A DNA stretch of 64,000 nucleotides from Marinobacter profundi (GTDB taxonomy: Bacteria > Pseudomonadota > Gammaproteobacteria > Pseudomonadales > Oleiphilaceae): the NCBI RefSeq assembly GCF_002744715.1, contig NZ_KZ319369.1:248001-312000 (forward strand). Direction: 5' to 3'. Shown piece after piece: positions 1 through 64,000 of this stretch (its first letter is position 1; every line of letters starts with the position of its first letter). The position numbers and the translations under genes were made by a program. Below the pieces are notes generated by a model. That model ran no database searches and was not told the DNA's origin. It saw only the letters and a program-made list of their open reading frames with translations.

Positions 1-1
1 A

Positions 2-304
2 TCACCGGAGGAGCGTCAGCGCTTCCTCGAAAACCACTGGGAGGCCATGGAAGACCAGATGGAGTTGATGCACCGGGGCATGATGGGCCCGGGCATGATG
101 GGAGGCGCCGGCGGCATGATGGGCGGTAACCAGGGGCAGGGCATGATGAACAATCAGCCTGGCCAGGGTAATCGTCAGGGCAATGCCGCTGGCATGTCAC
201 CCGATCAGCGTTTGCAGTTCATGCAGGAGCGCATGGACCAGATGCAGTTGATGATGGAACAGATGCTACAGCATCAGCGGCAACTGAACAGAAACAGTAA
301 TTGA
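2..304 (+). CDS. Met-rich hypothetical protein, 3' end only
   Basis: The reading frame is open from the first bases of the window to a TAA at 302-304, so the gene starts upstream; about 100 residues are visible. An ATG at 47 is in frame, but the frame before it reads as similar acidic protein sequence, so 47 is probably internal. The visible part contains roughly 18 methionines, many in MM pairs next to glycine (GMMGPGMMGG), between helical stretches rich in Gln, Glu and Met. Met-rich runs of this kind occur in periplasmic copper-handling proteins, but no defined family can be assigned and the N-terminus that would show a signal peptide is missing. It ends about 90 bases before the BCCT gene on the same strand. 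Confidence 0.6.
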   Translation, partial: SPEERQRFLENHWEAMEDQMELMHRGMMGPGMMGGAGGMMGGNQGQGMMNNQPGQGNRQGNAAGMSPDQRLQFMQERMDQMQLMMEQMLQHQRQLNRNSN

Positions 305-392
305 GGCAAATTGATCCCGGTTCACCAATCGGTTTGACAGCTGTGCTAGGTTGAGAAGCATCTTTTTCGATTTTCAGGATGCGGAGGCTTGC

Positions 393-2012
393 GTGCTGGA
401 ACGGCTGCAACGTCGATTGGGTCTGCAGACAATACCGGGAGTATTTTTCACCTCTGCCGGGGTGGCAACGTTGTTTGTTGCCCTGGCGGTCCCCTTTGAT
501 CAGGCCGTAGCCGAGTATTTCGGCCTGCTGACCGGTTGGGTGGCCCGCAATCTTGGCTGGTTTTACATCCTTGCGGTCACCTCCCTGCTGGTGTTCTTGC
601 TGGGCCTGGCGGTCAGCCGCTATGGCACCATCCGGCTTGGCGGCGACGACAGCCGGCCGGATTATTCCAACCTCACCTGGTTCACTATGTTGTTCGCTGC
701 CGGTATCGGCACCATCCTGATGTTCTGGGGTGTGGCGGAACCGGTTTCCCATTTCGCCAACCCGCCGTTCGACGGGGTCTCGCCCGGCTCCGAGCGGGCC
801 GCCAGTGATGCCATGACGGTGGCGCTTTACCACTTCGGGCTGCATACCTGGACTATCTTTGCCATGCCGGGCCTGGCGATTGGTTACTTTGCCTACCGCC
901 ACAACCTGCCCATGCGCATCAGCAGTCTGTTTTACCCGATTCTCGGAGAGCGGGCCTTCGGACCCTGGGGCTGGGCGGTGGATGTGATTGCCGTGCTGGG
1001 CACCCTGTTTGGCGTCGCCACCTCACTCGGGCTGGGGACCCTGCAGCTCAACAGCGGGCTGAATTACCTGTTTGGCGTGCCCTCTACCGGCCTGGTTCAG
1101 GTCATCCTGATTGCGGTTATTGCCAGCATCGCTGCCACATCCGTGGCCCTGGGGCTGGACAAGGGGGTGCGTCGGCTGTCCCAGCTCAACATCCTGCTGG
1201 CCATGGTCCTGCTCGCATTCGTGCTCGCCGTCGGGCCAACCGTGTTCATTGCCGAAGGCATGGTCCAGAGCGTGGGGGATTACTTCGATGCCTTGCCCTG
1301 GCTGGCGTTCTGGACCGAGACCTTCCGGGAGTCTGACTGGCAACGGCAGTGGACCCTGTTCTACTGGGCCTGGACTATCTCCTGGGCGCCCTATGTCGGC
1401 ATTTTCATCGCCCGGATCTCCCGGGGCCGAACCATCCGCGAGTTTGTTGCAGGGGTGCTGTTCGCCCCGACGGCGTTTACCCTGGTGTGGTTCGGGATCT
1501 TCGGGTTGTCCGCCATCCAGGTGGAGATGAACGGCCAGGTCGCGCTGGCCGAGCAGGTACAGCAGGATCCTTCGGTGGCGATATTTGCCTTTCTGCAAGC
1601 ATTCCCGCTGGCCGATGTGGCGTCCGCCCTCAGTGTGGTGATCATTGTCATCTTCTTCACCACGTCCTCGGACTCCGCCTCCCTGGTGATCGACATGCTG
1701 ACCCGACGGGACGATCAGCCGTCGCTGGTACGCCAGCGCATTTTCTGGGCTGCCGCCCAGGGTGTGGTGGCGGCCACCCTCTTGCTTGCCGGTGGGCTGG
1801 ATGCCTTGCAGAACGTGATTACATCCCTCGGCCTGCCGTTCTGCATTCTGCTGATCTTCATGGCGGTGTCACTGTTCCGGGCACTCCGGGCGGACTACCG
1901 GGGCTACAGCGTCGATGAACTGGTCCGGGGGCGAGCCTTCCCGGAAGTGGAGGCGTCGGCCGAAACCAAACAGGAGAGTGAGTATGTACCGGAAGCTGTT
2001 GATCGCCATTGA
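393..2012 (+). CDS. BCCT family betaine/choline/carnitine transporter
   Basis: This is an inner-membrane secondary transporter of the BCCT family, which imports quaternary ammonium compatible solutes such as betaine or choline with Na+ or H+. The 539-residue product has about 12 hydrophobic segments, the BCCT glycine stretch with AAGIGTILMFWGVAEP, and the aromatic signature FYWAWTISWAPYVGIFIARI followed by SRGRTIREF. I chose the GTG at 393 because GGAGG lies five bases before it; a TTG at 351 would add 14 residues. The substrate cannot be told from sequence. The 3' end overlaps the UspA gene by 29 bases. The C-terminal cytoplasmic tail is short, so strong osmosensing through a long tail is not indicated. 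Confidence 0.93.
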   Translation: MLERLQRRLGLQTIPGVFFTSAGVATLFVALAVPFDQAVAEYFGLLTGWVARNLGWFYILAVTSLLVFLLGLAVSRYGTIRLGGDDSRPDYSNLTWFTMLFAAGIGTILMFWGVAEPVSHFANPPFDGVSPGSERAASDAMTVALYHFGLHTWTIFAMPGLAIGYFAYRHNLPMRISSLFYPILGERAFGPWGWAVDVIAVLGTLFGVATSLGLGTLQLNSGLNYLFGVPSTGLVQVILIAVIASIAATSVALGLDKGVRRLSQLNILLAMVLLAFVLAVGPTVFIAEGMVQSVGDYFDALPWLAFWTETFRESDWQRQWTLFYWAWTISWAPYVGIFIARISRGRTIREFVAGVLFAPTAFTLVWFGIFGLSAIQVEMNGQVALAEQVQQDPSVAIFAFLQAFPLADVASALSVVIIVIFFTTSSDSASLVIDMLTRRDDQPSLVRQRIFWAAAQGVVAATLLLAGGLDALQNVITSLGLPFCILLIFMAVSLFRALRADYRGYSVDELVRGRAFPEVEASAETKQESEYVPEAVDRH

Positions 2013-2448
2013 TCCGGAAGACGACGGCGAGGGCAAGCGCGCCCTGGAGGCCGCCATGGAGCTGCTGGCTGAGGAGGGCGAACTCCACCTCGCCAGTGTA
2101 TACAGCCCGGGCGGTGGCGGGTTCTTCCCCCACGTAACGGAAGAGGCGCCGGAGCAAAAAGAGGGTGAGGTTCGGGAGGTGCTGGATCTGCTTGTGCGCA
2201 AGTACCTGCCCCTGAACCGCACCGCGAGCCTGCATGTGGTGGCCGGCAATGCCGGCGAAAAACTGGTGGGGCTGGCGGGCCAGCTCGGTGCCGACCTGCT
2301 GCTGTTGGTCTCCCGGGGTGGTGGCGGTCACTGGCCCTTGCGCCGGGCCACAGTAGAGTATGTTGCAGTGAACGCACCGTGCCCGGTACTGGTACTGCCG
2401 GCGCTGGATAAAACCGAACCGGGTACCCGGGAGGAAGCCAGCGATTAG
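1984..2448 (+). CDS. UspA-family universal stress protein
   Basis: This is a cytoplasmic UspA-fold protein of 154 residues. It begins MYRKLLIAIDPEDDGEG, the usual first strand, and ends with the family pattern NAPCPVLVLP. The nucleotide-binding loop normally written G-2x-G-9x-G(S/T) is degenerate here: VSRGGGGHWPLRRATVEYV has the first glycines but AT in place of GS, so ATP binding is uncertain. The ATG at 1984 lies inside the end of the BCCT gene, which suggests translational coupling. In Halomonas the UspA protein TeaD regulates the ectoine transporter TeaABC, so a regulatory role on the adjacent transporter is a reasonable inference. Confidence 0.9.
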   Translation: MYRKLLIAIDPEDDGEGKRALEAAMELLAEEGELHLASVYSPGGGGFFPHVTEEAPEQKEGEVREVLDLLVRKYLPLNRTASLHVVAGNAGEKLVGLAGQLGADLLLLVSRGGGGHWPLRRATVEYVAVNAPCPVLVLPALDKTEPGTREEASD

Positions 2449-2589
2449 TCTGATCGTGTCTGGAACGCTGGTGCTGCCCGGGGCGGAAGGGTTTATGCGG
2501 GGCGCCCGCGTTACTGTGCTAGGCTTTCAGGAACTGTAACAGGAAGTTAGCGAACCGGCTCCTTGTTGAATGCCGGGATGGGAGGGCCG

Positions 2590-3105
2590 ATGACGTCAGT
2601 GGCAACGTTACCCGCAGTGGCCTTGATCGTACGCAGTATTTTGCTGTTGCTGGTGTGGTGGGTGCTTACACTGGGGGATCGCTCCGGTCTGGGCTTTGGC
2701 GTCGTGGTGGCGGTCCTGGTGGCCTGGCGGTCGGTTCGGCTGTTCCCGCCTTCCGGTTACCGGCTGCGGCCCCTGGGGGCGTTGCTGTTCACCGGCTATT
2801 TTCTGTCCCGCTCTGCAGTGGCCGGCCTGGACGTCGCCCGGCGGTTGCTGTCGCCGTCGCTGCCGGTCAAGCCGGGTGAGATCACCCTGAGTCTCCGTGT
2901 CCCGGACGGCAGTCCCCGCTGGTTGCTGGCCAACACCCTGTCACTCATGCCAGGCACCCTGAGTGCTTTGCTGGAGGGCGATCGGCTGACCGTTCATTGC
3001 CTGGACACCCGGATGGACGTGGAACAGGATGTGCGCGAAGCCGAGCGGCAGGTAGCACGGGCGTTCGGCCTTCGGTTGCCTTCCGCAGACGGAGCCGCGC
3101 AATGA
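2590..3105 (+). CDS. mnhE: Mrp/Mnh cation-proton antiporter subunit E
   Basis: This is the first gene of a nine-gene antiporter operon. The 171-residue product has N-terminal membrane helices and a C-terminal soluble part typical of MrpE (ITLSLRVPDG, NTLSLMPGTLSA, and VHCLDTRMD). MrpE is required for assembly or full activity of Mrp Na+/H+ antiporters. The start at ATG 2590 is supported by GGAGG five bases upstream; TTG 2563 and ATG 2578 are in-frame alternatives. The stop overlaps the ATG of the next gene. Confidence 0.93.
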   Translation: MTSVATLPAVALIVRSILLLLVWWVLTLGDRSGLGFGVVVAVLVAWRSVRLFPPSGYRLRPLGALLFTGYFLSRSAVAGLDVARRLLSPSLPVKPGEITLSLRVPDGSPRWLLANTLSLMPGTLSALLEGDRLTVHCLDTRMDVEQDVREAERQVARAFGLRLPSADGAAQ

Positions 3106-3428
3106 CCCTGATGCTCAAGGCCGTGGGTGCCTTTCTGTTACTCACGCTGCTGATTGCGCTGGTCAGGATCTGGCGGGGACCAACCCCGGCAGACCGGATG
3201 CTGGCGTCGCAACTGTTTGGCACCACGGGGGTCGCGTTAGTGCTGGTGCTGGCCTATGCCCAGCCGCTGCCAGCGCTGAAGGATGTGGCGCTGACGTTGG
3301 CGGTGCTGTCGGTGCTGGCCAACGTGGCGTTTGTGACCCGGGTAGTGCGCATTGACCGGCCCCAGGCGGCCGACCGCTCCTCTTCAGGGAACGCCGACGC
3401 CAGGCGGAAGGAATGGAGGGCGCCATGA
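3102..3428 (+). CDS. mnhF: Mrp/Mnh antiporter subunit F
   Basis: This is a small membrane protein of 108 residues with three hydrophobic helices and the MrpF motif RIWRGPTPADRMLA. MrpF is a membrane subunit of the Mrp complex and its family was once described as a bile acid/Na+ efflux component. The ATG overlaps the stop of the E subunit gene, and the stop overlaps the ATG of the G subunit gene, which shows a co-translated operon. The C-terminal 20 residues are charged and hydrophilic. Confidence 0.92.
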   Translation: MTLMLKAVGAFLLLTLLIALVRIWRGPTPADRMLASQLFGTTGVALVLVLAYAQPLPALKDVALTLAVLSVLANVAFVTRVVRIDRPQAADRSSSGNADARRKEWRAP

Positions 3429-3745
3429 TTGAAACCGTGATGCCTGCCGCTCAGGGGGTGTTGCTGATACTGGGCTGCCTGTTGTTTGCGGTGGGGACCC
3501 TGGGCCTGTTCCGGCTGACTGATACCCTGGCCCGTATCCATGCCCTGACCAAAGTGGATAACCTGGGACTGGGTTTGATTGTGCTGGCCCTGTTACCCCT
3601 GGCGCCCTCGTTTCTCGCCGGGCTGAAGACCCTGTTGATCTGGGCGGCAGCGCTGGCCGCCAGTGCCACTGCCGCGCACCTGGTTGCCCGGGCGGTTCAT
3701 GCCGGGCGGGAAGCCCCCGGTGCGGAGGACTCCGCAGATGATTGA
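3425..3745 (+). CDS. mnhG: Mrp/Mnh antiporter subunit G
   Basis: This is a 106-residue MrpG-type membrane subunit. The family signature is clear in GTLGLFRLTDTLARIHALTKVDNLGLGL, which contains the conserved R-x-x-D-x-x-x-R-x-H-A stretch. The start at ATG 3425 has GGAGGG just upstream, and an earlier in-frame ATG at 3413 is less well placed. It overlaps the F subunit gene by four bases and the next gene by eight. Confidence 0.92.
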   Translation: MIETVMPAAQGVLLILGCLLFAVGTLGLFRLTDTLARIHALTKVDNLGLGLIVLALLPLAPSFLAGLKTLLIWAAALAASATAAHLVARAVHAGREAPGAEDSADD

Positions 3746-4025
3746 CTGGCTGGTGGATGGCTTGCTGGTGCTGGCGTTGCTGGTCACCGCTCTGGCTGTC
3801 CTGTGGTCACGGAGTCTGTTTCGTGCGGTGGTGGTTTTCATCGCCTTCGGACTATTGATGACGCTGGCCTGGGTGCGCCTGCAGGCGCCGGATATTGCCC
3901 TCGCCGAAGCCGCCATCGGTAGTGGGCTGACCGGAGTGTTGCTGCTGGATGCTGCCCGCCATCTTCGCGACAGCCGTCCCGGTCGGCATCAGGCGGGTGA
4001 GCGCCGGGGAGGGCAGTCGGAATGA
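3738..4025 (+). CDS. DUF4040-type subunit of Mrp/Mbh-like antiporter
   Basis: This 95-residue protein has three hydrophobic helices and the stretch APDIALAEAAIGSGLTGVLLLDA, which matches the DUF4040 family. In classical Mrp complexes this module is part of the C-terminal extension of MrpA; here it is a separate gene, as in membrane-bound hydrogenase-type (Mbh) clusters. It overlaps mnhG by eight bases and ends in ATGA with the next gene. Confidence 0.85.
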   Translation: MIDWLVDGLLVLALLVTALAVLWSRSLFRAVVVFIAFGLLMTLAWVRLQAPDIALAEAAIGSGLTGVLLLDAARHLRDSRPGRHQAGERRGGQSE

Positions 4026-4723
4026 TGCGCTTGCTGGCGTCGGCCCTGGCTATCGCGGTTTGCCTGGTTTTTGCCGGCGCACTGGCGGCGGCCGTGTGGC
4101 AGATTGCCGGAACACCGGCACCGGTGAGTCTGCCCGGCTTGCTGGCAGACAACCTTGCCGCCAGCGGCGTGGAACACCCCGTCACCGCAGTGCTGCTGAA
4201 CTTCCGCAGCTACGACACCCTGCTTGAGATTGGCGTGCTGGTAATTGCCGGCATTGCCGGGATCTCCATGGCGCGGACCACCTCCCTGGAAGACCCGGAG
4301 TTGCGTACTTCGGATTCACTGCTCTACGCCCTGCAACGCTGGTTTGTGCCGTTGATGCTGGTGTTGGCCGGCTACCTGCTGTGGGCGGGCTCGGATCGCC
4401 CGGGCGGTGCCTTTCAGGCCGGCGCTGTACTGGCGGCCTCCGGCGTGATGATGCGTCTGGGCGGGATTCCCATGCCGTTCCTGCGTCCCGGTTTATTGCT
4501 GCGGCTCGGCCTTGCCCTCGGCTTTACCGTGTTCCTGTTGGTGGCGGTGGCCAGTGCCGCGGGAGGTGAGGCGTTTCTGGCGTACCCCAAAGCCTTTACC
4601 AAACCACTGATCCTGGCCATTGAAACCGTATTGACCTTTTCAATCGCCATGGTGCTGCTGGCGCTGTTTGTATCGGCTCCGGTCAACCAGGCACTGGAAC
4701 CGGAAGAGGGGGATCCAGGATGA
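4022..4723 (+). CDS. mnhB: MnhB-domain subunit with MrpA C-terminal-like segment
   Basis: The 233-residue protein combines two modules. The first 100 residues, with NFRSYDTLLEIGVLVIAGIAG, resemble the MbhE-like segment found near the C-terminus of MrpA. The rest, with YLLWAGSDRPGGAFQAGAVL, is an MnhB domain. It therefore appears to be a fusion that carries pieces elsewhere split between MrpA and MrpB. It is translationally coupled on both sides through ATGA overlaps. Confidence 0.85.
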   Translation: MMRLLASALAIAVCLVFAGALAAAVWQIAGTPAPVSLPGLLADNLAASGVEHPVTAVLLNFRSYDTLLEIGVLVIAGIAGISMARTTSLEDPELRTSDSLLYALQRWFVPLMLVLAGYLLWAGSDRPGGAFQAGAVLAASGVMMRLGGIPMPFLRPGLLLRLGLALGFTVFLLVAVASAAGGEAFLAYPKAFTKPLILAIETVLTFSIAMVLLALFVSAPVNQALEPEEGDPG

Positions 4724-5067
4724 CGCCGTCACTGCTGTATGCCTTTGCGGGCGTCCTGTTGTGCAGCCTCGGTCTGTTCGGTTTTATCCGCCTGGCGCAC
4801 CTGTTGCGCAAATTGCTGGCCTTCAACCTGATGGGGTCGGGGGTGTTTCTGGTGATGGTCGGACTGGCTCAGCGGGACGGTGAGCCGGACCCGGTGCCCC
4901 AGGCACTGGTGCTGACCGGTATCGTGGTGGCAATTGCCGCCACCGCGTTGGCGGTGGTGCTGATTCGCCGTTACTACCACCTGTCCGGGCAAGCCACGCT
5001 GGCCGGGCCTGCCGCGACGCAACATGGTACGGCAAAGCCGGTTGTCCGGGCTGAGGATCGGTCTTGA
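4720..5067 (+). CDS. mnhC: Mrp/Mnh antiporter subunit C (NuoK-like)
   Basis: This 115-residue protein has three membrane helices and the NuoK/MnhC pattern LLRKLLAFNLMGSGVFLVMVGLA followed by PVPQALVLTGIVVAIAATALAVVL. NuoK-like subunits carry glutamates that take part in lateral proton conduction. The ATG overlaps the MnhB stop and the stop overlaps the next ATG. The C-terminal tail is hydrophilic and variable. Confidence 0.92.
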   Translation: MTPSLLYAFAGVLLCSLGLFGFIRLAHLLRKLLAFNLMGSGVFLVMVGLAQRDGEPDPVPQALVLTGIVVAIAATALAVVLIRRYYHLSGQATLAGPAATQHGTAKPVVRAEDRS

Positions 5068-6536
5068 TGACCCCGTGGTTAATGGCCGGGTTGTTGTTCA
5101 CCCCGCTGGCCTGGGCGGTACTGACACTGCTGGTGAACTTCAATCGCGGCCGGTTGATTAGCTGGCTGGGCATCCTGGTGCAGGTGGTGGTTTCCCTGGG
5201 CCTTTGGGCGGCGGTGGCAGGCGACGGTGGTTTCCACTACCAGCTGGGCGGGTGGCCGGCGCCACTGGGCATCGAGCTGCGGGTGGATGGCCTGGCGGTT
5301 ACCTTCGTATTGCTGACGGCCCTGGTGGCTGCGGCCTGCGGCTGGCACGCCAGCATCTACCTGGATCCGGCAAAAGCCTGGCACCGGTATTTCTGGCCAC
5401 TGTTCTGGTTTCTGTGGGCCGGTCTGAACGGAGTCTGGCTGGGCGGGGATCTGTTCAACCTCTATGTCGGTCTGGAGCTCATCAGCCTGTCGGCAGTAGG
5501 GCTGGTGGCACTGGGAGGCGAGTCCGCTGCCCTGCGTGCTGCGATACGGTATCTGATGGCAGCCCTCCTTGGTTCCCTGGCATACCTGCTGGGAGTGGCA
5601 CTGATCTATGGCCAGTTCGGGTCGTTATCCATCGCGGGTGTCAGCAGGCTCCTGGGCGAAGCGGGTACTGCGCCCGGTCAGACCCTGCCGCTGCTTCTCA
5701 TGCTGTTCGGACTCACCCTGAAAACCGCGCTGTTTCCCATGCATGGCTGGTTGCCACCCGCCCATGGCATTGCCAGGTCACCGGTCAGTGCGCTGTTGTC
5801 GGCACTGGTGGTCAAAGCATCTTTTTACATTGCGGCGAGGATCTGGCTTGACCTTGGCGGATACCTTGGCAGTTATGGGCTGGCGCAACTGATCGGTGGC
5901 CTGGGGGCAATCGCCGTAATCTGGGGCAGCTGGCGCGCGCTTTGGCAGGCCAAGCTGAAGCAGGTGGTGGCTTACTCCTCGGTGGCGCAGATTGGTTATC
6001 TGTTTCTGCTGTTTCCGCTCACCTGGGGCGTGGCCGAGCCGGTTTCCCTGCAGGCGCAACAAGGCATCACCTTGCAGATCATCAGTCACGCACTGGCCAA
6101 GGCGGCCATGTTCCTGGCGGCCGGCAACCTGATCATGTCGGTGGGCAGTAATCGGGTAGATGCCCTGGCCGGTGTCAGCCGGTTTCTGCCGTTTTCTCTG
6201 TTTTCCTTTGGCCTGGCGGGAGTGTCGCTGATGGGCCTGCCGCCCTCGGGAGGTTTTGCCGCCAAGTGGCTGTTGCTGCAGTCGAGTCTGGCCAGCGGGC
6301 AATGGTGGTGGCTGCCGGTTCTGCTGGCGGGTGGTCTGTTGTCTGCCGCCTATGTGTTCCGGGTGTACCGGGCCTCCTTCATGGAACGTGCCGGGACTGA
6401 CCGGTTCTTCCATCCGTCCCGGAGCCTGGAGGTGATTCCGATGATCCTGGCGTTACTCTCGCTGGGTCTGGGCCTGGTAGCCGGTCCGGTACTGTCGGTG
6501 ATGGTGCTGCCTTTCGGGGAAGGAGGTGGTCAGTGA
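5067..6536 (+). CDS. mnhD: Mrp antiporter subunit D-type (first of three)
   Basis: This is a 489-residue proton-conducting membrane subunit of the NuoM/NuoN/MrpD family with about 14 helices. Family marks include the acidic residue in NLYVGLELISLSAVGLVAL, the lysine region TLKTALFPMHGWLPPAHGIARSPVSALLSALVVK, and the histidine stretch QIISHALAKAAMFL. The ATG at 5067 overlaps the MnhC stop; TTG 5064 is also in frame. It is followed by a GTG-started paralogue overlapping its stop. Confidence 0.92.
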   Translation: MTPWLMAGLLFTPLAWAVLTLLVNFNRGRLISWLGILVQVVVSLGLWAAVAGDGGFHYQLGGWPAPLGIELRVDGLAVTFVLLTALVAAACGWHASIYLDPAKAWHRYFWPLFWFLWAGLNGVWLGGDLFNLYVGLELISLSAVGLVALGGESAALRAAIRYLMAALLGSLAYLLGVALIYGQFGSLSIAGVSRLLGEAGTAPGQTLPLLLMLFGLTLKTALFPMHGWLPPAHGIARSPVSALLSALVVKASFYIAARIWLDLGGYLGSYGLAQLIGGLGAIAVIWGSWRALWQAKLKQVVAYSSVAQIGYLFLLFPLTWGVAEPVSLQAQQGITLQIISHALAKAAMFLAAGNLIMSVGSNRVDALAGVSRFLPFSLFSFGLAGVSLMGLPPSGGFAAKWLLLQSSLASGQWWWLPVLLAGGLLSAAYVFRVYRASFMERAGTDRFFHPSRSLEVIPMILALLSLGLGLVAGPVLSVMVLPFGEGGGQ

Positions 6537-8029
6537 GCCTGGCTTCCCTGCTGCCGGTTTTTGCGCTGATGACCTCGCTGCTGGCTGCGGTCATTATCTT
6601 CACTTTGCCGGAGCGCAGTTTCCGTTTGCGGACCCTGGTCAACCTGGGTGCCGCGGTTATCAAACTGGTGCTGGTCGGGGTGATGATCTGGGGCATTGTG
6701 CAGGGGCGCGCCTACGAAGTGGCCTTTACCATGGTGCCGGGTGTCCGGTTTGTGTTGCGGGCCGATGCGCTGTCCATGCTGTTTGCCGGCTTGTCGGCAT
6801 TACTGTGGTTGCTGACAACCATCTACGCTGTGGGGTATCTCGAGGGCTCCCCGAATCGCAGCCGGTTTTTCGGCTTTTTCAGCCTGAGTGTGGCCAGCAC
6901 CATGGGCATTGCCCTGGCAGGTAATCTCTTCACGTTCTTCCTGTTCTACGAAATGCTCACGCTTTCCACCTATCCCCTGGTGGTTCACCGCGGCACCCCC
7001 AAGGCCCTGCGGGCCGGGCGCAGTTACATCATCTACACCCTGTGCGGCGGGGCCGTGCTGTTGCTGGCGATCGCCTGGTTACATGGGTTGGTGGGAGACC
7101 TGTCGTTTCGGCCCGGGGGCTATTTTGCCGAGGTGGAGGACGCGCTGCGCGGGCCACTGAGTCTGATCTTCGTGCTGCTGGTGGCCGGGCTGGGAGTAAA
7201 GGCCGCTCTGGTGCCTCTCCATGGCTGGTTGCCACAGGCAATGGTGGCGCCGGCGCCGGTCAGTGCCCTGCTGCATGCCGTGGCGGTGGTGAAAGCCGGC
7301 GCGTTCGGTATTGTCCGGGTGGTCCTTGAAATCTATGGGCTCGATGCGGCCAGCGACCTGGGGCTGCTGGCCGGCCTGGCGGGGGTTGCCGCGTTCACCA
7401 TCATCTATGGCTCCGCCCGCGCCCTGTACCAGGTCGACCTGAAACGACTGCTGGCGTTTTCAACGGTCAGCCAGGTGTCCTATATCATTCTGGGCCTGTG
7501 TCTTTTCGGGCCGGTGGGCGTCGCCGGTGGGCTGGTGCACCTGGTGCATCAGGGCATCATGAAGATCACCCTGTTCTTCTGTGCGGGGAACTATGCGGAA
7601 ACCCTGGGGGTGCACCGCATTGACGAGCTGGACGGCGCCGGCGAGCGCATGCCGGCCACCTCGGTGGCCTTTACGCTGGGCGCGTTTGGCATGATCGGGG
7701 TGCCACCGTTGGCCGGCTTTACCACCAAGTGGATCATGGGCACCGGGGCTCTGGCGGTGGGCATGGACTGGGTGGTGGTTGTGCTGGTGGTCAGCAGCCT
7801 GCTCAATGCCGCCTATTTTTTACCAATCCTGCACCGGATCTGGTTTGGCGAACGGCAGGCGGCCTGGCCGCAAGAGCGCCGCTGGGGTCGTCTGGAAACC
7901 AGTGCCTGGCTACTCTGGCCTGCGCTGATTACCGCGGTATTGCTGATTCTGGCCGGCCTCCTGGCTAACCTGCCAGTCAGCCCGTTGAGCTGGGTTGAAC
8001 TGATCGTCGCTCGGGAGGTGGCTCTCTGA
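6533..8029 (+). CDS. Mrp antiporter subunit D-type (second of three)
   Basis: This is a second proton-channel-type subunit, 498 residues. It shows FLFYEMLTLSTYPLVVHRGT with the conserved helix-5 glutamate, GLGVKAALVPLHGWLPQAMVAPAPVSALLHAVAVVKAG with both conserved lysines, and VHLVHQGIMKITLFFCAGN with the broken-helix histidine and lysine. It is closest to MbhH/MrpD-like subunits. The start is GTG at 6533, with GGAGGT upstream and overlap with the previous stop. Confidence 0.9.
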   Translation: MSLASLLPVFALMTSLLAAVIIFTLPERSFRLRTLVNLGAAVIKLVLVGVMIWGIVQGRAYEVAFTMVPGVRFVLRADALSMLFAGLSALLWLLTTIYAVGYLEGSPNRSRFFGFFSLSVASTMGIALAGNLFTFFLFYEMLTLSTYPLVVHRGTPKALRAGRSYIIYTLCGGAVLLLAIAWLHGLVGDLSFRPGGYFAEVEDALRGPLSLIFVLLVAGLGVKAALVPLHGWLPQAMVAPAPVSALLHAVAVVKAGAFGIVRVVLEIYGLDAASDLGLLAGLAGVAAFTIIYGSARALYQVDLKRLLAFSTVSQVSYIILGLCLFGPVGVAGGLVHLVHQGIMKITLFFCAGNYAETLGVHRIDELDGAGERMPATSVAFTLGAFGMIGVPPLAGFTTKWIMGTGALAVGMDWVVVVLVVSSLLNAAYFLPILHRIWFGERQAAWPQERRWGRLETSAWLLWPALITAVLLILAGLLANLPVSPLSWVELIVAREVAL

Positions 8030-9519
8030 TGTTCGAGTCGGCATCCTTTGTGTTATTCGCCGTTACCCTGCCTTTTGCCTCATTGCTGCTGGCCCTGCGA
8101 TCGGGGCTGCAGAGGGCCTATTGTTATAGCTTGCCGGTGCTGCCGTTACCTGCGCTGATGATCGCCCTGCTGAGCGATCCGGGGTGGCTGTTGTCATTAC
8201 CGGGGCTGCTCCACGGCGGCCTGTGGGGCATGGATGACCTGCGGCGGGCTTTTTTGCTGCTGACCGCAATGTTGTGGCTTGCGGCTGGTGTGTTCGCCCT
8301 TGGTTATATGAAGGGTTACCTGAAGGCTGACAATCTGCGGCGGTTCTGTGTGTTCTGGGCGCTGACGCTGGCGGGCAATCTGGGGCTGACCATCGCCGAA
8401 GACATTGCCAGCTTCTATGGCTTCTTTGCCCTGATGACGTTCGCCGCTTATGGGCTGGTGGTGCATGAGGGCACGGACGAAGCCAATCGGGCCGGTCGGG
8501 TCTATCTCGTGATGGCCGTCGGGGGTGAAATGGCCATCCTGGCCGGTTTGCTGATGGCGGCTCAGCTGGCCGGCAGTGATTTGCTGGCGGACTTGCCAGC
8601 GACGATTGCCGGTGCCGAGCAGCGCGGGTTGATCATGCTGTTGCTGTTGGCCGGTTTCGGGGTAAAGGCAGGCTTACCACTCTTGCACTTCTGGTTGCCG
8701 CTGGCCCACCCGGTGGCCCCGACGCCGGCCAGTGCCGTACTCAGCGGTGCGATGATCAAGGCCGGGTTGCTGGGCTGGCTGGTAACCCTGCCGTTTGGAG
8801 AGGTGTCGCTTCCGGGCTGGGGCGATCTGCTGGTGATTGTCGGGGCGGTAGGGTCATTGGGCGGCGCCGTACTCGGGCTGCGTCAACAACAGCCTAAAAC
8901 CGTGTTGGCCTATTCCAGTATCAGTCAGATGGGGTTCATCACTCTGATGGTGGGCGCGGCCCTGGCCAGTGCCGATGTTGTCGTGACCCTGTTTGCGGTA
9001 ATGGCGCTGTTCGCATTGCATCATGGTCTGGCCAAAGGCAGCCTGTTCCTTGCCACCGCCATGACGCTGCCCCGCAGCCGTATTGGCCAGTGGTTGATGT
9101 GGTTGCTGGTTGCCTTGCCGGGGCTATCGCTGGCGGGGCTGCCCTTTACCAGCGGTGCGGTGGCCAAGCTGGCGATGAAAGAGGTGCTCAAACCTGACCA
9201 TTTCGCGTTTGCGGCGGCGCCGTATCTACCGGCATTGATGAGTGCCGGCGCCGTGGCCACCATGCTGTTGGTCTGGCGCTTCCTCTGGCTCCAGCGGGCG
9301 GTCGGCAAAATCGGCAGGAACCCTGTAGCCATGTGGGTTGGCTGGGGATTGTCGCTTGCCGGCAGCCTGATTCTGTTCTGGTACCTGCCCTGGCATGGAG
9401 CTGTGCCTGAAAAGACGTGGCCAACCGCAATAACCGGCGAGGCCTGGAGTCTGATCTGGCCAATCTTGATGGCAACACTGATGGCCGCGGTGGCACCGCG
9501 TTCAGTGAGGCAGCGCTAG
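8029..9519 (+). CDS. Mrp antiporter subunit D/A-type (third of three)
   Basis: This is a third large proton-conducting subunit, 496 residues. It keeps FYGFFALMTFAAYGLVVHEGT, GFGVKAGLPLLHFWLPLAHPVAPTPASAVLSG, and ALHHGLAKGSLFLATAM, so the helix-7 lysine and helix-8 histidine/lysine region are present. Relative to the two previous subunits it has a shorter C-terminus. It is the last gene of the operon; the start overlaps the previous stop as TGATG. Its 3' end overlaps the convergent DUF2256 gene by 18 bases. Confidence 0.88.
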   Translation: MFESASFVLFAVTLPFASLLLALRSGLQRAYCYSLPVLPLPALMIALLSDPGWLLSLPGLLHGGLWGMDDLRRAFLLLTAMLWLAAGVFALGYMKGYLKADNLRRFCVFWALTLAGNLGLTIAEDIASFYGFFALMTFAAYGLVVHEGTDEANRAGRVYLVMAVGGEMAILAGLLMAAQLAGSDLLADLPATIAGAEQRGLIMLLLLAGFGVKAGLPLLHFWLPLAHPVAPTPASAVLSGAMIKAGLLGWLVTLPFGEVSLPGWGDLLVIVGAVGSLGGAVLGLRQQQPKTVLAYSSISQMGFITLMVGAALASADVVVTLFAVMALFALHHGLAKGSLFLATAMTLPRSRIGQWLMWLLVALPGLSLAGLPFTSGAVAKLAMKEVLKPDHFAFAAAPYLPALMSAGAVATMLLVWRFLWLQRAVGKIGRNPVAMWVGWGLSLAGSLILFWYLPWHGAVPEKTWPTAITGEAWSLIWPILMATLMAAVAPRSVRQR

Positions 9520-9657
9520 CTTGCCCTTTCCGCCACGTCGGCAGCGTTCACTGCAGTAGCGAACCCTGTCCCAGTCTTTTGCCCATTTCTTGCGCCAGGC
9601 AAACGGGCGCTGGCACACCGGGCAGGTTTTTTCGGGCAAGTGTGGTTTTTTGTGCAT
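9502..9657 (-). CDS. DUF2256 small zinc-ribbon protein
   Basis: Translation of the minus strand gives a 51-residue protein that starts MHKKPHLPEKTCPVCQRPF and contains KKWAKDWDRVRYCSERC. The four cysteines in two CxxC/CxxxC pairs and the KKW/WD pattern are those of DUF2256. Members often sit beside cryptochrome/photolyase genes, and one such gene lies about 3 kb away at 12776-14317. No strong ribosome-binding site is visible. Its 3' end overlaps the last antiporter gene in antisense. Confidence 0.85.
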   Translation of the reverse strand: MHKKPHLPEKTCPVCQRPFAWRKKWAKDWDRVRYCSERCRRGGKGKLALPH

Positions 9658-9722
9658 CGGACCAAAATGGTTTTTACTGACAGTGACGACTTGTACGTTC
9701 CTGAAACGCCAAAGGATTGTCT

Positions 9723-11411
9723 ATGGCCCGATTCAGTGACCACCTGCCGGTGCCGTCGGTTCTGATCTTCGATTGGCATGGCACCCTGGTCGACACCCAC
9801 GATGCCATGTTCAGCGCCATGGAGGACATGCTGCCGCAGCTTGAAGAGCTGGGGCTGGTGGAGCGGCTGCTGCCGGAGGACCAGTGCCGGACGGCGGAGG
9901 ACGCCCGGCTGGTGCGCTATATCCGCATTTTCCGCCGCCTGCATCCGCGGATCCTGGCGGAGCGGCGGGTATCCCGCACCGATATTTTCAATGCGATCTT
10001 CGGCGAGGACCGGGAGGCCCGGCTTATCGCCCACCAGGCGTACAATGCCGCCTACCGGAAGTACTTCGGCCAGGTGAAGCCCTTTCAGCCGGGCGCCTAC
10101 GACTACCTGTGCGCGCTTCGGCAAATGGGCATCAAGCTGGCAGTCTCCACCAATCGTAACCGGGAGTTCCTTGACCGCGAACTGCAGACGGTGGACGAAG
10201 GTCGCTGGCAGAACCTGTTCGACGCCACCGTGTGTGCTGATGATGTCACCGAATACAAGCCGGATCCCGAGGTGATCCTCAAGGTGCTCGACAAGCTCGG
10301 CCTGCCGGCGGGGGAGCAGGCCTGGTACGTCGGCGACAGTTATGTTGACATGCTGACGGCCAACCGTGCGGGAATCTCCGGCATTTTCTACAACGGCGCC
10401 TGCTGGGATGCCGGGCGCATTGACAGTTGGTTCAGTTTCCGGGATGCGCCGGCGGCGATCCTCGACAGCTTCGAGGACCTGATGGACCTGCTGGCCTTGC
10501 TGGAACGGGGGGCTCCGCAGGCCTTCCGGGCAGTGCCAGCAGAGGTGCGGCCACGGCCGTTCCCGCCCCCGCCGCGTCCGGAACCGCGGATTGAGCCGGA
10601 CTGGCATCCGGCCATTGCGCGACTTATCCGCCCCTCGGTCATCCTGTTCGACTGGCACGCAACCCTGGTCGACACCCTGGATGCCATGTATCACGCAGTG
10701 GATGACATGCTGCCGGAGTTCCACCCCCTGGGGCTGATGGATCGCATGGTGATGCCGGAAGACAGCAAGACTCCGGAAGACGCCCGGCTGGTGGCCTATG
10801 TGCGGGAATTTGCGAAGCTGCATCCCAAGGTCAAGGCAGACCGCAAGATTTCCCGCACCGATATCTTCGAGGTGCTGTTCGGTGAGGACCAGGAGGCCAA
10901 GCAGATGGCACACCGGGTATTCAATCACCACTACCGCAATCATTACGGCACGGTGGCAGCGTTCGAACCGAAAGTGCGGGAGGTGCTGGAGGGACTGCGC
11001 AGGCTGCATATTCAGGTTGGCGTTATCACCAACCGTGACCGCGAGTTCTTCGAGCACGAACTGGCCGCGGTGGAGGGGACCGGCTGGGCCGACCTGTTCG
11101 ACGTGGATGTGTGCGGCGATGACACACCGCTGCGCAAACCCCATCCTGACCAGTTGTTGCTGGCCGTCCAGAAACTGGACTACCCGCCGGATCCCAGTGT
11201 CTGGTATGTGGGTGACAGCACCACCGATGTGATCGCAGCCAAGCGGGGCGGGCTCACCTCGGTGTTCTTCAATGGCGCCCAATGGGATCAGTTATGGCTG
11301 AACAAGATTTTTCCCGGTACCCACAAACACCCAGACAAGCCGGATGTGGTGGTTAACGATTTCTCGGAGTTCTGGGCGCTGGTGCTGGCGTGTGAGATCG
11401 GTCCGCCGTGA
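9723..11411 (+). CDS. Tandem HAD-like hydrolase, two complete domains
   Basis: The 562-residue protein consists of two homologous HAD domains (about residues 1-255 and 300-562) joined by a Pro/Arg-rich linker. Both start with the nucleophile motif, FDWHGTLVDT in the first and FDWHATLVDT in the second, and both end with a motif IV-like WYVGDS plus a following aspartate. In both copies the second aspartate of the usual DxD motif is histidine, so the normal acid/base residue for phosphatase chemistry is missing. Each half also carries the insert EDARLV(R/A)Y. The ATG at 9723 has AGG seven bases upstream. The substrate is unknown. Confidence 0.85.
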   Translation: MARFSDHLPVPSVLIFDWHGTLVDTHDAMFSAMEDMLPQLEELGLVERLLPEDQCRTAEDARLVRYIRIFRRLHPRILAERRVSRTDIFNAIFGEDREARLIAHQAYNAAYRKYFGQVKPFQPGAYDYLCALRQMGIKLAVSTNRNREFLDRELQTVDEGRWQNLFDATVCADDVTEYKPDPEVILKVLDKLGLPAGEQAWYVGDSYVDMLTANRAGISGIFYNGACWDAGRIDSWFSFRDAPAAILDSFEDLMDLLALLERGAPQAFRAVPAEVRPRPFPPPPRPEPRIEPDWHPAIARLIRPSVILFDWHATLVDTLDAMYHAVDDMLPEFHPLGLMDRMVMPEDSKTPEDARLVAYVREFAKLHPKVKADRKISRTDIFEVLFGEDQEAKQMAHRVFNHHYRNHYGTVAAFEPKVREVLEGLRRLHIQVGVITNRDREFFEHELAAVEGTGWADLFDVDVCGDDTPLRKPHPDQLLLAVQKLDYPPDPSVWYVGDSTTDVIAAKRGGLTSVFFNGAQWDQLWLNKIFPGTHKHPDKPDVVVNDFSEFWALVLACEIGPP

Positions 11412-11429
11412 GATCGGTCGGCCCCGGGA

Positions 11430-12662
11430 TCAGAGCGCGCCCCTGTCCGCCCGCAGCGCGTGTTCGATATCCAGGGCCAGGGCGACAACGCCAACCGTCA
11501 GCCCGGTGGCAGGGTCGGTCACCGGCTGGCTGGCAAACACCAGGAAACGCGAGGACGACGCGTCATAGCGCAGAGAGGTCAGGTGCACCTCGCCCGGGAC
11601 CAGCTTCAGGGCCTCGGTAAACTTGCCTTCGTCACCTTGCCAGTAGTCGGAAGTCAAACGGCTGGCGGCAGCCAGGGTGCCATCACGGGTGATGGCCATG
11701 ATTTCGGTGACAAGGTCGTGCTGGCCTTCCTGCCAGCGATGCAGGGCATCCGATGCCGGCAACGCCAGGATCTGCTCCGCCAGCGGGGTTGGCCGGTACG
11801 GTGCGAGCGCCCGCCATTTGCTGTCATGGTTCAGAATCTCGGCCATGGAATCGAAGTGAGGTGCGGCACCTATTGCCCCGATCAGATCGATGTCACCTGA
11901 CAATTGTCGCAGTAACTCGGCAGCGCGTTTCCCGAGGATGGCCCGTTCATTTTCTGCCAGCGTGAAGGTGCCGGGCAGGCAATCGGGAATCGACTGGTTA
12001 AAGTTTCTGATGAAGTCCGGGTTGGCCTGGGCGAACGCGTTGTTCAGATACAGGTACAGGGGCGCGTAGCGGACGAAACGGAGGTGCAGCGGGTCGGCGG
12101 GAATGGCGCCGTTTCGGGCGAGGTTGTTCATGAGCACCTGGTAATCGGCCAGTCCGGTATCAATGCGGTTGCGTTGCATCACGGCCAGCAGTTGCCCAAC
12201 TGTTGAGACTTCCATGTGTACCGCAAGGCCCTGGCGCTTCAGCCAGCGGGCTTCGTTGCTGCCCGCAACCACGCCGATGCGGCCCATAGTGGCGGTCGCA
12301 GGCGTCAGCTTGGAGAAGAAAAACCATTTTTCCAGGGCGATCGGGTCGGTGCGGGTGGCCACCTCGTCCAGCATGGCTGACCGGTCAACAGCGAAGTAGC
12401 CGTCAATGGTCTGGCCCTGCAGGGCGTGAATCGCCCGGTTCTGCGGCACGGTGCGGATCTCGGTATTCCAGCCGGCCTGGCCGGCGGCGCAAACAACCGT
12501 GTTGACGGTTTCTCCCCGCACCATCGGGCCCGTCGGCAAACCTGGCTCCGTGACCTGGTACGGCGCGGCTTCGAAGGTATACAGCCTGAGGATGTCAGCC
12601 CGGGTGTCGGCGCATGCCAGCGCAAGCATGCCGATGATCGGGGCGTAACGCCGCAATGTCAT
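11430..12662 (-). CDS. Periplasmic solute-binding protein with sensor-like C-terminal domain
   Basis: The 410-residue product has a probable signal peptide (MTLRRYAPIIGMLALACADTRA). Residues about 25-240 resemble type 2 periplasmic binding proteins of the family 3 kind (YTFEAAPYQ, NRAIHALQGQTIDGYFAVDRS). The C-terminal third, with SRLTSDYWQGDEGKFTEALK, resembles a Cache/PDC-type ligand-sensing domain. There is no obvious membrane helix after the signal and no output domain, so it may be a stand-alone binding protein. I chose ATG 12662 for the AAGGA upstream; ATGs at 12698 and 12683 are alternatives. It is convergent with the HAD gene, 18 bases apart. Confidence 0.75.
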   Translation of the reverse strand: MTLRRYAPIIGMLALACADTRADILRLYTFEAAPYQVTEPGLPTGPMVRGETVNTVVCAAGQAGWNTEIRTVPQNRAIHALQGQTIDGYFAVDRSAMLDEVATRTDPIALEKWFFFSKLTPATATMGRIGVVAGSNEARWLKRQGLAVHMEVSTVGQLLAVMQRNRIDTGLADYQVLMNNLARNGAIPADPLHLRFVRYAPLYLYLNNAFAQANPDFIRNFNQSIPDCLPGTFTLAENERAILGKRAAELLRQLSGDIDLIGAIGAAPHFDSMAEILNHDSKWRALAPYRPTPLAEQILALPASDALHRWQEGQHDLVTEIMAITRDGTLAAASRLTSDYWQGDEGKFTEALKLVPGEVHLTSLRYDASSSRFLVFASQPVTDPATGLTVGVVALALDIEHALRADRGAL

Positions 12663-12775
12663 TGTTGCCAGGTCCTTCTGCATGTAAAAGCTTATCATTA
12701 AGACTCTGAGAGCCTAGCATAGCAGCCATGGATTGGAAGTGCCGGACGGGCCCTTCCATTCAGGCCATTCAGTAC

Positions 12776-14317
12776 TCACAGCTGCTCCAGCCGTTCGAGC
12801 AAGTCCTCTGCCCGGCCCAGCAGCGCTTGCCGACGTTCCGGCGTCTGTCGGTCCCAGTTGCGGTACATCATAGTCATTCGCGGGTTAGCTGCGAACTGTT
12901 TACGATGGCGATGGATGAAATGCCAGTACAGGGCGTTGAACGGGCAGGCGTCCTCTTCGGTGCTGTGGGACACCTTGTAGTGGCAGTTGGCGCAGTGGTC
13001 AGACATACGCTGGATGTATTTGCCGCTGGCGGCATAGGGCTTGGAGCCAAGGTAGCCGCCGTCGGCGTGCATGACCATGCCCAGCACGTTGGGTAGCTCG
13101 ACCCAGTCGTAGGCGTCGGCATAGACGGCCAGGTACCAGTCACAGATTGCCTCCGGACGAATGCCGGCGAGCAACGCGAAATTGCCGGTGACCATCAGAC
13201 GCTGGATGTGGTGGGCGTAGGCGTTGCGGCGGGTGGCATCGATGGCTTTGTGCATGCAGCGCATGCGGGTGTCACCGGTCCAGTAGAACCAGGGCAGGTC
13301 ACGGTTATAGCCGAGGCGGTTTTCTGCGGCATAACCAGGCATGTGCAGCCAGTAAATGCCGCGGACAAACTCACGCCAGCCAATGATTTGCCGGACGAAC
13401 CCCTCCACCGCGTTAAGCGGTGCCCGTCCCGCGTACCAGGCCTGGACCGCCGCCTCGCAGACTTCCCGCGGGTCCAGCAGGCCACAGTTGATAGAGGGTG
13501 AGAGGATCGAGTGGAACAGCCAGTCTTCGGTTTCCGACATGGCGTCCTGGAAGTCGCCAAAACAGGGCAGGGCGAAATCGATGAAATGCGCCAGCGCGGC
13601 CCGGGCATCGGTTGCGGTGACGGCGAAGTGGAAGTCGTCCGTGGTGCCGAAGTGGCCAGCGAACTGCCCGTTGACCAGCTCAATCACTTCCCGTGTGATG
13701 GCGTCCGGTTCAACCCGGAAGGGCGCGGGGGCAGGAGGCCTTCCTGTCCACTTCTTGCGGTTGTCAGCGTCGAAGTTCCATTGGCCACCTTCGGGAGTGC
13801 CGTCCGGTGTCATCAAAAATCCGGTTTTTCGCCGCATCTCCCGGTAGAAGAACTCCATTCTCAGCTGTTTGCGGCCTTTTGCCCAGTTTGCGAATTCCTC
13901 CTTGCTGGCCAGGAAACGGTCATCCAGGCGAATTTCTACGGCGACATCGAGCCGTTGCGCCCACTGGCGGATTTCGTTGTCCAGCCGCCACTCGCCACAT
14001 TCGGTAGTAATCACCCGGCGCGCACCCGTGACAGCGAGCTGCCGGCGAATCACATCCTCCAGGCTGCGACGGTCGCTGGCGGGGTCGTAGGCATGGTAGT
14101 GCACCTGCCAGCCGTCCTCCTGCAGCGCCCGGGCAAAGTGCCGCATGGCACTGAACAGCAGTACCAGCTTCTTCCTGTGATGGTTGGTGTAGCTGGCTTC
14201 GTCATGCACCTCGGCCATCACCAGGGTGTCGCGCTGCCGGTCTGCGCCGGCCAGTGCGCTGATGTGCGGGGTCAGCTGGTCCCCGAGGATCAGTATCAGA
14301 TTACCGTGGTCGTGCAC
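12776..14317 (-). CDS. phrB: FeS-type cryptochrome/photolyase family protein
   Basis: The 513-residue protein matches the bacterial iron-sulfur photolyase/cryptochrome family (PhrB-like, (6-4) photolyases). It has an N-terminal antenna domain (LILILGDQLTPH), an FAD-binding catalytic domain with INCGLLDPREVC and IIGWREFVRGIYW, and the C-terminal cysteines of the [4Fe-4S] site (DHCANCHY, DACPFN). Members repair UV (6-4) photoproducts or act as light sensors. The GTG start at 14317 has GGGAG upstream; an upstream TTG at 14356 would extend it by 13 residues. It is divergent from hemN. Confidence 0.9.
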   Translation of the reverse strand: MHDHGNLILILGDQLTPHISALAGADRQRDTLVMAEVHDEASYTNHHRKKLVLLFSAMRHFARALQEDGWQVHYHAYDPASDRRSLEDVIRRQLAVTGARRVITTECGEWRLDNEIRQWAQRLDVAVEIRLDDRFLASKEEFANWAKGRKQLRMEFFYREMRRKTGFLMTPDGTPEGGQWNFDADNRKKWTGRPPAPAPFRVEPDAITREVIELVNGQFAGHFGTTDDFHFAVTATDARAALAHFIDFALPCFGDFQDAMSETEDWLFHSILSPSINCGLLDPREVCEAAVQAWYAGRAPLNAVEGFVRQIIGWREFVRGIYWLHMPGYAAENRLGYNRDLPWFYWTGDTRMRCMHKAIDATRRNAYAHHIQRLMVTGNFALLAGIRPEAICDWYLAVYADAYDWVELPNVLGMVMHADGGYLGSKPYAASGKYIQRMSDHCANCHYKVSHSTEEDACPFNALYWHFIHRHRKQFAANPRMTMMYRNWDRQTPERRQALLGRAEDLLERLEQL

Positions 14318-14409
14318 GTTGCAGGTCTCCCAAAGGTGGTAGCCAGAATACGCCAACAGCCCGAAGGCAGTTCATTGCCGGGGATGGTATGCTGGTTACG
14401 GCAGTGCAG

Positions 14410-14451
14410 CTGACACGTATCAAGGCGGTTGCGCCACCCACCGCCTACAAT
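14410..14451 (+). promoter_or_regulatory. Candidate FNR/ANR-dependent promoter of hemN
   Basis: The 14-mer CTGACACGTATCAA at 14410-14423 matches seven of the eight fixed bases in TTGA-N6-TCAA. A TACAAT hexamer lies at 14446-14451. If the box is centred at -41.5, transcription would start at about 14458 and TACAAT would fall exactly at -12 to -7, the class II geometry. hemN is a known anaerobic target of ANR in pseudomonads. Confidence 0.65.
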
Positions 14452-14487
14452 GGCGCTTTTCATTTTGCCCGAGCAGAGTTGGTTATT

Positions 14488-15906
14488 ATGGCAGCTTCCC
14501 CGAATTCTCCCGACCATGAGTCCTCCATCCCCGCCTTTATCTGGGACGAGGCGCTGATCCGGCGGTACGACCTGAGTGGTCCCCGCTACACCTCTTACCC
14601 CACCGCGGTGGAGTTCACGGCGGATTACCGGGTGGAAGACATGGTGAAAGCTGCCGGACGCAGCAAGGCCAGCGCACGTCCGCTGTCGCTGTACACCCAC
14701 CTGCCGTTCTGTGCTCACCTCTGTTACTACTGCGCCTGCAACAAGGTGATCACCAAGAAGCGCGACAAGGCGCTGCCTTATGTACAACGGGTTCTCAAGG
14801 AAGCCGCTATCCAGTCCAGGCTGTTCGGCGCTGACCGCCCGGTCCAGCAGCTGCACTGGGGCGGTGGCACCCCGACCTTCCTGCCAAGGGATGTCATGCA
14901 GGAACTGATGGGCGGTTACGCCGAACTGTTCAACCTGCAAAGCGGTGATGAGCGGGATTACAGTGTCGAGATCGATCCGCGGGAAGTGGACAGCGATACC
15001 TTGCCGACCCTGTGGGAGCTTGGCTTCAATCGCATCAGCCTGGGGGTCCAGGATGTGAACCCGCAGGTGCAGAAGGCGGTCAACCGCATTCAGCCGCGGG
15101 AAATGACCGAGGCGGTGCTGAACGAAGCCCGCAAGATCGGCTTCCGCTCCATCAACCTGGATCTGATCTACGGGCTGCCCTACCAGACCCCGGCAAGCTT
15201 TGCCGAGACCCTGGAAGCGGTGATCGAGATGTCACCGGACCGGTTGTCGGTGTTCAGCTATGCCCACCTGCCGCAGCGCTTCTACCCGCAGACCCGGATT
15301 CAGGGGGATACTCTGCCGAGCCCCCAGGAGAAGCTCACCATCCTACACAACACCATCAACCGCTTGCTTGAGGCCGGGTACGAATACATCGGCATGGACC
15401 ACTTTGCCAAGCCGGACGACACCCTTGCGGTCGCCCAGCGCGAGGGCCGGTTGCACCGGAATTTCCAGGGCTATACCACCCACGCGGAGTGTGACCTGGT
15501 TTCCCTCGGGGTGTCTGCCATCGGCCAGACCGACGATGCCTACTTCCAGAACAACCACGATCTGCCCTCCTGGGAAGCGTCCATCGACGCCGGCCAGCTG
15601 GCGATCACCAAGGGCGTGACCCTGACCCGGGATGACCGCATCCGCCGCTGGGTGATTGGCCAGCTGATTTGCCAGTTCCGGCTGGATCGCCAGCAGTTTG
15701 CCCGCGAGTGGAGCGAGGATTTTGATCGCTACTTTGCCGACGAGCTGCATCGAATCCGCCCGATGGTGAAAGACGAACTGATTGCCGACGATGGCAGCGC
15801 CCTGCAGGTCCAGCCCGCTGGCCGGCTGCTGATTCGTGCTATTTGCCAGATCTTCGACCTGTATCGCAAGGAAGGCGCCAGCCAGCGCTTCTCGCGGATT
15901 ATCTGA
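14488..15906 (+). CDS. hemN: Oxygen-independent coproporphyrinogen III dehydrogenase
   Basis: HemN is a radical-SAM enzyme that converts coproporphyrinogen III to protoporphyrinogen IX without oxygen, in the cytoplasm. The 472-residue product has the HemN N-terminal YTSYPTAVEF, the SAM cluster motif HLPFCAHLCYYCACNK (CX3CX2C with the extra cysteine), and LHWGGGTPTFL. The ATG at 14488 fits the normal HemN N-terminus; the frame is open further upstream but that stretch contains the promoter. A strong terminator follows at 15925. Confidence 0.96.
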   Translation: MAASPNSPDHESSIPAFIWDEALIRRYDLSGPRYTSYPTAVEFTADYRVEDMVKAAGRSKASARPLSLYTHLPFCAHLCYYCACNKVITKKRDKALPYVQRVLKEAAIQSRLFGADRPVQQLHWGGGTPTFLPRDVMQELMGGYAELFNLQSGDERDYSVEIDPREVDSDTLPTLWELGFNRISLGVQDVNPQVQKAVNRIQPREMTEAVLNEARKIGFRSINLDLIYGLPYQTPASFAETLEAVIEMSPDRLSVFSYAHLPQRFYPQTRIQGDTLPSPQEKLTILHNTINRLLEAGYEYIGMDHFAKPDDTLAVAQREGRLHRNFQGYTTHAECDLVSLGVSAIGQTDDAYFQNNHDLPSWEASIDAGQLAITKGVTLTRDDRIRRWVIGQLICQFRLDRQQFAREWSEDFDRYFADELHRIRPMVKDELIADDGSALQVQPAGRLLIRAICQIFDLYRKEGASQRFSRII

Positions 15907-15924
15907 GCGTTCAGCGCCAGCCGC

Positions 15925-15949
15925 AACCCGGGCCATGCCCGGGTTTTTT
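15925..15949 (+). terminator. Rho-independent terminator after hemN
   Basis: A nine-pair perfect stem (AACCCGGGC at 15925-15933 with GCCCGGGTT at 15937-15945), a three-base loop and a following T run. It separates hemN from ubiUV. Confidence 0.85.
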
Positions 15950-15979
15950 GTTGCTGCGGCGGCGCTGGTGCAGCCAGTG

Positions 15980-16021
15980 ATGACAATGGTCAATGAGAAC
16001 CTGGGGCTGTCCGGTTAGGGT
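15980..16021 (+). promoter_or_regulatory. Candidate FNR/ANR-dependent promoter of ubiUV
   Basis: ATGACAATGGTCAA at 15980-15993 matches seven of eight fixed bases of TTGA-N6-TCAA. TAGGGT at 16016-16021 keeps the key T, A and final T of a -10 and falls at the class II position if the box is at -41.5. In E. coli the ubiUV genes are under FNR control. Confidence 0.5.
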
Positions 16022-16051
16022 ACCCAATACCCTGATTGTGGAGCAGAAAGT

Positions 16052-17047
16052 ATGGAGCTTGTCTGTCCGGCCGGGAGTCTTCCGGCCCTCAAAACGGCTG
16101 TTGATAACGGCGCCGATGCGGTCTACCTCGGCTTCCGCGACAGCACCAATGCCCGCCAGTTTGCCGGCCTGAACTTCAATGACAAGCGTGCCGCTGAAGG
16201 TATCGAGTATGCCCACGCCAAAGGTAGCCGGGTGTTCTGTGCCATCAATACCTACCCGCAGCCGGATGGTTGGGAGCAGTGGAAGGGCGCGGTCGACCGG
16301 GCGGCGGCGATCGGGGTGGACGCCATCATCCTGGCGGATATGGGGCTGCTGGATTACGCCGCCAACAAGTACCCCCACATTGCGCGCCACCTTTCGGTGC
16401 AGGGGTCGGCCACCAGCCATGAAGCCCTGGCTTTCTACAAAGACAACTTCGATATCCGTCGGGCGGTGTTGCCCCGGGTGTTGTCCATTGACCAGGTACG
16501 GGGTGTCGCCAAACACAGCCCGGTGGAGCTGGAGGTGTTTGCCTTTGGCAGCCTGTGCATCATGGCCGAGGGCCGCTGCTATCTGTCTTCCTATCTGACC
16601 GACGAATCCCCCAATACCCGTGGTGCCTGCTCCCCGGCCAAGGCTGTGCGCTGGCAGGAAACCCCGCAAGGGCTGGAATCGCGCCTGAACGACGTGCTGA
16701 TCGATCGCTACGGCCCCGGTGAGAACGCGGGTTATCCCACCCTGTGCAAGGGCCGATTCGAAGTGGAGGGCAGCGTGTACCACGCCATCGAAGAGCCGGT
16801 CAGCCTGAATACCATGGATCTGCTGCCGGAACTGCAGGAGCTGGGCATCAGCGCGGTGAAAATCGAAGGCCGTCAGCGCAGCCCGTCCTACATTGCTGAT
16901 GTGGCCCGCACCTGGCGTCGGGCGCTGGATCAACTGGGTGCCCATCCCGGCATGTTCACGGTGGCGCCGGAGTGGCGCAATACCCTGTCCGGTCTTTCCG
17001 AAGGCGGCCTGACCACCATCGGCGCCTACCATCGCAAGTGGAAATAA
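16052..17047 (+). CDS. ubiU: UbiU, anaerobic ubiquinone hydroxylation subunit
   Basis: This 331-residue U32-family protein forms a heterodimer with UbiV for O2-independent hydroxylation of ubiquinone precursors. It starts MELVCPAGSLPALKTAVDNGADAVYLG, typical of YhbU/UbiU, and keeps the cysteine set expected to bind a [4Fe-4S] cluster (GSLCIMAEGRCYLSSY, RGACSP, and the later CKG). Thirteen bases separate it from ubiV. The candidate upstream FNR box and the nearby ubiT gene fit this role. Confidence 0.94.
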   Translation: MELVCPAGSLPALKTAVDNGADAVYLGFRDSTNARQFAGLNFNDKRAAEGIEYAHAKGSRVFCAINTYPQPDGWEQWKGAVDRAAAIGVDAIILADMGLLDYAANKYPHIARHLSVQGSATSHEALAFYKDNFDIRRAVLPRVLSIDQVRGVAKHSPVELEVFAFGSLCIMAEGRCYLSSYLTDESPNTRGACSPAKAVRWQETPQGLESRLNDVLIDRYGPGENAGYPTLCKGRFEVEGSVYHAIEEPVSLNTMDLLPELQELGISAVKIEGRQRSPSYIADVARTWRRALDQLGAHPGMFTVAPEWRNTLSGLSEGGLTTIGAYHRKWK

Positions 17048-17059
17048 GGTTCTGCGATC

Positions 17060-17953
17060 ATGATGAAGTTATCCCTGGGCCCGATTCTGTGGTTCTGGTC
17101 CAAGCAAAGTGTTATCGATTTCTACGCCAGGGCTGCCGAGTGGCCGGTGGACACCATTTATCTGGGTGAAGTGGTGTGTTCCCGCCGCCGCGAACTGAAG
17201 CCGGATGACTGGCTGGATCTGGCCCGGGATCTCAAAGCCTGTGGCAAGAACGTGGTGCTCTCCACCCTGACACTGATTGAATCCGAGGCTGACCTGCGCC
17301 GGCTGCGCCGGTTCTGTGAACAGGATGAGTTTCTGGTCGAAGCCAATGACCAGAGTGCCTTGCAGGTGGCCATCCGGAATCACATTCCGTTTATCACCGG
17401 CCCGTCCATGAACATCTACAACACTGCCACCCTGAAAATTCTGGCAAAGCAGGGGCTGCAGGGCTGGAACCTGCCGGTGGAGCTGGGCAAGGACACCCTG
17501 GCACAGCTTATTAAAGAACTGGACCAGGAAGGCCTGGACCTGCCCGCAGAAGTCTTCTCCTGGGGCTTCCTGCCCCTGGCCTGGTCGTCCCGTTGTTTCA
17601 CCGCCCGTCACTACAACCTGCCGAAGGACAATTGCGAGTTCCGCTGCCTCGAACATCCGGATGGCATGGAGCTGCGTTCCCGCGAAAGCCAGGAGCTGTT
17701 CCGCCTGAATGGCATATCGACCCTGTCCGGCTCGCGCTACGACCTGATGCGGGAACTGCCGGATATGGCGCGCATGGGGGTGAGCACAGTGCGCCTGAGC
17801 CCGGAACACCAGGGCATGGACGAGGTGGTCAGACGGTTTGATCAGGTACGCCGGGGCGAGGCTCCGGAGACCGACCCCCTGGCCCTTGTCGAAGCGCCAC
17901 CGTGCAATGGCTACTGGTACGGCAAGCCAGGCATGGATCTGGTCGGGGAGTGA
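17060..17953 (+). CDS. ubiV: UbiV, anaerobic ubiquinone hydroxylation subunit
   Basis: This 297-residue U32-family protein is the partner of UbiU. It begins [23 protein letters not shown] and has [20 protein letters not shown] and [21 protein letters not shown], with the cysteines that hold the [4Fe-4S] cluster in UbiV. It is directly downstream of ubiU and only five bases upstream of the selD start, so the three genes are probably cotranscribed. Confidence 0.94.
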
Positions 17954-17958
17954 GGGCA

Positions 17959-19008
17959 GTGAATAATACGCTGTCGACAAGGCTCACAGAGTTCAGTCAC
18001 GGTGCGGGTTGTGGCTGCAAGATTGCACCGGATGTCCTGGAGCGGATTCTTCACTCCGCTATCCCGGATTATCACGACCCGCGGCTGCTGGTTGGCAACG
18101 CCAGCCGGGACGATGCGGCGGTGCTGGATGCCGGCAATGGGCTAGGCATTATCAGTACCACGGATTTCTTTATGCCGGTGGTGGATGATGCGTTTGATTT
18201 CGGCCGGATCGCCGCGGCAAACGCAATCAGTGACGTCTATGCCATGGGGGGCAAGCCTCTGATGGCATTGGCGATACTGGGCTGGCCGATCACCCGGCTG
18301 GCTCCGGAGATTGCATCCCGGGTCATCGAAGGGGGGCGGGCCGTATGCGCGGATGCGGGAATAGCCCTGGCTGGCGGTCACAGTATTGATTCCCCGGAAC
18401 CCATTTTTGGCCTCGCGGTAACCGGTCAGGTGCCGGTCGACCGGATTGTCCGTAACGATACCGCCCGGCCTGGCGATCTTCTTTACCTTACCAAGCCCCT
18501 TGGTGTCGGGATCTTGACCAGCGCAATCAAAAAACGTCGTATCGGAGACGCCGACCTGGCGGCAGCGGTCGCGACCATGTGCACCCTGAACAAGGCCGGT
18601 GAGGCATTTGCCGCCGTTGAGGGTGTTCATGCCATGACCGACGTGACCGGATTTGGCCTTGCCGGGCATTTGCTTGAGGTTTGTCGTGGTAGCGGCGTCG
18701 GCGCGATCGTGCGAGGTGGGTTGGTGCCGCTGCTGCCGAATCTCGACGGTTATATCGGGGCGGACTGCATACCGGGAGGCACCCATCGAAATGCCGCAGC
18801 ATTCGGGGGCGACATTGACGGCTGGTCCGAGCGGAACAAGATTGTGTTCTGTGACCCCCAGACCAGCGGCGGCCTGCTGGTCTGTGTTGCCGAAAAACAT
18901 CGTGAGGCCTTTGAGCGCGTGGCCAGTACTCAGGGGCTCGAGCTGAACCCGCTGGGGCAGCTCTGTGACCGATCTCCGGCGGAGCCGCTGATCCGCATTA
19001 CGGACTGA
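17959..19008 (+). CDS. selD: Selenophosphate synthetase (cysteine form)
   Basis: SelD makes selenophosphate from selenide and ATP for selenocysteine or 2-selenouridine formation. The 349-residue product has the glycine-rich active-site loop HGAGCGCK with cysteine at the position that is selenocysteine in some species, then ASRDDAAVL and STTDFFMPVVDD. The GTG at 17959 has GGGGAG eight bases upstream. No selA, selB, selenoprotein or mnmH gene is visible in the window. Its 3' end overlaps the convergent minus-strand operon by 11 bases. Confidence 0.93.
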   Translation: MNNTLSTRLTEFSHGAGCGCKIAPDVLERILHSAIPDYHDPRLLVGNASRDDAAVLDAGNGLGIISTTDFFMPVVDDAFDFGRIAAANAISDVYAMGGKPLMALAILGWPITRLAPEIASRVIEGGRAVCADAGIALAGGHSIDSPEPIFGLAVTGQVPVDRIVRNDTARPGDLLYLTKPLGVGILTSAIKKRRIGDADLAAAVATMCTLNKAGEAFAAVEGVHAMTDVTGFGLAGHLLEVCRGSGVGAIVRGGLVPLLPNLDGYIGADCIPGGTHRNAAAFGGDIDGWSERNKIVFCDPQTSGGLLVCVAEKHREAFERVASTQGLELNPLGQLCDRSPAEPLIRITD

Positions 19009-19867
19009 TCTGCCAGCCGATAGCGGGCCCTTCGAACACCAGGGCGTTGTGCAGTTGAACCAGGTCTGCCCCGGCCTGCAGCCTGTCCCGGTAGTCCTGC
19101 CGGCAGTACACGCCGCCATTGGTCAGCAGCGCCGTAGCGCCGGTGAGATGCCGCCTGCAGGCCTCAAGGATGCGGCAGGTGGTGGCCTGAAATTCCCGGT
19201 CCTGCCAGCGGCGATAGTGGGCAGCGGTGAACGGTTTGCCAAAGTCGAAGCAAAGCAGAATGCCATCAACCGCCTGGTCGGCAAGACCGCGGACGAGAGT
19301 AAGCGCATCCCCCCGGCCGGGTATGAGCCGAAGCTTGTAGACAATCGGGCAGCTTTTGCCGGTTTGGAGGGTCAGCGCCTGCTGAGTCGTCCGCAATGCG
19401 CGCAGGCTGGCGTAACGTTGCTGAGCGGGAACCGCTGCCGTTAGCCATTCAGGGGCAATCGACAGGTAGTCTGCGGTGTGCCATGCCCGTTCGATAAGGC
19501 GTGCCAGTTGACGGGTTTCCTGTGCGGCAGATTCCGGTGTGATGGCCGCCAGGCGAATGCCCAGCCGGGTATCGAGCAGGGGGGCGGGGTGACTGGCAAG
19601 GACGGGCTCCGGCCAGTTATGCGGCGTCCAGCTGCCCAGTTCAATGGCGCCAAACCCGAGGTTGCCGGCAGCGCGACCAAGTATCCCCTGGCGGTCAAAC
19701 CCTGCAGCGATACCCAGGCGATTGGGGAACACCAGGCCCATGCAGTGGGCGGGGCTGGCGGCCAGTGCCAGGCGGCGCCAGGCAAGCCGGGGCTCGCTGG
19801 CCCGGTCGCAGGCGGCCCGGAATGCCTGCTCCCGGATTTCGGTTGGCAGGGGCAGTGATTTAGCCAT
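18998..19867 (-). CDS. Dihydroorotate dehydrogenase-like protein, catalytic motif lost
   Basis: The 289-residue protein has a class 2 PyrD fold pattern: PNRLGIAAGFDRQGILGRAAGNLGFGAIELGS near the N-terminus, PIVYKL in the middle, and a C-terminal FMN-phosphate-like region (NGGVYCRQDYRDRLQAGADLVQLHNALVFEGP). The usual GLDKNG is GFDRQG, and the NxSSPNTPG segment that carries the catalytic serine is replaced by LSIAPEWLTAAVP. Dihydroorotate oxidation is therefore unlikely. It is the last gene of the pqqADE-headed operon and overlaps the serC-like gene by eight bases. Function unknown. Confidence 0.8.
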   Translation of the reverse strand: MAKSLPLPTEIREQAFRAACDRASEPRLAWRRLALAASPAHCMGLVFPNRLGIAAGFDRQGILGRAAGNLGFGAIELGSWTPHNWPEPVLASHPAPLLDTRLGIRLAAITPESAAQETRQLARLIERAWHTADYLSIAPEWLTAAVPAQQRYASLRALRTTQQALTLQTGKSCPIVYKLRLIPGRGDALTLVRGLADQAVDGILLCFDFGKPFTAAHYRRWQDREFQATTCRILEACRRHLTGATALLTNGGVYCRQDYRDRLQAGADLVQLHNALVFEGPAIGWQISP

Positions 19868-20951
19868 AGCGCTGGCGGAAGTCGGTCATGAAGGCCGCCA
19901 GCGCCGCGACTGCAGCATCGGGCTGGGCGTTGTACAGGCTGGCCCGGAGTCCGCCAGCGTGGCTGTGCCCGGTAAGGTTGAGCAGCCCGCGGTCAGCCGC
20001 TTCGGACACAAACCGTTGTTGCAGCTGCGGTCGGGCCAGGCCGAAGCATACGTTCATCATCGAGCGGTGCCCCGGCAGCACCCGGCACTGAAAGAAGTCG
20101 TCTTCATCAATAACGCGGTACAGTGCCCGGCTTTGAGCGATATTGCGGGCATGGATGCTGGTCAGCCCCCCCTGTTCCGTCAGCCAGTCCAGCATCAGAT
20201 GCACCAGGTAAACGGCAAACATCAATGGCGTATTGACGCGGTTCTGCCGTTCCAGTTGTCGCTGGTAGTTGAATACCGTCGGGGTCTCCGGTCGTGCCCT
20301 GTCCAGCAGATCGTCACGGATGATGACAATAACCAGACCGGTCGGTCCCAGGTTCTTCTGGGTCCCGGCGTAAATCAGGCCATAGCGCCGGATGTCCACC
20401 GGGCGCGACAGGAAGTCGGAGGTCATGTCCGCAACCAGCGGGATGTCACCACAGCTCGGGTCGGCGTGGAACTGCACCCCGTTGGCGGTTTCGTTGGACG
20501 TGATGTGGCAGTACTGAAGATCGTCGGACAGCGCCCAGTGGTCGACCGGAGGAATGCGGTCAAACTGGCTGGTACGGCTGCTGGCCACCAGGCGCGCCCG
20601 AGCGTATCGGCGCCCCTCCTCAAATGCCCGTGTCGACCAGTGGCCGGTTTCCACATAGCCGGCGGTGGCGGTTGCGGGCAGAAGGTTCAACGGGACCAGG
20701 GAAAACTGGGCCGAGGCGCCACCCTGCAGCAACAGCACCTGGTAGTCATCCGGCAGCGCCAGTGCGCTTTTGATCTGGTTCCGGGTGGTCTCCATCAGGG
20801 ATATGAATTCGTCGCTGCTGAAGGGCGTTTCAAGGAGGGAATAGCCCAGCCCCTGCCAGTCGCCCAGGCTTTCCCTGGCTTTTGCCAGCACCTCCGGCGG
20901 TAGCGTCGCCGGTCCCGCTGCAAAGTTGTAGAGTCTGCCGGTGCCCCTCAT
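19860..20951 (-). CDS. SerC-family PLP aminotransferase, phosphate site altered
   Basis: The 363-residue protein aligns over its whole length with phosphoserine aminotransferase: YNFAAGPATLP at the start, the PLP lysine in IYAGTQKNLGP, and GGLRASLYNA near the end. Against remembered E. coli SerC, the pair His41-Arg42 (SHRGKEF) is replaced (PFSSDEF), and Arg329 in GHRVVGG is Ser (GHSHAGG), while the carboxylate-binding arginine in GGLRAS is kept. Loss of both phosphate-binding arginines suggests a substrate other than phosphoserine. The start codon overlaps the previous stop as TGATG. A normal serC would be expected elsewhere. Confidence 0.85.
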   Translation of the reverse strand: MRGTGRLYNFAAGPATLPPEVLAKARESLGDWQGLGYSLLETPFSSDEFISLMETTRNQIKSALALPDDYQVLLLQGGASAQFSLVPLNLLPATATAGYVETGHWSTRAFEEGRRYARARLVASSRTSQFDRIPPVDHWALSDDLQYCHITSNETANGVQFHADPSCGDIPLVADMTSDFLSRPVDIRRYGLIYAGTQKNLGPTGLVIVIIRDDLLDRARPETPTVFNYQRQLERQNRVNTPLMFAVYLVHLMLDWLTEQGGLTSIHARNIAQSRALYRVIDEDDFFQCRVLPGHRSMMNVCFGLARPQLQQRFVSEAADRGLLNLTGHSHAGGLRASLYNAQPDAAVAALAAFMTDFRQRYG

Positions 20952-21457
20952 CAGAACACTGCCAGGCCGTGGCTGCCGGCCGCCATGAAGAAAATCAGCG
21001 GCATTGAGAGAATGGTGTTGGTGCGGGAGGACAGGAAGGTAATCCGTGAACAGCGCACCCGTTCGGCGGCCGGCGCCGCTACGAAACCCAGTACTTTTTT
21101 CTGGTGTGGCCAGAGCACCAGCCACAGGTTCAGCACCATGACAATGCCGATCCAGGCGCCGACTCCAATGACGACGTGGTGGCCCTGCAGTAACAGGGCG
21201 TCGGCGAGAATGCCGCGCTGCCAGAGCAGCAACGCGCCCGACGCCAGCACCACCAGTGAGGCATAGCGGAATGTGCCATGTTCCTGATGCATGCGCCGGG
21301 TCAGGTCGGACGACCGCTGGCCGTTGTCGTCCGGATCAAGCCGCAGCGGCACAAATACCGGTGTCTTAACCACATTGGCGTAGTTGTGGCCGACCCAGAT
21401 CAGGGCAAACCCTATGTGCAGCCAGCGCAGTGCAATGTCCACCAGCGCCCAGCTCAT
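20951..21457 (-). CDS. PuuD/CopD-like four-helix membrane protein
   Basis: The 168-residue product has about four membrane helices. RWLHIGFALIWVGHNYANVV, with its histidine in the first helix, and later histidines (HHVVIGVGAWIG) resemble the membrane domain of PuuD-type urate hydroxylase and CopD-like proteins, which may bind haem. The cytochrome c domain of PuuD is absent. Its ATG overlaps the stop of a 35-residue gene and its stop overlaps the serC-like start. A redox or electron-transfer role is only an inference. Confidence 0.75.
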   Translation of the reverse strand: MSWALVDIALRWLHIGFALIWVGHNYANVVKTPVFVPLRLDPDDNGQRSSDLTRRMHQEHGTFRYASLVVLASGALLLWQRGILADALLLQGHHVVIGVGAWIGIVMVLNLWLVLWPHQKKVLGFVAAPAAERVRCSRITFLSSRTNTILSMPLIFFMAAGSHGLAVF

Positions 21458-21561
21458 GACAAACCTGCCTGGAGCCAGGCGCCGGTCAGCAGGTAGAGGA
21501 TCGCAGTCAGGGTGATGCCTGCGAGGAGCGTTCCTGCGAGCGAGTCGTGAGGTAGTTTCAT
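21454..21561 (-). CDS. 35-residue single-helix membrane peptide
   Basis: The peptide begins MKLPHDSLAGTLLAGIT, continues with a hydrophobic stretch (LTAILYLLTGAWLQAGLS) and ends with TGA. One membrane helix is predicted by eye. The ATG is one base after the pqqE stop, and its stop shares four bases with the next start. This tight packing between recognisable genes is the main support that it is translated. No family is recognised. Confidence 0.65.
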   Translation of the reverse strand: MKLPHDSLAGTLLAGITLTAILYLLTGAWLQAGLS

Positions 21562-21562
21562 G

Positions 21563-22696
21563 TCAGCCCTCCGTGGGATGCCAGCCGGCATCACGGGCGA
21601 TCAGCATCCTGTGGTCCTGCCGGGTTGCACCTGCCCTGGCCACGGCTTCGCGAACAAGGTGGTGGTGGGGCGACTTGCTGCAGGCGGGATCGGCATTGGC
21701 GGCGTCGCCGGTCAGCAACATGGCCTGGCAGCGACAACCGCCAAAGTCGTGTTCTTTTTCAGTGCAGCTTCGGCAGGGCTCCTTCATCCAGTCATCACCC
21801 CGATACCGGTTGAAGCTTTCCGACTGGTGCCAGATCCAGCCCAGGTCATGGTCGCGCACGTTCGGGAAGTGCAGCCCCGGCAGTGTGCGCGCCTGCGAGC
21901 AGGGCAGTACCATGCCATCGGGCGCAATGGTCAGGTGAATGCTGCCCCAGCCGTTCATGCAGGCCTTGGGGCGGCCCTCGTAGTAATCCGGGATGACAAA
22001 GAAAATGGTCATCCGGTCGCCGAGCTGTTTGCGGGCGTCGGCCACCTGGGCCTCGGCCATCGCCAGGGCTTCCCGGGTGGGCATCAGTTGATCCCGGTTT
22101 ACCAGCGCCCAGTTGTAGTACTGGACGTTGGCCAGCTCCAGGTACTCCACGCCGATGTCGGCTGCCAGCGCAATAATCTCGGGCACCTGGTGGATGTTAA
22201 GGCTGGAAATCGGGACATTCAGCACCATGGGAAAGCCCAAATCCTTGATTTCCCGGGCGATGCGGAGTTTTTTGTCGTAGCAGTCCACCCCGGCCAGCCA
22301 GTGGGCCGTTTCCGGATTGCTGGATTGGAACCCGAGCTGGATATGACGAAGTCCGGCCTGTTTCAGGTCTTCCAGGCGCTTTCGGGTAAGGCCGATGCCG
22401 GAGGTAATCAGGTTGGTGTAGTAACCCAGCGCGTTTGCCTCTGCTACCAGCTCTTCAAGGTCTTTGCGCAACGTGGGCTCACCCCCTGAAAAACCGATCT
22501 GCATGGCGCCCATGTCGCGGGCATCACGAATCACGCTTTTCCATTCGGCGGTCGTCAGTTCGTCCGGGTGGGCGGCCAGGTCGGTCGGATTGCTGCAGAA
22601 TGCACACTTGAGCGGGCATCGGTAGGTCAATTCCAGCAGCAGCCACACCGGGTTGCCCTGACCATCAAGATTCAGATTGGATCCAGCCTTTGCCAT
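21563..22696 (-). CDS. pqqE: PQQ biosynthesis radical-SAM enzyme PqqE
   Basis: PqqE forms the Glu-Tyr carbon-carbon crosslink in the PqqA peptide, acting with PqqD. The 377-residue product has TYRCPLKCAFCSNP for the SAM cluster and a full SPASM region: CMNGWGSIHLTIAPDG, then LPCSQARTLPGL, EPCRSCTEKEHDFGGCRCQA and the final ADPACSKSPHH. The ATG at 22696 lies inside the end of pqqD, a 32-base overlap. All expected cluster cysteines are present, so it should be active. Confidence 0.94.
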   Translation of the reverse strand: MAKAGSNLNLDGQGNPVWLLLELTYRCPLKCAFCSNPTDLAAHPDELTTAEWKSVIRDARDMGAMQIGFSGGEPTLRKDLEELVAEANALGYYTNLITSGIGLTRKRLEDLKQAGLRHIQLGFQSSNPETAHWLAGVDCYDKKLRIAREIKDLGFPMVLNVPISSLNIHQVPEIIALAADIGVEYLELANVQYYNWALVNRDQLMPTREALAMAEAQVADARKQLGDRMTIFFVIPDYYEGRPKACMNGWGSIHLTIAPDGMVLPCSQARTLPGLHFPNVRDHDLGWIWHQSESFNRYRGDDWMKEPCRSCTEKEHDFGGCRCQAMLLTGDAANADPACSKSPHHHLVREAVARAGATRQDHRMLIARDAGWHPTEG

Positions 22697-22958
22697 GACA
22701 CACCTCCAGGAACTGGCGAACTCGGGGTTCGATGAAGTCGGGTTGCTCGGAGAAGAGTTCGGAAAGCTCAAGAACAATATCGCTGAGAGTGTTGAGCCCG
22801 TTGCAGCGATTAAGAATTTCGCCGGCAGTCGTGTTCAGCTTTACGATGCCCTCCGGGTACATCAGGACAAAGGCCTGCTGGGACTCTTCCCACCGGAACA
22901 TAAAGACCGGCGCAATGCGGAATCGGGGCAGGCTGTTGTGATTGTTTGAGTCAGCCAT
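22665..22958 (-). CDS. pqqD: PQQ peptide chaperone PqqD
   Basis: PqqD is a small RRE-fold chaperone that binds PqqA and presents it to PqqE. The 97-residue product has FMFRWEESQQAFVLMYPEGIVKLN and TAGEILNRCNG, typical of PqqD. GGGAG precedes the ATG. It follows pqqA after an 81-base gap, where pqqB and pqqC would normally stand. Confidence 0.92.
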   Translation of the reverse strand: MADSNNHNSLPRFRIAPVFMFRWEESQQAFVLMYPEGIVKLNTTAGEILNRCNGLNTLSDIVLELSELFSEQPDFIEPRVRQFLEVCHGKGWIQSES

Positions 22959-22995
22959 GGGTATGTCTCCCGGGTTGGTGGGGCGGGGCGACAGC

Positions 22996-23039
22996 GCGGC
23001 CCCGCGGCGTATGGCCGGCCACGGCGCCGCCCCGCGGGG
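22996..23039 (-). promoter_or_regulatory. GC-rich structured region between pqqA and pqqD
   Basis: Right after the pqqA stop, the sequence contains the palindromes CCCCGCGGGG (23030-23039) and GGCCGGCC, plus a further CGCCGCGGGG-type arm on the transcribed strand. This could form a stable hairpin that protects or partly terminates a pqqA transcript, as is common after pqqA. No T run follows, so it is not a strong intrinsic terminator. Confidence 0.45.
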
Positions 23040-23126
23040 TTAGCGGACGTAGACGTAGGCGGTCACCTCAAAGCCCAGTCTCAGGTCTTTGAAATCCGGA
23101 TCAATCCACTTGGAATCGTTTCTCAT
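23040..23126 (-). CDS. pqqA: PQQ precursor peptide PqqA
   Basis: The minus strand encodes a 28-residue peptide from ATG at 23126 to TAA at 23040: MRNDSKWIDPDFKDLRLGFE followed by VTAYVYVR. The segment LRLGFEVTAY carries the conserved Glu and Tyr, three residues apart, that are joined to build PQQ. A weak ribosome site (CAGGAC) is present. PqqD and PqqE follow on the same strand. Confidence 0.92.
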   Translation of the reverse strand: MRNDSKWIDPDFKDLRLGFEVTAYVYVR

Positions 23127-23184
23127 GGCAGTGTCCTGTATTTGTAATGAATGTTATGAGGCGAGAAGTGTGCGCGCTCACAGT

Positions 23185-23246
23185 CACTTTAGGGCTCATG
23201 AAAGTGGCGGATAAATGGTGCATTCGGTCTAAAAATGTTGCACTTT
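23185..23246 (-). promoter_or_regulatory. Inverted-repeat cluster upstream of pqqA
   Basis: CACTTT occurs at 23185-23190, its complement AAAGTG at 23201-23206, and CACTTT again at 23241-23246; GTGCA (23218) and TGCAC (23239) form a second inverted pair. They lie about 60-120 bases upstream of the pqqA start and could be operator sites. No regulator is identified. Confidence 0.3.
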
Positions 23247-23517
23247 GGTCGTAATTTTGCGGTTTTTTCCAGTGATGGCCTGTCGGGTTCTCTGTGAATC
23301 CTGCCAGTCGGTATTTTAAGAAGTAGAGAAATTGATTGTTATCAAGAGGGATGACGGCAAGGGTGATTCGCAGCGCCAGTTCCGAAAGCGGGACACGTCA
23401 GAGGGAAGGGTACATCGATAAGCTTTTGATATGTGGTGCGACGTTGGATTCAGACCACTTGCTTTTACCCGAAGACCAGAGACTTTTTGAAACCCGCGAC
23501 ATCCGGGCGTAGGCTGA

Positions 23518-23712
23518 AGAATCAACTTCTGGGCGGAATTTCGCGACCGTTACCTGAAAGAACTCCAGGCCGACGCCGCCGCAGAGGATCTGGCCACATT
23601 CCGGCAACTGATTGATCAAAACAAGCGCATAACGCTGGTGTATGCTGCAAAGGACACCGAACATAACAACGCGGTCGCGCTGCGGGATTTTGCCCTTGAA
23701 GGATATCTGTGA
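23518..23712 (+). pseudogene. DUF488 family gene remnant (C-terminal part only)
   Basis: From 23518 the plus strand reads RINFWAEFRDRYLKELQADA and later RITLVYAAKDTEHNNAVALR before TGA at 23710. This matches the C-terminal half of DUF488 proteins (W-x-E-F-x-x-R-Y-x-x-E-L, then TLLYAAKD-x-x-HNNA). An in-frame TGA at 23515 and the absence of the N-terminal WPRG region show that the gene is truncated. The rest of the 23127-23783 gap holds the pqqA upstream region and nothing else recognisable. Confidence 0.75.
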
Positions 23713-23783
23713 TGTTTTCCGGGGGTAAGACGTTGGCTGGTGCTGGCTGATCTTTCTCCTTTTCCCGGTCTCAATCGGGGATA

Positions 23784-24497
23784 TCAGACCTGCTCCCGAA
23801 CCAGCATCGCTTTGATATGACCAATGGCTTTCATGGGATTGAGTCCCTTGGGGCAGTATGCCGTGCAGTTACCGATACCCCGGCAACGAAATACACTGAA
23901 GGGATCTTCCAGCTTTGCTAACCGCTCTCTGGTGGCGGTATCCCGCGAGTCCACCAGAAAACGATAGGCCTGAAGCAGGCCGGAGGGGCCAATGTACTTT
24001 TCCGGATTCCACCACCAGGAGGGACATGCCGAGGTGCAGCAAGCGCAAAGAATACACTCGTAGAGCCCATCCAGCTTCGCTCTGTCTTCCGGACTTTGGA
24101 GGCGCTCAATGGCAGGTTCCGGGCTGTCGTTAATCAGCCAGGGCTGTACCCGGGCATATTGCTTGAAGAACAGAGACTGATCTACGACCAGGTCCCGTAT
24201 AACCGGCATCCCGGGTAATGGCCGGACCTCAAGAATATCCTTCTTGCCGAGAGCATCCTCCACCCGTGTGATGCAGCCCAGGCCGTTACGGCCATTGATG
24301 TTGAGCCCGTCGGAACCACAGACACCTTCCCTGCAGGAGCGGCGGAAGGCGAGCGTAACGTCCCGGGTTTTCAGATGTTCCAGGACATCGAGAACCATGC
24401 GATTGCGGAATTCGCCGTCAACCTGGACATCCTGGTTGTAGGGGGTGTCATCCTGTTCCGGGTTGTAACGATACAAGCGAACGGTAAAGGTCGACAT
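23784..24497 (-). CDS. sdhB: Orphan succinate dehydrogenase iron-sulfur subunit
   Basis: The 237-residue protein is a complete SdhB. It has the [2Fe-2S] motif (SCREGVCGSDGLNINGRNGL followed by GC), the [4Fe-4S] motif CILCACCTSACPSWWWNP, and the [3Fe-4S] motif CRGIGNCTAYCPKGLNP. SdhB passes electrons between the flavoprotein and the membrane anchor of complex II. No sdhA, sdhC or sdhD lies nearby, so this is a second or displaced copy. The start ATG 24497 has AGGAGGT upstream. Confidence 0.92.
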   Translation of the reverse strand: MSTFTVRLYRYNPEQDDTPYNQDVQVDGEFRNRMVLDVLEHLKTRDVTLAFRRSCREGVCGSDGLNINGRNGLGCITRVEDALGKKDILEVRPLPGMPVIRDLVVDQSLFFKQYARVQPWLINDSPEPAIERLQSPEDRAKLDGLYECILCACCTSACPSWWWNPEKYIGPSGLLQAYRFLVDSRDTATRERLAKLEDPFSVFRCRGIGNCTAYCPKGLNPMKAIGHIKAMLVREQV

Positions 24498-24630
24498 TCT
24501 GCTACCTCCTGGAATTTCATGCATTCTTCGTATGCGTCTAATGTCAGATTAGCAGATTGGGTGATTGTCGTAGTGGAGAGTGACCATTCGGCAGGCACTC
24601 ATCCGGGTGTATGAGAAGTACCCGTTGAAA

Positions 24631-24659
24631 CATTACCCCCGGCCTGACCGGGGGTGATG
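24631..24659 (-). terminator. Candidate terminator after the RIC-like gene
   Basis: A 12-pair stem with one G-T pair (24631-24642 with 24648-24659, core CCCCCGG/CCGGGGG) lies about 50 bases downstream of the minus-strand RIC-like stop, followed on that strand by a short T run (TTTC). Confidence 0.5.
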
Positions 24660-24709
24660 CAGCCGGTGCATGTTGACGGTGCCCGACTAATACATTTCGA
24701 ACCTTTCCG

Positions 24710-25381
24710 TTAGAACTGGAAGCGCGGGAACAGCACATCCCGTTCCAGGTAAATTTGCTCAGACAGCCGAAAATCCAGCGCTTTCAGCTCCCGGTAGAAT
24801 CGCTTCCAGGAGCGACAGGCGTAATCCGGCGCGCGGTAGTTGCTGGTCATTTCGCGGAGCTTTTTCAGCTGCCGTTTGATGACCGAGTGCTCTTCATTCA
24901 TCTGTGCGATTGGTGTTTCTGGCCGGGGCGGCTGGTCATGAATCATCTGATTCAGTACGTAAGTGTTCTCCCGTTCAATGTGATCCCGGAGCGTGTACTC
25001 CAGATTCTTGATGGCGAGGGTAATGCCTTTCGGCACCTCCGGGCTTACCCTGTGAACGGCTTCAATCTTGCGGGCCAGTCGGTGAAGCTCGGGCAGCTTG
25101 GCCAGATGTGCGGCATCGTAGCCCCTCAGTATGAGTTCCAATAGTACGTCAGTGTCCAGTTCTTCGATGGATGTCTGCTCCATGACGGTATCAAACAGCT
25201 CCTGACACAACTGCTCTGGTTCGACATCGGCAATGGAAGCAACCATGTCGATGGTGGCCTCACGTTGATCGTCGATTTGGGGCGCGTATCGGCGGAACAC
25301 GTCGAGCGTTTGCGGGCATCTGCTAGCCAGTTGAGCAACAGTGGTTTCGCTGCAGCGCCCAAGAATATCCTGATAGTTCAT
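24710..25381 (-). CDS. RIC/YtfE-like hemerythrin protein with altered motifs
   Basis: The 223-residue protein has the RIC layout: an N-terminal ScdA_N-like domain and a C-terminal hemerythrin-like helical domain. RIC proteins repair iron-sulfur clusters damaged by NO using a di-iron site. Here the usual DFCCGG segment is APQIDDQ, so the cysteine pair is missing, and the last ligand segment HIHLE is QIYLE, which loses one expected histidine ligand. HIERE and EEH are kept. Compare the standard copy at 58248-58931. Divergent from it is a short unknown frame at 25478. Confidence 0.8.
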   Translation of the reverse strand: MNYQDILGRCSETTVAQLASRCPQTLDVFRRYAPQIDDQREATIDMVASIADVEPEQLCQELFDTVMEQTSIEELDTDVLLELILRGYDAAHLAKLPELHRLARKIEAVHRVSPEVPKGITLAIKNLEYTLRDHIERENTYVLNQMIHDQPPRPETPIAQMNEEHSVIKRQLKKLREMTSNYRAPDYACRSWKRFYRELKALDFRLSEQIYLERDVLFPRFQF

Positions 25382-25404
25382 TGCTCACCCTCCTCTCTTA
25401 CTTT

Positions 25405-25427
25405 AACATTCATCCTAAATACATTTT
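25405..25427 (-). promoter_or_regulatory. Candidate NsrR site upstream of the RIC-like gene
   Basis: The 23-base segment has a good right half (AAATACATTTT, 9 of 11 to AAATGCATCTT) and a weaker left half (AACATTCATCC, 7 of 11). It begins 24 bases upstream of the start codon, similar to the placement at the other RIC gene. A palindrome AAGAATAATTCTC at 25438-25450 could be a separate, Fur-like site. Confidence 0.4.
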
Positions 25428-25477
25428 ATGTGATGTCAAGAATAATTCTCATTTTCCTGCCGTGGGAGGGAATGCTG

Positions 25478-25636
25478 ATGACGTGTCACAAGCCGGAGCA
25501 CATAAAAGACGAGATCTGGGCTCAGCACTTGAAGTGGCTGGACCTGGTTCGGGAGGAGTGCAAATCCAATCGCGCAAAATTTCGGCGAGAGAGGCGCCGA
25601 CATCAAGAGGTCGTTAATCGCGGACATCAACGCTGA
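25478..25636 (+). CDS. Possible small hypothetical protein
   Basis: An ATG at 25478 with GGGAGGG eight bases upstream opens a 52-codon frame (MTCHKPEHIKDEIWAQHLKW, then charged helical sequence rich in Arg). I recognise no family. The good ribosome site and amphipathic composition are the only support, so it may not be a gene. The remaining stretch up to 25763 shows nothing. Confidence 0.35.
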   Translation: MTCHKPEHIKDEIWAQHLKWLDLVREECKSNRAKFRRERRRHQEVVNRGHQR

Positions 25637-25763
25637 AGTGACGCCGGCTGCCTGCCACTGCATGAATGGCGTGTTGGCAAGGCAGGCCAGTCTGGGTCTA
25701 TCGCTGTCGGTTGGTGGTCAGACTAAGTTTGAGAGCCTGCCGGCTAAGGCCCGTGGAATAGAC

Positions 25764-26261
25764 TCAGGTCCGTGGAAATAATAGTTTCCGGGGGCTGAAA
25801 TTCCACTCCAGGCTATCCAGCAGGTTTTTCAGCCCCAGTCCCAGTTCCGTATCTCCCTCGATGACCAGACGGCGCTGGAAGAACAACTGATCCGGATCCT
25901 GCCGCCGTTCGGCCAGGGTTCGGAAGGCGGCAAGAGACCCCCGGATGGTGGCTTCGCCCGGGCCATCGACAACACGCAGCCTGCCGGCCCAGAAGCCGAT
26001 GGTGATACCGGGTTGGCCACCGGTGATTTCGAGCCGGACCCGGCGGTTCTCGAAATCATCGAATTCACCGTCGGCAATGGCCCGGGCAAACAGCCGGTTA
26101 AGTGGCGCTTCCGCAGCAAGTTGTTTAAGTGGCATCGGGATTCTGCGGTCAATGGCGCCGAGTACAGGCACCGGCGAGGGCAGGTACTCTTTCAGTACGG
26201 CCAGTGATTGTGCGGTGAGGGGGCCATTTAAGGATGCAACGGAAGGTAATGAAAATGCCAT
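25764..26261 (-). CDS. ubiT: UbiT, SCP2-domain anaerobic ubiquinone factor
   Basis: This 165-residue protein has a single SCP2 (sterol carrier type) lipid-binding domain, as in UbiT/YhbT, which works with UbiUV in oxygen-independent ubiquinone synthesis. Family marks are RIPMPLKQLAAEAPLNRLFARA and GDTELGLGLKNLLDSLEW. It is separated from ubiUV by about 8 kb but sits beside narL and carries its own candidate FNR box. Confidence 0.9.
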   Translation of the reverse strand: MAFSLPSVASLNGPLTAQSLAVLKEYLPSPVPVLGAIDRRIPMPLKQLAAEAPLNRLFARAIADGEFDDFENRRVRLEITGGQPGITIGFWAGRLRVVDGPGEATIRGSLAAFRTLAERRQDPDQLFFQRRLVIEGDTELGLGLKNLLDSLEWNFSPRKLLFPRT

Positions 26262-26291
26262 GGCTTACTCCGGGCGGTCAGTAACCTGCCC

Positions 26292-26333
26292 AGAGTAAGG
26301 CAAAACCGGCGACAACGATTTGATATAACTCAG
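26292..26333 (-). promoter_or_regulatory. Candidate FNR/ANR-dependent promoter of ubiT
   Basis: On the minus strand CTGAGTTATATCAA (26333-26320) matches seven of eight bases of TTGA-N6-TCAA. TACTCT (26297-26292), with the key T, A and last T of a -10, falls at the class II distance. The box overlaps the narL stop codon. Confidence 0.45.
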
Positions 26334-26989
26334 CCCTTGTGCAGGCCTTCCTCCACTGCCCAAACCGCCACTTCGACCCGCGAGCGCAGGTTCAGCTTCT
26401 TCAGCAGGTGCTTGACGTGGACTTTCACGGTGCCGTCGCTGATGTCGAGCTTGCGCCCGATCATCTTGTTGGACAGGCCTTCGGCGATCAGCCGCAGGAT
26501 GTCTTTTTCCCGCGGCGTCAGGCTGGCAAAGTCAGGCTGTACCGCCTGCTGGGGCTTCTGGGAGCGCAGCGCCTCTGCCAGCAGGGTGGTCAGCCGGTCA
26601 CTGATGACCATCTTGCCAACGGCGGCCTGATGCAGTTGCTTGATCATGTCTTCCGGCTCCATGTCCTTGAGCAGGTAGCCGTCGGCACCCGCCCGCAGCG
26701 CGGCTACCACATCATCCTCGTGGTCGGAGACGGTAAACATGACAATCCGCGAGCTGATGTTGAGGTCGCGGAGCCTCTTCAGTGCCTCGATGCCGTTGAC
26801 CTCCGGCATGTTGAGGTCCATCAGGATCAGGTCCGGTTCCAGCTCGGTCGCCAGCCGGATACCGTCGGTGGCGTTACTGGCCTCGCCCAGCACCTCCATG
26901 TCATCTTCCATTTCGATCAGTTGCTTGATTCCCTGCCGCAGCAGCGGGTGGTCATCAATCAGCAGAATGCTCGCGGGGGATTCGGACAT
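26330..26989 (-). CDS. narL: Nitrate response regulator NarL
   Basis: The 219-residue protein has a receiver domain ([17 protein letters not shown], phosphoacceptor in [14 protein letters not shown], and lysine in [12 protein letters not shown]) and a LuxR-type helix-turn-helix ([20 protein letters not shown]). It is the partner of NarX and activates nitrate respiration genes. The ATG 26989 has AGAGG upstream; ATG 27001 is also in frame. It follows narX by 35 bases. Confidence 0.94.
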
Positions 26990-27024
26990 GGTTCCTCTCA
27001 TCTTGTTGGTCAGCTTGTCGTTAT

Positions 27025-28884
27025 TCAGGTGTTGATCGCTTCGGTGGTGATCAGGTGGCGACTCTTCGGTACAAAGTTGAAGGCCACTTCCACACCGCCC
27101 GTGTCACGGTTCTGGATAGAAATGTTACCACCAAGTGTGCGGGCGCGGTCTTGCATGATGATCAAGCCATAATGTTGCAGCGGCTGATCGCCCCCCGGCA
27201 GGCCCTTGCCGTTGTCGAGGATGCGGACACAGACCCGCGGGGATTCGAACCGGACCTGGACGACGATTTCCGTCGCCTCGGCGTGTTTGACGGCATTGGC
27301 CAGCGCCTCCCGGATCACCTGCAGGGTATGAATCTCCTCGTTGGGGGAGATGGTCTGCGGTGGCAGGTTGTAGTCCAGCTGTACCGGGTAGCCCAGCCGG
27401 TCGGAGAACTCGTTGACCGTCTGCTGCAGCGCCGTCCGCAGATCCGGCGTATCCAGCTTCAGGCGGAAGGTGGTAAGCAGCTCCCGTAACTGGCGGTAGG
27501 CGCTGTTGAGGCCGGTGCTGAGCTCCTCGAGGATGGCGTCGTGGGCCGGCTTGTGGTCACCGCTGATATCCAGCCGGCGTAACCGGGCCACCTGCATCTT
27601 CAGGTAGGACAGTGACTGGGCCAGGGAGTCGTGCAACTCACGGGCGATCACGGTACGTTCCTCGGCCAGGGTCAGCTGTTGCTCTTCGGTGATCTGGCGC
27701 TCCAGGAAAATCGCGGTGGCAAGCTGGTCGCTCAGGGTCTCCAGCAGGCGGCGGGCGGTCTGGGACAGCCCTTCATTCGCCGGATACCAGACCTCCAGGG
27801 TGCCCAGCAGCTGGCCGGGGGTGCGAATCGGCAACAGCAGGCGACGGCCGTCATTGCCTTCCACCGGCAGATCGTCGTATTGCTCCGGCGTCACCAGGCA
27901 CGCGTTGCATTGGTGGTCACGGCAATAGAAGGGGCGCTCCTTGACCGAGGTGCTCAATGCTTCTACCGGTTCGGCGGAATGGCGGTCATGGAGGAACAGC
28001 CGGATAGGCCCGATGCCCAGCAGCTTTTCCAGCTCCTGCAACATGGGTACTGCACCGTTACACAGGTCATGGTTGGCAAACAGTTTGCGGCTGGCGTTGT
28101 GCAGCAGCTCCAGCGCGGCGTGACTTTTTTCCAGCTCGCGGGTTTTGTCGCGGGCTTCGGCTTCCAGTTCGTAGTAGCTCAGCGCCAGCTCGCTGGTCAT
28201 CTGGTCAAAAGCCTGGCCAAGGCGAGACAGCTCGTCCGAGCCTTTCAGGTTGGCCTTGCGGGAAAAGTCCTGCTCGCCCACCGCAATGGCGATGTCCACC
28301 AGCTTGCGCAGCGGGCGCAGCACGCGGTTTTTCAGGTCATGGAACAGTGCCACGATGATCAGGATGGAGAACACCAGGCTGACGATCTGGATCAGGTGGA
28401 GCAGGTCAATGCGGGCTTCGGTGCGCTGTTCCAGCAGGTTGACTAGGTTGTCCACCTGGGTGACAAACTCCTCCGTGATGGTGAGCAACTGGTCGGTCAC
28501 CGGTGTACCGCTGGTGTGTAAAAGCAGCGCCGGGCGCAGCTCCTGCTGCCAGATCCGCAGCATCTCACGATATTCCCGGGTTAACGGGTGGTCGTCGGAT
28601 TCCGGCACCGTCCGCATAATGCCCTGGTGTGAGAGCCGCTGTTCATAATCCGCCAGCTTTTGCTGCAGCTGCGCGCCGTTGGAGCCCAGCCGTGCCGGGC
28701 TCATGGCAGATGCCAATAACTGAAAGGCACCCATGCGCAGGGAACCGGCCAGGTTGATGGCCGTGGCATTACCTTCAATGCTTTTCGAAACCGCAAGGGT
28801 GGTCGCCATGCTGACCACCGCCGTGATTACAACGGCACCAACGGCAATGGCGATTCGGTTAACCAGCGGGCTGCGGGATTTCAT
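27025..28884 (-). CDS. narX: Nitrate/nitrite sensor histidine kinase NarX
   Basis: The 619-residue kinase has an N-terminal helix, a periplasmic domain with the nitrate-binding P-box ([15 protein letters not shown]), a second helix, HAMP linker, a central module with cysteines ([11 protein letters not shown]), the H-box ([20 protein letters not shown]) and an HPK7-type ATPase domain with DNGKGL. It senses nitrate and phosphorylates NarL. I chose ATG 28884 because it aligns with the NarX N-terminus; ATG 28959 would add 25 residues. It is divergent from narK. Confidence 0.93.
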
Positions 28885-28974
28885 CGGAAACGGTTCATCA
28901 TCAAGAGTCGTTGTGGGTTGCCCCGGCTGGTGGAGGCCAAAGCTGCGATTTTGCGGCATTAAACATAGGCCGTA

Positions 28975-29012
28975 TACCCCCTTGAGGATAGTCAATTACC
29001 CCGATAGGCAAT
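28975..29012. promoter_or_regulatory. Overlapping FNR and NarL sites between narX and narK
   Basis: TTGAGGATAGTCAA at 28982-28995 is a perfect TTGA-N6-TCAA box. It overlaps a 7-2-7 arrangement of NarL-like heptamers at 28975-28990 (TACCCCC, TT, GAGGATA). A second heptamer TACCCCG starts at 28997. With the box at about -41.5, CATAGT at 29020-29025 could serve as the narK -10. Confidence 0.65.
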
Positions 29013-29085
29013 ATCCCATCATAGTCTTTGACCCTTGGCAGGGCAAAGCCGGACACTCAACGGTGGCTAATTATCGGGTAGTACA

Positions 29086-30357
29086 ATGCAGTCAGATCCA
29101 AACCGAGATGATGAAGACAGGGCAAATTCACTGGCAGTGGTGCTTCCGCTGGCAGTCACCGGTTTTATTATTGCAGCCGGATGCTGGACCCTGTTTGCCG
29201 TTGCCGGCTTCCATTTACGGGAGGCGCTGCAGTTAACCGGGTTGCAGTTCGGTTTATTGCTGGCAATGCCCATGGCGGTCGGTGCCGTGCTCGCGGTTCC
29301 CGGCGGACTGATTGCGCAAGCGCTCGGGGCGCGGAGGGTGATGATCTGGGCGCTGGCAGGGCTGTCGGCCTGCATGCTGTTGCTGATTGCCGTTACTTCC
29401 TATGCCGGCTACCTCGTCGCCGCCTGCGGGCTGGGGCTGACGGCGGCTTTCTATAGCGCCGGGTTGCAGTTTGTCATGAGTCATACCCCCCGGCACCATG
29501 TCGGCCTGGTGCTGGGGGTATTCAGCGCGGGCGTGATCGGGGCCGGGCTCAATTACTACGTGGTGCCGCTGCTCTATCAGGCCTTCGCCTGGGAGGCTAT
29601 TCCACTGGCCTACCTGATAGTCCTGCTGCTGGTCATGGTGCTGATGTTGCTGCTGACCGACAATCCCGACGCCAGCGCCGCACCGGAGACCGAAACGTCC
29701 CCCCGCCAGTTACTGGCGCGACTGCGGCACTGGCGTATCTGGCGGCTGTGTTTCTATTTTGGCAGCGTTGCCGGGAGCTTTTTTGCGGTGGCGCTGTGGT
29801 TGCCGGATTTCCTGACGTCCCGGTTTGAACTGCCGGTGGATGATGTTGCCCGCCTGGCACAGTGGTTTGTCATTCCCGGTGCGCTCGCGCAGGTTGCCGG
29901 TGGCGGGCTGGCGGACCACTTCGGGGTTGCCCGGGTGGTGTCACGGGCGCTGATGGTGTGCCTGGTGGCGCTGTTTGTGCTGTCCTATCCCGAGATGACC
30001 CTGCTGGTTCGTGGTGTCGAGGGCATCATCCAGCTGGAGTTTGCCTTGCCCCTGCCTGTTGAACGGCTTTTTGTGGTGGTACTTGGGGCCACCATGGGAT
30101 GTGCCATGGGGGCGCTGTTACGGATGATGGTTGACCAGAATCCCGGCGCCACCGCATTTGCGGCGGGCATGCTGCTGCTGTCCGCGTGTTCGGTAGCGTT
30201 TCTGCTGCCAGTGGTGTTTGCACTGGTCAATCAGTTGCTTGGAGTGCCCAGTGCGGCCTTCATGATTCTCTTTGCCATCCTGGCAGCCTGCCTGCTTCTG
30301 TTCACCCGCGTCGCCCGCTCCGCCGAGCGCCAGTCACTGCTGTCCCCGCGGGCCTGA
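29086..30357 (+). CDS. narK: NarK-type nitrate/nitrite MFS transporter
   Basis: The 423-residue product has about 12 membrane helices and MFS features (GGLIAQALGARRVMIW between helices 2 and 3). Its position between narXL and narGHJI identifies it as a nitrate/nitrite transporter; the nitrate signature glycine-rich helices are only partly recognisable, so the exact NarK subtype is not assigned. It lies 125 bases upstream of narG on the same strand. Confidence 0.82.
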   Translation: MQSDPNRDDEDRANSLAVVLPLAVTGFIIAAGCWTLFAVAGFHLREALQLTGLQFGLLLAMPMAVGAVLAVPGGLIAQALGARRVMIWALAGLSACMLLLIAVTSYAGYLVAACGLGLTAAFYSAGLQFVMSHTPRHHVGLVLGVFSAGVIGAGLNYYVVPLLYQAFAWEAIPLAYLIVLLLVMVLMLLLTDNPDASAAPETETSPRQLLARLRHWRIWRLCFYFGSVAGSFFAVALWLPDFLTSRFELPVDDVARLAQWFVIPGALAQVAGGGLADHFGVARVVSRALMVCLVALFVLSYPEMTLLVRGVEGIIQLEFALPLPVERLFVVVLGATMGCAMGALLRMMVDQNPGATAFAAGMLLLSACSVAFLLPVVFALVNQLLGVPSAAFMILFAILAACLLLFTRVARSAERQSLLSPRA

Positions 30358-30482
30358 CCCGCTCCGTATCACCAAGGTGGTAGAGAGCGGTTATCTCGGG
30401 GTAACCACGCAGATTTCAGGGTTTTCATCCCACACAATGGTCTTAAATCGGAGAAACGATCCGGCAGACGGAGAGAGAGACC

Positions 30483-33400
30483 ATGAGTCATTTGATCGAC
30501 AAACTTACCTACTTCAGGAAGAAGCGCGAGCCGTTCGCCAACGGCCACGGCGAAACCCATGACGTCAACCGTGACTGGGAAAACGGCTACCGCCAGCGCT
30601 GGCAGCACGACAAGATCGTGCGCTCCACCCACGGCGTCAACTGCACCGGCTCCTGCAGCTGGAAGATCTACGTCAAGAATGGCCTGGTGACCTGGGAAAC
30701 CCAGCAGACTGACTATCCCCGTACCCGTCCGGACCTGCCCAATCATGAGCCCCGCGGTTGTCCCCGGGGAGCCAGCTACTCCTGGTACATGTACAGCGCC
30801 AACCGCCTGAAATACCCGCTGATGCGCAAGCATCTGATGAAGCTGTGGCGTGCAGCCCGAATTCAGTTCAACGACCCGGTGGAAGCCTGGGCGTCCATCG
30901 TGGAGGATCCGGCCAAGACCGCCGAGTACAAGCCCCGTCGTGGCATGGGTGGTTTCGTGCGCTCGAGCTGGGACGAGGTTAACGAGCTGATCGGTGCCGC
31001 CAACGTCTACACTGCCAAGCAGCATGGCCCGGACCGCATCATCGGGTTCTCTCCGATTCCTGCCATGTCCATGGTCTCCTACGCGGCGGGCAGTCGCTAC
31101 CTGTCGATGATCGGTGGCGTCTGCATGAGCTTCTACGACTGGTACTGCGACCTGCCGCCGGCCTCTCCGCAAACCTGGGGTGAGCAGACCGACGTTCCGG
31201 AATCCGCCGACTGGTACAACTCCGGCTACATCATCGCCTGGGGCTCCAACGTACCCCAGACCCGGACTCCGGATGCCCACTTCTTCACTGAAGTCCGCTA
31301 CAAGGGCACCAAGACCGTCGCCATCACGCCGGACTACGCGGAAGTGTCCAAGCTGTCCGACGAGTGGCTGAACCCGAAACAGGGCACCGACGCTGCTCTG
31401 GGCATGGCCATGGGCCACGTGATCCTCAAGGAATTCCACGTCGACAAGCCGAGTGAGTACTTCACCGACTACGTGCGCCGCTACACTGACATGCCGTACC
31501 TGGTCATGCTGGAAGAAAAGGACGACGGCAGCTATGTGCCGGGCCGCTTCCTGCGCGCCAGCGACCTGGTGGATGGACTGGGCGAAGAGAACAACCCGGA
31601 ATGGAAAACCATCGCCATTGACGAGGGCACTGGCGAACTGACCGCTCCGAACGGCTCCATCGGTTATCGCTGGGGTGAGAAGGGCAAGTGGAACCTGAAG
31701 CAGACCGCCAAGGGCTCCGATGTCAATCTGCAGCTGTCCATGGTCGAGAAGCACGACGAAGTGGTGGATGTGGCCTTCCCGTATTTTGGCGGCATCGAGC
31801 ACGACCATTTCCAGCACGTCGAGATCAAGGACATCCTCAAGCACAAGCTGGGTACCCGCAAGGTCAAGCTGGCGGATGGTTCCGAGGGCCGCGTGGTCAC
31901 GGTCTATGACCTGATGGTTGCCAACTACGGCATCAGCCGCGGTCTGGGTGACGATGACGGCGCCACTTCCTATGACGAAGTGAAGCCCTATACCCCGGCC
32001 TGGCAGGAAAAGATCACCGGCGTACCCGCCGAGAAAGTGATCCGCATTGCCCGTGAGTTTGCGGACAACGCCGACAAGACCAAGGGCCGTTCCATGGTCA
32101 TCGTGGGTGCTGGTATGAACCACTGGTACCACATGGACATGAACTACCGCGGCCTGATCAACATGCTGATCATGTGTGGCTGCATCGGCCAGAGCGGTGG
32201 TGGCTGGGCCCACTACGTTGGCCAGGAAAAACTGCGCCCGCAAACCGGCTGGCAGCCGCTGGCCTTCGGCCTGGACTGGCAGCGTCCGCCCCGTCACATG
32301 AACTCCACCTCGTTCTTCTACGCCCACTCCGGCCAGTGGCGCTACGAGAAGCTGGGGGTCGACGAGATCCTGTCGCCGCTGGCAGACAAGTCCAGATTCG
32401 GTGGCAGTCTGATCGACTACAACGTGCGTGCCGAGCGCATGGGCTGGCTGCCGTCAGCGCCGCAGCTTAACCGCAACCCGCTGACCATCGCGGCCGAAGC
32501 CGAGAAAGCCGGAATGGAGGTGGCGGATTATGTCACCCGGTCCCTGAAAGACGGCTCGCTGGCGTTTGCCTGTGAGGATCCGGAGGCACCGCAGAACCAT
32601 CCGCGCAACATGTTCATCTGGCGTTCGAACCTGCTGGGCTCCTCCGGCAAGGGTCACGAATACATGCTGAAATACCTGCTCGGCACCAAGAGCGGCCTGC
32701 AGGGCAAGGACCTGGGCCACGAAGGCGGCGCCAAGCCAACCGAGGTTACCTGGCACGACGAGGCGCCGGAAGGCAAGCTCGACCTGCTGGTCACCCTGGA
32801 CTTCCGCATGTCCACCACCTGTCTGTATTCCGACATCGTGCTGCCGACCGCCACCTGGTACGAGAAGAACGACCTGAATACCTCGGACATGCACCCGTTC
32901 ATCCACCCGCTGACCGCTGCCACTGATCCGGCCTGGGAAGCGCGTAGCGACTGGGAAATCTACAAGGGCATTGCCAAGTCCTTCTCCAGGGCAGCTGAGG
33001 GCCACCTGGGTGTCGAGAAGGATGTGGTTACCCTGCCACTGCTGCACGATGCGCCCGCCGAGCTGGGCCAGCCGTTCGATGTGAAGGACTGGAAGAAAGG
33101 CGAATGCGAGCTGATCCCCGGCAAGACTGCGCCGAGCATCATCACCGTTGAGCGGGATTACCCGAACACCTACGCCCGTTTCACCTCCCTTGGGCCGCTG
33201 ATGGACAAGCTGGGTAATGGCGGCAAGGGCATCAACTGGAATACCGAGAAGGAAGTCAACTTCCTGAAGGAGCTGAACTATACCCATCTGGAGGGTGCCA
33301 ACGCCGGTCGCCCGAAGATCGAGTCGGCCATTGATGCGGCGGAAGTGATCCTGACCCTGGCGCCGGAAACCAACGGCCAGGTGGCGGTGAAGGCCTGGGC

Positions 33401-34226
33401 GGCGCTGTCGGAAATGACCGGGCTGGATCACACCCACCTGGCGACCAACAAGGAAGAGGAAAAGATCCGCTTCCGCGACATCGTGGCACAGCCGCGCAAG
33501 ATCATCTCCAGCCCGACCTGGTCAGGCCTGGAAGACGAACACGTGTCCTACAACGCGGGCTATACCAACGTCCACGAGCTGATCCCCTGGCGTACCCTGA
33601 CCGGCCGTCAGCAGTTCTACCAGGATCACGAGTGGATGCGTGCCTTCGGTGAAAGCCTGCTGGTGTATCGCCCGCCGATCAATACCAAGGCAGCGACACC
33701 GTTGCTGGGCGCCAAACCCAACGGTAACCCGGAGAAGGCGCTGAACTGGATCACCCCGCACCAGAAGTGGGGTATCCACAGCACCTACAGCGACAACCTG
33801 TTGATGCTGACCCTGTCCCGCGGTGGTCCCATCGTGTGGCTGAGCGAGGATGACGCCAGGGAAATCGGCGTGGCCGACAACGACTGGATCGAGCTGTTCA
33901 ACGCCAACGGCGCCATTGCGGCGCGGGCGGTGGTGAGCCAGCGGGTGATGCCGGGCATGGTGATGATGTACCACGCCCAGGAGCGGATCGTGAACATTCC
34001 GGGCTCGGAGATCACCGGAACCCGGGGCGGTATTCACAACTCGGTAACCCGGGTGTGCCCGAAGCCGACCCACATGATCGGCGGCTACGCCCAGTACTCC
34101 TACGGCTTCAACTACTACGGCACCGTTGGCTCGAACCGCGACGAGTTCGTGGTGGTGCGCAAGATGCATAACATCGACTGGCTCGATGGCGAAGGTAACG
34201 ACGATGTACAGGAGGCAGTGAAATGA
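30483..34226 (+). CDS. narG: Respiratory nitrate reductase alpha subunit
   Basis: NarG reduces nitrate to nitrite at a Mo-bisMGD centre on the cytoplasmic side of the membrane. The 1247-residue product is full length. His50, Cys54 and Cys58 in STHGVNCTGSCSW and Cys93 in RGCPRG bind the FS0 cluster, and Asp223 in YDWYCDLPP corresponds to the Mo ligand. As usual for NarG there is no cleavable Tat signal. GGAGAGAGAGACC precedes the ATG, and the stop overlaps narH. Confidence 0.98.
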   Translation: MSHLIDKLTYFRKKREPFANGHGETHDVNRDWENGYRQRWQHDKIVRSTHGVNCTGSCSWKIYVKNGLVTWETQQTDYPRTRPDLPNHEPRGCPRGASYSWYMYSANRLKYPLMRKHLMKLWRAARIQFNDPVEAWASIVEDPAKTAEYKPRRGMGGFVRSSWDEVNELIGAANVYTAKQHGPDRIIGFSPIPAMSMVSYAAGSRYLSMIGGVCMSFYDWYCDLPPASPQTWGEQTDVPESADWYNSGYIIAWGSNVPQTRTPDAHFFTEVRYKGTKTVAITPDYAEVSKLSDEWLNPKQGTDAALGMAMGHVILKEFHVDKPSEYFTDYVRRYTDMPYLVMLEEKDDGSYVPGRFLRASDLVDGLGEENNPEWKTIAIDEGTGELTAPNGSIGYRWGEKGKWNLKQTAKGSDVNLQLSMVEKHDEVVDVAFPYFGGIEHDHFQHVEIKDILKHKLGTRKVKLADGSEGRVVTVYDLMVANYGISRGLGDDDGATSYDEVKPYTPAWQEKITGVPAEKVIRIAREFADNADKTKGRSMVIVGAGMNHWYHMDMNYRGLINMLIMCGCIGQSGGGWAHYVGQEKLRPQTGWQPLAFGLDWQRPPRHMNSTSFFYAHSGQWRYEKLGVDEILSPLADKSRFGGSLIDYNVRAERMGWLPSAPQLNRNPLTIAAEAEKAGMEVADYVTRSLKDGSLAFACEDPEAPQNHPRNMFIWRSNLLGSSGKGHEYMLKYLLGTKSGLQGKDLGHEGGAKPTEVTWHDEAPEGKLDLLVTLDFRMSTTCLYSDIVLPTATWYEKNDLNTSDMHPFIHPLTAATDPAWEARSDWEIYKGIAKSFSRAAEGHLGVEKDVVTLPLLHDAPAELGQPFDVKDWKKGECELIPGKTAPSIITVERDYPNTYARFTSLGPLMDKLGNGGKGINWNTEKEVNFLKELNYTHLEGANAGRPKIESAIDAAEVILTLAPETNGQVAVKAWAALSEMTGLDHTHLATNKEEEKIRFRDIVAQPRKIISSPTWSGLEDEHVSYNAGYTNVHELIPWRTLTGRQQFYQDHEWMRAFGESLLVYRPPINTKAATPLLGAKPNGNPEKALNWITPHQKWGIHSTYSDNLLMLTLSRGGPIVWLSEDDAREIGVADNDWIELFNANGAIAARAVVSQRVMPGMVMMYHAQERIVNIPGSEITGTRGGIHNSVTRVCPKPTHMIGGYAQYSYGFNYYGTVGSNRDEFVVVRKMHNIDWLDGEGNDDVQEAVK

Positions 34227-35800
34227 AAATCCGTTCCCAAGTCGGCATGGTGCTGAACCTGGACAAGTGCATCGGTTGCCACACCTGTTCAGTTACCTGC
34301 AAAAACGTCTGGACCAGCCGGGAAGGCATGGAGTACGCATGGTTCAACAACGTCGAGACCAAACCCGGTATCGGCTACCCGAAAGAGTGGGAGAACCAGG
34401 ACAAGTGGAAGGGCGGCTGGATGCGCGACAGCTCCGGCAAGATCCGCCCCCGCATCGGTGGTCGTTTCCGGGTGTTGGCAAATATCTTCGCCAACCCGGA
34501 CCTGCCGGAAATCGACGACTATTACGAGCCGTTTGACTTTGATTACCAGCACCTGCATACCGCAGGCGACAGCAAGCACCAGCCGATTGCCCGGCCCCGC
34601 TCGCTGATCTCCGGCGAGCGCATGAAGAAAATCGAATGGGGTCCCAACTGGGAAGAAATCCTCGGTACCGAGTTCGCCAAGCGCCGCAAGGACAAGAACT
34701 TCGACCAGGTGCAGGCGGATATTTACGGCCAGTTCGAGAACACCTTCATGATGTACCTGCCGCGCCTGTGCGAGCACTGCCTGAACCCGGCGTGTGTGGC
34801 CAGCTGCCCGAGCGGTGCCATCTACAAGCGTGAAGAAGACGGCATCGTGCTGATCGACCAGGACAAGTGCCGCGGCTGGCGGATGTGTGTCTCTGGCTGC
34901 CCGTACAAGAAGATCTACTTCAACTGGAAGACCGGCAAGTCCGAGAAGTGCATCTTCTGCTACCCGCGGATCGAAGCCGGTATGCCCACCGTATGCTCCG
35001 AGACCTGCGTCGGCCGGATCCGCTACCTCGGTGTTCTGCTGTATGACGCCGATCGCATCGAAGAAGTGGCCAGCACCCCGGGCGAGCACGAGCTGTACGA
35101 GAAACAGCTGGAAATCTTCCTCGACCCGTTCGACCCGAAAGTGATCGAGCAGGCGAAGAAAGACGGCATTCCGATGAACGTGATCAAGGCTGCCCAGGAA
35201 AGCCCGGTGTACAAGATGGCGGTGGACTGGAAACTGGCCCTGCCGCTGCACCCGGAATACCGCACCTTGCCCATGGTCTGGTACGTGCCGCCGCTGAGCC
35301 CGATCCAGTCTGCGGCAGAGGCCGGCAAGATCGAGTTCGACGGCGTACTGCCGAAGATCGAGAGCCTGCGTATTCCGGTCAAGTACCTGGCCAACCTGCT
35401 GACTGCCGGCGATGAGAAGCCCATCGTCCGTGCCCTCAAGCGAATCATGGCGATGCGTTTGTACAAGCGTGCCGAGACCGTGGAAGGCAAGGAAGACCTG
35501 CGCGCCCTTGAGGAAGCCGGCCTGACCAAGGCCCAGGCCGACGAAATGTACCGTTACCTGGCCATTGCCAACTACGAGGATCGCTTCGTGATTCCCACCA
35601 GCCACCGTGAGCTGGCAAAGGAAGCCTTCCCGGACGCTACCGCCTACGGCGAGCGCGGCGGTTGCGGCTTCAGCTTCGGCGATGGCTGCAGCGGCGGCGA
35701 CAGCGAGTTCAGCCTGTTCGGAGGCAAGAAGCAGACCACCAGCATGGTGCAGAAGCTGGCCACCGTGAAACAGGTCGACCCGAAACAGCTGCAGGAATAA
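34223..35800 (+). CDS. narH: Respiratory nitrate reductase beta subunit
   Basis: NarH carries electrons from NarI to NarG through four iron-sulfur clusters. The 525-residue product has CIGCHTCSVTCKNVW, CEHCLNPACVASCPSGAIYK, CRGWRMCVSGCPYKK, in which tryptophan replaces a cysteine as in the known [3Fe-4S] site, and CIFCYPR. The C-terminus is glycine- and cysteine-rich. The ATG overlaps the narG stop (ATGA). Confidence 0.98.
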   Translation: MKIRSQVGMVLNLDKCIGCHTCSVTCKNVWTSREGMEYAWFNNVETKPGIGYPKEWENQDKWKGGWMRDSSGKIRPRIGGRFRVLANIFANPDLPEIDDYYEPFDFDYQHLHTAGDSKHQPIARPRSLISGERMKKIEWGPNWEEILGTEFAKRRKDKNFDQVQADIYGQFENTFMMYLPRLCEHCLNPACVASCPSGAIYKREEDGIVLIDQDKCRGWRMCVSGCPYKKIYFNWKTGKSEKCIFCYPRIEAGMPTVCSETCVGRIRYLGVLLYDADRIEEVASTPGEHELYEKQLEIFLDPFDPKVIEQAKKDGIPMNVIKAAQESPVYKMAVDWKLALPLHPEYRTLPMVWYVPPLSPIQSAAEAGKIEFDGVLPKIESLRIPVKYLANLLTAGDEKPIVRALKRIMAMRLYKRAETVEGKEDLRALEEAGLTKAQADEMYRYLAIANYEDRFVIPTSHRELAKEAFPDATAYGERGGCGFSFGDGCSGGDSEFSLFGGKKQTTSMVQKLATVKQVDPKQLQE

Positions 35801-35810
35801 GGAGCGCATC

Positions 35811-36551
35811 ATGATTCTGCTGAAAGTGATTGCCCGGTTGCTGGATTACCCGACAGCCGAACTGCAGGCGTCCCACGATGCCCTGACCGCGGTAGTACTG
35901 GAAGACACCCACCTGCCGCGGGACCGGAAGCAGCAGCTGCTAAGTTGCATCGACCGGCTTTGCCTGGGGGATCTGCTGGACCTGCAGGAGGAATATGTCG
36001 GCACCTTTGACCGTGGCCGGGCAACCTCCCTGCTGCTGTTCGAGCACGTTCACGGCGAGTCCCGTGACCGTGGTCAGGCGATGGTCGACCTGATGGCCCA
36101 GTACGAGGCGGCTGGCCTGGAGCTGGACGCCAAGGAGCTGCCGGACTATCTGCCCCTGTTCCTTGAGTACCTCTCCCTGCGTCCGCAGGAGGAGGTCACC
36201 GGCTGGCTGGAGGATATTCACCATATCCTCGGCCTGCTGGCGGAGCGGCTGTTCCAGCGCGAAAGCATGTACAGCGTGCTGATGGACAGCCTGCTGGTGC
36301 TTGCCGGACGGCAACCGGATCGTCGCGAACTGGCGCGGATTGTCGCGGCCGAAGAGCGGGATGATACCCCGGAGGCCCTGGACAAGGTCTGGGAAGAGGA
36401 AATGGTGAAGTTTGTGGATGACCAGGGCAGTTCCTGCAGCACCGGCAATGTTGTTGGCCAGCGCCGCCGGGAGCTGGAGCAGGTTCAGACCATTCACCTG
36501 AGTGACAAGCTGATGACGGATGCCGCCCCCCGTCAGACAGGGCGCGCCTGA
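35811..36551 (+). CDS. narJ: Nitrate reductase assembly chaperone NarJ
   Basis: NarJ is a TorD-family chaperone needed to insert the molybdenum cofactor and assemble NarGHI. The 246-residue product has LLDYPTAELQ at the start, the YVGTFDRGRATSLLLFEHVHG stretch, and the conserved PDYLPLFLEYLS. It is ten bases after narH, with AAGGAG upstream of the ATG. Confidence 0.96.
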   Translation: MILLKVIARLLDYPTAELQASHDALTAVVLEDTHLPRDRKQQLLSCIDRLCLGDLLDLQEEYVGTFDRGRATSLLLFEHVHGESRDRGQAMVDLMAQYEAAGLELDAKELPDYLPLFLEYLSLRPQEEVTGWLEDIHHILGLLAERLFQRESMYSVLMDSLLVLAGRQPDRRELARIVAAEERDDTPEALDKVWEEEMVKFVDDQGSSCSTGNVVGQRRRELEQVQTIHLSDKLMTDAAPRQTGRA

Positions 36552-36571
36552 GGGCGCAGGAGGAAACTGAA

Positions 36572-37252
36572 ATGATGTCCTATCTCAATACATTGCTCTT
36601 CGGGATCTACCCGTACATTGCCCTCGTCGTGCTGTTTGTCGGTACCTGGGCACGTTATGACCACGGTCAGTTCACCTGGAAAGCCCACTCCAGCCAGATG
36701 CTGCGCAAGAAGAACATGGTGCTGGCGTCGGTGCTGTTCCACGTGGGCGTGCTGGTGATCTTCTTTGGCCACCTGGTGGGCCTGCTCACCCCGCACTGGG
36801 CCTACGAGTGGATTATCACTCCGGGTCAGAAGCAGGTGATGGCCATTGTGGTTGGCGGCATCGCCGGCGTCATGGCGCTGATCGGTGGTGGCATGCTGGC
36901 CTGGCGCCGGCTGACCGATCCGCGGGTTCAGGCCAGCAGCACCTTTGCTGACAACATGATCATCGTGATCCTGGTGATCCAGCTGGCGCTCGGCCTGCTC
37001 ACCATCCTGCCCACCCTGGGCCACCTGGATGGCAGCACCATGCTCCGCTTCAGTGCCTGGGCACAGGGTATCTTCACCCTGCAGGGCGGTGTTGCCGATC
37101 ACCTGGTGGGCGTGCACTGGATCTACAAGACCCACATCTTCCTGGGCCTGACCATCTTTGTGCTCTTCCCCTTCACCCGTCTGGTACACATGCTGAGCGT
37201 TCCGCTGGAGTACTTCGGCCGCCGCTATCAGGTGGTCCGCAAGCGGGCGTAA
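36572..37252 (+). CDS. narI: Respiratory nitrate reductase gamma subunit
   Basis: NarI is the dihaem cytochrome b anchor that oxidises quinol. The 226-residue product has five membrane helices and the haem-ligand histidines in LFHVGVLVIFFGHLVG and in GVHWIYKTHIFLG and RLVHMLSVP. GGAGGAAACTGAA precedes the ATG at 36572; ATG 36575 is also possible. Confidence 0.97.
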   Translation: MMSYLNTLLFGIYPYIALVVLFVGTWARYDHGQFTWKAHSSQMLRKKNMVLASVLFHVGVLVIFFGHLVGLLTPHWAYEWIITPGQKQVMAIVVGGIAGVMALIGGGMLAWRRLTDPRVQASSTFADNMIIVILVIQLALGLLTILPTLGHLDGSTMLRFSAWAQGIFTLQGGVADHLVGVHWIYKTHIFLGLTIFVLFPFTRLVHMLSVPLEYFGRRYQVVRKRA

Positions 37253-37271
37253 TGACCGGCGTTTCCAACAA

Positions 37272-37296
37272 GGGGACAGGTTTCAGATCTGTCCCC
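37272..37296. repeat. GGGGACAG inverted repeat between narI and ppiC
   Basis: GGGGACAG (37272-37279) and CTGTCCCC (37289-37296) form a perfect eight-base stem around a nine-base loop. Hairpins with this arm recur in many proteobacterial genomes as small dispersed elements, although only one copy is seen here. It could also act as a processing or attenuation site within the nar transcript. Confidence 0.6.
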
Positions 37297-37316
37297 GTGA
37301 CCCAGAGGCAAACATC

Positions 37317-38123
37317 ATGCAACTGATCCCCGTCGGCGATGCCGAAAAACCCAGAAACCAGTTCCCTCCGGTGTCCGTAGGCGAGACCCTGATCGGCGAG
37401 GAAGATATTGCCCGCGAGATGCAGCACCACCCGGCAGAGGAAGTCGCGCAGGCCTGGCACGATGCCGCCAGAAGCCTGGTGATCCGGGAACTCCTGCTGC
37501 AACAGGCCAACCGCCTCCAGTTGTCGGATGAAATGGACGAGGAAGATCGTATTGCCCGTGTCCTGGAGCTGGAACTACAGGTTCCGGATCCCACCGAGGC
37601 AGACTGCGAGCGGTTCTATGACGCCAATCCGGCCCGCTTCCGCAGTCCGACCCTGATGGCAGTCAGCCATATTCTGCTCGCGGCCGCGCCGGATGACGTC
37701 CAGGAACGGATCCGCCAGGAAGAGGCTGGACGCCAGTTGTTGTCGGGGTTGCTGGATGGCCGCTCCCGGTTTGACGAGCTTGCCCGGCAGTATTCGGCCT
37801 GTGAATCCCGCCATCAGGGTGGCAGTCTGGGACAGATCAGCAAGGGCCAGACGGTAGAAGAGTTTGAGCGCCCGGTACTGAGTCTGCGGGAAGGCCTGTG
37901 CCCCGAACTGATCGAGAGCCGCTATGGCTGGCACATCGTGCGGGTGGACCAGCGTATTGATGGCGAGCAGCTGCCCTATGAGCATGTGAAGCCACAGATT
38001 CGCCAGTTCCTGAGTGAAAGTGTCACCCGGCGGGCGTTCCGGCAGTATCTGCAGGTACTGGCTGCGGAAACCGGTGTGGAAGGCGTTGACCTGGAACTGC
38101 CGGACTCCCCGTTAATGCAGTAA
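37317..38123 (+). CDS. Parvulin-type peptidyl-prolyl isomerase next to narI
   Basis: The 268-residue protein has a helical N-terminal part and a PpiC/parvulin domain (AVSHILLAAAPDD, FDELARQYSACESRHQGGSLG, and RYGWHIVRVDQR). No signal peptide or membrane helix is visible, so it should be cytoplasmic, like NifM. A parvulin at the end of nar operons is common and is thought to help mature the nitrate reductase. It ends about 150 bases before dnr. Confidence 0.88.
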   Translation: MQLIPVGDAEKPRNQFPPVSVGETLIGEEDIAREMQHHPAEEVAQAWHDAARSLVIRELLLQQANRLQLSDEMDEEDRIARVLELELQVPDPTEADCERFYDANPARFRSPTLMAVSHILLAAAPDDVQERIRQEEAGRQLLSGLLDGRSRFDELARQYSACESRHQGGSLGQISKGQTVEEFERPVLSLREGLCPELIESRYGWHIVRVDQRIDGEQLPYEHVKPQIRQFLSESVTRRAFRQYLQVLAAETGVEGVDLELPDSPLMQ

Positions 38124-38154
38124 CCCGTGCCTGATTGGGTGCAGAGTGCAACTT

Positions 38155-38255
38155 TTGACTTGGATCATGTTTCAGGTGTTATACCCGGTGTTTACCTCCA
38201 AGGAGGGAGCGATTTTTGACCATTATCGTTTTACTATTAAAGCAACATATAAAAT
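38155..38255 (+). promoter_or_regulatory. Two FNR/DNR-like boxes upstream of dnr
   Basis: TTGACTTGGATCAT (38155-38168) and TTGACCATTATCGT (38216-38229) each match seven of the eight fixed bases in TTGA-N6-TCAA. The second lies close to class II distance from TAAAAT at 38250-38255, which could be the -10. Control by ANR and by DNR itself is plausible. Confidence 0.5.
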
Positions 38256-38279
38256 GCATTAATAGTGGGGAAGCGGATC

Positions 38280-39029
38280 ATGGCTCTTATACAATCCATC
38301 GGGTCGCGTTATACCAAGCCGGTACTGGTCGCGGCGAACAAGCCTTTTGAAGACGACGACAAGTTGCTGTCCCTGCGCCAGCATCCACTGTTTGCCGAGC
38401 TGAGTAGTGAGCACCTGGACCAGGTGCTGCAGCAGTCCCGTCAGATTCGTCTGGGTAACCATCAGCTGCTGTATCGCCAGGATATGCCGGCGCATCACTT
38501 CTTCTTCGTGATTTCGGGGCGCCTGCGGCTCTATCGCCTGGATTCGTCGGGGGTAGACCGCACCCTCGACAGCCTCGCGCCCGGTGACTGTTTTGCCGAG
38601 GTCATGATCTACGCGGATCCCCCCCGCTATGCCTGTTACGCCGAGGCCCTGAAAGCCAGCGAAGTGCTGATGATCCCGGTCCGGGCTTACCAGGAGCTGC
38701 TGGAAGCACATCCGCCCTATGCCCAGGTGGCATTGCGCCATTATGCGATGCGTGCGGTATCGCGGTTTCATGATCTGGAAATCATGACGGTCCAGAATGC
38801 CCGTGACCGGCTGATCCGATACCTGATCGACCTGCTTCCCGACGGGCCGCAACACTCCGGCGAGGTCGAACTGCCGTTGCCGAAGTGCCTCGTGGCTTCC
38901 CGGCTGGCAATGCAGCCGGAAACCTTCTCGAGAATCCTGGCCGATCTCAAATCCAACGGGCTGATCCGGGTTAATCGCAGCCGCCTGTTCATCCCGGACC
39001 CCGGCCGGCTGATCCAGATCAGCCAGTAA
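38280..39029 (+). CDS. dnr: Crp/Fnr-family regulator, DNR type
   Basis: The 249-residue protein has a cyclic-nucleotide-binding-like sensor domain (FFFVISGRLRLYRLD, LAPGDCFAEVM), a dimer helix and a winged helix-turn-helix with the recognition helix PETFSRILADL. The E-x-x-S-R set matches FNR, so TTGAT half-sites should be bound. The N-terminal cysteine cluster of FNR is missing, which places it with DNR/NnrR-type NO-responsive regulators. The ATG 38280 has GGGGA upstream; a GTG at 38265 is an alternative. Confidence 0.88.
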   Translation: MALIQSIGSRYTKPVLVAANKPFEDDDKLLSLRQHPLFAELSSEHLDQVLQQSRQIRLGNHQLLYRQDMPAHHFFFVISGRLRLYRLDSSGVDRTLDSLAPGDCFAEVMIYADPPRYACYAEALKASEVLMIPVRAYQELLEAHPPYAQVALRHYAMRAVSRFHDLEIMTVQNARDRLIRYLIDLLPDGPQHSGEVELPLPKCLVASRLAMQPETFSRILADLKSNGLIRVNRSRLFIPDPGRLIQISQ

Positions 39030-39076
39030 TTCAGACACGGTGAGGTCGCAACGGCCTCACCCCCTGTGGAGGTTCT

Positions 39077-39454
39077 GTGAAAGCACGAAAACAGCGTCCG
39101 CTGATCTATTCCTGCTCCGGGTGCTCGGATGTTGCCCAGCTGGCCAACAACGCCGCAGTGCAGCTGGATCACGCCGGCGACTTCGAAATGTCCTGTATCT
39201 CAGGTGTTGGCGGCAAGGTCCCGGCGCTGGTCAAGACCGCCCAGTCCGGCCGGCACATCACGGTGATCGACGGCTGCCCGCTGCATTGCGCCCGGGCCTG
39301 CCTGGAAAACATCGGAGTCCAGCCCGATGAGCATGTCCGTCTTTACGAACACGGCTTCAAAAAGCATTACGGCCAGAGCTATGACAGCGAGGCTGTTGAT
39401 GAGGTCTGCCAGATGATCCTGGAATGCCGGGACATCACCGGGGATGCCGAATAA
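39077..39454 (+). CDS. DGC-domain putative metal-binding protein
   Basis: The 125-residue protein has LIYSCSGCSDVAQLAN near the start, CISGVGG, and DGCPLHCARACLEN, the DGC motif that names the family. Cysteines suggest zinc or another metal. GTG 39077 has GGAGG five bases upstream. It sits between dnr and nosR, so it may serve denitrification, but no function is established. Confidence 0.8.
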   Translation: MKARKQRPLIYSCSGCSDVAQLANNAAVQLDHAGDFEMSCISGVGGKVPALVKTAQSGRHITVIDGCPLHCARACLENIGVQPDEHVRLYEHGFKKHYGQSYDSEAVDEVCQMILECRDITGDAE

Positions 39455-39507
39455 CCCCGGCACCCCTTCGCACCTCTTTCCCCAACCTGATAACCAGGAT
39501 GAGTACC

Positions 39508-39909
39508 ATGATTTCCAGCTATGCCGACCTGATGAAAGCGGTTGCCGAACAAAGCGAACCCCAGCGCCTGCTGTTTGTATTCTGCCGGGCCGAGTTGCCA
39601 GACGACGCCTCGGACGAGGAGAAGGCGGGTTTCGAGCGGGGCGAGGGTGGCGCCCTGACACCGGTGGTGTGTGTCGACAAGGCACCCGACGAAGTGACGG
39701 ACTTTGATGCCCTGGTGGCAGAGTCCCGGGAAACCGGCCAGCACTGGGACGTGGTTTTTGTGGCCGCGATGTCCGGACGTGGCGGCATGAAGCCTTCGTC
39801 CGATGAAGCCCAGCAGCCGCTGACCATGATGGTGGAGTCCATCCGCCTGGGGCACCTGGGTAACTATCTGCCGCTGGACAGTCGCGGCCAGGCGCTGGCG
39901 CTGGGCTGA
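39508..39909 (+). CDS. Conserved small protein of denitrification locus
   Basis: The 133-residue soluble protein begins MISSYADLMKAVAEQSEPQR and has LLFVFCRAELPDDAS, GGALTPVVCVDKAP and WDVVFVAAMSGRGG. Homologues in pseudomonads carry the label ribonucleotide reductase subunit alpha, which the length and sequence do not support. AGGA lies nine bases before ATG 39508. Function unknown. Confidence 0.7.
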   Translation: MISSYADLMKAVAEQSEPQRLLFVFCRAELPDDASDEEKAGFERGEGGALTPVVCVDKAPDEVTDFDALVAESRETGQHWDVVFVAAMSGRGGMKPSSDEAQQPLTMMVESIRLGHLGNYLPLDSRGQALALG

Positions 39910-39957
39910 GAGCCCGCTGACGCCCGCCACAAAGAGGAGTTATCCAGTAAGAGGTAT

Positions 39958-40047
39958 TTGATTTTCCTCACGATCGTCTAGGCTGTACTTATTAACCGAC
40001 CGCCAATGAGAAATATCAATCCGTTTGTAAAGCAACGGGCCTAAGAT
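39958..40047 (+). promoter_or_regulatory. FNR/DNR-like boxes and promoter of nosR
   Basis: TTGATTTTCCTCAC (39958-39971) and ATGAGAAATATCAA (40006-40019) each match seven of eight bases of TTGA-N6-TCAA. TAAGAT at 40042-40047 falls exactly at the -12 to -7 position if the second box is at -41.5. The start of transcription would then be about 40054. Confidence 0.55.
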
Positions 40048-40109
40048 ACCGGGCGTGTGTGGTGTTCATGCTGATAAATCTTCCAGACCGTTGTTTTGTT
40101 GGGGGTAAT

Positions 40110-42260
40110 GTGAATTTTGTACGCAGTATTGTCAGGGTTCTGACCGGGGTTCTGTGTCTGATGGCTGGTCTGGCTAGCGCCATGCCGTTGGAGCAGTATG
40201 AGCCGCTGGCGGCTCGCCAGGTGATTCAGCAGGCGTTTCCCGAGGTAACCGACATCGCCCCCCGGGAAAGCAACCGGGCGATCCAGGAACTGCGTGCCGG
40301 CAACGAACTGCTGGGCTATGCCTACCAGAGTCTGGATTTTGTGCAGACTCCCGCCTATTCCGGTAAGCCGGTCAATGCGGTGGTTGTGCTGGATACCGAA
40401 GGCACCATCAAGGCCACCAAGGTTATCCACCACGATGAGCCCATCCTGCTGGTGGGTATCCCCGAAAGCAAGCTGCACATCTTTACCGACCAGTACACCG
40501 GGCTGAAGGCTGACCAGCGGGTTACCGTGGGTGGCACTTCGTCTGATACCAAGGTGGCGGTGGATGGGCTGTCCGGTGCCACGGTAACCGTCATGGTCAT
40601 CAACGAAGTCCTGATGCGGACGGCCCATCGGGTGGGTGTCGAACTGGGCCTGGTTGAAGGGGGCAGCAGCAAGCGGCCGCCTGTGGCGGAGGTCGCCACT
40701 GACCAGTTCAGCGAACGCAACTGGGAGCAACTCACCGGGGATGGTTCCATCCGTCGTCTGCTGCTGACCCGCGGCCAGGTGGATGATTCGTTTGCCGGCA
40801 CCGCTGCCGAAGGTATCGAAGCTGCGGCACCGGGCGAGCGGGACGACGCGCTGATTGACCTGTATGCCGGGTACCTGAACGCGCCGACAATCGGCCGCAA
40901 CCTGCTGGGCGAAAACCAGTATCAGTGGCTGATGGGAGAGCTGAAGGACGGCGAGCATGCTATCGCCGTCATGGCCAACGGGGAATACTCCTTCAAAGGC
41001 TCAGGCTACGTCCGTGGCGGTATTTTCGACCGGGTTCAGATCCGTCAGTTCGGCGATACCTTCAACTTCCGTGACCTGGATTACTTCCGTCTCAGTGATG
41101 TCTATGCCGCCGGCATGCCGGACTTCTCCGAGATGGCCATTTTCATTGTCCGCCAGCAGTACAATTTCGACCCGGGCACCGACTGGGCCCTGGAGCTGAC
41201 CGTCAAACGCCAGACTGGCCCGCTGGACAGCGAGTTCCAGGTGTTCCCGCTGACCTACAGCCTGCCGGAGCAATACTACACCCGTGCCGAGCCGGTACTG
41301 ACCGAAGAAGAGATGCTGGCCGATCAGCCGCTGTGGGTGCAGGTCTGGTACCAGCGCCAGTTCCAGGTGCTGGTGCTGGGCGTCGGGATCGGTGTGCTGT
41401 TGTTCATCCTGTTCTTCCAGGACTGGCTGGTGCAGAAGCCCAAAATGATGCGCTGGATCCGCCATGCGTTCCTCACCTATACCCTGTTCTTTATCGGCTG
41501 GTATGCCCTTGGGCAGCTGTCCATCGTCAATGTACTGACCTTCGTGCACAGCCTGTTCAGTGGCTTTACCTGGGAAACCTTCCTGATTGATCCGGTGATG
41601 TTCGTGCTCTGGGCCGTAGTGGCTGGCATTGTCCTGCTGTGGGGACGGGCGGTGTATTGCGGCTGGCTGTGTCCGTTCGGTGCCTTGCAGGAGCTGGTCA
41701 ATGAAATCGCCCGCAAGCTGAAGGTGCCCCAGTACACCGTGCCGTTTGCCTGGCACGAGCGGCTGTGGGCGATCAAGTACATCGTATTGCTGGTGTTGTT
41801 CGGGGTCTCCCTGGAGTCCATGGCGACCGCTGAGCGCATGGCTGAGGTGGAACCGTTCAAGACCGCCATCACCCTGCACTTCGACCGCACCTGGCCCTTT
41901 GTCACTTATGCGGTGCTGCTGGTGGTGGTGAATATCTTCACCCGCAAAGTCTACTGCCGCTATATCTGCCCGCTGGGTGCCGCGCTGGCGCTGCCCACCA
42001 AACTGCGGGTGTTTGACTGGCTCAAGCGGCGCAAGGAATGCGGCAACCCGTGCCGGCTGTGTGATCACGAGTGTGAGGTTCAGGCCATTCATCCGGACGG
42101 CCACATCAACTACATGGAGTGCCATTACTGCCTTGATTGCCAGATGACCTATTTCGACGATCACAAGTGTCCGCCACTGATCGTGAAACGGCGCGGCAAA
42201 CGCCGTGGCCACAACGCACCCGGCCATCCGGAGCAAATACCGGTTACCCAGGTGTCCTGA
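40110..42260 (+). CDS. nosR: NosR, membrane flavoprotein for N2O reduction
   Basis: NosR supplies electrons to NosZ and is needed for nos expression. The 716-residue product has a signal-like N-terminus, a periplasmic FMN-binding domain with SGATVTVMVINEV, about six membrane helices, polyferredoxin cysteine motifs CGWLCPFGALQE and CRYICPLGAALALP, and C-terminal clusters (CGNPCRLCDHECEV, CHYCLDCQ). GTG 40110 after GGGGGT is my preferred start; ATG 40068, 14 bases from the inferred transcription start, is an alternative. Confidence 0.94.
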   Translation: MNFVRSIVRVLTGVLCLMAGLASAMPLEQYEPLAARQVIQQAFPEVTDIAPRESNRAIQELRAGNELLGYAYQSLDFVQTPAYSGKPVNAVVVLDTEGTIKATKVIHHDEPILLVGIPESKLHIFTDQYTGLKADQRVTVGGTSSDTKVAVDGLSGATVTVMVINEVLMRTAHRVGVELGLVEGGSSKRPPVAEVATDQFSERNWEQLTGDGSIRRLLLTRGQVDDSFAGTAAEGIEAAAPGERDDALIDLYAGYLNAPTIGRNLLGENQYQWLMGELKDGEHAIAVMANGEYSFKGSGYVRGGIFDRVQIRQFGDTFNFRDLDYFRLSDVYAAGMPDFSEMAIFIVRQQYNFDPGTDWALELTVKRQTGPLDSEFQVFPLTYSLPEQYYTRAEPVLTEEEMLADQPLWVQVWYQRQFQVLVLGVGIGVLLFILFFQDWLVQKPKMMRWIRHAFLTYTLFFIGWYALGQLSIVNVLTFVHSLFSGFTWETFLIDPVMFVLWAVVAGIVLLWGRAVYCGWLCPFGALQELVNEIARKLKVPQYTVPFAWHERLWAIKYIVLLVLFGVSLESMATAERMAEVEPFKTAITLHFDRTWPFVTYAVLLVVVNIFTRKVYCRYICPLGAALALPTKLRVFDWLKRRKECGNPCRLCDHECEVQAIHPDGHINYMECHYCLDCQMTYFDDHKCPPLIVKRRGKRRGHNAPGHPEQIPVTQVS

Positions 42261-42348
42261 GAGGAGCCCGCCTCAGAAGAGGCTCCCCGGGGAAAGCAAG
42301 ACCTAGTGAGAAGCTAAAACCGCCATACCAATAACGGAGTTGAATCAG

Positions 42349-44235
42349 ATGAAAAAGCAAGATGAGCTCAAACAGGATGCGCCTGAGAATGGCCTGAGCC
42401 GTCGTCGTTTCCTGGGCGCAACCGCCCTGGCAGGCGTCGCCGGTGCGACCGGGCTGGGTACTGCGGTGATGTCACGGGAAGCCTGGGCTGCGGCCTCGGA
42501 AGAAGCCCGCAACAAAGCGGTTATCCACCCGGGTGAGCTGGACGAGTATTACGGCTTCTGGAGCGGTGGTCACCAGGGTGAGGTTCGTGTCCTTGGTGTT
42601 CCGTCCATGCGTGAGCTGATGCGTATTCCGGTGTTCAACGTGGACTCCGCTACCGGTTGGGGCATTACCAACGAAAGTAAGGATGTGCTCGGCCACGATA
42701 ACGAGTTCCTCAACGGTGACTGCCACCACCCGCACATTTCCATGACCGATGGCCGTTACGATGGCAAGTATCTGTTCATCAACGACAAGGCCAACACCCG
42801 GGTGGCGCGGATCCGCCTGGACATCATGAAGTGCGACAAGATCACCCATATCCCGAACGTGCAGGCGATTCACGGTCTGCGTCTGCAGAAAGTACCGCGT
42901 ACCAAGTACGTCTTCTGCAACGCGGAGTTTGTGATTCCGCAGCCGAACGATGGCAGCGACTTCAGCCTCGATAACAGCTACACCATGTTCAACGCCGTGG
43001 ATGCGGATACCATGGAAGTGGCCTGGCAGGTCATCGTCGACGGCAACCTGGACAATACCGACGCCGACTACACGGGCAAATATGCCGCTTCCACCTGCTA
43101 CAACTCCGAGAAGGCTGTGGATCTGGCCGGCACCATGCGCAACGACCGTGACTGGGTAGTGGTGTTCAACGTTGAGCGTATCGAAGCAGCCGTGAAAGCC
43201 GGCAACTTCAAGACTATCGGTGACTCCAAGGTGCCGGTAGTGGATGGTCGCGGCGACTCTGAACTGACCCGCTACATTCCGGTTCCGAAAAACCCGCACG
43301 GTCTGAACACCTCTCCGGATGGCAAGTACTTCATTGCCAACGGTAAGCTGTCGCCGACCTGTTCGGTGATTGCCATCGACAAGCTGGATGACCTGTTCGA
43401 CAACAAGATCGAGCTGCGGGACGCCGTGGTTGCCGAGCCGGAGCTGGGCCTCGGGCCGCTGCACACCACCTTTGACGGTCGCGGTAACGGCTACACCACG
43501 CTGTTTATCGACAGTCAGGTGTGCAAGTGGAACATCGCGGACGCCATCAAGCACTACAATGGCGAGAAGGTGAACTACATCCGCCAGAAGCTGGATGTTC
43601 ATTATCAGCCGGGTCACAACCATGCCTCACTGACCGAGTCCCGGGATGCCGATGGCAAGTGGCTGGTGGTGCTGTCCAAGTTCTCCAAGGACCGCTTCCT
43701 GCCGGTAGGCCCGCTGCATCCGGAGAACGACCAGCTGATTGATATTTCCGGTGAGGAGATGAAGCTGGTTCACGACGGTCCGACCTTTGCCGAGCCGCAC
43801 GACTGCATCCTGGTGCGCCGTGACCAGATCAAGACGAAGAAGATCTACGACCGTGACGATCCGTACTTTGCCAGTGCCCGTGAGCAGGCGAAGAAGGATG
43901 GCGTTACCCTGGAGGCCGATAACAAGGTTATCCGCGATGGCAACAAGGTTCGTGTTTACATGACCTCGGTGGCACCGCAGTATGGGATGACGGAGTTCAA
44001 GGTGAAGCAGGGTGATGAGGTTACGGTGTATGTGACCAACCTGGATACCATTGAGGACGTGACTCACGGTTTCTGTATGGTGAACCATGGTGTGAGCATG
44101 GAGATCAGTCCGCAGCAGACGTCGTCAGTGACCTTCAAGGCGGATAAGCCGGGGGTTCACTGGTATTACTGCAACTGGTTCTGTCATGCGCTGCACATGG
44201 AGATGGGTGGTCGCATGATTGTTGAGAAGGCCTGA
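42349..44235 (+). CDS. nosZ: Nitrous oxide reductase, clade I
   Basis: NosZ reduces N2O to N2 in the periplasm with the CuZ and CuA centres. The 628-residue product has a Tat signal ([14 protein letters not shown]), which marks clade I, a beta-propeller with CuZ histidines ([21 protein letters not shown]), and a C-terminal cupredoxin domain with the CuA motif [15 protein letters not shown] 42349 has GGAG upstream. Confidence 0.98.
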
Positions 44236-44295
44236 TCTTCTCTTGGCCGGAGCTCCCTTGTGGGGTTCCGGCTGCTTTACTGAAGCTTGGGAGCA

Positions 44296-44409
44296 GCAAC
44301 CCAAGAGGAGACGGCTTTCCAAAACACGCTCAAGCCCATCCATGGGGCGCTTGGGCTCCGCCATCCATGGCTCCGCACAGTTTTGGAAAGCCGTCTCCTC
44401 TTGGCTTGC
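44296..44409. repeat. Structured palindromic repeat, copy 1
   Basis: The 25-base arms 44301-44325 and 44380-44404 are perfectly complementary, and after one C-C mismatch four more pairs form. The 54-base centre holds two small hairpins, CCCATCCATGGG and GCCATCCATGGC. Copy 2 lies at 49910-50019 with the same core (GGCTTTCCAAAAC arms plus centre) but different outer arms. It lies between nosZ and nosD and has no T run, so it is not a classical terminator. Confidence 0.9.
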
Positions 44410-44467
44410 CCTACCTTGGGGCTGAATTTCGGACATTCGGTCATTCTTACTTCTCAGAGAAACATTG

Positions 44468-45736
44468 ATGTACCAAATTTTGCGTTATGGGGTGGCCCTG
44501 TCAGTCGCTCTTTTATCGCTGACCGCAAACGCGGACCTGCAACAACAGCTCGATGCCCTGGAACCGGGTGCAACCTTTGAGCTTCCACCGCAACAACTTT
44601 CACCGCTGGCTATCCGGGTGCCCGGGGTAACTGTGGCCTGTGCGGCGGAAACGGTGATTGATGGTGGCGGGCAGGGGCATGCGGTGGAGATTCTGGCTGA
44701 AGAGGTGACGTTGTCCGGGTGCGCGGTGCGCAACTGGGGACGGGATCTGAACGAGCTGGATGCGGGAGTTTTTGTGGCCCGGGAGGCCCGGGGTTCGGTG
44801 ATTGAGAATAATCGCCTGAAGGGGCCGGCTTTCGGAGTCTGGCTGGATGCGACACCGGAGGTGACGGTGCGCGGTAATCACATCCGCGGCGAGACCAGTT
44901 TGCGGTCGCAGGACCGGGGCAACGGGATTCATCTGTTCAATACCACCGGCGCGTTGATCGAGGGCAATGACATCAGTCAGACCCGGGATGCGATTTATAT
45001 CGAGACGGCGAATAACAACCGGATTCGCAATAATGTGATGACCGACCTCCGCTACGGCATCCATTACATGTATTCGATGAATAACCTGCTGGAGGGCAAT
45101 GTTACCCGGGGTACCCGCACCGGTTATGCGCTGATGCAGAGCAAGCGGCTGACGGTGCTGAACAACCGCTCGGAGAATGACGAGAACTACGGCATTCTGA
45201 TGAACTTCATTACCCAGTCGGAGTTGCGGGGTAATGTGGTGACCGGTGTATCCCAGGGGCAGAGTGCCGGGGTGGTGATTTCCGGGGCGGAGGGCAAGGC
45301 GGTGTTTATCTATAACTCGCTGTATAACACCTTTGCCGGCAATTATTTCGGCGACAGTAACATCGGTATTCATCTTACTGCCGGTTCCGAGGATAACCAG
45401 GTGTTTGGCAACGCCTTTGTGAACAACCAGCGCCAGGTGAAGTATGTGGCGACCCGCACCCAGGAATGGTCGAAAGAGGGGGAGGGCAATTACTGGAGTG
45501 ATTATCTGGGTTGGGACCGTAACCAGGACGGTGTTGGAGATGTGCCTTATGAACCCAACGATAATGTCGACCGGCTGCTGTGGAAGTATCCGGAAGCCAA
45601 GATCCTGATGTTCAGCCCGGCAGTAGATACCCTGCGCTGGGTGCAGGATGCGTTCCCGGTGGTGAAATCCGCCGGGGTCGCCGATTCCCGTCCCCTGATG
45701 CGTATTCCCGCTGATCTGCAACCGGAGAGCCGATGA
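44468..45736 (+). CDS. nosD: NosD, copper-site maturation protein
   Basis: NosD is a periplasmic right-handed beta-helix protein that works with NosFY to supply sulfur for the NosZ CuZ site. The 422-residue product has a signal peptide (LSVALLSLTANA) and repeated beta-helix turns rich in N and G (NNRIRNNVMTDLRYGIHYMY). The ATG 44468 is preferred over TTG 44465; the ribosome site is weak. It overlaps nosF by four bases. Confidence 0.95.
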   Translation: MYQILRYGVALSVALLSLTANADLQQQLDALEPGATFELPPQQLSPLAIRVPGVTVACAAETVIDGGGQGHAVEILAEEVTLSGCAVRNWGRDLNELDAGVFVAREARGSVIENNRLKGPAFGVWLDATPEVTVRGNHIRGETSLRSQDRGNGIHLFNTTGALIEGNDISQTRDAIYIETANNNRIRNNVMTDLRYGIHYMYSMNNLLEGNVTRGTRTGYALMQSKRLTVLNNRSENDENYGILMNFITQSELRGNVVTGVSQGQSAGVVISGAEGKAVFIYNSLYNTFAGNYFGDSNIGIHLTAGSEDNQVFGNAFVNNQRQVKYVATRTQEWSKEGEGNYWSDYLGWDRNQDGVGDVPYEPNDNVDRLLWKYPEAKILMFSPAVDTLRWVQDAFPVVKSAGVADSRPLMRIPADLQPESR

Positions 45737-46665
45737 GCTGTTTTCGTCTTGAGAATGTGAGTTACCGGTACGATAAGAGTCCGGTGTTGCACGGTATTGA
45801 TCTGCGCCTGGAAGCGGGCGAGATCCTCGGCCTGTTCGGTCACAACGGCGCTGGCAAGACCACGTCCATCAAGCTGATCCTGGGGCTGATGCAGCCCACC
45901 GAGGGCAGTGTCGCCGTTCTGGGGGGGCAGGCGGGAGATCCGCAGGTGACCCAGCATATCGGCTACCTGCCCGAGAACGTCATGTTCTATCCCCAGCTGA
46001 CCGGGCGGGAGATCCTGAGCCATTTCGCACGGCTCAAGGGGGCCTCCCTGAAGCAGGTACCCGTGCTTCTGGAGCAGGTCGGCCTGGGCGACGCCATGGA
46101 TGCCCGCACCAAGACCTATTCCAAGGGCATGCGCCAGCGTCTTGGCCTGGCCCAGGCGCTGTTAGGCAAGCCAAGGCTGCTGATGCTGGATGAGCCCACC
46201 GTGGGGCTGGATCCGGTCGCCACCGCAGACCTGTACCGCTTGCTGCGGGATTTGCGGGATGAGGGCACCGGCATCGTGCTGTGTTCCCACGTGCTGCCGG
46301 GGGTCGAGCCCTATATTGACCGTGCCGCGATTCTCACTGAGGGCACCTTGAAGGCTGCCGGCGACCTGGCGGCACTGAGGCGGCAGGCGAACATGCCGGT
46401 GACGTTGTCGCTCGCCCCGGCCCATACCCTGGCGGACCTGGAGAAGGTGATTGACGAAGCGTCTGCCAGCAATGGCCTGATGATCCGGACGGAGAACGGG
46501 TCGTTACGGGTGGATGTGCAACCGAGGGAAAAAATGGCTTTACTGCAAGCAGTGATGGCATCGGGGGAGGTGGCCGACGTTGGCATCCACCAGCCGAGCC
46601 TGGAAGATATCTATGTGCACTTTATCGGCTCAGGTGGCCTCGCCCATCGCGGAGGCAGCCAATGA
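45733..46665 (+). CDS. nosF: NosF, ABC transporter ATPase
   Basis: The 310-residue ATPase powers the NosDFY system. It has the Walker A motif FGHNGAGKTTSIKL, the signature YSKGMRQRLGLAQ, Walker B LLMLDEPTVGLDP, and the switch histidine in VLCSHVLPG. The ATG overlaps nosD and the stop overlaps nosY. Confidence 0.96.
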   Translation: MSCFRLENVSYRYDKSPVLHGIDLRLEAGEILGLFGHNGAGKTTSIKLILGLMQPTEGSVAVLGGQAGDPQVTQHIGYLPENVMFYPQLTGREILSHFARLKGASLKQVPVLLEQVGLGDAMDARTKTYSKGMRQRLGLAQALLGKPRLLMLDEPTVGLDPVATADLYRLLRDLRDEGTGIVLCSHVLPGVEPYIDRAAILTEGTLKAAGDLAALRRQANMPVTLSLAPAHTLADLEKVIDEASASNGLMIRTENGSLRVDVQPREKMALLQAVMASGEVADVGIHQPSLEDIYVHFIGSGGLAHRGGSQ

Positions 46666-47492
46666 TGAGTATCTGGACCATCGCCCGCAAGGAGCTGAGT
46701 GACAGCCTGCGCAATCGCTGGCTGATGGCGATCTCCCTGGTATTCGCCACCCTGGCCCTGGGCATCGCCTGGTTCGGCGCCGCGGCCTCCGGTCAGGTCG
46801 GTTATGCTTCGACTCCGGCCACCATTGCCAGCCTTGCCAGCCTGGGGATCTTTCTGATTCCGCTGATTGCGCTGTTGCTGGCCTACGATGCCATCGTCGG
46901 TGAGGAGGAGGGCGGTACCCTGCTGTTGCTGATGACCTACCCGCTCAGCCGCAGCCAGTTGTTGCTCGGCAAGTTCTTCGGCCATGGCCTCACCCTGGCC
47001 CTCGCCACCCTGATCGGCTTCGGCGTGGCCGGTGTTGCCATTGCCCTGCTGGTGAAAGATGTTGCCATTGCCAGTCTCGCGGTGGCCATGTTTCGTTTTA
47101 TTGCCTCGACCGTGCTGCTGGGCTGGGGGTTTATTGCCCTGGCCTACGTGGTCAGCGTCCGGGTCAGTGAAAAGCCGATTGCCGCCGGCATGGCCCTGGC
47201 CATCTGGTTCTTCTTCGTACTGATCTTTGACCTGATGCTGCTGGGCACTCTTGTTGCCAGCGAAGGTAAGTTCAATGCCGAGTTGCTGCCCTGGCTGCTG
47301 ATGTTCAACCCGACGGACATCTATCGCCTGCTCAACATTGTCGCCTTTGACGACACCGCCCAGCTCAGCGGTGTCCTCAGCCTGGGCGCCGACCTGCCCA
47401 TTGGCGCCGCTGGCCTCTGGATCGGCCTCGTCCTGTGGTTTGCCCTCCCGCTGGCGGGCGCCCTGTTACTTTTCCGAAATCGTCGTATCTGA
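46662..47492 (+). CDS. nosY: NosY, ABC transporter membrane subunit
   Basis: The 276-residue permease has six hydrophobic helices and the ABC-2 pattern (TIARKELSDSLRNRWL at the start, DAIVGEEEGGTLLLLMTYPLSR). It is the membrane partner of NosF. ATG codons at 46662 and 46665 are both possible. Confidence 0.95.
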   Translation: MMSIWTIARKELSDSLRNRWLMAISLVFATLALGIAWFGAAASGQVGYASTPATIASLASLGIFLIPLIALLLAYDAIVGEEEGGTLLLLMTYPLSRSQLLLGKFFGHGLTLALATLIGFGVAGVAIALLVKDVAIASLAVAMFRFIASTVLLGWGFIALAYVVSVRVSEKPIAAGMALAIWFFFVLIFDLMLLGTLVASEGKFNAELLPWLLMFNPTDIYRLLNIVAFDDTAQLSGVLSLGADLPIGAAGLWIGLVLWFALPLAGALLLFRNRRI

Positions 47493-47507
47493 CTGGAGTT
47501 GTCCCTG

Positions 47508-48080
47508 ATGAACCGCAGCAAACTGAACTGGCTCCTTGCCATACTGGCCGTGCTCACACTCACTGCCTGCTCCGACAGCGAAGAGCAGGCCACCGCAAAA
47601 CCCGCCCCGGTCCATTTCGAAAGTGGCGACGAGTGCCATGTCTGTGGCATGGCTATCGGCAATTTCCCGGGGCCCAAAGGTCAGGCCATTACTGAAAAGG
47701 AACAGCAGGTCCGTAAATTCTGCTCCACCAAGGACATGTTCGCGTGGATGCTGCAACCGGAGAACGTCAACCGCGATCACACCCTTTACGTCCATGACAT
47801 GGCGCAGACCGAATGGGAGCACCCGGATGACACCGCCCTGATCGACGCCAGGGAGGCCTTCTTCGTGGTCGGCTCAGACCGCACCGGCGCCATGGGCCCG
47901 ACCCTGGCTTCGTTTGCCACCGAAGACGCTGCCCACAACTTCATGATGGAGCATGGTGGCCAGGTCCTGAGCTACAGCGAGATCACCCTCGATCAGCTGA
48001 ACACCGGGATGGCGATGGGGGAGATGCCGGGAGCCCATGAAATGGAAAGCTCGTCGACCGGTCACACCATGGACCACTAG
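47508..48080 (+). CDS. nosL: NosL, copper chaperone lipoprotein
   Basis: NosL delivers Cu(I) to NosZ. The 190-residue product has a lipoprotein signal (AVLTLTACSDS), the metal-binding ECHVCGMAIG segment and a Met/His-rich C-terminal tail (GMAMGEMPGAHEM, HTMDH). ATG 47508 has GGAG upstream. It is the last gene of the nos operon and is followed by a strong hairpin. Confidence 0.94.
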   Translation: MNRSKLNWLLAILAVLTLTACSDSEEQATAKPAPVHFESGDECHVCGMAIGNFPGPKGQAITEKEQQVRKFCSTKDMFAWMLQPENVNRDHTLYVHDMAQTEWEHPDDTALIDAREAFFVVGSDRTGAMGPTLASFATEDAAHNFMMEHGGQVLSYSEITLDQLNTGMAMGEMPGAHEMESSSTGHTMDH

Positions 48081-48090
48081 GGCGCGCGTT

Positions 48091-48125
48091 CCGGATCAGA
48101 TGAACGTGTTCATCTGATCCGGTTT
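48091..48125. terminator. Bidirectional terminator between nosL and the TPP enzyme
   Basis: A perfect 15-base inverted repeat, 48091-48105 with 48108-48122 (CCGGATCAGATGAAC arm), with only two central bases and followed by TTT. It lies between convergent genes. Confidence 0.8.
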
Positions 48126-48132
48126 GCAGACC

Positions 48133-49863
48133 TTATGGCCGAACCTTGCGCCACAAAGCCCGGCCAACCACCCGTACCTTGTCCCGTCCCGCCATCCTGC
48201 CGAGGTTCGTCTTCACCACTCCCTTGGTAAACCGTGTCGGCTTACTGTAATCAATCCGCACATCAACCAGCACCGGCACCCCGCCGCCAGCCTTCTCCAG
48301 AGCCAGCTTCACGCTGTCTGTAATTTCGCCGTTGCCGGACAGCGCCACGTACGCCACCCCGAAAGCCCGGGCGAACGCCTCGTAATCCACGGCCCCCAGT
48401 ACCGAGCAGGTCTTCTGGTTGTAGGGAATCTGCTGGGCCTGGGAAATCTGCGACAACTCCCCGTCGTTGAATACAAACAGCACCACCCCCAATCGTTCCC
48501 GCACCGCCGTCACCAGCTCCATGCCGGTCATCAGCAGCGCGCCGTCGCCAACAATGCCCACCACCTGACGGTCCGGATTGGCCAGCTTCGCGCCGATTAT
48601 GCCCGGCACACAGTAGCCCATGGCATTGAAGTCGCTGGGGGACATGTAATTGCGGGCACCCAGGATCGGCATCAGCTCTGCTGTCAGGAAGGTGTGGTTG
48701 CCGTCGTCGGCCACCACAATGGCATCGTCATCGAGGATCTGCCGTAACTGACTGAAAAACAGCTCCGGATTCACCCTGTCACCACTGTCGTGATCCCGCC
48801 ATTCTTTGCGGTAAGCCGCCTTGTCCCTGGCGATCTGTGCCCGGATGCCGGTATCACTGGCGTCGGCCTTGATGGCCTTCACCGCGGCCAGCAACGCCGG
48901 CACGATGGCCCTGGCATCCCCCTCCAGGGTGTGGCGGGCCGGATAGTTGGCGCTGAACACCTCCGGGTTGATGTCGACGTGAATCAGGTTCGCCGGCGGG
49001 GTTATCCCGTAGCTTCCGGTCGGAATTTCCGAAAACCGGGTGCCGATGGCGAGCAGGCAGTCCACCTGTGCAAACGCGTTGGTGGCCGCGGGTACCGCAT
49101 AATGGCCCATCCCCATGCCGGTGTGCAGTGGATGGTTGCCGGGAAATGCACTGAGCCCCTGCAGCGTGGTCGACACCGGCGCATCAAGGTGCTCGGCCAG
49201 CTCAATGAGCGCTTCCTGGGCATCCACTGCCCCCCAGCCAGCAAAGATTCCCGGCCGCCGCGCCACGGCCAGCGCCTGCGCCGCCGCCTCAATCATGGCC
49301 TGGTCAGGCAGGGGCGGGGCCTGCGGCGGTTGCCAGGAGGGCATGTCATCGACGTCACCGAGGAAGTTGCTGATGTTATAGGGCACCTCAACAAACACCG
49401 GCCCCGGCTCGCCGGTGGTCGCTATCTCATAGGCCCGGTAGAGGGTTGGAATGATGTCCCGGTGGCTGGTCACTCGCCAGGTGCCCTTGGTGATCGGTTT
49501 CAGCAATGTGTGCTGATCCATTTCATGAAGCTGGTAGCGGTGCCCGCTGGCGGAGTGAATGCCGCCGGAAATGATCAGCATGGGAATGCCGTCGATGCCG
49601 GCCTCTCCGATACCGCTGGCGGCATGGGTAACACCGGCGGCCGGGACGATCAGCAGGGTACCGATTTCCGCCCCGGTCCGGCTCGCCGCATCGGCCATAA
49701 AGGCGCCGCCGCATTCGTGGGCGACCAGTGTGGGGGTGATGGTTTCCGAGCGATTGAGCTCGTCGTAGATCTCGGTGGTGTGGACGCCCGGAATGCCAAA
49801 GGTGCGCCGGATTCCGAGTTGTTCGAGGGCGAACCGGACCAGAGCCGCGCCGGATTTTTTCAT
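48133..49863 (-). CDS. ThDP-dependent acetolactate synthase-like enzyme
   Basis: The 576-residue protein has the three-domain layout of ThDP enzymes. The N-terminal domain has FGIPGVHTTEIYDEL and the catalytic glutamate in VAHECGGAFMADAASR; the C-terminal domain has the ThDP motif GDGALLMTGMELVTAVRER ending in the asparagine of FNDGEL. It belongs to the acetolactate synthase/benzoylformate decarboxylase group, but the substrate cannot be set. The ATG 49863 fits the family start. Repeat copy 2 lies just upstream. Confidence 0.88.
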   Translation of the reverse strand: MKKSGAALVRFALEQLGIRRTFGIPGVHTTEIYDELNRSETITPTLVAHECGGAFMADAASRTGAEIGTLLIVPAAGVTHAASGIGEAGIDGIPMLIISGGIHSASGHRYQLHEMDQHTLLKPITKGTWRVTSHRDIIPTLYRAYEIATTGEPGPVFVEVPYNISNFLGDVDDMPSWQPPQAPPLPDQAMIEAAAQALAVARRPGIFAGWGAVDAQEALIELAEHLDAPVSTTLQGLSAFPGNHPLHTGMGMGHYAVPAATNAFAQVDCLLAIGTRFSEIPTGSYGITPPANLIHVDINPEVFSANYPARHTLEGDARAIVPALLAAVKAIKADASDTGIRAQIARDKAAYRKEWRDHDSGDRVNPELFFSQLRQILDDDAIVVADDGNHTFLTAELMPILGARNYMSPSDFNAMGYCVPGIIGAKLANPDRQVVGIVGDGALLMTGMELVTAVRERLGVVLFVFNDGELSQISQAQQIPYNQKTCSVLGAVDYEAFARAFGVAYVALSGNGEITDSVKLALEKAGGGVPVLVDVRIDYSKPTRFTKGVVKTNLGRMAGRDKVRVVGRALWRKVRP

Positions 49864-49909
49864 GGTAGTGAACCTTATTGTGTTTTTATTGTCTTTCGAA
49901 CTCGGGGCG

Positions 49910-50019
49910 GGAGCCATTGGGCAGGGCTTTCCAAAACACGCTCAAGCACATCCATGTGGCGCTTGGGCTCCGCCATCCCTGGCTCCGCACAGTTTTGGAA
50001 AGCCCTGCCCAATGCCTCC
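49910..50019. repeat. Structured palindromic repeat, copy 2
   Basis: Arms 49915-49937 and 49992-50014 are perfectly complementary over 23 bases, with a C-C mismatch and four more pairs outside. The 54-base centre differs from copy 1 at only three positions. Two of these keep pairing in the first inner hairpin (CACATCCATGTG against CCCATCCATGGG). The outer ten bases of each arm differ from copy 1. It lies between two minus-strand genes. Confidence 0.9.
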
Positions 50020-50042
50020 TTCTGGCTCCCCGCATGGCTTCA

Positions 50043-51650
50043 TCACAGCTTCCCGGCAATACTCTGCGCTGCCCGCCTGCCATTCAGGATGCAGTTCGAC
50101 AGGAACGTGCCTTCCAGCGATCTTATACCGGAGATGCCCCCGCCACCAAAACCCGCCGCTTCGCCGGCGGCGTAAAGTCCGGGCACCGGTTCGTTTGCGT
50201 TGTTCAGCACCCGCGACTGCAGATCGGTCAGCATCCCCCCCATACTCTTGCGGCTGATCAGCTGCTCACGGATGGCGATCAGCGGGCCGGCTGCGGGGTC
50301 CAGGATCGGCTGGAAGTTGCAGGTGCGCAGTCGATCCGGGAACCACTGGCGCAACTGGGCCAGGCGGCGGATCTGGTCGTCATTGTGAAGGCGTTTGCCG
50401 CGAGCCAGGTTGGCATCCCAGGCCTGAAGGTCGCGAATCATGTCGTCCGCACAAAGGCGGGGGCCGTCGCTGACTGCGTCCATACGGTGGGCCAGTTCCT
50501 GCGGGGTTGTTGCCGTGACCACGTCCGGACACTCGGCAATCAGCCAGTTGACCAGCGCCGGGTCGCCGCCCCGTAAGGTGTTCCATACCACCCGCAGCAG
50601 TTTGTGGTCGCGGAAGTCCGGGTTGGTGTCGGTGCCCGAGATGGCAAGCTCCCGGACCGCGATTTTGTGGTTCATCACCTGCCAGGAATACTGCTCCGGC
50701 AGCTTACCGATGCGTTTGCACAGGTCGTGGGTATCAAAGCCGGTAACCAGAGGCTGTGGCCCGATGCGGCGGCCAGTGGCGTCGAGCCAGAGGGCGGAGC
50801 GTGGGGGTATCAGGCTGAGGCCGTGGTGGGGGAATTGCGGTTGGGGATGGCGAATGCCTGCGGCGTAGTTCCACATCTGGTTGAGATTGACTACCTGGCC
50901 GCCGGCGGCCACAACCTGGCTGTGCAACGCACCGTCGGCATCCGGGCTGGATCCGGCCAGCAGGTTTGCCGGTGGGCGGCCGTAGCAGGTGTCCCAGTGC
51001 TGGCGGACTTTGTCCAGGTTACCGTTGATCCCGCCGCTACAGACCACAGTATGGCTTGCGGTTACCGAGAACGGTCCTTCGGAGTGGTTGCCGTGGCAGC
51101 CGGTCACCGCGCCTGCAGAATGGTTGAGGGCGGCGACCCGGTGCCCGGTGAGTACCGTCAGCCGGTCCCGGTTGGGATGGCCCAGCAGCCGCTGCGCCAG
51201 GGTCTGGGCGATGCCCCGACCACAGCCCCAGGCAATGTGGTAGCGGGGTACGCTGTTGCCATCGCCATAAAGTCCGCGTTCCACCCACTGCACCGAAGGG
51301 AAGAAGCGGATGCCGACGCTGCGGAGCCAGTCATAGATCATGGGGCGGCAGTGTTCGGCATACAGCTCCGCCCAGACCTGCGGCCAGTAATCGTGGCTGC
51401 TGAATTCCGCGGCCCGGCGCCAGTCGGCCAGCAGCAGTTCGGGTGAGTCGCTGATGCGGTTGCGGGCCTGTTCCGGGGTATTGATCAGCAGCATGCCGCC
51501 AAAGGCTTCATTTGCCTGACCGCCCAGCCGGCCATCCGGTGAGCCATCCAGCAGGATGACCGGTAGTCCGTGATCCAGCAGTTCCAGTGCAGTGGTGATA
51601 CCGGCAAGGCCCGCTCCGATAACTACCACTCCGGTTTGGTAGGTGTTCAT
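50043..51650 (-). CDS. FAD-dependent dehydrogenase (FrdA/KstD-like)
   Basis: The 535-residue flavoprotein has the N-terminal dinucleotide fold VVVIGAGLAGITTALELLD, a second region TVVCSGGINGN, and the C-terminal GLYAAGEAAGFGGGGISG typical of FAD-binding dehydrogenases in the fumarate reductase/3-ketosteroid dehydrogenase superfamily. No signal peptide is visible. The substrate is unknown; it may form a unit with the ThDP enzyme gene 180 bases downstream, although the structured repeat lies between them. Confidence 0.85.
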   Translation of the reverse strand: MNTYQTGVVVIGAGLAGITTALELLDHGLPVILLDGSPDGRLGGQANEAFGGMLLINTPEQARNRISDSPELLLADWRRAAEFSSHDYWPQVWAELYAEHCRPMIYDWLRSVGIRFFPSVQWVERGLYGDGNSVPRYHIAWGCGRGIAQTLAQRLLGHPNRDRLTVLTGHRVAALNHSAGAVTGCHGNHSEGPFSVTASHTVVCSGGINGNLDKVRQHWDTCYGRPPANLLAGSSPDADGALHSQVVAAGGQVVNLNQMWNYAAGIRHPQPQFPHHGLSLIPPRSALWLDATGRRIGPQPLVTGFDTHDLCKRIGKLPEQYSWQVMNHKIAVRELAISGTDTNPDFRDHKLLRVVWNTLRGGDPALVNWLIAECPDVVTATTPQELAHRMDAVSDGPRLCADDMIRDLQAWDANLARGKRLHNDDQIRRLAQLRQWFPDRLRTCNFQPILDPAAGPLIAIREQLISRKSMGGMLTDLQSRVLNNANEPVPGLYAAGEAAGFGGGGISGIRSLEGTFLSNCILNGRRAAQSIAGKL

Positions 51651-51752
51651 AGTCGGTTCTTATTGTTCGTGACAGGCTCTCATCTTTCACGAACTGCGGA
51701 GTTTCTGCCTTGACCGGTATCAATCTGCCGGGGGTATGCCTAAACCACGCTT

Positions 51753-52334
51753 TCAGTGGCCATCATGGTTGCCGGCTACGATATCGTGGATCGCCTCAAC
51801 CGAATGCACGTACTGCACGTAGTTCGCGACGAACTCCCGGCCGGCAATGACATCTTCGGCCTTGAGGCCTCGGTGGCTGGCCTGGAAGCTGTTTTTGACG
51901 AACTCGGTCACTTTCTGGCCCAGCTTCTCGGCGAGCGCATTGGCGTTGCCAGCGGCTAGCGCCTTGTCTGCAGCCTTGGCGGCGGCCGAGGCGCTGCCGG
52001 CCGGCTTCAGTCCGTCATAGGGCGCGCCTTCTGCCGCGCGGTGCAGGCGAACCAGGGTTTCGAAGAAGTAGCGATCGGCAAGGGCCTGCGCGTCTCCATT
52101 CAGTTCCCGAACCTTAAGGGTGTCCCGGAACGTGGCAGTCAGTTGCTGCGCATCGGCGGGTTTCACCCATTTCAGCACCGGATCGATCCGGTTGTCGGTG
52201 AGGGCCTTTCTGGCGTCTTCGATAACCGGGCCGTCGAGGGAGTCGCAGTGGGCAAAGGTCGCCGAACTCCAGAGCACCGAACCGGCAAGCAGGGTAAGGC
52301 CGAGCAGGCGTGTGGTTTGCTTTTTCATGGTCAT
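51753..52334 (-). CDS. DUF6448 family exported protein
   Basis: The 193-residue product has a signal peptide (LLGLTLLAGSVLWSSATFAH) and a mature helical part with AHCDSLDGPVIEDARKAL, RYFFETLVRLHRAAEGAPY and YVQYVHSVEAIHD. These conserved His/Glu positions match DUF6448, whose function is unknown. ATG 52334 has GAGG six bases upstream; ATG 52328 is an alternative. The gene lies downstream of a membrane-bound AraC regulator and a double palindrome. Confidence 0.8.
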   Translation of the reverse strand: MTMKKQTTRLLGLTLLAGSVLWSSATFAHCDSLDGPVIEDARKALTDNRIDPVLKWVKPADAQQLTATFRDTLKVRELNGDAQALADRYFFETLVRLHRAAEGAPYDGLKPAGSASAAAKAADKALAAGNANALAEKLGQKVTEFVKNSFQASHRGLKAEDVIAGREFVANYVQYVHSVEAIHDIVAGNHDGH

Positions 52335-52434
52335 GGGTAACCTCATAGGTGGTGAGTGATTGACAGGTACGCGACCGGGCAGGCCGCGCTACCTGTACCG
52401 ACAACTTTGTCACCAGGAGGGTTGGGCTGACGTC

Positions 52435-52459
52435 CGGATTCCGGAATCCGAACGTTCGG
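52435..52459. promoter_or_regulatory. Two overlapping perfect palindromes upstream of the DUF6448 gene
   Basis: CGGATTCCGGAATCCG (52435-52450) and CCGAACGTTCGG (52448-52459) are both perfect palindromes and share three bases. They lie about 100 bases upstream of the DUF6448 start and could be an operator, perhaps for the AraC-type protein encoded just upstream. Confidence 0.45.
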
Positions 52460-52542
52460 ATCTTGCCGCGGTGCGTTCGTCGTGTGTGCGGCGGGCTGTG
52501 GGGAAGGCTCAGGAGCGACGGCAGGTGGTTGGCGGGGAAACG

Positions 52543-53688
52543 TCAGTCCATTGACGATCGGGCATCTTGGCGGAAGCGGGTGGGCGTCATACCGGTGCTT
52601 TTCCGAAACAGCGTATTGAACACCGACTTCGAATTGAATCCGGCTTCATACATGATGTCGAGCACGGTCTTGTCTTCCTCCGGGTCGGCCAGACGCCGTT
52701 TGACTTCGGTAATGCGATACCCGTTCACGAACTCATAAAAATTACGCCCCAGCACCTGATTGAGGTGCCGTGAGAGATCCTTTGCCGGAACGCCAAGCAA
52801 GTGGGCAAGCCGGTTGACGGTAAGGTTGGAGTGCAGATACGGCCGCTCGCTGGCCATGAGATCTTCCAGCTTGCGGGTCAACGCCTCATCCTGCGCTTTG
52901 GTCGTCGAAGGTAATTCGGTGGCCTTCGCGACGGCCCGTTGGGCCGGGCTGATTCCGGGGAACCGTTCAGGCTGTCGCAGAGCGAGCAAGGTCATGGGCA
53001 GCAGGATGCCCAAACCTACCAGGGCGCTGGCCAGGGTGAGCCACTGATGACTGACAGTAACCCGGAAGATGTGGGCGAGCAGGCAGTAGCCGAGGCTCAG
53101 TAGCCACACCGCGGAATAGGCCAGAAGCAGATTGCGGAGCCACACCAGGTCCTTGTTGCGGAGGTCGGAAAAGAGGTTCCTGAGCTCAACGTCAAAACGG
53201 GTGATGGTGCGGATGGTGGCGCCGAGATAGCTGAGCATGGTGCCGTGTATGGCGATGGCCAGCACCAGCGAGTTCATCACGCCAGGATACTGGCTGTCGG
53301 ACAGGATGTTGAGCTGGACCGGGGCCGGCTGGCGATAGTAACTGAGCCAGAAGACCAGGGCGGCAACCAGCGGCGGACCCAGGTGCACCAGGTGGCGTCG
53401 CACCAGGCGGAAATCCCGGTACATGGCGGCCTGGGTAAACAGATAGATTGCGCCTGCCTGCACCAGGCCCAGTGTGGTTCCCCAGTAGGCGAGGTTCGGG
53501 AAACGCGTGGTCATGCCGGTGTTGTGGAAGAAAACTTCCAGCTGGGTGCCGGCAAAGCCCAACAGCAGAACCGCCAGCAGCCGATTGGCCGGGTGCCGTC
53601 CGGTGCCGTGCAGGCCTGCCAGTACCGCCAGAAATAACAGCTGGGCGATGATACCGAACAGGAACAGCTCCGGCAGGTTCAGGTACAC
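52543..53688 (-). CDS. AraC-family regulator with membrane-embedded N-terminal domain
   Basis: The 381-residue protein has about seven hydrophobic segments in residues 1-240 and a C-terminal AraC double helix-turn-helix (LTVNRLAHLLGVPAKDLSRHL; VLDIMYEAGFNSKSVFNTLF and FRKSTGMTPTRFR). Regulators of this type sense signals at the membrane. The start is GTG 53688 with GAGG upstream, seven bases after the moaA stop. Confidence 0.9.
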   Translation of the reverse strand: MYLNLPELFLFGIIAQLLFLAVLAGLHGTGRHPANRLLAVLLLGFAGTQLEVFFHNTGMTTRFPNLAYWGTTLGLVQAGAIYLFTQAAMYRDFRLVRRHLVHLGPPLVAALVFWLSYYRQPAPVQLNILSDSQYPGVMNSLVLAIAIHGTMLSYLGATIRTITRFDVELRNLFSDLRNKDLVWLRNLLLAYSAVWLLSLGYCLLAHIFRVTVSHQWLTLASALVGLGILLPMTLLALRQPERFPGISPAQRAVAKATELPSTTKAQDEALTRKLEDLMASERPYLHSNLTVNRLAHLLGVPAKDLSRHLNQVLGRNFYEFVNGYRITEVKRRLADPEEDKTVLDIMYEAGFNSKSVFNTLFRKSTGMTPTRFRQDARSSMD

Positions 53689-53695
53689 CCGGACC

Positions 53696-54688
53696 TCAGC
53701 CGCCGGTCATGTTCATGAAGCGGAGGATCTGCACGTCGCCATCGCTGGAGAAATGGTGGCGCTCCGGCTTGAGGTCCATGGCGTTGATGATGGTCTGGCG
53801 CAGCCGGTCGTCGGACACCGGGTTACCCCGGAGTACGCGACGCAGGTCAACGGAGTGTTCGTTGCCCAGGCACAGCAGCAACCGGCCTTCCACGGTGACG
53901 CGCACCCGGTTGCAGGTGGCGCAGAAGTTGTGGGAATGGGGGGAGATAAAACCGACGCGGATGTCGCTGTCCGGCATGCGGTAATAGCGTGCCGGGCCAC
54001 CGGAGTCCCCGGTGGCGGGCAGCAGCTCATGGTGCCGGCGGATGATAGCGCGGACTTCATGGCTGCTGCAGAAGCTTTCGCCCCGGTCGTGCTCGGTAAT
54101 TACGCCAAGGGGCATTTCCTCGATAAAGCTGATATCGACGCCCTTGCGCCGGGCGAACTCGATCAGTGCCGGAATCTCTTCGTCGTTACGGCCCTTCATC
54201 ACCACCGTGTTGAGCTTGATACCGCGAAAGCCGGCTTCGCGGGCAGCGTCGATACCTTCCAGAACCCGGGACAGCTGGCCGGTGCGGGTGATACGGCGGA
54301 ATTTGTCAGCATCCAGCGAATCGAGGCTGATGTTGAGGCGATGCAGACCGGCCCGCTTCAGGTCATCCGCCATTTGGGGCAGCTGACTGCCATTGGTGGT
54401 CATCGCGAAATCCCGCAGGCCATAACCGCCAATTTCGCGGACCAGCTCGAGGATGTCCTTGCGCACGAGCGGCTCGCCTCCGGTCAGGCGGATCTTCTCG
54501 GTGCCCAGGCCGGTGAAGGTGCGGGCCAGGCGGGCAATTTCTTCCAGAGTGAGAACTTGCTGGCGTGGCAGGAAGGTCATGTCCTCGGCCATGCAGTAGA
54601 CACAACGAAAGTCGCAGCGGTCAGTGACGGAAAACCTTACATAGTTGACGGTTCTGCCAAAGCGGTCTTGCAGTGGTTTGTCAGACAT
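53696..54688 (-). CDS. moaA: GTP 3',8-cyclase MoaA
   Basis: MoaA is the radical-SAM enzyme for the first step of molybdenum cofactor synthesis, needed by NarG. The 330-residue product has [20 protein letters not shown], the C-terminal cluster [18 protein letters not shown] and the terminal GG pair required for activity. GGAAG precedes the ATG. The long leader may be regulatory. Confidence 0.96.
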
Positions 54689-54717
54689 CTTACAGCTTCC
54701 TGCCCCGATACGGCTCG

Positions 54718-54748
54718 CCGGAAAGTGGCGTAAACACAGGGTTTCCGG
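54718..54748 (-). promoter_or_regulatory. Hairpin in the moaA leader
   Basis: CCGGAAA (54718-54724) and TTTCCGG (54742-54748) form a seven-base stem with a 17-base loop, 30 bases upstream of moaA. Enterobacterial moaA leaders carry a Moco-sensing element, but I cannot match this sequence to that motif. Confidence 0.3.
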
Positions 54749-54925
54749 GCTTGAGTGGAGGTAACGAATATGTCTGCCAGTATCGCAGAGCGCACGCGTC
54801 GCGCCGATACCTCTGCCGGGGTAACCACTCAGGGCCGCCACCGGTGTCAGCATGCTTGACAAACAGATGTACCAGAAGGCCGTCGAGAGGATTTTTGTTG
54901 TTGTATTTAAAGGTTTTTTTAGTGG

Positions 54926-54941
54926 TGGTTCGTAAATTGCT
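54926..54941 (+). promoter_or_regulatory. Candidate sigma-54 promoter of the PEP-CTERM gene
   Basis: TGGTTCGTAAATTGCT matches TGGCACG-N4-TTGCW at all fixed positions except two, with GG and GC ten bases apart. Transcription would start near 54952. PEP-CTERM genes are often driven by sigma-54 with the PrsR activator. Confidence 0.65.
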
Positions 54942-54950
54942 AAAGCCAAC

Positions 54951-54971
54951 GGTACATCGGCTTGATGTACC
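54951..54971 (+). promoter_or_regulatory. Hairpin at the predicted 5' end of the PEP-CTERM transcript
   Basis: GGTACATC (54951) and GATGTACC (54964) form a perfect eight-base stem with a five-base loop. It would start almost exactly at the predicted sigma-54 transcript start and could stabilise the RNA. The rest of the 54689-55006 gap shows no gene. Confidence 0.5.
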
Positions 54972-55006
54972 ACGATGAACCATTAACGACAGGGATGAAT
55001 GACATC

Positions 55007-55894
55007 ATGACTACGCACAGACGAATCAGCGGTGCTCTGCTTGGCGCTGGTGTGCTTTTGGCCAGTGCCCACGCCTCGGCACTGAGTGTCACGGAGAACG
55101 ACAGTGGTCTGGATCTGATCAGTGCGATCCTCGGCACCGGGGTGACCGTTGACAGCTCTACCATCAATTACATCGGCGGTACTGGTCAGGCCGGGCTGTT
55201 CACCGACGGGCTGGCGTCCGGCATCGGCATTGATACCGGTATCCTGCTGACCAGTGGCAAGTCCACTCTGGCCGAAGGCCCCAACGATCAGGACGGCGCG
55301 ACCTATGCCTGGGGCAGCGCGGGTGACAGTGACCTGGATGCCCTGGTAGGCGGTGGAACTGCAGACGCCAACGTCCTCGAGTTCGAGTTCACGACCGTCG
55401 GGGGCGATCTGTTTTTCAACTATGTGTTCGCATCCGAGGAATACAACGAATATGTCAACAGCCAGTTTAACGACGTCTTCGCCTTCCTCGTAGACGGCAT
55501 CAACATTGCCACCATCGGCTCCGATCCGGTGGCCATCAATACCGTCAACTGTGGCAACCCATACTCCGGCAGCGGCCCCAACTGCTCCGAGTTCAATAAT
55601 AACGATCTTAGTGACGGTGGTCCCTATTTTGACCTCCAGTACGATGGCTTCACCAACGTCTTCACCGCATCGATCCTGGGTCTGTCCGCCGGCACTCACA
55701 CCATGAAACTGGCGATCGCGGACCGTGGTGACACCATTCTGGATTCCGGAGTGTTCATTCAGGGCGGTTCCTTCTCGGACCAGCCAACCCCCCCGACTCC
55801 GCCTTCCGCGAGTGTTCCGGAGCCGGGTACCCTGGCGCTGTTCGGCCTGGGTCTGCTGGGGCTCGGTCTGTCCCGCCGCCGGCGTCAGGGCTGA
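55007..55894 (+). CDS. PEP-CTERM exoprotein with choice-of-anchor L domain
   Basis: The 295-residue product has a signal peptide (ISGALLGAGVLLASAHASA), a central domain of the choice-of-anchor L type (GIGIDTGILLTSGK, NYVFASEEYNEYVNSQFNDVF), and a C-terminal sorting signal: VPEPGTLALFGLGLLGLGLS followed by RRRR. It should be processed by an exosortase and placed in the extracellular matrix. ATG 55007 is preferred; ATG 54995 is close. A terminator follows. Confidence 0.88.
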   Translation: MTTHRRISGALLGAGVLLASAHASALSVTENDSGLDLISAILGTGVTVDSSTINYIGGTGQAGLFTDGLASGIGIDTGILLTSGKSTLAEGPNDQDGATYAWGSAGDSDLDALVGGGTADANVLEFEFTTVGGDLFFNYVFASEEYNEYVNSQFNDVFAFLVDGINIATIGSDPVAINTVNCGNPYSGSGPNCSEFNNNDLSDGGPYFDLQYDGFTNVFTASILGLSAGTHTMKLAIADRGDTILDSGVFIQGGSFSDQPTPPTPPSASVPEPGTLALFGLGLLGLGLSRRRRQG

Positions 55895-55925
55895 CCCTGT
55901 AACGGGAGGCCAGGCTGCAAAAAAA

Positions 55926-55960
55926 CAAAGCCCCGACAGGTGTCGGGGCTTTGTCGTTTC
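55926..55960. terminator. Bidirectional terminator between the PEP-CTERM gene and norB
   Basis: A perfect 13-base stem, 55926-55938 with 55941-55953 (CAAAGCCCCGACA arm). It lies between convergent genes, with A and T tracts on both sides. Confidence 0.85.
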
Positions 55961-55972
55961 CGGGGCAGGAGC

Positions 55973-58255
55973 TCAGATGCGTTCGCTCAGCGCCTCCTCA
56001 TACCCGGTTTCAGCGGCCAGTTCCGGGAAGAACAGGCCTTTCACCACCTGCCAGGCGACTGCCAGCGCGCCGACGATGAAGACCACATCACCGATGGTGC
56101 GGATCCAGCGCAGGGTTTGCAGGATATCGCTCTGCATGAATGCTTCGCTGCGGGCGTACCACAGGCCTTCACTGGCACTGGCGAGGAACTGGATGATGCC
56201 GACCGGCAGCAGGCTGGTAAACAGCATCAGTACCAGGCCGATATTCAGCCACCAGAACGCCACTTTCATCAGTCGCTCGTCAAAGACAAGGCGCGGCCGG
56301 ATGTAGCGCAGGATCAGCAGTGCGAACCCCAGGGCCAGGAATCCGTAGACACCGAACAGCGCAGCGTGGGCGTGGGTGGCCGTCGTGTTCAGGCCCTGAA
56401 TGTAGTAGAGCGCGACCGGCGGGTTGATCATGAACCCGAGTACTCCCGCACCCAGCATGTTCCAGAACGCCACGGCCACAAAGAAGGTCAGCGGCCAGCG
56501 GATGTTTTCCATCCAGGGTGCACGGGACTTCAGACGCCAGTTCTCCCAGGCTTCGTAGCCGAGAACCACCAGCGGAACCACTTCCAGGGCACTGAAGGTA
56601 GCGCCAACCGCCATCACCGGTGTGGTGGTGCCGGCGAAGTACAGGTGGTGGAAGGTTCCCGGTACACCGCCGAGCATGAACAGGCTGGCGGAGGCCAGGC
56701 TGGCCGAGGTGGCGACGGTGCGTGACACCAGCCCCATGCTGCAGAAAATGAAGGCCAGGGCGGCGGTAGCGAACACTTCAAAGAAGCCTTCTACCCACAG
56801 GTGGACGATCCACCAGCGCCAGTACTCCATGATCGAGATGTGAGTGCGCTCGCCATAGAAGAAGCCGGCGCCGTAGAACAGGCCGATGGCCACCACCGAG
56901 GCGGTGAGCAGGGCAAGCAGGTTCTTGTCACCGGGCTGGCGCAGGGCGGGGACAATGCCGCGAAGCATCAGCACCAGCCAGAACACGATGCCGAGGAACT
57001 TGCCAATCTGCCAGAGGCGGCCCAGGTCCACAAACTCGTAACCCTGGTGACCCAGCCAGAAGCTGAGGTTGGCCGGCATGATCTGGGCAATCGCCAGGAA
57101 GTTACCAATGAACGAGCCGGCGACCACCACCACCAGTGCCCAGAACAGCACGTCGACACCCAGTTTCTGGAACTTCGGATCTTTGCCCCCGTTGATGATG
57201 GGCGCAAGGAACAGCCCGGCGGCCAGAAATCCGGTGGCGATCCAGAACAGCGCCGCCTGGATGTGCCAGGTGCGTACCAGGGAATAGGGGAACCATTCCG
57301 ACACGTTGATGCCGTAGAAGCTCTGACCTTCGACTGTGTAGTGTGCGGTAAAGCCCCCAAGCATGACCTGGAAGGTGAAGAGCCCGACCACCAGCAGCAG
57401 GTACTTTCCGAGAGCCTTCTGGGACGGTGTCAGGGCAAAGGTGCTCAGGGGATCCCGGATTGGCGCCGCAGGATCCTCCTCATCATGCTTGCGCAGGAAG
57501 GACCAGGCCCAGACCAGCCCGCCGACGCCCGCGATCAGCAGGATCACACTGATTACCGACCAAACCACGTTTTCGGCACTGGGCTTGTTGTCGATCAGCG
57601 GTTCATGGGGCCAGTTGTTGGTATAGGTGACCTTGCTGTCCGGGCGCTCGGTAGCAGCGGCCCAGGCGGTCCAGAAAAAGAACTCGGTCATCTGCTGACG
57701 GCGCTCGGCGCTGGGCAGGGTGTTCTCTTTCATGGCGTAGTTTTCACGGGTGGCCTGCAGCTCCGGCGCGTTGCTGAACAGCCGGCTGTAGTAATCGGCG
57801 GTCTCGGCAATGGCGGCTGTCCGGCGAGCGGACAAGTGCAGGGTGCCGGTGGCATCGTCGTAAGTGTTACGGCGATACTCGGTTTTCAGCTCGTACTGCA
57901 GGGCGTTCTGCTGTTGGCCGCTGAGGCTGTGCCAGTCTTGCCCGAATTCTTCCCGGGCGGCGATGTCGAGCCAGTTTTCCAGCTCCCGGTGCAGCCAGTC
58001 CGCGGTCCAGTCCGGTGCCTGGTAGGCGCCGTGGCCCCAGATCGACCCGAGCTGCATGCCACCGACCGACTGCCAGGCAGTCTGGCCATCGAGGATGCTT
58101 TCCTCAGTCATCAGAAGCTCACCGGATTCGCTGACTACCCGGTCCGGGATGGGGGGCGCCGCCCGGTAAACTTCGGCACCAAAGTAGCCCAACAGGGCAA
58201 AGGTGATCGCCAGTACGGCGATAAGAATCAGCCATAAACGACGGTATTCAGCCAC
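55973..58255 (-). CDS. norB: Quinol-dependent nitric oxide reductase (qNor)
   Basis: This single-subunit NO reductase reduces NO to N2O with quinol. The 760-residue protein has an N-terminal extension with a periplasmic cytochrome c-like fold lacking haem (EESILDGQTAWQSVGGMQLG, GHGAYQAPDWTADW) and about 14 helices with the NorB-type histidines (RTWHIQAALFW, HLWVEGFFEVF, GTFHHLYFAG, THAHAALFGVYG). GTG 58255 follows GGGAGG and overlaps the ytfE stop; ATG 58279 is an alternative. No norC is present, as expected. Confidence 0.95.
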   Translation of the reverse strand: MAEYRRLWLILIAVLAITFALLGYFGAEVYRAAPPIPDRVVSESGELLMTEESILDGQTAWQSVGGMQLGSIWGHGAYQAPDWTADWLHRELENWLDIAAREEFGQDWHSLSGQQQNALQYELKTEYRRNTYDDATGTLHLSARRTAAIAETADYYSRLFSNAPELQATRENYAMKENTLPSAERRQQMTEFFFWTAWAAATERPDSKVTYTNNWPHEPLIDNKPSAENVVWSVISVILLIAGVGGLVWAWSFLRKHDEEDPAAPIRDPLSTFALTPSQKALGKYLLLVVGLFTFQVMLGGFTAHYTVEGQSFYGINVSEWFPYSLVRTWHIQAALFWIATGFLAAGLFLAPIINGGKDPKFQKLGVDVLFWALVVVVAGSFIGNFLAIAQIMPANLSFWLGHQGYEFVDLGRLWQIGKFLGIVFWLVLMLRGIVPALRQPGDKNLLALLTASVVAIGLFYGAGFFYGERTHISIMEYWRWWIVHLWVEGFFEVFATAALAFIFCSMGLVSRTVATSASLASASLFMLGGVPGTFHHLYFAGTTTPVMAVGATFSALEVVPLVVLGYEAWENWRLKSRAPWMENIRWPLTFFVAVAFWNMLGAGVLGFMINPPVALYYIQGLNTTATHAHAALFGVYGFLALGFALLILRYIRPRLVFDERLMKVAFWWLNIGLVLMLFTSLLPVGIIQFLASASEGLWYARSEAFMQSDILQTLRWIRTIGDVVFIVGALAVAWQVVKGLFFPELAAETGYEEALSERI

Positions 58256-58931
58256 GGTCAGCGCCTCCCATCCGGCCATCAATGCGATTGAACAGTACGT
58301 TGTTCTCGAGGTGGATGTGTTCCATCAGGTCGTCCCGGAACGTCGCCAGGCCAAGGTAAAGGGCGCGCCAGGTGTTGCAGGCATCGGCGGGCAGGGTGAT
58401 GTCATTGGTCAGGGCCAGCACCCCTTCCAGTGCCGCGCCATGATCGTCGTGTTCGTGGCGCATGACCGCGACCGGGGCGGCCGCCATGCCTGCCATGCCC
58501 CGGGCAATCATCGGGAACAGGATCTGTTCCTCCTTGGCCATGTGACTTTCAAGCTCGGCCAGCATGTTCTCCAGTTGCGCGGCCAGGCCCGCAGGGCAGT
58601 CCGGACGATTGCCATGAACCCGTTCGACCCGCTGGGCGAGTCGAATGAGTTCCGGCAGTTGCTCGCGGTGGACATCGTGAAAACGGTTGAGGATGTGCTC
58701 GATCAGTTCCTCGTTCGGGGCGCCGGCCAGTGAGTCGGCAGCTTGAGAGCGTTCGCGCAGGGCATCGAGGCTCGCAGCGATCATCGCTCCGTCGACGCCC
58801 CGCTTGGCGGCGGCCGCTTCCAGGGTGATATCACCGCCACAGCAGAAGTCGAGCTTGTACTGGTGAAAAATGCCAGTGGCGCCGGGGAGGTCGCGGGCAA
58901 TTTCGCCCAGGGTTCGGTTCAGGGTTGTCAT
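58248..58931 (-). CDS. ytfE: RIC/YtfE iron-sulfur cluster repair protein
   Basis: The 227-residue di-iron protein repairs clusters damaged by NO. It has the ScdA_N motif YKLDFCCGG, then HREQLPEL, ELESHMAKEEQILFP, RHEHDDHG and EHIHLENNVLF, so all expected iron ligands are present. GGAGA precedes the ATG. It shares an operon with norB and has a strong NsrR-like site upstream. Confidence 0.95.
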   Translation of the reverse strand: MTTLNRTLGEIARDLPGATGIFHQYKLDFCCGGDITLEAAAAKRGVDGAMIAASLDALRERSQAADSLAGAPNEELIEHILNRFHDVHREQLPELIRLAQRVERVHGNRPDCPAGLAAQLENMLAELESHMAKEEQILFPMIARGMAGMAAAPVAVMRHEHDDHGAALEGVLALTNDITLPADACNTWRALYLGLATFRDDLMEHIHLENNVLFNRIDGRMGGADRG

Positions 58932-58947
58932 GGTTCATCTCCTCTCT

Positions 58948-58972
58948 AAAGATGTGCAAATAATACATCTTT
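58948..58972 (-). promoter_or_regulatory. NsrR operator upstream of ytfE-norB
   Basis: AAAGATGT (58948-58955) and ACATCTTT (58965-58972) are perfect inverted arms around nine bases; the whole matches the outer parts of the NsrR consensus AAGATGCATTT-N-AAATGCATCTT. It starts 17 bases upstream of the ytfE ATG, suited to repression relieved by NO. Confidence 0.75.
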
Positions 58973-59111
58973 AAAATTGAAGATGTAAACTGGATGAATG
59001 AAATAATTTGGATAGCTGACCGAGCCCGGATCGTTGCCTGGCTGCTTCAATGCTTATGAATCCCCGTTCGGCTGTAAGGCTTGCGATTGGGCAAAAAATG
59101 ATCTAGTTTAT

Positions 59112-59134
59112 AAGGTGTATTTAATATAGTTTTT
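59112..59134 (+). promoter_or_regulatory. Candidate NsrR site upstream of ybaN-nsrR
   Basis: AAGGTGTATTT matches 10 of 11 bases of the left NsrR half-site and the right half matches about 7 of 11. It could give NsrR autoregulation. The rest of the 58973-59286 gap is AT-rich with no gene seen. Confidence 0.4.
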
Positions 59135-59286
59135 TTGTTGTTGGCTATTTGGTTGGATGGTGGATGGATGCTCTGCGGGCGCTGCCTGGCCGGAGGCCTT
59201 CCGTCCATCGGGAAGACCCGTTCGCGGAACAAGTGTAAAATCGAACTATCTCTGGGCAGTCGGGTACTATGAGCGGAGTATTGTTA

Positions 59287-59643
59287 ATGGGGAAAACCGG
59301 ATACCGGATTCTGGCGTATTTCAGTCTGATCCTGGCATTCGCTGGCATCTTGCTGCCGTTGCTTCCCACGACACCATTCGTTTTGCTTGCAGCCTGGTGT
59401 GCGGGCCGGGGTTCCCCGGCTTTTGCAGCCTGGCTGGATAATCACCAACGGTTTGGTCCCCTGCTTGAAGGCTGGCGCGCACAGCGTGCCGTGCCCCTGT
59501 CGGCCAAAGTGCTGGCACCGGCCATGATGGCGCTGAGCTGGACCTTGCTGTTCCTGGCCGGTATGTCGCCGGTGGTGCTGGTAATCCTGGGCCTGTTTTT
59601 CGCCGGGCTGACCGGGTTTTTAGTGACCCGGCCCTCCTGTTAA
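59287..59643 (+). CDS. YbaN-like DUF454 membrane protein
   Basis: The 118-residue inner-membrane protein has the DUF454 pattern: LILAFAGILLPLLPTTPFVL, then CAGRGSPAFAAWLDNHQRFG and GPLLEGWRAQRAVP, and two more helices. Function is unknown, although the family is often near denitrification or haem genes. ATG 59287 has GGAG upstream; ATG 59269 is an alternative. It ends 27 bases before nsrR. Confidence 0.88.
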   Translation: MGKTGYRILAYFSLILAFAGILLPLLPTTPFVLLAAWCAGRGSPAFAAWLDNHQRFGPLLEGWRAQRAVPLSAKVLAPAMMALSWTLLFLAGMSPVVLVILGLFFAGLTGFLVTRPSC

Positions 59644-59670
59644 CTGTTTTGTTCATCACGGAGTCTGTTA

Positions 59671-60108
59671 ATGCATATCACCCGTTATACCGATTATTCG
59701 TTAAGGGTGCTGATTTACCTGGCGGTGCAGGGTGATCGTCTCGCTACCATCCAGGAAATTGCCGACAGTTATGCCATCTCCAAGAATCACCTGATGAAGG
59801 TGGTGCACCAGCTGAACAAGAAGGGGTATGTGGAGACGATTCGCGGCAAGAACGGTGGGCTTCGTCTGCACCGTGCGCCGTCAGACATCAACATTGGCGT
59901 GCTGGTGCGTGAAACCGAGCAGGACATGAACCTGGTGGAGTGTTTCTCGCCCAACAACAAATGCACGATCACCCCGGTCTGCGGCCTGAAGAACATGTTT
60001 TCGGAGGCGTTGCAGGCATTTCTGGCAACCCTGGATCAGTACACCCTGAACGATGTCATAGCCGAACGGCACCAGCCCCAGTTGCTCAGGTTATTGCAGA
60101 TCGCCTGA
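59671..60108 (+). CDS. nsrR: NO-sensitive repressor NsrR
   Basis: This 145-residue Rrf2-family regulator holds an NO-sensitive iron-sulfur cluster. It has MHITRYTDYSLRVLIYLAV, the winged helix (SKNHLMKVVHQLNKKGYVET), and three cysteines, Cys91, Cys98 and Cys104, in VECFSPNNKCTITPVCGL. GGAG precedes the ATG. NsrR-like sites lie upstream of both RIC genes and of ybaN-nsrR. Confidence 0.95.
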   Translation: MHITRYTDYSLRVLIYLAVQGDRLATIQEIADSYAISKNHLMKVVHQLNKKGYVETIRGKNGGLRLHRAPSDINIGVLVRETEQDMNLVECFSPNNKCTITPVCGLKNMFSEALQAFLATLDQYTLNDVIAERHQPQLLRLLQIA

Positions 60109-60113
60109 ATGAC

Positions 60114-60147
60114 AAACGCCCCGGCCGTTTCCCGCCGGGGCGTTTTT
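60114..60147. terminator. Terminator between nsrR and desB
   Basis: A 12-base stem, 60114-60125 with 60134-60145 (core CGCCCCGGC), followed by T residues. The genes are convergent, so it can serve both. Confidence 0.85.
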
Positions 60148-60164
60148 GGTTCAGGGGACAGCGA

Positions 60165-61244
60165 TCAAGCAGGCTGGGCTTCCAGCCGGCTACGCACACC
60201 ATCCGGCAGCGAGTACTTCAGGATGCGCTTGATCACCGTGCCGTACTGGCCGGCAAAGCTCCCGGTGTTGTAGTGGATGCCGTATCTGGCGCAGATTTCC
60301 TGTACCCGGGGCGAAATCTCTGGATAACGGTGAGCGGGCAGGTCCGGGAACACATGGTGCTCGATCTGGTAGCTCAGGTGGCCGCTCAGCAGATGGACCA
60401 GTTTACCGCCGGTAAAGTTGCTTGAGCCGGTGAGTTGGCGCAGATACCAGTGGCCCTTGCTTTCGTTCTCACACTCCGCTTCGGTAAAGGTTTCTGCGTC
60501 CTGGGTGAAGTGCCCGCAGAAGATCACTGTGGAGGACCAAAGGTTGCGGATCAGGTTCGCCCCGACGTTACCAGCCAGCACAATCGGCGCTACCGGGAAG
60601 GTCAGCAGCGGGAAGAAGACATAATCCTTGAACGCCTGACGGCCACCCTTGCGGGCGAACTCCTTCAGAAACGGGAGCTTGTCCTTCCAGCGGATCTCGC
60701 GCCGGCGCAGGCGCTCAGTCTCCAGTTCGTGAACCCCCACCCCCCACTGGAAGAAAACACTCAGCAGAACATAGTTGATGAACTGGAGGCTGTGACCGGG
60801 GTGCCACTTCACGTCATCGCTCAGGCGCAGTACGGCATAGCCGTAGTCGCGGTCCTTGCCGATCACGTTGGTGTAGGTGTGATGTTCGTAGTTGTGGGTA
60901 CGCCGCCAGGAATCACCTGTGCATACGGTATCCCACTCATAGGTCTGGGAATGCAGTGCCGGATCGTTCATCCAGTCGTACTGGCCGTGCATCACGTTGT
61001 GGCCGATTTCCATATTCTCGATGATCTTGGCAAGCCCCAGAGCGGTGGTGGCGGCCACGAATACCGGCGGAATGAAGCCGAAGGGCATCATCACCCGCCC
61101 TGCCACTTCCAGGCTCCGGTGCAGGCGGATAACCTTGCGGATGTAGCGGGCATCCCGCTCGCCGAGATCGGCGAGGACCTCATCACGAATGGCGTTCAGG
61201 TCTTTTTCCAGTTCGTTGAGCTGGGCTTCTGTCAGTTTTTGCAT
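60165..61244 (-). CDS. desB: Acyl-CoA/fatty acid desaturase, DesB-like
   Basis: The 359-residue membrane di-iron desaturase has three histidine boxes: GHNVMHGQYDW, HNYEHHTYTN and QIEHHVFPDL. DesB of Pseudomonas inserts delta-9 double bonds into saturated acyl-CoA under aerobic conditions. Upstream desC encodes its reductase. A 48-base gap separates the two genes. Confidence 0.92.
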   Translation of the reverse strand: MQKLTEAQLNELEKDLNAIRDEVLADLGERDARYIRKVIRLHRSLEVAGRVMMPFGFIPPVFVAATTALGLAKIIENMEIGHNVMHGQYDWMNDPALHSQTYEWDTVCTGDSWRRTHNYEHHTYTNVIGKDRDYGYAVLRLSDDVKWHPGHSLQFINYVLLSVFFQWGVGVHELETERLRRREIRWKDKLPFLKEFARKGGRQAFKDYVFFPLLTFPVAPIVLAGNVGANLIRNLWSSTVIFCGHFTQDAETFTEAECENESKGHWYLRQLTGSSNFTGGKLVHLLSGHLSYQIEHHVFPDLPAHRYPEISPRVQEICARYGIHYNTGSFAGQYGTVIKRILKYSLPDGVRSRLEAQPA

Positions 61245-61292
61245 GGTGTTCTCCTGGTACAGCGCATGGTCTGGCTGTGTACAACTGTTCTT

Positions 61293-62396
61293 TTAAAGCT
61301 CGAGGTTGACCGGCCCTTTGGGTACCGAAACGCAGAGCTGGATTTTTTCTTCACCCGGGCCGGAAGTTTTACCGGTGAGGCGGTTAATTACGGTGCCGCT
61401 GGTTTTGGTGCAGCTGCACTGGTGGCAGATGCCCATGCGGCAGCCGTAGCGTGGTGACAGGCTGGCTGCTTCGGCAATATCGAGCAGTGAGACCTCGCCC
61501 TCGGCGGTCACCGTGACATCACTACGGCTGAACCGGACCTCGCCACCGAGGCTGTCGCCGGCAAGGGCCGCTTTGGGGGCAGCGAAAAAGGTGCAGTGGA
61601 TGTGGTCATCCGCGATGCCCCGTTGATGCAGCAGGTCCGTGGCCAGCTCCATCAGGCCACCCGGGCCGCAGAGGTAGCAGCGGCGGGCACGCAGACCGGG
61701 TACCGCATCCAGGTGGTCGTCGTTAAGGAAGCGGGGAGCCGCACCGGTTTCCGTAGCCAGTATGCTGAGGCTGAATGCCGGCCAGCCCTGGCGCAGGGTG
61801 TGCAACCGTTGTGCTGCAATTATGTCGGCCTGGGTCCGCACGAAATAGAGCAGGGTGACCGGGGCGTGGTACTGCTCGGCGGCCATGGTTTCCAGCTGGC
61901 TCAGAATCGGGGTGATACCGCTGCCGCCGGCAATGAACAGCACCGGCTCCGGTTGCCCGGGGATCAGGAACTCGCCGAAAGTTTCGCCCAGACCAATGAC
62001 CGCACCGGGTTCCAGATGGTCGTGCATCCAGTTGGTGACCAGTCCGCCGGGCAGGCGCTTGATGGTCAGGGTCACCAGGCCCTCTTTCTGCCAGCGTAAT
62101 GGTGAGCACGACAGGCTGAAGGTCCGGTTATGGCGGCGGCCGTCGATGTCGATACTGACGGTGACGTGCTGGCCAGCGCGGAACCCACCCCAGCGGGCGG
62201 CCGGCTTCAGGGTAAACGTCTTGGTATCTGCGGTTTCGGCCTCGATGCGCTCGACACGGGCCGGCACATATTGCCGCACCAGCATCGGATCAAGGGGGGC
62301 CAGCAGCGGGTCAAAAAAGGCAGCGGGGTCTTCCCGGTTGAACAGCTGCTTGCCCAGCCAGCGCAGGGTGGTACTGTTTTCGAGTTTTGACAGCAT
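61293..62396 (-). CDS. desC: Ferredoxin reductase for desaturase, DesC-like
   Basis: The 367-residue protein has an FAD domain (HNRTFSLSCSP), an NAD(P) domain (LFIAGGSGITPILSQLE, CYLCGPGGLMELA), and a C-terminal [2Fe-2S] ferredoxin domain (YGCRMGICHQCSC). It passes electrons from NAD(P)H to DesB. GGGAGGATAAACC precedes the ATG. Confidence 0.92.
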   Translation of the reverse strand: MLSKLENSTTLRWLGKQLFNREDPAAFFDPLLAPLDPMLVRQYVPARVERIEAETADTKTFTLKPAARWGGFRAGQHVTVSIDIDGRRHNRTFSLSCSPLRWQKEGLVTLTIKRLPGGLVTNWMHDHLEPGAVIGLGETFGEFLIPGQPEPVLFIAGGSGITPILSQLETMAAEQYHAPVTLLYFVRTQADIIAAQRLHTLRQGWPAFSLSILATETGAAPRFLNDDHLDAVPGLRARRCYLCGPGGLMELATDLLHQRGIADDHIHCTFFAAPKAALAGDSLGGEVRFSRSDVTVTAEGEVSLLDIAEAASLSPRYGCRMGICHQCSCTKTSGTVINRLTGKTSGPGEEKIQLCVSVPKGPVNLEL

Positions 62397-62424
62397 GGTT
62401 TATCCTCCCATCTGCACAAGTGTT

Positions 62425-62554
62425 GTGTACAAGTGTTCACTAATGTGTACGACTGTACACAGGAGTTGGGAGGCGGGCAATCTGCGACGAAACCTTGGCT
62501 CGAAATGACAAGCAGTAAGTACTTTATTTTTCCTGGATGTGTACACTTGTTGTC
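62425..62554. promoter_or_regulatory. Three DesT-like operator sites between desC and desT
   Basis: GTGTACAAGTGTTCAC (62425-62440) and GTGTACGACTGTACAC (62445-62460) lie next to desC with centres 20 bases apart, two helical turns. GTGTACACTTGTTGTC (62539-62554) lies next to desT. All share the GTGTACA-N2-TGT type palindrome expected for FabR/DesT regulators. Confidence 0.65.
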
Positions 62555-62584
62555 AAAGTTAACGAGCAGTATGTGTGCGGGACT

Positions 62585-63253
62585 ATGGTCGACAAGCAAA
62601 GGCCTGATAAACAGCGGGTCGAAAAAACACGAAGAAAACCGGGCGAGACCCGGGACAAGCTGATGACAGCCGCGCTGGAGCTGGTCGGCAAGGGCCGGCA
62701 TTTCGCCAGTCTCGGTATCCGAGAGGTCACCCGCCAGGCCGGCGTGGTTCCGACGTCCTTCTACCGCCATTTCCGTAATATGGACGACCTCGGGCTGCAG
62801 CTGGTGGACGAGCTCGGCCTGGTGTTGCGGCGGATGATGCGGGAAGCCCGCGCCAATGTGCTGCAGGCGGACAAGCTGATGGAAGAGTCCGTTGGCATTT
62901 TTATCAGCCATGTCCAGGCCAACCGCAGTTTTTTCCTGTTCATGGCGCAGGGACTGGCCGGTGAGAGCCGGGCGGTACAGGACGGTATCCGCAGCGAGAT
63001 GCGGTTCTTTGCCACCGAGCTGGCCAACGATCTGCGGCGCTTGCGGCTGGCGGAGCACCTCAGCGATGCCGACCTGGAGATGACCTGTGACCTGGTGGTT
63101 CGCAGCGTGGCGTTCAGTCTGACCGATCTGCTGGGTGTCTCACCGGAGGATGACTACCAGATTGACCAGGTACGCAAACGGACGACACGGTTTTTGCAGC
63201 TGATCTTCGTGGGGGCGGCGCACTGGAAGAGTGCCGACCTCAAGTCACGCTGA
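62585..63253 (+). CDS. desT: TetR-family lipid regulator DesT
   Basis: The 222-residue regulator has an N-terminal HTH (GIREVTRQAGVVPTSFYRHF) and a ligand domain of the FabR/DesT kind. It likely senses saturated versus unsaturated acyl-CoA and controls desCB, which is divergent. ATG 62585 is the most likely start, although the frame is open further upstream. Confidence 0.9.
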   Translation: MVDKQRPDKQRVEKTRRKPGETRDKLMTAALELVGKGRHFASLGIREVTRQAGVVPTSFYRHFRNMDDLGLQLVDELGLVLRRMMREARANVLQADKLMEESVGIFISHVQANRSFFLFMAQGLAGESRAVQDGIRSEMRFFATELANDLRRLRLAEHLSDADLEMTCDLVVRSVAFSLTDLLGVSPEDDYQIDQVRKRTTRFLQLIFVGAAHWKSADLKSR

Positions 63254-63312
63254 CCGTAAGCGGCGATCGACAACGACCGCCAGTTTTCCGGGCATAGGGG
63301 GATGGATCGCAG

Positions 63313-63347
63313 AGCGCGGGCAGTCGGCTGTGGCTGCCCGCGCTTTC
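63313..63347. terminator. Bidirectional terminator between desT and the wax ester synthase
   Basis: A perfect 11-base stem, 63313-63323 with 63334-63344 (AGCGCGGGCAG arm), followed by TTT. The genes are convergent. Confidence 0.8.
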
Positions 63348-63350
63348 ACT

Positions 63351-64000
63351 TCAGTGTGTGCCCGCGGCTTTCTTGCGTACGGCGGCTTTGGGCTTTGGTG
63401 GCAGGATCAGCGACTCCAGTTCGTCCAGCGCTTCGCCGGTATACACCGCCAGTTTCTGCATGCTGGGGAGGGTGTCACGGCAACCCGTGAAGCCGAAGTT
63501 CAGCGAGCCGCTGTAACTCAGGCAGGTAATGTTCAGGGCACCACCGTGGGCGATGAGGGAGACCGGGTACATCGCTTCCAGCCTGGCGCCCTCGTAGTAC
63601 AGCGTACGTTCCGGACCGGGAACATTGGAAATGGTCACGTTGAACACCGGTCGCATCCGGCCGCCCATACCGGACATCAGTTGCAGAATGTAGGGCGACA
63701 TTAGCAGCATGGTGTATTGGTTCAGGGCCTTGCGGGGCAGCTTCTGCAGGTGTTCCTTGGCCCGCCGGCTGGAGGATTTGATGTGTTGCAGGCGGCTGAG
63801 CGGATCGGCTTCGTTGGTGGCGAGGGAGGCGATCATGAAGCTGATCTGGGTGCCGGTTCCCTGGTCATCTGCAGGGCGGATGTTCACCGGAATGCCCGCG
63901 GTCAGCGGACTATCGGGCAGGCTGTTCTGTTCCAGCAGGAACCGCCGCAGGGCTGTGCCGCACAGGTATAGCACAATGTCATTCAGCGAGCCGCCAGACA
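63351..64000 (-). CDS. Wax ester synthase/diacylglycerol acyltransferase, 3' part
   Basis: The frame continues past the right edge, so the N-terminal half with the HHxxxDG active site is outside the window. The visible 216 residues include SLNDIVLYLCGTALRRFLL, PVNIRP, the conserved NVTISNVPGPERTLYYEGA, and the C-terminal GGALNITCLSYSGSLNFGFT. These are WS/DGAT features. The enzyme makes wax esters and triacylglycerols and is typical of Marinobacter. The C-terminus is Lys-rich. Confidence 0.93.
   Translation of the reverse strand, partial: SGGSLNDIVLYLCGTALRRFLLEQNSLPDSPLTAGIPVNIRPADDQGTGTQISFMIASLATNEADPLSRLQHIKSSSRRAKEHLQKLPRKALNQYTMLLMSPYILQLMSGMGGRMRPVFNVTISNVPGPERTLYYEGARLEAMYPVSLIAHGGALNITCLSYSGSLNFGFTGCRDTLPSMQKLAVYTGEALDELESLILPPKPKAAVRKKAAGTH

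Follow-up and report, generated by a model that had tools for sequence, protein, structure and literature searches.

What does an operon make that carries pqqA, pqqD and pqqE and continues with puuD-, serC- and pyrD-like genes? Such an operon lies on the minus strand at 23126-18998 of the window (the whole stretch of 64,000 nucleotides that was analysed), in a bacterium equipped for denitrification. PQQ synthesis is regarded as oxygen-requiring in the parts of PMC11102522 and PMC12423496 drawn on here, which conflicts with the nitrate respiration of organisms in which PQQ enzymes oxidise methanol or ethanol. On the basis of sequence comparisons, the operon is considered likely to encode an oxygen-independent PQQ biosynthesis pathway that would be used in nitrate respiration.

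Layout and recurrence of the operon

The seven open reading frames listed in the first-pass annotation were all recovered at the same place and on the minus strand: pqqA (23040..23126), pqqD (22665..22958), pqqE (21563..22696), the gene of a 35-aa hydrophobic membrane peptide (21454..21561), a puuD-like gene (20951..21457), a serC-like gene (19860..20951) and a pyrD-like gene (18998..19867). These genes, which had been described as fused, are packed instead, with a 32-nt overlap between pqqD and pqqE and a one-base gap between pqqE and the small-peptide gene. Open reading frames and profile searches revealed neither pqqB nor pqqC in the operon, which separates it from a canonical PQQ operon, and it matches the published pqqAED-puuD-serC-pyrD cluster in that pqqA, D and E are followed on a single strand by puuD-, serC- and pyrD-like genes.

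Conservation of the gene order, proposed earlier as a check, was borne out: the six-gene order is present in all 7 relatives' loci examined, and the gene set recurs in 82 loci, picked by the presence of the puuD-like gene, from 80 genomes and two plasmids (3 of the 82 being the same places as relatives in the seven-locus comparison). A chance arrangement was therefore rejected. The serC-like gene is kept in 81/82 loci and the pyrD-like gene in 78/82; among loci without one or the other, only L117, where the pyrD-like gene is absent, is not at a contig end. The 35-aa peptide gene was detected in 53 of the 82 loci, so that it is either optional or diverged beyond detection.

Residues kept and lost in the operon proteins

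The 28-aa precursor peptide PqqA has an E-x3-Y core (EVTAYVYVR), and the cluster-specific form EVTAY[VAI][YFH][VT]R was found in 74/74 loci, whereas 23 of the 24 further PqqA-like matches, recovered with a narrow pattern, read EVT[ML]Y. The peptide chaperone PqqD passed TIGR03859 (79.5 bits, cut-off 46) and remained under the cut-off of NF002535 (83.8 bits, cut-off 101). The radical SAM/SPASM protein PqqE scored 517 bits with TIGR02109 (cut-off 381) and only 98.5 bits with the MftC (mycofactocin) model, under its cut-off of 265. Ten of its 11 cysteines are invariant across 79 rows from the cluster and 26 used for comparison (the latter including row L138, left out only from the list of discriminating columns). 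Rows without a full gene were removed by length from the residue alignments and from both PqqE trees. In the first tree, the 79 cluster rows stood apart (support 100/100) from 17 canonical rows, which come from gammaproteobacterial loci and include many near-copies. In a wider tree, from which 14 named Stutzerimonas-like loci were excluded, all 66 cluster rows grouped with row L138 on one branch (100/100). The canonical and cluster labels do not each form one group there because L138, labelled canonical, is a Sedimenticola cluster copy at zero distance to L088.

The PuuD-core protein (Urate_ox_N/DUF989) has 168 aa, with four long helices in its predicted model, and its match to PF06181 (37.4 bits, cut-off 26.9) spans 73 of 295 positions. 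It has no cytochrome c domain and differs from a PuuD urate oxidase, defined by an 8-TM domain plus a cytochrome c domain. H14, H24, H60 and H163 are invariant in 52 rows. A Foldseek search with the model gave no useful PDB match (best E 0.44), so a redox role for this protein is a guess. The 35-aa hydrophobic peptide is probably its small membrane partner.

The serC-like gene encodes a PLP aminotransferase with mixed scores (TIGR01364 415.1, below the cut-off of 443.6; NF003764 443.5, above the cut-off of 253). K198, D174, W102 and T240, the PLP lysine and PLP-contacting residues, are present in 81/81 rows. Among the phosphate-binding residues H41, R42 and R329 of SerC, H41 is replaced by F and R42 is lost in 81/81 rows, and R329 gives way to S in the window and, over the 78 rows displayed, to P, A, S, G, K or C, so that the loss first remarked in this protein extends to the whole family. 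The PyrD-like protein is a TIM barrel closest to class 2 DHODH (TIGR01036 68.1 bits, cut-off 200), and it keeps the FMN-site lysine K217 in 78/78 rows. Its orotate site is lost: the loop N111-F115 is gapped, and S175 is W in the window. Loss of the catalytic segment, also remarked from the window, held family-wide for S175, which is not conserved, and failed for N172, kept in 71/78 rows and not in the window. Nor is this the only copy, a condition named earlier as one that would refute the idea: a true PyrD with SSPNT is encoded elsewhere in the genome. Both proteins thus keep cofactor-site residues and lose substrate-site residues throughout their families. Decay of the two genes was rejected, since the losses recur across the family and the cofactor-site residues are kept.

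Low-oxygen context and canonical pqq genes

Members of the UbiU, UbiV, UbiT and NarL families were found over cut-off around the operon, and NarX-like and RIC-like proteins near it scored below cut-off; on this anaerobic context, which includes an FNR-type box, the first-pass annotation was silent. The box (TTGATNNNNATCAA, 23332..23345, listed without strand), about 206 nt upstream of pqqA, is the one place in the 64 kb that matches the FNR/ANR-type consensus perfectly; with at most one mismatch, 2 matches were seen against 0.75 expected by chance. Upstream of pqqA, a perfect box occurs in 20/74 loci, against 0/1480 dinucleotide shuffles and 0/40 canonical pqqA, and a box with at most one mismatch in 34/74, against 1.2% of the 1480 dinucleotide shuffles and 1/40 canonical pqqA upstream regions, the 74 loci being related and not independent. 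The other 40 loci, including all 16 Stutzerimonas-named loci counted, have no box at this stringency, and one alignment of 20 upstream regions, inspected by eye, gave no clear conserved leader besides the box. From the motif, we infer regulation by an FNR-type factor; the gene neighbourhood and the box point to a form of PQQ synthesis that does without oxygen.

Within a genus set of 124 genomes, the 12 that carry the puuD-like gene all possess UbiU over cut-off (85/124; Fisher p 0.018) and a nosZ match (86/124; Fisher p 0.017), in tests that ignore shared ancestry. There, pqqC occurs in 11/12 genomes with the cluster and 83/112 without (p 0.29, not significant), and the cluster is absent from many genomes that possess UbiU, nosZ and pqqC.

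The earlier statement that pqqB and pqqC are missing holds for the operon and fails for the genome, where contig C8 carries a canonical set (pqqC, pqqD, pqqE and a pqqB ORF that is 86% like a G097 genome ORF above the TIGR02108 cut-off), as expected for a host of the published cluster; a genome devoid of pqqBC was thus rejected. A pqqC match was found in 75 of the 80 cluster genomes (74 over cut-off), so that the cluster is rarely alone. The five others are a MAG that is 58% complete (G186), one isolate assembly (coverage 6.8 according to the contig name) and three MAGs, Glo_3 among them; in all five the absence could be due to assembly gaps. In flanks of up to 10 kb, a quinoprotein dehydrogenase is encoded in 15/82 loci and pqqBC in 20/82, hybrids included. 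In two Sedimenticola loci (L088, L098), which hold the sole pqqC match of each genome, pqqB and pqqC are followed on one strand by pqqA-D-E-pep-puuD-serC-pyrD and then by M48-like and creatininase-like genes, and in Motiliproteus (L060) the same pqqA-to-pyrD series is followed by pqqB and pqqC. At these loci pqqBC thus adjoin the cluster, with a single pqqE within reach. In Glo_3, some 9 kb separate the cluster from a PQQ dehydrogenase gene of the methanol/ethanol family, which is followed by an XoxJ/MoxJ-type gene, and one pqqE match was obtained; neither pqqB, pqqC nor a second pqqE was found in this assembly. For pqqB, 11 chosen genomes were searched, and for the dehydrogenase and pqqE, 10.

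Proposed pathway, alternatives and known systems

A common pathway that supplies PQQ, one of the options raised at first, is the best-supported reading. To judge from their families, PqqD would present PqqA to PqqE, which would link the Glu to the Tyr within EVTAY, and the crosslinked Glu-Tyr would be released by a host peptidase, for which the M48-like or creatininase-like genes downstream of the cluster are candidates in a few lineages. Three proteins would then finish PQQ in place of the O2-using PqqB and PqqC. The PuuD-core membrane protein may introduce the ring oxygen from water via dehydrogenation, a role suggested by its relationship to a urate oxidase thought to hand electrons to cytochrome; the SerC-like PLP enzyme may work on an alpha-amino group in the Glu-like portion; and the PyrD-like flavoenzyme may dehydrogenate the rings so formed and feed the electrons into the respiratory chain. 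A balance of the formulas requires that one oxygen be taken up from water and 14 electrons be given off, in keeping with two redox proteins coupled to the membrane chain. Several points weigh against this reading: the need for an aminotransferase is not obvious, since both nitrogens are kept in PQQ; most cluster genomes also have pqqC; many loci have no box; and in the genus set the link to pqqC is not significant, while genomes with UbiU, nosZ and pqqC often do without the cluster.

A modified product of the PqqA crosslink, the other option raised at first, was retained as a rival: the cluster would make a different cofactor or small molecule from crosslinked Glu-Tyr for denitrification, e.g. 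a PQQ analogue that has lost one nitrogen through the aminotransferase. The PLP-site residues kept beside a changed substrate site in the SerC-like protein, the cluster-specific PqqA core and the separate PqqE branch agree with this, but the pqqBC that adjoin the cluster in Sedimenticola and Motiliproteus, where a single pqqE lies within reach, the flanking quinoprotein dehydrogenases and the PQQ dehydrogenase of Glo_3, where no other pqq set was found, render it unlikely. In the same alternative, the aminotransferase and flavoenzyme would build a different ring system from the EVTAYVYVR core; such a quinone other than PQQ is doubtful, as is its service to quinoproteins or a dedicated enzyme during denitrification.

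It is quite unlikely that the cluster merely boosts the crosslinked precursor at low oxygen, with canonical PqqB and PqqC finishing PQQ on trace O2 and the PuuD-, SerC- and PyrD-like proteins in side roles. The frequent pqqC match in cluster genomes, an FNR-type box suited to low oxygen and hybrid loci with pqqBC beside the same pqqADE would fit such a supply, yet the serC- and pyrD-like genes accompany the puuD-like gene almost everywhere, and Glo_3 has no pqqB or pqqC in its assembly. For PQQ insertion, also suggested at first, no support was found; transport, insertion or salvage by the downstream genes, for which the sole pointer is that the PuuD-like protein is predicted to lie in the membrane, is very improbable given the kept PLP- and FMN-site residues and the fact that profile searches matched no transporter family among the operon proteins.

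If PQQ is indeed made without O2, the conflict between methanol or ethanol oxidation and nitrate respiration would be resolved, a pathway from three repurposed proteins would be added, and the short PuuD core would gain a role. As in canonical pqqABCDE, PqqA, PqqD and PqqE are present with the E-x3-Y core and conserved cysteines, but PqqB and PqqC are replaced in the operon by PuuD-, SerC- and PyrD-like proteins, and the residues around the core Tyr differ. The PuuD-like protein shares the short 4-TM DUF989 core of the cytochrome c urate oxidase and lacks its cytochrome c domain; the part of PMC4562309 used here mentions the short core as a group set in another gene neighbourhood. The two other proteins resemble SerC (PLP-site residues) and class 2 PyrD (FMN TIM barrel), unlike which they have lost phosphate-binding and orotate-binding residues, respectively.

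The closest known system is the Hyphomicrobium denitrificans cluster Hden_0548-0553 (pqqAED-puuD-serC-pyrD), also present in other organisms, whose gene set was speculated in 2025 to complete PQQ without O2 and whose pqq-copy transcripts drop in regulator mutants alongside denitrification genes (PMC12423496); the comparisons made here support that speculation. Both clusters share six gene types, hosts that also carry canonical pqqABCDE and a proposed function; here the order is pqqA-D-E and a 35-aa membrane peptide is added. Marinobacter is absent from the genera named for the cluster in the section of PMC12423496 relied on here, which likewise mentions neither the FNR-type box nor the hybrid gene groups nor Glo_3.

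Organization of the window operon and its genomic context

The window operon lies on the minus strand and comprises pqqA (23126-23040; peptide MRNDSKWIDPDFKDLRLGFEVTAYVYVR), pqqD (22958-22665) and pqqE (22696-21563), the last two passing their family cut-offs, followed by genes for a 35-aa peptide (21561-21454) and for PuuD-like (21457-20951), SerC-like (20951-19860) and PyrD-like (19867-18998) proteins. From pqqD through the pyrD-like gene, neighbours overlap or sit one base apart, and the end of selD, which runs in the opposite direction, shares 11 bases with the pyrD-like gene. UbiU, UbiV, SelD, UbiT and NarL were found over cut-off around the operon, and RIC-like and NarX-like proteins below it; hemN (14389) and narG (30483) were named from ORF reading, and the genome also carries nosZ. 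An SdhB-family iron-sulfur gene (23784-24524), upstream of pqqA, adjoins the RIC-like repair gene.

The absence of pqqB and pqqC reported in the first-pass annotation holds for this operon but not for the genome, in which a single pqqC match (385 bits) is located on contig C8 next to pqqD, pqqE, a PQQ alcohol dehydrogenase, a PqqA match and an ORF that is 86% like a PqqB of another genome (G097) passing TIGR02108. Since the canonical genes including pqqBC are present on C8, the genome has two sets, of which the one in the window is devoid of pqqBC. Weak second PqqC-like matches (51-56 bits, far under cut-off) were seen in four genomes (G108:C5, G111:C25, G214:C34 and G183:C1), and some canonical pqq operons (loci L162, L178 and L179) contain two or three pqqA matches in tandem.

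Distribution and conservation of the cluster

The 82 loci compared were retrieved by PuuD-like alignment on genome contigs (80 loci, the best 80 of 94) and by protein search (2 plasmid loci); three of them (L046, L051 and L119) coincide with loci of relatives retrieved earlier. PqqE-like and SerC-like proteins were each found in 81/82 loci, PyrD-like and PqqD-like in 78, PqqA-like in 74 and the 35-aa peptide in 53, and only two misses in the six-gene set do not lie at a contig end, namely PqqA in L054 and the PyrD-like protein in L117. Among the hosts are Marinobacter, Pseudomonas, Stutzerimonas, Halomonas, Billgrantia, Motiliproteus, Methylophaga and Sedimenticola, as well as Thauera, Azoarcus, Hydrogenophaga, Methylotenera, Hyphomicrobium, Rhodoblastus, Methylovirgula and Acidibrevibacterium; several of these genera include well-known denitrifiers or methylotrophs. 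On a Methylovirgula plasmid (L123:2980-5829), a CbpA/CbpB modified-peptide system and a Crp/Fnr-family gene adjoin the cluster. The serC-like gene of genome G052 (L040:7893-8782) lacks about 66 residues with a changed frame, and that of L106 is in two pieces; these are either broken genes or assembly errors.

When 79 cluster and 17 canonical PqqE rows were placed in one tree, the two kinds were separated with 100/100 support, and a wider tree gave the same split, apart from one mislabelled row. The cluster PqqA ends in EVTAY[VAI][YFH][VT]R in 74/74 loci; 24 other PqqA-like matches, obtained with a narrow pattern, have EVT[ML]Y (23) or EINCY (1).

In the SerC-like alignment (81 rows, window included), K198, D174, W102 and T240 are kept throughout and R335 in 79 rows (two gaps), H41 is replaced by F and R42 is lost in 81/81, and R329 (S in the window) is non-R in all 78 rows shown, so that the losses first noticed in the window paralogue are family-wide. 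For the PyrD-like protein (78 rows), the loss in the catalytic segment likewise extends to the family: the alignment has gaps at the orotate loop and no conservation at S175, although N172 is kept in 71/78 (not in the window); the FMN lysine is kept in 78/78. Its predicted model (pLDDT 92.6) has a class 2 DHODH (1f76) as nearest structure. PuuD-like proteins have four invariant histidines (52 rows) and a predicted model of four long helices, for which a PDB structure search returned no useful match. Short 4-TM DUF989 proteins are mentioned in other gene contexts in PMC4562309.

Putative regulation and links to anaerobic respiration and PQQ

The sole perfect FNR/ANR-type box (TTGATNNNNATCAA) of the window is located at 23332-23345, upstream of pqqA. 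Two matches with at most one mismatch were seen versus 0.75 expected, and the window by itself therefore proves little. Among the 74 loci with enough upstream DNA, perfect boxes were found within 320 bases upstream of pqqA in 20 and boxes with at most one mismatch in 34; relatedness among the loci means that these counts are not independent. The corresponding values were 0 and 1.2% in dinucleotide shuffles (n=1480), 0.3% and 1.9% in random windows of the same loci (n=1409), and 0 and 1 for canonical pqqA genes (n=40). No box with at most one mismatch was found in 40/74 loci, including all 16 Stutzerimonas-named loci counted and the two Sedimenticola loci (L088 and L098) where pqqBC lies beside the cluster.

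Across 124 Marinobacter genomes, UbiU over cut-off (12/12 genomes with the PuuD-like gene versus 85/124 overall, Fisher p 0.018, uncorrected for shared ancestry, as are the p values that follow) and a nosZ match (12/12 versus 86/124, p 0.017) accompany the PuuD-like gene; for pqqC the values are 11/12 versus 94/124 (p 0.29), and many genomes of the genus with UbiU, nosZ and pqqC are without the cluster. A pqqC match is present in 75/80 cluster genomes (74 over cut-off), and the flanks contain a quinoprotein dehydrogenase in 15/82 loci and pqqBC in 20/82.

In L088 and L098, pqqB and pqqC, the latter being each genome's only pqqC match, precede the complete seven-gene cluster by 0.2-0.4 kb on the same strand. 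In Motiliproteus MSK22-1 (L060), pyrD is followed by pqqB, pqqC and a pqqD-like gene, and a second pqqE was not found within the fetched 20 kb. Billgrantia campisalis (L154) has a pqqABC group, with neither D nor E found in the 3.4 kb fetched past pqqC, L177 (G235) has pqqB, C and D, with no pqqE found in a stretch of similar size, and L139 (G146) has only pqqC in the fetched stretch; among the pqqC regions retrieved, the remaining ones of sufficient length are mostly pqqABCDE. The pqqBC genes beside the cluster and the pqqC groups in which no E was found suggest that a single crosslinked intermediate supplies the O2-using as well as the alternative finishing enzymes, if these genomes hold no other pqqE.

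Glo_3, a Rhodospirillales MAG (L072, L125 and L126), has one pqqE match, whereas neither pqqB nor pqqC was matched in a search of its assembly. A methanol/ethanol-family PQQ dehydrogenase (743 bits) lies about 9 kb from the cluster of this MAG; genes for MoxJ-like, relay metallohydrolase and SoxYZ-like proteins pass their cut-offs, and those for a methanol-type cytochrome, an HtpX/M48-like protein and a creatininase-like protein fall short of theirs. Gaps in the assembly could account for the missing matches, and the case is only suggestive. M48-like protease genes occur in 7/82 loci and creatininase (MftE-like) genes in 4/82 (query-source loci counted), downstream of the cluster (L072, L087, L088, L098, L114, L117 and L124); their products are candidate peptidases for PqqA.

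Proposed chemistry and comparison with described clusters

The cluster is probably an O2-independent PQQ biosynthesis pathway operating during nitrate respiration. Crosslinked Glu-Tyr is C14H18N2O7 and PQQ is C14H6N2O8; by arithmetic on these formulas, crosslinked Glu-Tyr and water would yield PQQ and 14 H. Without O2, the electrons would have to enter the respiratory chain, a task that would suit a PuuD-type protein in the membrane together with a relative of quinone-linked DHODH. The aminotransferase role is the weakest point of this mechanism, because PQQ retains both nitrogens and plain transamination would need reversal or compensation.

PMC12423496 describes pqqAED-puuD-serC-pyrD in denitrifiers that include Hyphomicrobium denitrificans and calls PQQ completion without oxygen "tempting to speculate"; the string "pqqAED" also occurs once in PMC13188868. 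No other paper on this cluster was found in the open-licence PMC literature, and print elsewhere is possible. The cluster type is thus already in print and the window operon is a further example of it; the present comparisons, made on sequences, render the proposed O2-independent route to PQQ better founded and directly testable.
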